From: a bacterium
GTDB lineage: Bacteria; SZUA-182; DTGQ01
Direction: 5' to 3'
Assembly (NCBI GenBank): GCA_023512255.1
Contig: JAILZY010000127.1
Coordinates: forward strand, 1-8,732
DNA: 8,732 nt
In this document: positions 1 through 8,732 of the stretch, one piece after another
Position numbering within the stretch: position 1 is the stretch's first letter
Layout: every line of letters starts with the position of its first letter
Position numbers and translations under genes: made by a program
The notes under the pieces: model-generated
Databases searched by the model: none
Told to the model about the DNA's origin: nothing
Seen by the model: only the letters and a program-made list of their open reading frames with translations

Positions 1-74
1 ACTTTCTTCTCTCTTTATTTTCTCTCCTCCCCTTTATATTTTCAACATTATTTTTTCAACATGGGGAACATCTG
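1..74. repeat. Left copy of a perfect 74-bp terminal inverted repeat
   Basis: Positions 1-74 are identical, base for base, to the reverse complement of 8658-8731. The outer 40 bp form a nearly pure pyrimidine tract on this strand, followed by a short internal repeat of TTCAACAT and the core GGAACATCTG. The window starts inside the repeat, so its true outer edge is unknown. No transposase or recombinase gene is inside the window, so I infer a dispersed genomic repeat rather than a complete mobile element. Confidence 0.9.
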
Positions 75-93
75 TTTGTTCCGCAGATGTTCC
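65..93. repeat. Perfect 10-bp inverted repeat (hairpin) at the inner edge of the left repeat
   Basis: GGAACATCTG at 65-74, the last ten bases of the terminal repeat, is followed after 9 nt by its exact reverse complement CAGATGTTCC at 84-93. The right end of the window carries only one such arm, so the second arm is specific to the left junction. It could be a structural end of the repeat family or a chance remnant of a neighbouring copy. Confidence 0.6.
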
Positions 94-148
94 GCCTTGG
101 CCCTCCTTGCACTAAAAAACGGCGGCCATGCCGTCTCTGGCATCTTAA

Positions 149-177
149 TTGCTATAAAATTATGTAGAGAATATAAG
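149..177 (+). promoter_or_regulatory. Candidate sigma-70 promoter for the membrane protein-kinase pair
   Basis: TTGCTA (149-154) and TATAAG (172-177) are separated by 17 nt, matching four of six and five of six consensus bases. Transcription would start near 184 and leave a leader of about 90 nt before the first gene. It is the best spaced pair between the terminal repeat and the first gene, but the region is AT-rich and chance matches are possible. Confidence 0.4.
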
Positions 178-208
178 TTTAAGTCTCCTATGGAAGGAGA
201 CGGAACTT
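175..208 (+). promoter_or_regulatory. Two-part leader hairpin upstream of the first gene
   Basis: AAGTT (175-179) pairs with AACTT (204-208), and GTCTCCT (183-189) pairs perfectly with AGGAGAC (195-201) around a 5-nt loop. No T-run follows, so it does not resemble an intrinsic terminator. It overlaps the predicted transcription start and may be a stabilising leader structure or a protein-binding site. It does not match a riboswitch class that I recognise. Confidence 0.35.
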
Positions 209-276
209 GATTTATCAGTCAAGAGCTTATTGAATTTTTTAATAGCTTTATTGAATTTGAAAGGAGGCGATCGGAC

Positions 277-468
277 ATGTTAACTTGGCTAATGATTTGT
301 GTGCTTCTTATTGCCTTAAGCTTGCTCTGTGTTTCACTTGCCAATTTTACTCTCAGAGTAAAAGACAATATTTCTCAAAGATCTACCGTTTCTCCAAAGG
401 AAAGATACACCGTTTCTTCAAAGGACAGTCCAATAACTCATGGTCTAACTGATAATGTTTTATCATGA
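277..468 (+). CDS. Small single-pass membrane protein, 63 aa, unknown function
   Basis: The start is well supported: AAGGAGG (261-267) lies 9 nt before the ATG. Residues 2-25 form one hydrophobic segment, followed by a basic and polar tail, so an inner-membrane protein with a short soluble tail is expected. The tail contains an in-frame eight-residue duplication (residues 35-42 and 43-50, RSTVSPKE then RYTVSSKD), caused by a 24-bp tandem duplication at 385-425. The stop lies 26 nt before the sensor kinase. Because the kinase has no Shine-Dalgarno of its own, the two are probably one transcript with coupled translation. I recognise no family. It might be a membrane partner that localises or tunes the otherwise soluble kinase, but that rests only on adjacency. 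Confidence 0.65.
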   Translation: MLTWLMICVLLIALSLLCVSLANFTLRVKDNISQRSTVSPKERYTVSSKDSPITHGLTDNVLS

Positions 469-508
469 CTGATAAACCATAATGTTGTTTTATCATGACT
501 TATAAGCC
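453..508 (+). repeat. Imperfect tandem duplication covering the kinase start codon
   Basis: Copy 1 (453-478) and copy 2 (480-508) share TAATGTT, TTATCATGACT and ATAA-CC, differing by a 3-bp insertion and two substitutions. The ATG in copy 2 (495) starts the kinase. The equivalent ATG in copy 1 (465) overlaps the TGA of the upstream gene as ATGA, but reads into a stop after five codons. Confidence 0.75.
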
Positions 509-1712
509 TATGAGAGAGCTAGAGAGCAGGGAATACAGGATAGATAAAGGGGTTCTCCTGGAAGAAAATAGGCTGCTGAAAGAGCGTCTTAGAATCCTGG
601 AAAAATATACGGATCAACTCTTTGCTGAGTTGGAAGACAGGGTAATGAAAAATACCCGGGAGATAGCTGAAAAGAAAGTGGTTTTACAGAAGATCTTCAA
701 TCTTATGGATGGAGAGATCATTCTGGCAGACAAAAGCTATCGTATTATCGAGGCTAGTAATGTCAGTAGCGGTCATCATGCCTGGCAAGCCGCCTCAGTC
801 TGTAAGAGCGACGCGGCCTGCCAGGCTATGAAGACTGGCCGCGCCGTCAGCCAAGAGACGGCTTTGAGAGATGGCAATGATCAGCTTAGGATCATCCGGC
901 AAACAGCCTTTCCTATCTTTGACAGTAAGATGAATGAATCTTGGGGATTCGTCCAGTTTACCCAGGATATAACCTCAGTGCGGATTGAACAGGACAGGCA
1001 GATTCGATTGGAGAAGGTGCAGGCCGTCGAGAGAGTAGTAGCTCTTTTTTCCTCTTATCTCAAGACCATAGCAGAAGCTGCTCAGCATATTATTCTTGGC
1101 AAGATCGGGAAAAAATTAGGCCTAAGTAATTATGGTTTCAAGGATTTTCTCGCCTTGCTTGATCAGCAAATTATCCAAGTCCAGGATTACCTCACTGATT
1201 TATTTTTTATTCTCAACGAGAGGACCGAGGATGCGGTTTTGACCAATGTCAATGATCTTCTTCAAGTAACTCTTCGCTCGAGCAAACTGACCGCATTATC
1301 TAATAAAAATAAAAAGGTAAAGATCATTTTAGAGCTAGCCAGGGACATTCCTTTGGTTAGGGTAAGTCAAGCTCAACTAAGCAGAGTTTTTATCCACCTT
1401 ATCGACAATGCCTTTGACAGTATGCCAGCAGGTGGTGAACTGACCATTGTAACTCGAAGCAAGAGCCTTGAAGTGGAAATCGAATTTTCCGACACTGGCT
1501 TAGGAATAGCCGAGCAGATCAGAGAAAAAATCTTTGAGCCATTTCTGACCACTAAAGAAAACAGACTGGGCCTTGGCCTTTCAGTATGTAAATTTATTCT
1601 TGAAAAATATCATGGTCAAATCACCCTGCAACCTAACCCGACAGCAGGACGAACTACCTCATTTCTCGTCAGGATACCTGCTAGCCTTGATTGTCAGGCT
1701 TGCAAAAGATAG
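495..1712 (+). CDS. Soluble PAS-domain sensor histidine kinase, 405 aa
   Basis: A charged coiled coil (residues about 15-68) is followed by a PAS-like domain (about 65-163, ending FTQDIT) carrying Cys103 and Cys109. Next is a helical dimerisation segment (about 165-245) and a clear GHKL ATPase domain: N box IDNAFDSM with Asn305, G1 box DTGLGI (333-338), F box FEPF (347-350) and G2 box LGLGL (358-362). No membrane segment is present, so the signal is probably cytoplasmic. The dimerisation segment lacks a recognisable HE..NP H box; its only histidine is His197 (AQHIIL), so autophosphorylation is uncertain. No response regulator is in the window. No Shine-Dalgarno precedes ATG 495, consistent with coupling to the upstream membrane protein. 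The kinase family is secure; the ligand and partner are unknown. Confidence 0.9.
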   Translation: MTYKPMRELESREYRIDKGVLLEENRLLKERLRILEKYTDQLFAELEDRVMKNTREIAEKKVVLQKIFNLMDGEIILADKSYRIIEASNVSSGHHAWQAASVCKSDAACQAMKTGRAVSQETALRDGNDQLRIIRQTAFPIFDSKMNESWGFVQFTQDITSVRIEQDRQIRLEKVQAVERVVALFSSYLKTIAEAAQHIILGKIGKKLGLSNYGFKDFLALLDQQIIQVQDYLTDLFFILNERTEDAVLTNVNDLLQVTLRSSKLTALSNKNKKVKIILELARDIPLVRVSQAQLSRVFIHLIDNAFDSMPAGGELTIVTRSKSLEVEIEFSDTGLGIAEQIREKIFEPFLTTKENRLGLGLSVCKFILEKYHGQITLQPNPTAGRTTSFLVRIPASLDCQACKR

Positions 1713-1754
1713 CGTTATTTCAAAGTTGAAATATTTTTCATCTTTGAAATAACG
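1713..1754 (+). terminator. Long hairpin just 3' of the kinase; member of a repeated hairpin family
   Basis: A perfect 13-bp stem (1713-1725 with 1742-1754) encloses a 16-nt loop, one base after the kinase stop codon. The stem is AT-rich and there is no T-run after it, so it may stabilise mRNA 3' ends rather than terminate. A 34-nt relative (29 of 34 identical) lies just 3' of the CapA-type gene at 7298-7331. The right arm overlaps an 11-bp tandem duplication, GAAATAACGGC, at 1746-1756 and 1757-1767. Confidence 0.55.
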
Positions 1755-1845
1755 GCGAAATAACGGCGGCTTAAAATAGGCTGCTGGCAGAAAGATTAAA
1801 GTAGACTAAGGCAGGTAATATACGAGATTATTAAGGCCTATTTTA

Positions 1846-1861
1846 TGGCATATAATTTGCT
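1846..1861 (+). promoter_or_regulatory. Sigma-54-like promoter (TGGCA-N6-TTGCT) overlapping a perfect TATAAT
   Basis: TGGCATATAATTTGCT has the GG and GC dinucleotides exactly 12 bp apart, as sigma-54 -24/-12 promoters require. The same bases contain TATAAT (1851-1856), but the sequence 17 bp upstream (TTATTA) is a poor -35 box. Transcription would run rightwards from about 1868-1873 into gene-free DNA ahead of the YGL cluster. Which sigma factor uses it, if either, cannot be decided from sequence. Confidence 0.4.
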
Positions 1862-1949
1862 TTATTGAATTTGTGTAAGCCTTGATGAGGGAGCCACATT
1901 TGAGAGCATGACAATTGCTATACGCGAGCATTTGATATATTTGCGAGAT

Positions 1950-1983
1950 TGATGTAAAATAATAAATGATGTAAAATAATAAT
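1950..1983. repeat. 17-bp tandem duplication
   Basis: TGATGTAAAATAATAAA (1950-1966) is repeated immediately at 1967-1983 with one change at the last base. It is one of more than ten two-copy micro-duplications in this window. Confidence 0.75.
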
Positions 1984-2002
1984 AAAACATATTGCTGAGG
2001 GA

Positions 2003-2058
2003 CTGAAAGGCCCCTGTTATCCTGTTATATGATGCTGGGAGAAAAAGGGGCCTTTCAG
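2003..2058. repeat. Perfect 12-bp inverted repeat with a 32-nt loop
   Basis: CTGAAAGGCCCC (2003-2014) pairs perfectly with GGGGCCTTTCAG (2047-2058). Neither side has a T-run in terminator position. It lies downstream of the 1846 promoter candidate and could be the structured core of a small RNA, or one unit of a palindromic repeat family. Confidence 0.6.
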
Positions 2059-2180
2059 GAATTGGAAGTGGGAAGGGAGGTGAGAATAAGGTTTTAAGGT
2101 TATATCTGACAGCCAAGCTTTATAATGGAAGATTTTTTCATGATTTGGTAGGTGGGTGGAGGCGAGAGCCTTCGAATATT

Positions 2181-2207
2181 AAAAAGGCGGGACAGTAATG
2201 TCCCGCC
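2181..2207 (-). terminator. Intrinsic terminator, leftward
   Basis: A perfect 9-bp GC-rich stem (2186-2194 with 2199-2207) with a 4-nt loop is followed on the minus strand by five T residues (2185-2181). This is the cleanest intrinsic terminator in the window, yet no convincing minus-strand gene lies to its right before 2660. It implies a leftward transcript of unknown kind, or blocks antisense transcription. Confidence 0.65.
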
Positions 2208-2615
2208 AGAAGGGAGAAAATAACAATCCCCAATTACCCGGCTTAATAAGCTGGTAGTGAAATATCCGCCGGGAGAAGGGAAAAGTGAAAGAGTTTACTA
2301 TTGTCAGACAAAATAAAGTGAGGAAGAGTTAGGGTTAGCAGTGTAAGAGATTTACTATGGCTTGAGAAGTAAAGTAGGTGGGATGGTTCGAGAGGCTGTT
2401 TTGGTTGGTGAAGGTTAGTTGGTGAAGTTATCTTACGGATTTTCCTCATAAAGTGTTTTCCGGACATGAATTTCGACCAGAGATCTTAAGTAAATTTTTG
2501 CGCTACTGATCATCATGTAGCAGTCGGAAAACCTCACCTGATAGATACTAGATAGCCCTGTCAAGTAACTCCCAATCTTTACTCGGCTTTGTAACCATCC
2601 ACTCTTTCGTTCGTT

Positions 2616-2663
2616 ATGCGTAAGGTATTTACGGGTGTCTTGTTTAGGAGGACAACGCAATGA
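2616..2663 (+). CDS. Possible 15-codon leader ORF overlapping the first YGL gene
   Basis: ATG 2616 opens a frame encoding MRKVFTGVLFRRTTQ, whose TGA (2661-2663) overlaps the ATG of the first YGL gene as ATGA. No Shine-Dalgarno precedes it, and the YGL gene's own ribosome site lies inside it. It could couple translation, but a chance frame is equally likely. Confidence 0.2.
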   Translation: MRKVFTGVLFRRTTQ

Positions 2664-3058
2664 GAAAGAAATCTGGCCTTGTAAAGATGGTGATCATATC
2701 ATCAGTACTCATCTTTTGTTTAGCTCTAACTCCAAATTATAGCCATGCTTACTATGGCCTATACGGCGGCTACTACGGCCTGTACGGAGGCTTATACGGG
2801 CTGTATGGTCTGGGAGGATTGTACGGTGGCCTATACGGTGGGCTATATGGTCTGTATGGCTTGGGCGGACTCTATGGCTTATATGGCTTGGGCGGCTGGT
2901 ATGGAAGCGGAGTTTCTACTATGGCATCGCAGCTTGCCAGCTACGCGGTTTACTCAAGACCTTATCTGTGGGGATATGGAGTCTTGGGATCAAGTTTTCT
3001 TCCTGGTTTGTTAGGCTGGCAGGGAGTCTATGGGCCAGGAATAAACTTTTTTGATTAA
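2660..3058 (+). CDS. Exported Gly/Leu/Tyr repeat protein 1 (YGL family), 132 aa
   Basis: TAGGAGGA (2645-2652) lies 7 nt before the ATG. Residues 1-30 are a signal peptide: basic MRKKSGLVK, a hydrophobic core at 10-23, and a probable SPase I cut after SHA, before YYGLYGG. Residues 31-84 consist almost entirely of LYG, LYGG and LYGLGG units. The tail (85-132) is non-repetitive, aromatic and Gly-rich (YLWGYG, QGVYGPG) and ends NFFD. The Cys in the signal core (IFC) does not make a convincing lipobox. A periplasmic, surface or extracellular structural role is inferred from composition and export; I recognise no characterised family. It is the first of four paralogues in tandem. Leu, Tyr and Gly codons vary from unit to unit, so the repeats are old and maintained at protein level. 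Confidence 0.85.
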   Translation: MRKKSGLVKMVIISSVLIFCLALTPNYSHAYYGLYGGYYGLYGGLYGLYGLGGLYGGLYGGLYGLYGLGGLYGLYGLGGWYGSGVSTMASQLASYAVYSRPYLWGYGVLGSSFLPGLLGWQGVYGPGINFFD

Positions 3059-3086
3059 CCCTAAACACTATACAGCCTACTCAGGA

Positions 3087-3114
3087 AGACTTTAACGAGG
3101 AGACCTTAACGAGC
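3087..3114. repeat. 14-bp tandem duplication between YGL genes 1 and 2
   Basis: AGACTTTAACGAGG (3087-3100) is followed directly by AGACCTTAACGAGC (3101-3114), two changes in 14. No clear terminator lies between YGL genes 1 and 2, so they may be co-transcribed. Confidence 0.7.
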
Positions 3115-3194
3115 AAAACTCACTTTGAGCGAAAAAGTTTCAAAATTCATGCGCTATCTTCTCTAGATTATGAACCTTCCGCAGGAGGGACGAA

Positions 3195-3227
3195 ATGAGC
3201 AAGACAGGCGACAAGGTCGCTTGGTAA
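3195..3227 (+). CDS. Possible 10-codon leader peptide ahead of YGL gene 2
   Basis: AGGAGGG (3183-3189) precedes ATG 3195 by 5 nt, and the frame encodes MSKTGDKVAW before TAA (3225-3227). It ends 38 nt before the start of the second YGL gene. The ribosome site is stronger than the one of the gene it precedes, so initiation here is plausible and could modulate downstream translation. No attenuator-type hairpin or run of one amino acid is visible. Confidence 0.35.
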   Translation: MSKTGDKVAW

Positions 3228-3265
3228 GACTAAATAAAATAAAAATAAATACAGAAGGTAAGGCT

Positions 3266-3820
3266 ATGAATCAGCACAGGTTTTTGAGAGTTATGATCGT
3301 AATATTAGCCTGCGTAGTTCTTGCCTCGGCCATACCTAGCCGTGCAGATGCTTACTACGGCCTGGGATTTTATGGATTAGGATTGTATGGGCTATATGGC
3401 TTGGGGTTATATGGGTTATATGGGCTATACGGCTTGGGATACGGCCTATACTGGCCTTATAGCCTGTACTGGTGGCCTTATAGTCTGTATGGGCTCTGGC
3501 CTTATGGTTTGTACGGACTTTTCGGCTTAGGTTTATACGGGCTATATGGACTCTATGGCCTTGGAATGTATGGCCTTGGGCTTTATGGCCTCTACGGCCT
3601 GTGTGGTCTTGGTCTCTACGGCCTCGGCTTGTATGGCGGCTTGATGGGACTATACGGCCTGGCCAGCTTATATAATCTCTATGGATTAGGAGGACTTTAT
3701 GGGCTGGGAACAGGAAGTATTAGTATAAATACGACCTTTGGCGCTCCTCCTCCAGATGCTGGATCAGTAACAGGTGCACCGAGTACAGCCGCACCGACTG
3801 CGGTCGCTCCTGCAGCTTGA
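3266..3820 (+). CDS. Exported Gly/Leu/Tyr repeat protein 2 (YGL family), 184 aa, with Pro/Ala/Thr tail
   Basis: I start at ATG 3266 (GAAGG about 8 nt upstream) rather than 3170, because only this start gives a proper signal peptide: residues 1-29, basic MNQHR, a hydrophobic core at 8-21, and a cut after ADA before YYGLG. Residues 30-148 are GLG/LYG units, interrupted by an aromatic insert with three WPY motifs (63-65, 70-72, 78-80). One Cys (113) occurs in the mature chain. The tail (149-184) switches to Ser/Thr then Pro/Ala/Thr (APPPDAG, PSTAAPTAVAPAA), which resembles a flexible linker. It is the longest of the four paralogues. ILAC in the signal could be read as a weak lipobox, but the AxA-YYG junction shared with the paralogues favours SPase I. 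An exported structural role is inferred. Confidence 0.85.
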   Translation: MNQHRFLRVMIVILACVVLASAIPSRADAYYGLGFYGLGLYGLYGLGLYGLYGLYGLGYGLYWPYSLYWWPYSLYGLWPYGLYGLFGLGLYGLYGLYGLGMYGLGLYGLYGLCGLGLYGLGLYGGLMGLYGLASLYNLYGLGGLYGLGTGSISINTTFGAPPPDAGSVTGAPSTAAPTAVAPAA

Positions 3821-3840
3821 GGAAGAAGGAGTGTGTTTTC

Positions 3841-3892
3841 CTCATCTGGCCTTATAGTTATCTTTTTTGAGATGAGCGGCCAGCATTTTTTT
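3841..3892 (+). terminator. Probable intrinsic terminator after YGL gene 2
   Basis: CTGGCC (3846-3851) can pair with GGCCAG (3878-3883), followed two bases later by seven T residues (3886-3892). An alternative stem, CTCATCT (3841-3847) with AGATGAG (3870-3876), competes for the same region. The position 20 nt after the stop and the T-run support termination, though the loop is long. Confidence 0.5.
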
Positions 3893-4241
3893 CTCCTTTT
3901 CTTAAGGCGCAGGGGACGGAAGAGGGGCTTGGCGAGGGAGAACAAGTTATTTTCTAAATCACCAGGAGAGGCTATCTATGATTTAAGGGGGAAAACCACA
4001 AGCTTCGCTCCTGTCCGTCCCCTTGCCCATTTATTTAACTTTCTGAACATGGTGGTTCTTTCGCTAAGTGTGTAACCCAGGTGCGCAGCGGATCAATTAC
4101 GCTATCAATTGTAGGCGCTGACCTTTAGTAGGTGCTGACCTTGTGCCTGCCTAAGCTTGCACACTTTGTTAGCTAAAAGACCGCCTGGAGAAGGAGTTAT
4201 AATAATGTAATAATGGAATAAGATCCTATAAAAAATTCTAA

Positions 4242-4269
4242 TTGATTTTTGGGAAACTTTCAAGATAAT
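4242..4269 (+). promoter_or_regulatory. Candidate promoter for YGL gene 3
   Basis: TTGATT (4242-4247) and GATAAT (4264-4269) are 16 nt apart. Transcription would begin near 4276 and give a leader of about 105 nt. The match is fair, but AT-rich DNA gives many such pairs. Confidence 0.3.
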
Positions 4270-4332
4270 TCGATTCCATTTTCATACTTAGGGGGAATGA
4301 GATAATTTTAAGCCAGAATAAGGATTTAATGG

Positions 4333-4364
4333 AACATTTGGGGTAACTAACATTTAGGGTAACA
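4333..4364. repeat. 16-bp tandem duplication in the leader of YGL gene 3
   Basis: AACATTTGGGGTAACT (4333-4348) is followed directly by AACATTTAGGGTAACA (4349-4364), ending 18 nt before the start codon of gene 3. As it lies in the likely untranslated leader, it may affect translation or be a neutral duplication. Confidence 0.75.
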
Positions 4365-4382
4365 TTAAAGAGGATTGATATT

Positions 4383-4778
4383 ATGAAGAGATATAGATAC
4401 TTAGTCTTAGTTGGTATTTCAGGCTTGCTCCTCATCTGTGGCTTAGTATTTCCCACCTCACTTCATGCCTATTACGGAGGATATGGTGGCTGGGGGCTGT
4501 ATGGTGGACTGTACGGCTTGGGAGGGTGGTATGGTGGCTTGTATGGTGGTATGTATGGCCTCTACGGCCTAGGTGGGCTTTATGGAGGAGTGGGCCTTTA
4601 CGGTCTTGGTGGCTTATATGGCGGCGGTCTATACGGCGGATACGGGTTCAATTTAGGGCTACTGGCGCTGATGAACCCTTATTATCAGAGCAGCGGAGTA
4701 TATATGCTCTCACCTTTACTTAGTTTTGACCTGTTGTCAGATCCACTACTAGGGATGGGTATGCTCTCAATTTTATAA
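4383..4778 (+). CDS. Exported Gly/Leu/Tyr repeat protein 3 (YGL family), 131 aa
   Basis: AGAGGA (4369-4374) lies 8 nt before the ATG. The signal peptide is residues 1-29 (MKRYRY, hydrophobic core 7-22, cut after LHA before YYGGYGG). Residues 30-90 are the most Gly-rich repeat region of the four paralogues, with GGLYG, GGWYG and LYGLGG units. The tail (91-131) is hydrophobic and Met/Leu/Ser-rich (LLALMNPYYQ, SPLLSFDLLSDPLLG) and ends GMLSIL. This hydrophobic end could bury in a membrane, a partner protein or a fibre core. No lipobox or sortase signal is seen. Function is not recognised; a secreted structural role is inferred from composition and from the paralogues on both sides. Confidence 0.85.
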   Translation: MKRYRYLVLVGISGLLLICGLVFPTSLHAYYGGYGGWGLYGGLYGLGGWYGGLYGGMYGLYGLGGLYGGVGLYGLGGLYGGGLYGGYGFNLGLLALMNPYYQSSGVYMLSPLLSFDLLSDPLLGMGMLSIL

Positions 4779-4804
4779 ATTTAAATTATAATATATTTAT
4801 ATTT

Positions 4805-4862
4805 TTGCGTTTTTTATAACTATTTTTATAACTGATCGAAATATAAATAACAAGGAGGTGAT
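4805..4862 (+). promoter_or_regulatory. Candidate promoter and orphan perfect Shine-Dalgarno ahead of YGL gene 4
   Basis: TTGCGT (4805-4810) and TATAAC (4827-4832) are 16 nt apart; a 12-bp tandem repeat (TTTTTATAACTA and TTTTTATAACTG, 4811-4834) supplies a second TATAAC. AAGGAGGTGAT (4852-4862) is the full complement of a typical 16S rRNA 3' end, yet no ATG, GTG or TTG lies at normal spacing; gene 4 starts 111 nt further on. It may be a ribosome standby site or the remnant of a lost gene start. Confidence 0.35.
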
Positions 4863-4973
4863 TTTACATAAAAATATAAATCTCATGTATTCATTGTTTT
4901 TTAACAAATTTTTAATCATCATCAGAACATTGATTGCATGAGTCGTGATTGTAAGGAAAAGGAGGCTTTTGAG

Positions 4974-5363
4974 ATGAAAGGGAAATTTTTATTGAGCATC
5001 TTGACGATAGCTATGGTTTTAATCATCGGATTGTCAAGAACATCTAAGGTTGAGGCTTATTATGGTTTAGGTCTGTATGGCCTCTACGGTCTCTATGGCC
5101 TGGGCGGTCTCTATGGCTTAGGTCTTGGCCTGTACGGTCTCTATGGCCTGGGCGGTCTCTATGGCCTTGGAATGTATAGCCTCTACAGCCCGTTCAGTTC
5201 CTTTAATATGTATTATCAAATAGATACCGGAACAGGCCTTACCTATCAGGTCCCATTCATGCTGGCTGTTCCCTATATAGGTATCTCATCTCTCTATAAG
5301 CAGCTTTTCCCAAATCTTTTTAATCCCTCTACTACGGTACCATCGACTACTACCACAATATGA
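4974..5363 (+). CDS. Exported Gly/Leu/Tyr repeat protein 4 (YGL family), 129 aa, with Thr-rich end
   Basis: I start at ATG 4974, with AAGGAGG (4958-4964) 9 nt upstream, rather than the in-frame ATG 4938, because the signal peptide begins here: MKGK, hydrophobic core 5-19, and a cut after VEA (residue 28) before YYGLGLYG. Residues 29-66 are LYG/LGG units, including a recent in-frame duplication of a 16-residue unit. The rest (67-129) has an Asn/Gln/Thr-containing part (NMYYQIDTGTG), a hydrophobic part and a Thr/Pro-rich end (PSTTVPSTTTTI). It is the last gene of the cluster, followed by a strong terminator about 70 nt downstream. An exported structural role is inferred; I recognise no family. 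Confidence 0.85.
   Translation: MKGKFLLSILTIAMVLIIGLSRTSKVEAYYGLGLYGLYGLYGLGGLYGLGLGLYGLYGLGGLYGLGMYSLYSPFSSFNMYYQIDTGTGLTYQVPFMLAVPYIGISSLYKQLFPNLFNPSTTVPSTTTTI
5079..5174 (+). repeat. 48-bp in-frame tandem duplication within YGL gene 4
   Basis: Unit 1 (5079-5126) and unit 2 (5127-5174) share an exact 33-bp block (5085-5117 and 5133-5165). It encodes the same YGLYGLGGLYG stretch with identical codons, unlike the codon-diverse repeats in the other paralogues, so it is a young duplication. Confidence 0.8.
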
Positions 5364-5435
5364 TATAAGATTATGATTAAGATAAGGAGGATTAAGAGAT
5401 TAGTCGGTTTTTAAGTACAACCCTACCATTATACT

Positions 5436-5471
5436 AAAGCCCCCTGGCTTTTTGATGGCCAGGGGGCTTTT
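5436..5471 (+). terminator. Strong intrinsic terminator closing the YGL cluster
   Basis: AAAGCCCCCTGGC (5436-5448) pairs perfectly over 13 bp with GCCAGGGGGCTTT (5458-5470), with a 9-nt loop and a short T-run. It lies 72 nt after the stop of gene 4. A direct repeat of CTTTTTGATGGCCAG and CTTTTGATGGCCAG flanks the right arm. An orphan AAGGAGG (5382-5388) lies between the gene and the terminator with no start codon following. Confidence 0.75.
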
Positions 5472-5840
5472 GATGGCCAGAGGGAAAGTGCAGATGTTCC
5501 ACAGGGAAAAAAACAATAGTTGAAAGTGGGAGATACAAGCGAAAAAAGCCTCTTTTTCACCCCGGAAAAAGATCGTACTAGGATTGGATATAAATGGGTA
5601 ACATCTGGGAAAAGTGCTTTGTTGTTTGCTGCCTTCCCCGAGGGGGCTAAGAAGCAGGGGGATATGCCTTGAGCAGGGAAGGAAGTATGCCAAGAGATAA
5701 GGCAAGTCTATACCACTGGGGCAGGATTTTTGCTTACCCTGCAAGTTAATTTAATTGCTCCAGCCGAGGCTTTAAGCCAATGCTCATGGCCATTTTTAGT
5801 GAAAAGTCAGCTAAATCACCATTCCGTCACTTTCGCCAAA
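5472..5840. other. Convergent intergenic region with a degenerate copy of the end-repeat core
   Basis: No supportable gene is seen. CAGATGTTCC (5491-5500), the core of the terminal repeat, is followed by GAAAAAA, CAATAGTTGAAA and similar bases, which resemble the terminal repeat over about 35 bp with small gaps. AACATCTG recurs in the opposite orientation at 5600-5607. Together they could bound a decayed element of about 120 bp. Confidence 0.4.
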
Positions 5841-5844
5841 AGCG

Positions 5845-5875
5845 GGAATCGAGGGGTAAAAATTCCTCTGATTCC
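5845..5875 (-). terminator. Possible terminator of the leftward thioredoxin-DUF2703 operon
   Basis: GGAATC (5845-5850) pairs with GATTCC (5870-5875), and GAGG (5851-5854) with CCTC (5865-5868), with one bulged base. Read leftwards, the hairpin is followed after three bases by TTTT. It is about 65 nt past the DUF2703 stop codon. The T-run is short, so this is moderate support only. Confidence 0.4.
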
Positions 5876-5940
5876 GGCTCCTCACGAATGGTAGCCATGA
5901 GCGTAAGCCAAATGAGAGCCAGAATTGAGCGGCGGCGTAG

Positions 5941-6372
5941 TTATCTTGACGTGCAGCCACAGCAAGACCCGGCGGGGCCAAGGCCACCTATCCTTGAAGC
6001 TGCAATGAGGCCGGCCTTGACGATCAAGTCTGCTGGAATTGTTTCATATATCTGTCCTTCAACAGTAATAGTTCTACACTCCTCATCAAGGCAAGGCGAA
6101 GAGCAGCAGTAGCTTTGCCCAACCTGTGCTCCTAGCCATTCTTCAAGAGGACGATTATCAATCCAGATACGGTTTGAGGCCAAGGGATCTTTAATAAATG
6201 TGCTGACATCGATTATTCCTTTTTCCAAGGTAACCTCAAGTCCAAGGGGGGCCAGAGCCTGCTGGAGAGTGGACAATGCCTTTTCAACTTCTTTTTCTGT
6301 TGCTCCACAGCGCTCACAGGTATGGCCATTTTCATCGACGAGACGTTGCCATTTTATGGTAAGACCTCTCAT
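5941..6372 (-). CDS. DUF2703 family Cys-rich protein, 143 aa
   Basis: The start at 6372 is chosen because AAGGAGG lies 10 nt before that ATG; a longer frame to 6408 lacks a ribosome site. The sequence follows the DUF2703 pattern as I remember it: IKWQRLVDENGHTCERCG at the N-terminus, KDPLASNRIWIDNRPLEEWLG at 61-81 and GQSYCC at 85-90. Nine cysteines are present: a CxxC pair at 19 and 22, Cys89, 90, 94 and 99, and a C-terminal CCGC (137, 138, 140). Metal or thiol chemistry in the cytoplasm is likely, but the family function is uncharacterised to my knowledge. It follows the thioredoxin-like gene by 40 nt on the same strand, so the two are probably one operon acting on the same thiol or metal substrate. 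Confidence 0.85.
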   Translation of the reverse strand: MRGLTIKWQRLVDENGHTCERCGATEKEVEKALSTLQQALAPLGLEVTLEKGIIDVSTFIKDPLASNRIWIDNRPLEEWLGAQVGQSYCCSSPCLDEECRTITVEGQIYETIPADLIVKAGLIAASRIGGLGPAGSCCGCTSR

Positions 6373-6412
6373 GGGTAAAATTCCTCCTTGAAGATTAGAA
6401 AAAAACAATAGC

Positions 6413-6679
6413 CTATTTTATCATAAGATCAGGATTTTTGAATAAAATTAGGATTTTTTGAATCTCGGCCACGGAAGCCACTCTACCTGCAATTCTGATC
6501 TGACCATCAATAGCCAAGGCAGGAGTCATAACCGCCGTACCGAATCGCCTAATAGTACCAGTATCCACCACTTTTTCGATCTTATAGATGAGGCCAAGAA
6601 CTCTAGCCGCAGATTTTGCATTTTCTGCCAGCCTTCGGCATTCCATATCGCTGGGGCCCAAAATCTGTATCTTCTTCAT
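6413..6679 (-). CDS. Small thioredoxin/glutaredoxin-like protein with a single active-site Cys, 88 aa
   Basis: The frame begins MKKIQILGP, typical of small redox-active disulfide proteins (TIGR00412-like), and keeps the cis-proline motif MTPAL (51-55), VDTGTIRRFG and a GRVASVAEI end, matching the usual family length of about 75-90. Where such proteins have CxxC, this one reads SDMEC: the first Cys is Asp11 and the second is Cys14, its only cysteine. It should be unable to form an intramolecular disulfide and may work as a monothiol or be a non-redox binder. It heads a two-gene operon with the Cys-rich DUF2703 gene 40 nt downstream. The ribosome site is weak. The fold call is firm; the substrate is unknown. 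Confidence 0.82.
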   Translation of the reverse strand: MKKIQILGPSDMECRRLAENAKSAARVLGLIYKIEKVVDTGTIRRFGTAVMTPALAIDGQIRIAGRVASVAEIQKILILFKNPDLMIK

Positions 6680-6729
6680 AAGCTGTCGGCAAACCTACTG
6701 GTGGTTAATGAGCACAGGGTGAACAATAA

Positions 6730-6800
6730 CAATAACCTATATTATATACAATAACCTATAGTAAGGGTATCAATTTCTCCATTAAGGTATCAATTTCTCC
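6730..6800 (-). promoter_or_regulatory. Promoter-operator region of the thioredoxin-DUF2703 operon
   Basis: On the minus strand a perfect TATAAT (6746-6741) lies between two copies of CAATAACCTAT (+ strand 6730-6740 and 6749-6759). Next to these are two exact 14-bp copies of GTATCAATTTCTCC (6767-6780 and 6787-6800), 20 bp apart. No good -35 box is present, which suits an activator-dependent promoter. The repeats, 19-20 bp apart, place their sites on nearly the same face of the helix, as expected for a regulator binding direct repeats. Confidence 0.45.
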
Positions 6801-7134
6801 CGACTTTGTCTATCTCCTTGTGGCTCCTTGTGGCTGTCGCTTTTTCAGCGCCTTTTTTGAGGAAGGCAGGGGATTGAAAGAGGCAAATTTTTGGGGAAAT
6901 GAGTTTCCTGCTGTTTCTAGCTGCGTCTTTCGACATGCTAACCCTCATTAATCAGAGATTAAAGTAAGATGGACAAAGCCGGGATATATCTTCGGGATAT
7001 AATTTTATTATGCAATTTTTGTACCACTTATTCTGTCTGCTTATTCTGTCTGCTCAATCTCTGCTTATCTTTTTGAAAATCGCTTCATATGTGTTAGATA
7101 ACTCTTTGTATTAGGGACCAAAGAATGAAGGAGT
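6801..7134. other. Gene-free interval with three short tandem duplications
   Basis: No gene is supportable. Two-copy tandem repeats occur at 6814-6833 (CTCCTTGTGG twice), 6980-7001 (CGGGATATA twice, 13 bp apart) and 7028-7053 (TTATTCTGTCTGC twice). A weak stem CGCT/AGCG followed by six T residues near 6838-6858 resembles a rightward terminator, but no rightward gene precedes it. Confidence 0.5.
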
Positions 7135-7220
7135 GGGGCGATCAGGTAGGGGGCATTCTTGTATTCGCCCCCATATGGATTGGGCGATCAAAAGGGATGC
7201 CCCTAACCGGTATTCGCCCA
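7135..7220. repeat. 86-bp pseudo-palindrome made of two hairpins around CCATATGG
   Basis: Left unit: GGGGCGA (7135-7141) pairs with TCGCCCC (7165-7171). Right unit: TGGGCGA (7181-7187) pairs with TCGCCCA (7214-7220). The right unit is also an imperfect inverted copy of the left one (TAGGGGGCAT near 7147-7156 against ATGCCCCTA at 7197-7205), and the symmetry centre is the palindrome CCATATGG (7171-7178). It lies about 130 nt beyond the CapA stop. Confidence 0.65.
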
Positions 7221-7297
7221 TTAGACAATGCACAATGGACAAATCATAATGTGGTGGTTATCCAAATATGAACGCTGGAAATTACAATCCAGCCAGG

Positions 7298-7331
7298 ATT
7301 TCAAAACTGAAATATATTTTAACTTTGAAAT
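7298..7331 (-). terminator. Hairpin-family element 3' of the CapA-type gene
   Basis: ATTTCAAA (7298-7305) pairs with TTTGAAAT (7324-7331). The 34-nt element matches 1717-1750 at 29 of 34 positions with no gaps, and lies 17 nt past the stop codon of the leftward gene. The 8-bp AT-rich stem is weaker than its relative after the kinase. The shared position behind genes suggests an mRNA 3'-end role or a dispersed palindrome. Confidence 0.5.
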
Positions 7332-7348
7332 ACCCGAATCCCGCAATT

Positions 7349-8521
7349 TTACAATCTTGATGGCTTGCTCCATCTGAGGCTCAAGGTATTATCCCTGCCA
7401 ACTTCTATTTCTGTCCCCAATTTTTGCCCCTCTCTAGTTAGGACCTCGCTCAACCAGCGGGCATCAGCTTCTGAGGCTAGATTTACCCTGAAATTTTTAA
7501 TCTGAGTTGGAATCATGGATAGAGAAACAAGCTTTCCAGTTAGGGGATCAAGCCTAGGGAAAAACATCAAGCCTAAATCACTCCTGAAATGTTCATGGCC
7601 ACCGATGCCCTCATAATCATCCAAAAAATTACCACAGCCGTAGATTATCAGCTTGTCTTGATAAACCTCTATTCCCTTTACATGGTGGGAGGAATGGCCG
7701 TGGATAATATCAACCCCTGCCTCATCGATCAGCCTGTGGGCAAATTCTCTTTGCTCACGGCTAATCTCATAACCCCAGTTTCCACCCCAATGGATCGAGG
7801 CAATTGTGATATCCTTCGGCTGTTTCACCTGCTGGATATTTTCCTGAATATCTAGGATCGTCTCTTTCGAAAGCTCCCTGAGCAGCCACAGGCCAGGCTT
7901 GTCTTCAGAGGCGGCCCAGCTAAGCGGTATTCCGCTATCTGGTGAGCCAAAGGAAAACACCACTACCCTCCCTTTGCTCCTGACTTTCATCACTGCCGGG
8001 CTCTGCGCCTCTTTTAAATTTTTGCCCACTCCGACACCGTGCACCTTAGCTTTCTTTAGGGTTCTGAGGGTTTCGGTAAGACCATGATATCCCCAGTCAA
8101 GTATATGGTTATTGGCCAGGGCACAGCAATCTATCCCGGCTGCGGTCAGACAGGGGATATTTCCCGGATTCATCCGATAGTGTATGTCCTTGCCCTGCCA
8201 ATAGTCGCCACTTTTGGTTATGGTGGTCTCAAGGTTGATGATTTTAACATCCGGCTTAGTCCGCTCCCATTCGGCCAGAGCATCTCCCCAGATATAAGAG
8301 AAACTGATAGGCTGAGGAATAGGGCCGTTCGCCTCTTCGGCAATTTCCACATATCCTCTGGCATCTCTCATGTATGGCTCATAGAGAATAGGATCGCTGG
8401 GATGAGGCATAACCTGGTCAATGCCTCTGCCGATCATGACATCGCCGCACAGAAAGAGCGTGATGAGATTAGCCGCTCCCCGGGCTGAGTGGTTAGTATC
8501 TTGAGATTCGATATTTTTCAT
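7349..8521 (-). CDS. CapA/PGA_cap family metallophosphoesterase-like protein, 390 aa
   Basis: The PGA_cap motif order is intact: GDVMIGRG (26-33), NLETTIT (96-102), LANNHILDWG (135-144), IHWGGNWG (243-250), HGHSSHHVKG (274-283) and GCGNFLDDYEG (295-305). Candidate metal ligands are Asp27, Asn138, His139, His244 and the His275-280 cluster. The family includes CapA/PgsA of poly-gamma-glutamate capsule synthesis, but many members stand alone with unknown roles. No signal peptide or membrane anchor is seen: the N-terminus (MKNIESQDTNHSARGAAN) is polar, so this copy looks cytoplasmic. No capB/capC-type partners are in the window, so capsule synthesis should not be assumed. The ribosome site is AGGA about 10 nt before ATG 8521. 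The length fits the family. Confidence 0.88.
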   Translation of the reverse strand: MKNIESQDTNHSARGAANLITLFLCGDVMIGRGIDQVMPHPSDPILYEPYMRDARGYVEIAEEANGPIPQPISFSYIWGDALAEWERTKPDVKIINLETTITKSGDYWQGKDIHYRMNPGNIPCLTAAGIDCCALANNHILDWGYHGLTETLRTLKKAKVHGVGVGKNLKEAQSPAVMKVRSKGRVVVFSFGSPDSGIPLSWAASEDKPGLWLLRELSKETILDIQENIQQVKQPKDITIASIHWGGNWGYEISREQREFAHRLIDEAGVDIIHGHSSHHVKGIEVYQDKLIIYGCGNFLDDYEGIGGHEHFRSDLGLMFFPRLDPLTGKLVSLSMIPTQIKNFRVNLASEADARWLSEVLTREGQKLGTEIEVGRDNTLSLRWSKPSRL

Positions 8522-8657
8522 CTTTGAGGCATCCTGTTAAGTTTTTTCACTGACAGGTATTCAAGATATGCTTAAAAGACAAGCTTGCCATTTTGCGATT
8601 AATATTTAATATATAATATATTTATCGGCTGAATTATGGCTTGAGGATGCCCTACAG
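8522..8657 (-). promoter_or_regulatory. Upstream region of the CapA-type gene
   Basis: Leftward from 8657 the sequence is AT-rich around 8598-8630 and includes TATA-like words suited to a promoter, but no well-spaced pair stands out. CCTGT and ACAGG arms (8533-8557) flank a loop with a T-run and could form a small leader hairpin just before the gene. No other gene is seen. Confidence 0.3.
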
Positions 8658-8731
8658 CAGATGTTCCCCATGTTGAAAAAATAATGTTGAAAATATAAAG
8701 GGGAGGAGAGAAAATAAAGAGAGAAGAAAGT
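8658..8731. repeat. Right copy of the perfect 74-bp terminal inverted repeat
   Basis: This is the exact reverse complement of 1-74; similarity stops abruptly at its inner edge (8657). The last base of the window (8732) lies beyond the repeat's match, so the repeat may continue outside the window at both ends. Read outwards it starts CAGATGTTCC and ends in a purine tract. Confidence 0.9.
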
Positions 8732-8732
8732 T

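Follow-up and report, generated by a model that had tools for sequence, protein, structure and literature searches.

The four tandem plus-strand open reading frames predicted at positions 2660-5363 of the window (the whole stretch of 8,732 nucleotides that was analysed) are real LYG genes. The original prediction regarded them as a four-gene island; instead, the cluster is a single site of a gene family that is scattered through the genome, extends across the order and has recurrent C-terminal modules. The LYG proteins probably form a coat or matrix not described before in bacteria, and we consider the case evenly balanced for the family being an exported, self-associating structural coat or matrix that works like the squid suckerins.

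The LYG genes and their order-wide family

The features of the window are collected in Table 1. The start of gene 2 was moved to 3266 instead of the upstream ATG at 3170 (Shine-Dalgarno (SD) site AGAAGGT; signal peptide from MNQHRFLRVM), and that of gene 4 to 4974 instead of 4938 (AAGGAGG directly 5'). Each of the four genes has a separate SD site. The intergenic gaps of 207, 562 and 195 nt mark them as adjacent genes and not as a compact operon. An Rfam scan of the window gave no match, and promoter and terminator scans gave no excess over chance. A conserved PAS/kinase neighbour of LYG genes had been overlooked: the N-terminal part of the kinase-like gene product shows 37% identity over 249 aa to a PAS protein encoded upstream of LYG genes in a contig of a relative (G002:C47).

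Table 1. Coordinates of the features in the window.
Feature	Position	Strand	Remarks
Histidine kinase-like gene, HATPase domain	495..1712	+	Upstream of the cluster
Possible further copy of leader element, AGGGAGGTG	2074..2082	+	586 nt before gene 1; one mismatch; significance doubtful
LYG gene 1	2660..3058	+	132 aa; signal peptide MRKKSGLVKMVIISSVLIFCLALTPNYSHA; mature from 2750
LYG gene 1 aromatic tail	about 2906-3055	+	Without relatives
LYG gene 2	3266..3820	+	184 aa; signal peptide; mature from 3353
LYG gene 2 P/A/T-rich tail	about 3707-3817	+	
LYG gene 3	4383..4778	+	131 aa; signal peptide; mature from 4470
LYG gene 3 hydrophobic tail	about 4647-4775	+	Without relatives
Orphan SD leader element, AAGGAGGTG	4852..4860	+	122 nt before gene 4 start; no start codon 4-12 nt downstream
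LYG gene 4	4974..5363	+	129 aa; signal peptide; mature from 5058; tail A, then short Thr-rich end
Tail A module, SPFSSFNMYYQIDTGTGLTYQVPFMLAVPYIGISSLYKQLFPNLFNP	5187..5327	+	In gene 4; conserved in 21 proteins of the order

The predicted signal peptides and Gly-Leu-Tyr chains were both borne out. All four gene products begin with an apparent Sec signal peptide ending at an A-YYG junction, called by eye from a positive N-terminus, a hydrophobic core and an A-x-A-like end; Gly, Leu and Tyr make up 53-74% of the mature chains, which carry one or two charged residues in 101-155 residues. The LYG/MYG triplets number 10, 18, 9 and 7 in genes 1-4, against shuffled means of 1.2, 1.9, 1.6 and 0.7 and highest counts of 6, 7, 7 and 5 over 2000 shuffles. 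These 44 triplets are encoded by 28 different 9-mers using all six Leu codons; the repeat is therefore kept at the protein level, and recent DNA slippage is ruled out by this codon diversity. The repeat is most of the chain in the window proteins, and its three- and four-residue units are intermixed without a fixed register. In structure prediction, the LYG repeat region came out unstructured.

At least about 27 LYG genes are present in this genome and further ones in four relatives of the same order, with none in four genomes of sister families; the per-genome counts, drawn from searches and sequence stretches, are lower bounds. The family signature, a signal peptide ending in A-YYG or A-YYS followed by LYG/LYGG repeats, is found in all window genes and nearly all paralogues, and in this genome nearly all of the LYG proteins have the signal peptide and the A-YY junction by eye. 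Most homologues are single dispersed genes, a pattern that the original prediction had counted against itself when signal peptides are missing, yet they do carry signal peptides. Pfam, NCBIfam and PHROGs were all blank, and, as anticipated, a literature search found no bacterial system with LYG repeats. There was no match in a PDB sequence search with the barrel profile (see below) and gene 1 or in a tblastn search of gene 4 against plasmids, and the barrel alignment had no confirmed relative among viral contigs or among the genome-contig candidates, of which there were at least 80, so that relatives in genome contigs may have escaped. A DNA pattern for LYGLGGLYG recovered family members among named genomes in the Zodletone MAG (JAFGSM01) only, the other matching ORFs being apparently unrelated or chance; public Zodletone RNA-seq runs (SRX9810743-45) are named in PMC9040765.

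Tails are modular across the LYG family, and the prediction of four unrelated ones holds in part. Those of genes 1 and 3 indeed have no convincing relative, whereas gene 4 ends in a conserved 46-residue module, tail A, shared with 20 other proteins. For gene 2, phmmer found no homologue, but P/A/T-rich ends look alike by eye in paralogues (C46, G001:C79 and G002:C47). Genes 1-3 lack both tail A and the barrel, and share with gene 4 the signal peptide and the repeat. The barrel, an avidin-like eight-stranded fold (model pLDDT 91), is the C-terminal end of many paralogues and of no window protein. Tails and barrels are under purifying selection, with dN/dS of 0.04-0.14 in six orthologue pairs (about 0.10 for tail A, one pair). 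In one paralogue, a single occurrence, an LYG segment is combined with cohesin and HYR domains; its gene adjoins those of dockerin proteins, and an extracellular site is hinted at.

An orphan Shine-Dalgarno element in the leaders

A family-wide leader element is new in this analysis. An orphan SD (GGAGGTG, mostly AAGGAGGTG) lies 80-190 nt 5' of the start codon in 34 of 59 family genes, against 4 of 303 others, and start codons are avoided 3' of it. The exact element is missing from the other 25 LYG genes, and when one mismatch is allowed there is no excess over shuffles. The original prediction had passed over this common 5' leader. An upstream ORF was rejected as an explanation, a start codon being neither in place nor conserved, as was a CsrA site, CsrA not having been found in the five genomes. 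Protection against RNase J was likewise discarded: the nuclease (TIGR00649) scored below cut-off in all five genomes and above it in 9 of 14 control genomes. We propose that the orphan SD is a non-initiating 30S-binding site, which would probably serve abundant proteins by making their mRNAs more stable or better loaded with ribosomes.

A proposed coat or matrix and its alternatives

An exported material with a common repeat core and differing tails is still the best reading, and this part of the original prediction outlives the island. The LYG proteins would be carried by Sec across the inner membrane of an outer-membrane-bearing cell (Omp85/BamA is present). The nearly uncharged LYG/LYGG chains, presumably with no fold of their own, could then associate with one another by stacking of Tyr rings, packing of Leu side chains and backbone contacts at Gly, as in the Gly/Tyr-rich blocks of suckerins. 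The product would be a gel-like coat or matrix, the cell surface being its most likely place, and tail A, the avidin-like barrel, the P/A/T ends and the cohesin/HYR scaffold may anchor or decorate it.

The main alternative, which we regard as unlikely, is an inclusion envelope: like the globule proteins of Allochromatium vinosum, LYG proteins would surround deposits of elemental sulfur, or of another hydrophobic store, in the periplasm or outside the cell. Sulfur globule proteins, too, are small and extremely hydrophobic and leave the cytoplasm by Sec; as structural proteins they have been compared with keratins and the proteins of plant cell walls (PMC10386293). One of the relatives (G004) was recovered from a sulfidic spring. 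But prolines recur at regular spacing in sulfur globule proteins, and a genome has one to six genes for them, whereas the LYG repeats have no proline pattern, the LYG genes are about 27, and the cohesin/HYR protein would point outside the cell. Less credible again is a set of secreted ligand-binding proteins whose function would lie in the barrel and other tails, with the LYG region as no more than a sticky tether or spacer. The barrel is avidin- or lipocalin-like, a type of fold to which small molecules often bind, and it is also present in proteins that lack LYG repeats. But barrels are absent from the window proteins and from many others, and a mere spacer fits poorly with a repeat that dominates the chain and is kept at the protein level.

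To a functional amyloid fibre with curli-like export, its core formed by the LYG repeats and the barrel tails serving as caps or adhesins, we give slightly less credence still. LYG proteins are exported repeat proteins, a peptide derived from suckerin converts from 3-10 helix into beta-sheet (PMC6839752), and CsgG-like matches occur in four of the five genomes; these matches are however weak and partial, neither they nor other curli-type genes were seen next to LYG genes, and repeats of mixed length without register are unlike those of curlin. Functionless, expanding low-complexity DNA with a protein reading by chance is very improbable: orthologues differ in their number of repeats, and many of the LYG genes are found where contigs end, but synonymous codons are diverse, the attached modules have the low dN/dS given above, synteny is conserved beside pyrG and beside a subtilase gene, and signal peptides and leaders are conserved.

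Returning to the self-associating coat or matrix, we suggest more tentatively, as a possibility that falls short of even chances, that an uncultured bacterial order independently evolved a suckerin-like self-assembling material, in which tens of dispersed genes are co-ordinated post-transcriptionally by a non-initiating, 16S-pairing leader and the tails build a modular surface matrix. Were such assembly true, it would be a bacterial counterpart of the squid-tooth material, naturally split into small exported monomers with varied tails, and structure-property rules and surface display would be open to test in laboratory strains. The leader opens a separate question to test, whether bacteria use non-initiating SD sites to regulate how much structural protein a whole family makes. 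The LYG proteins also give access to the surface of cells whose lineage was represented here by metagenome-assembled genomes only.

Comparison with known systems

Suckerins, the squid ring teeth proteins, are a large paralogous family of exported modular proteins. LYG chains share the unit STGTLSYGYGGLYGGLYGGLGYG with their disordered Gly/Tyr-rich blocks, and GGLYGG units occur in LYG proteins. A disordered block of the squid proteins contains GGLYGGLYGG (PMC6393770), and the suckerin-19 octapeptide GLYGGYGV gels in water (PMC6839752). Suckerins differ in alternating these blocks with crystalline, Ala/His-rich beta-sheet blocks, absent from LYG proteins, and in their animal origin, whereas signal peptides of bacterial type, tail A and barrel tails set the LYG proteins apart; since the similarity is one of composition, convergence rather than homology is assumed. 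With SgpA-D of Allochromatium and Beggiatoa, the LYG proteins have in common the Sec signal peptide and extreme hydrophobicity, but the available part of the source describes no comparable tail modules for sulfur globule proteins.

The modelled paralogue barrel resembles avidin in its eight antiparallel strands (streptavidin monomer 4jnj, TM 0.66, Z 12.4) and in a GTW motif near the barrel start. Identity is however 10-18%, with no sequence-level match in PDB or Pfam, and de novo and other barrels score equally well. The leader element finds its closest likeness in the STAB-SD of cry3A from Bacillus thuringiensis, where the transcript begins about 129 nt ahead of the start codon and has an SD-like sequence close to its 5' end; this sequence pairs with 16S rRNA without starting translation, serves a very abundant protein and works by blocking RNase J1 (PMC4113751). 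The LYG leader is similarly SD-like and non-initiating, and its 80-190 nt from the start codon are in keeping with the roughly 100-200 nt expected of a STAB-SD. RNase J was not found over cut-off in the five LYG genomes, however, and the LYG element is common to an entire family of genes, in a lineage that has an outer membrane.

Four LYG genes and their paralogues

The window is contig C146, from an assembly that is 3.83 Mb in size and 97% complete. The four signal-peptide genes of the original prediction are present on one strand, and their products all carry an apparent Sec signal peptide that ends at an A-YYG junction, as judged by eye. For genes 2 and 4 the longest ORF begins too far upstream, and Shine-Dalgarno (SD) sites and signal peptides put the starts at 3266 and 4974. 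Glycine, leucine and tyrosine make up 53-74% of the mature chains, each of which has one or two charged residues, and the LYG/MYG counts are higher than in every one of 2000 same-residue shuffles. The 44 LYG/MYG units are encoded by 28 different 9-mers with all leucine codons in use, which argues that the repeat is kept by selection at the protein level and not by recent DNA duplication.

Coordinates of the LYG genes and associated features
Feature	Location	Strand	Remarks
LYG gene 1	window 2660-3058	+	132 residues
LYG gene 2	window 3266-3820	+	184 residues
LYG gene 3	window 4383-4778	+	131 residues
LYG gene 4	window 4974-5363	+	129 residues
Leader element of gene 4	window 4852-4860		perfect copy
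Hairpin	window 2003-2058		strong; CTGAAAGGCCCC...GGGGCCTTTCAG
Hairpin	window 2186-2207		strong; GGCGGGACAGTAATGTCCCGCC
59-bp intergenic stretch	window ~5510-5568; L194 3685-3743 (contig C109)		97% identity
Adjacent DUF2703 and Thioredoxin_3 genes	window 5941-6679	-	
CapA-like PGA_cap protein	window 7349-8521	-	
Perfect inverted repeat, 74 bp	window 1-74, 8658-8731		both contig ends
Copy of the end repeat, 76 bp	L217 8886-8961 (contig C22)		end of contig
Cohesin/HYR protein	L182 1243-4497 (G000:C122)		
Dockerin proteins	L182 104-1159, 5036-6400		flank the cohesin/HYR protein
LYG/tail A protein with CTQCH	L189 6261-6986 (G000:C157)		
Pro/Ala/Tyr/Ser-rich protein	L189 4286-5266		

The genes predicted as a four-gene cluster are real, but they do not form an island: a search of the same genome with a paralogue carrying the C-terminal domain gave 33 matches on many contigs, and reading of the ORFs yielded about 27 distinct LYG proteins, a lower bound because several genes lie at contig ends. 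The A-YY junction occurs in nearly all. Nine genomes of the class were compared: the source genome (G000) and four relatives of the one order (G001-G004) have the repeat, and it was not found in four sister-family genomes. The loci of G004 are identical to those of the MAG JAFGSM01 from Zodletone spring, which shows the two to be the same genome. Outside the class the repeat was sought solely with a DNA pattern for LYGLGGLYG. The original prediction would have been refuted by a match to a known family with a different role; searches of Pfam, NCBIfam, PHROGs and PDB sequences gave no match for the family.

Over the tails and barrels of six orthologous pairs from G000 and the same-genus G001, dN/dS is 0.04-0.14. 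One LYG/tail A gene adjoins an apparent CTP synthase gene (pyrG) in G000:C22 and G004:C251 and, in G001:C13, the same methyltransferase gene as in G000:C22; a subtilase gene adjoins LYG-barrel genes in G000:C160 and G001:C5 (74% identity). The PGA_cap protein has matches in G001, G002 and G003, and at G001:C78 no LYG gene was seen beside it. The end repeat of C146 also terminates C22, the carrier of another LYG/tail A gene, and thus points to an apparent assembly break at a dispersed repeat; the 59-bp stretch is likewise a dispersed repeat. Two hairpins lie between the histidine kinase-like gene and gene 1.

C-terminal modules

The LYG proteins are modular. Tail A, a 46-residue module with the consensus SPFGLQNMYY..TG.GLTYQVPFLQIAPLLGIAGLYN.LFP.LFNP, is present in 21 proteins including that of gene 4, and was found in G000, G001, G002 and G004 but not in G003 among the nine genomes of the class. 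The four window tails had been called unrelated; this fails for gene 4 and is doubtful for gene 2, whose P/A/T-rich end has counterparts in paralogues (by eye only), and it stands for genes 1 and 3, for which no convincing relative was found. In the model of gene 4 the repeats are without structure (pLDDT ~45) and tail A is modelled weakly. About 50 proteins, a few of which lack LYG repeats, contain another domain, 120 residues long and marked by the motif AEQAGTWxGxW; no window gene encodes it. AlphaFold models this domain as a barrel of eight strands (pLDDT 91), for which designed barrels and streptavidin are the nearest structures (Z 12-13.7, TM up to 0.67). A search of 386 genomes with the barrel's profile gave weak partial matches in just two of the 377 genomes outside the class.

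One LYG/tail A protein has a CTQCH (CxxCH) motif in its C-terminal part, possibly a c-type haem site. Further exported, low-charge Pro/Ala/Tyr/Ser-rich proteins are encoded at L026, L056, L022, L192, L193, L215 and L189; some carry the barrel.

An SD-like leader element

In k-mer counts over 24 leaders of this genome, AAGGAGGTG was found far from the gene's own SD. Over all loci, 34/59 LYG genes have its core GGAGGTG at a distance of 50-230 nt upstream of the start, versus 4/303 others (Fisher 2.4e-27; orthologues are non-independent, so that p is too small, though the contrast is still large), and exact AAGGAGGTG precedes 22 and 2 of these genes, respectively. When both sets are restricted to genes whose upstream intergenic DNA spans 100 nt or more, the counts are 31/52 and 4/206 (p 6e-22, too small for the same reason), and in four genomes outside the discovery set the core precedes 21/36 LYG genes. 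All four non-LYG carriers encode exported proteins, one being a family member. Two of the Pro/Ala/Tyr/Ser-rich proteins (L193 and L215) have the element, so the set that shares it may extend beyond LYG proteins. Among orthologue pairs picked from element-bearing genes, both members have the core in 10/11, while the leaders apart from it are 48-72% alike with many gaps. In 2/34 cases a start codon follows 4-12 nt after the element, fewer than the 12.6 that these leaders would predict (p 3e-5), and the element therefore looks like an SD selected against starting translation.

The known precedent is the STAB-SD of cry3A, where the main transcript start lies 129 nt upstream and which acts by blocking RNase J1 (PMC4113751). 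In G000-G004, by contrast, RNase J was not over the cut-off, nor was CsrA found; in the window, genes 2 and 3 have no copy and gene 1 has at most one mismatched copy, 586 nt upstream. For these reasons the mechanism is one that we infer.

A proposed structural material

The data above establish the export signal, the composition and the modular build of the LYG proteins; their assembly, site and regulation may be envisaged as follows. The organism has Omp85/BamA, so exported proteins encounter a periplasm and an outer membrane. By analogy with squid ring teeth proteins and suckerins, LYG chains would self-associate into a gel or coat, which their tails would anchor or decorate. The protein at L182 combines a pair of cohesins and HYR domains with a FYGGLYGGIFGGLYG aromatic segment at the C-terminus and stands between two dockerin proteins, which suggests an extracellular site with the LYG segments as an association tag; this cohesin-dockerin system lies outside cellulosome contexts and may plug into the LYG material. 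The histidine kinase-like gene that precedes the window cluster has a product 37% identical over 249 residues to a PAS protein encoded directly upstream of the G002:C47 LYG genes, which may hint at regulation.

Curli-like export is unsupported, as the CsgG-like matches are partial and none was seen near LYG genes. It is possible that LYG proteins coat sulfur as do sulfur globule envelope proteins, their nearest bacterial analogue: these are small, extremely hydrophobic, Sec-exported proteins of the envelope, which carry prolines at regular intervals and are encoded by one to six genes (PMC10386293). The LYG repeats do not have such prolines, which makes membership in that group less likely and leaves sulfur coating as possible as before, and the gene number of about 27 also differs.

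For the gel or coat, the likeness is to squid ring teeth proteins, whose disordered block contains STGTLSYGYGGLYGGLYGGLGYG (PMC6393770), the same unit as the LYG repeat. In water, the octapeptide GLYGGYGV of suckerin-19 forms a gel as it changes from 3-10 helix to beta-sheet with tyrosine stacking (PMC6839752). Animals are known to make modular structural materials rich in Gly and Tyr; what is new, as far as our tools and knowledge reach, is a bacterial counterpart spread through an order, in which barrel tails occur and a non-initiating SD leader is held in common.
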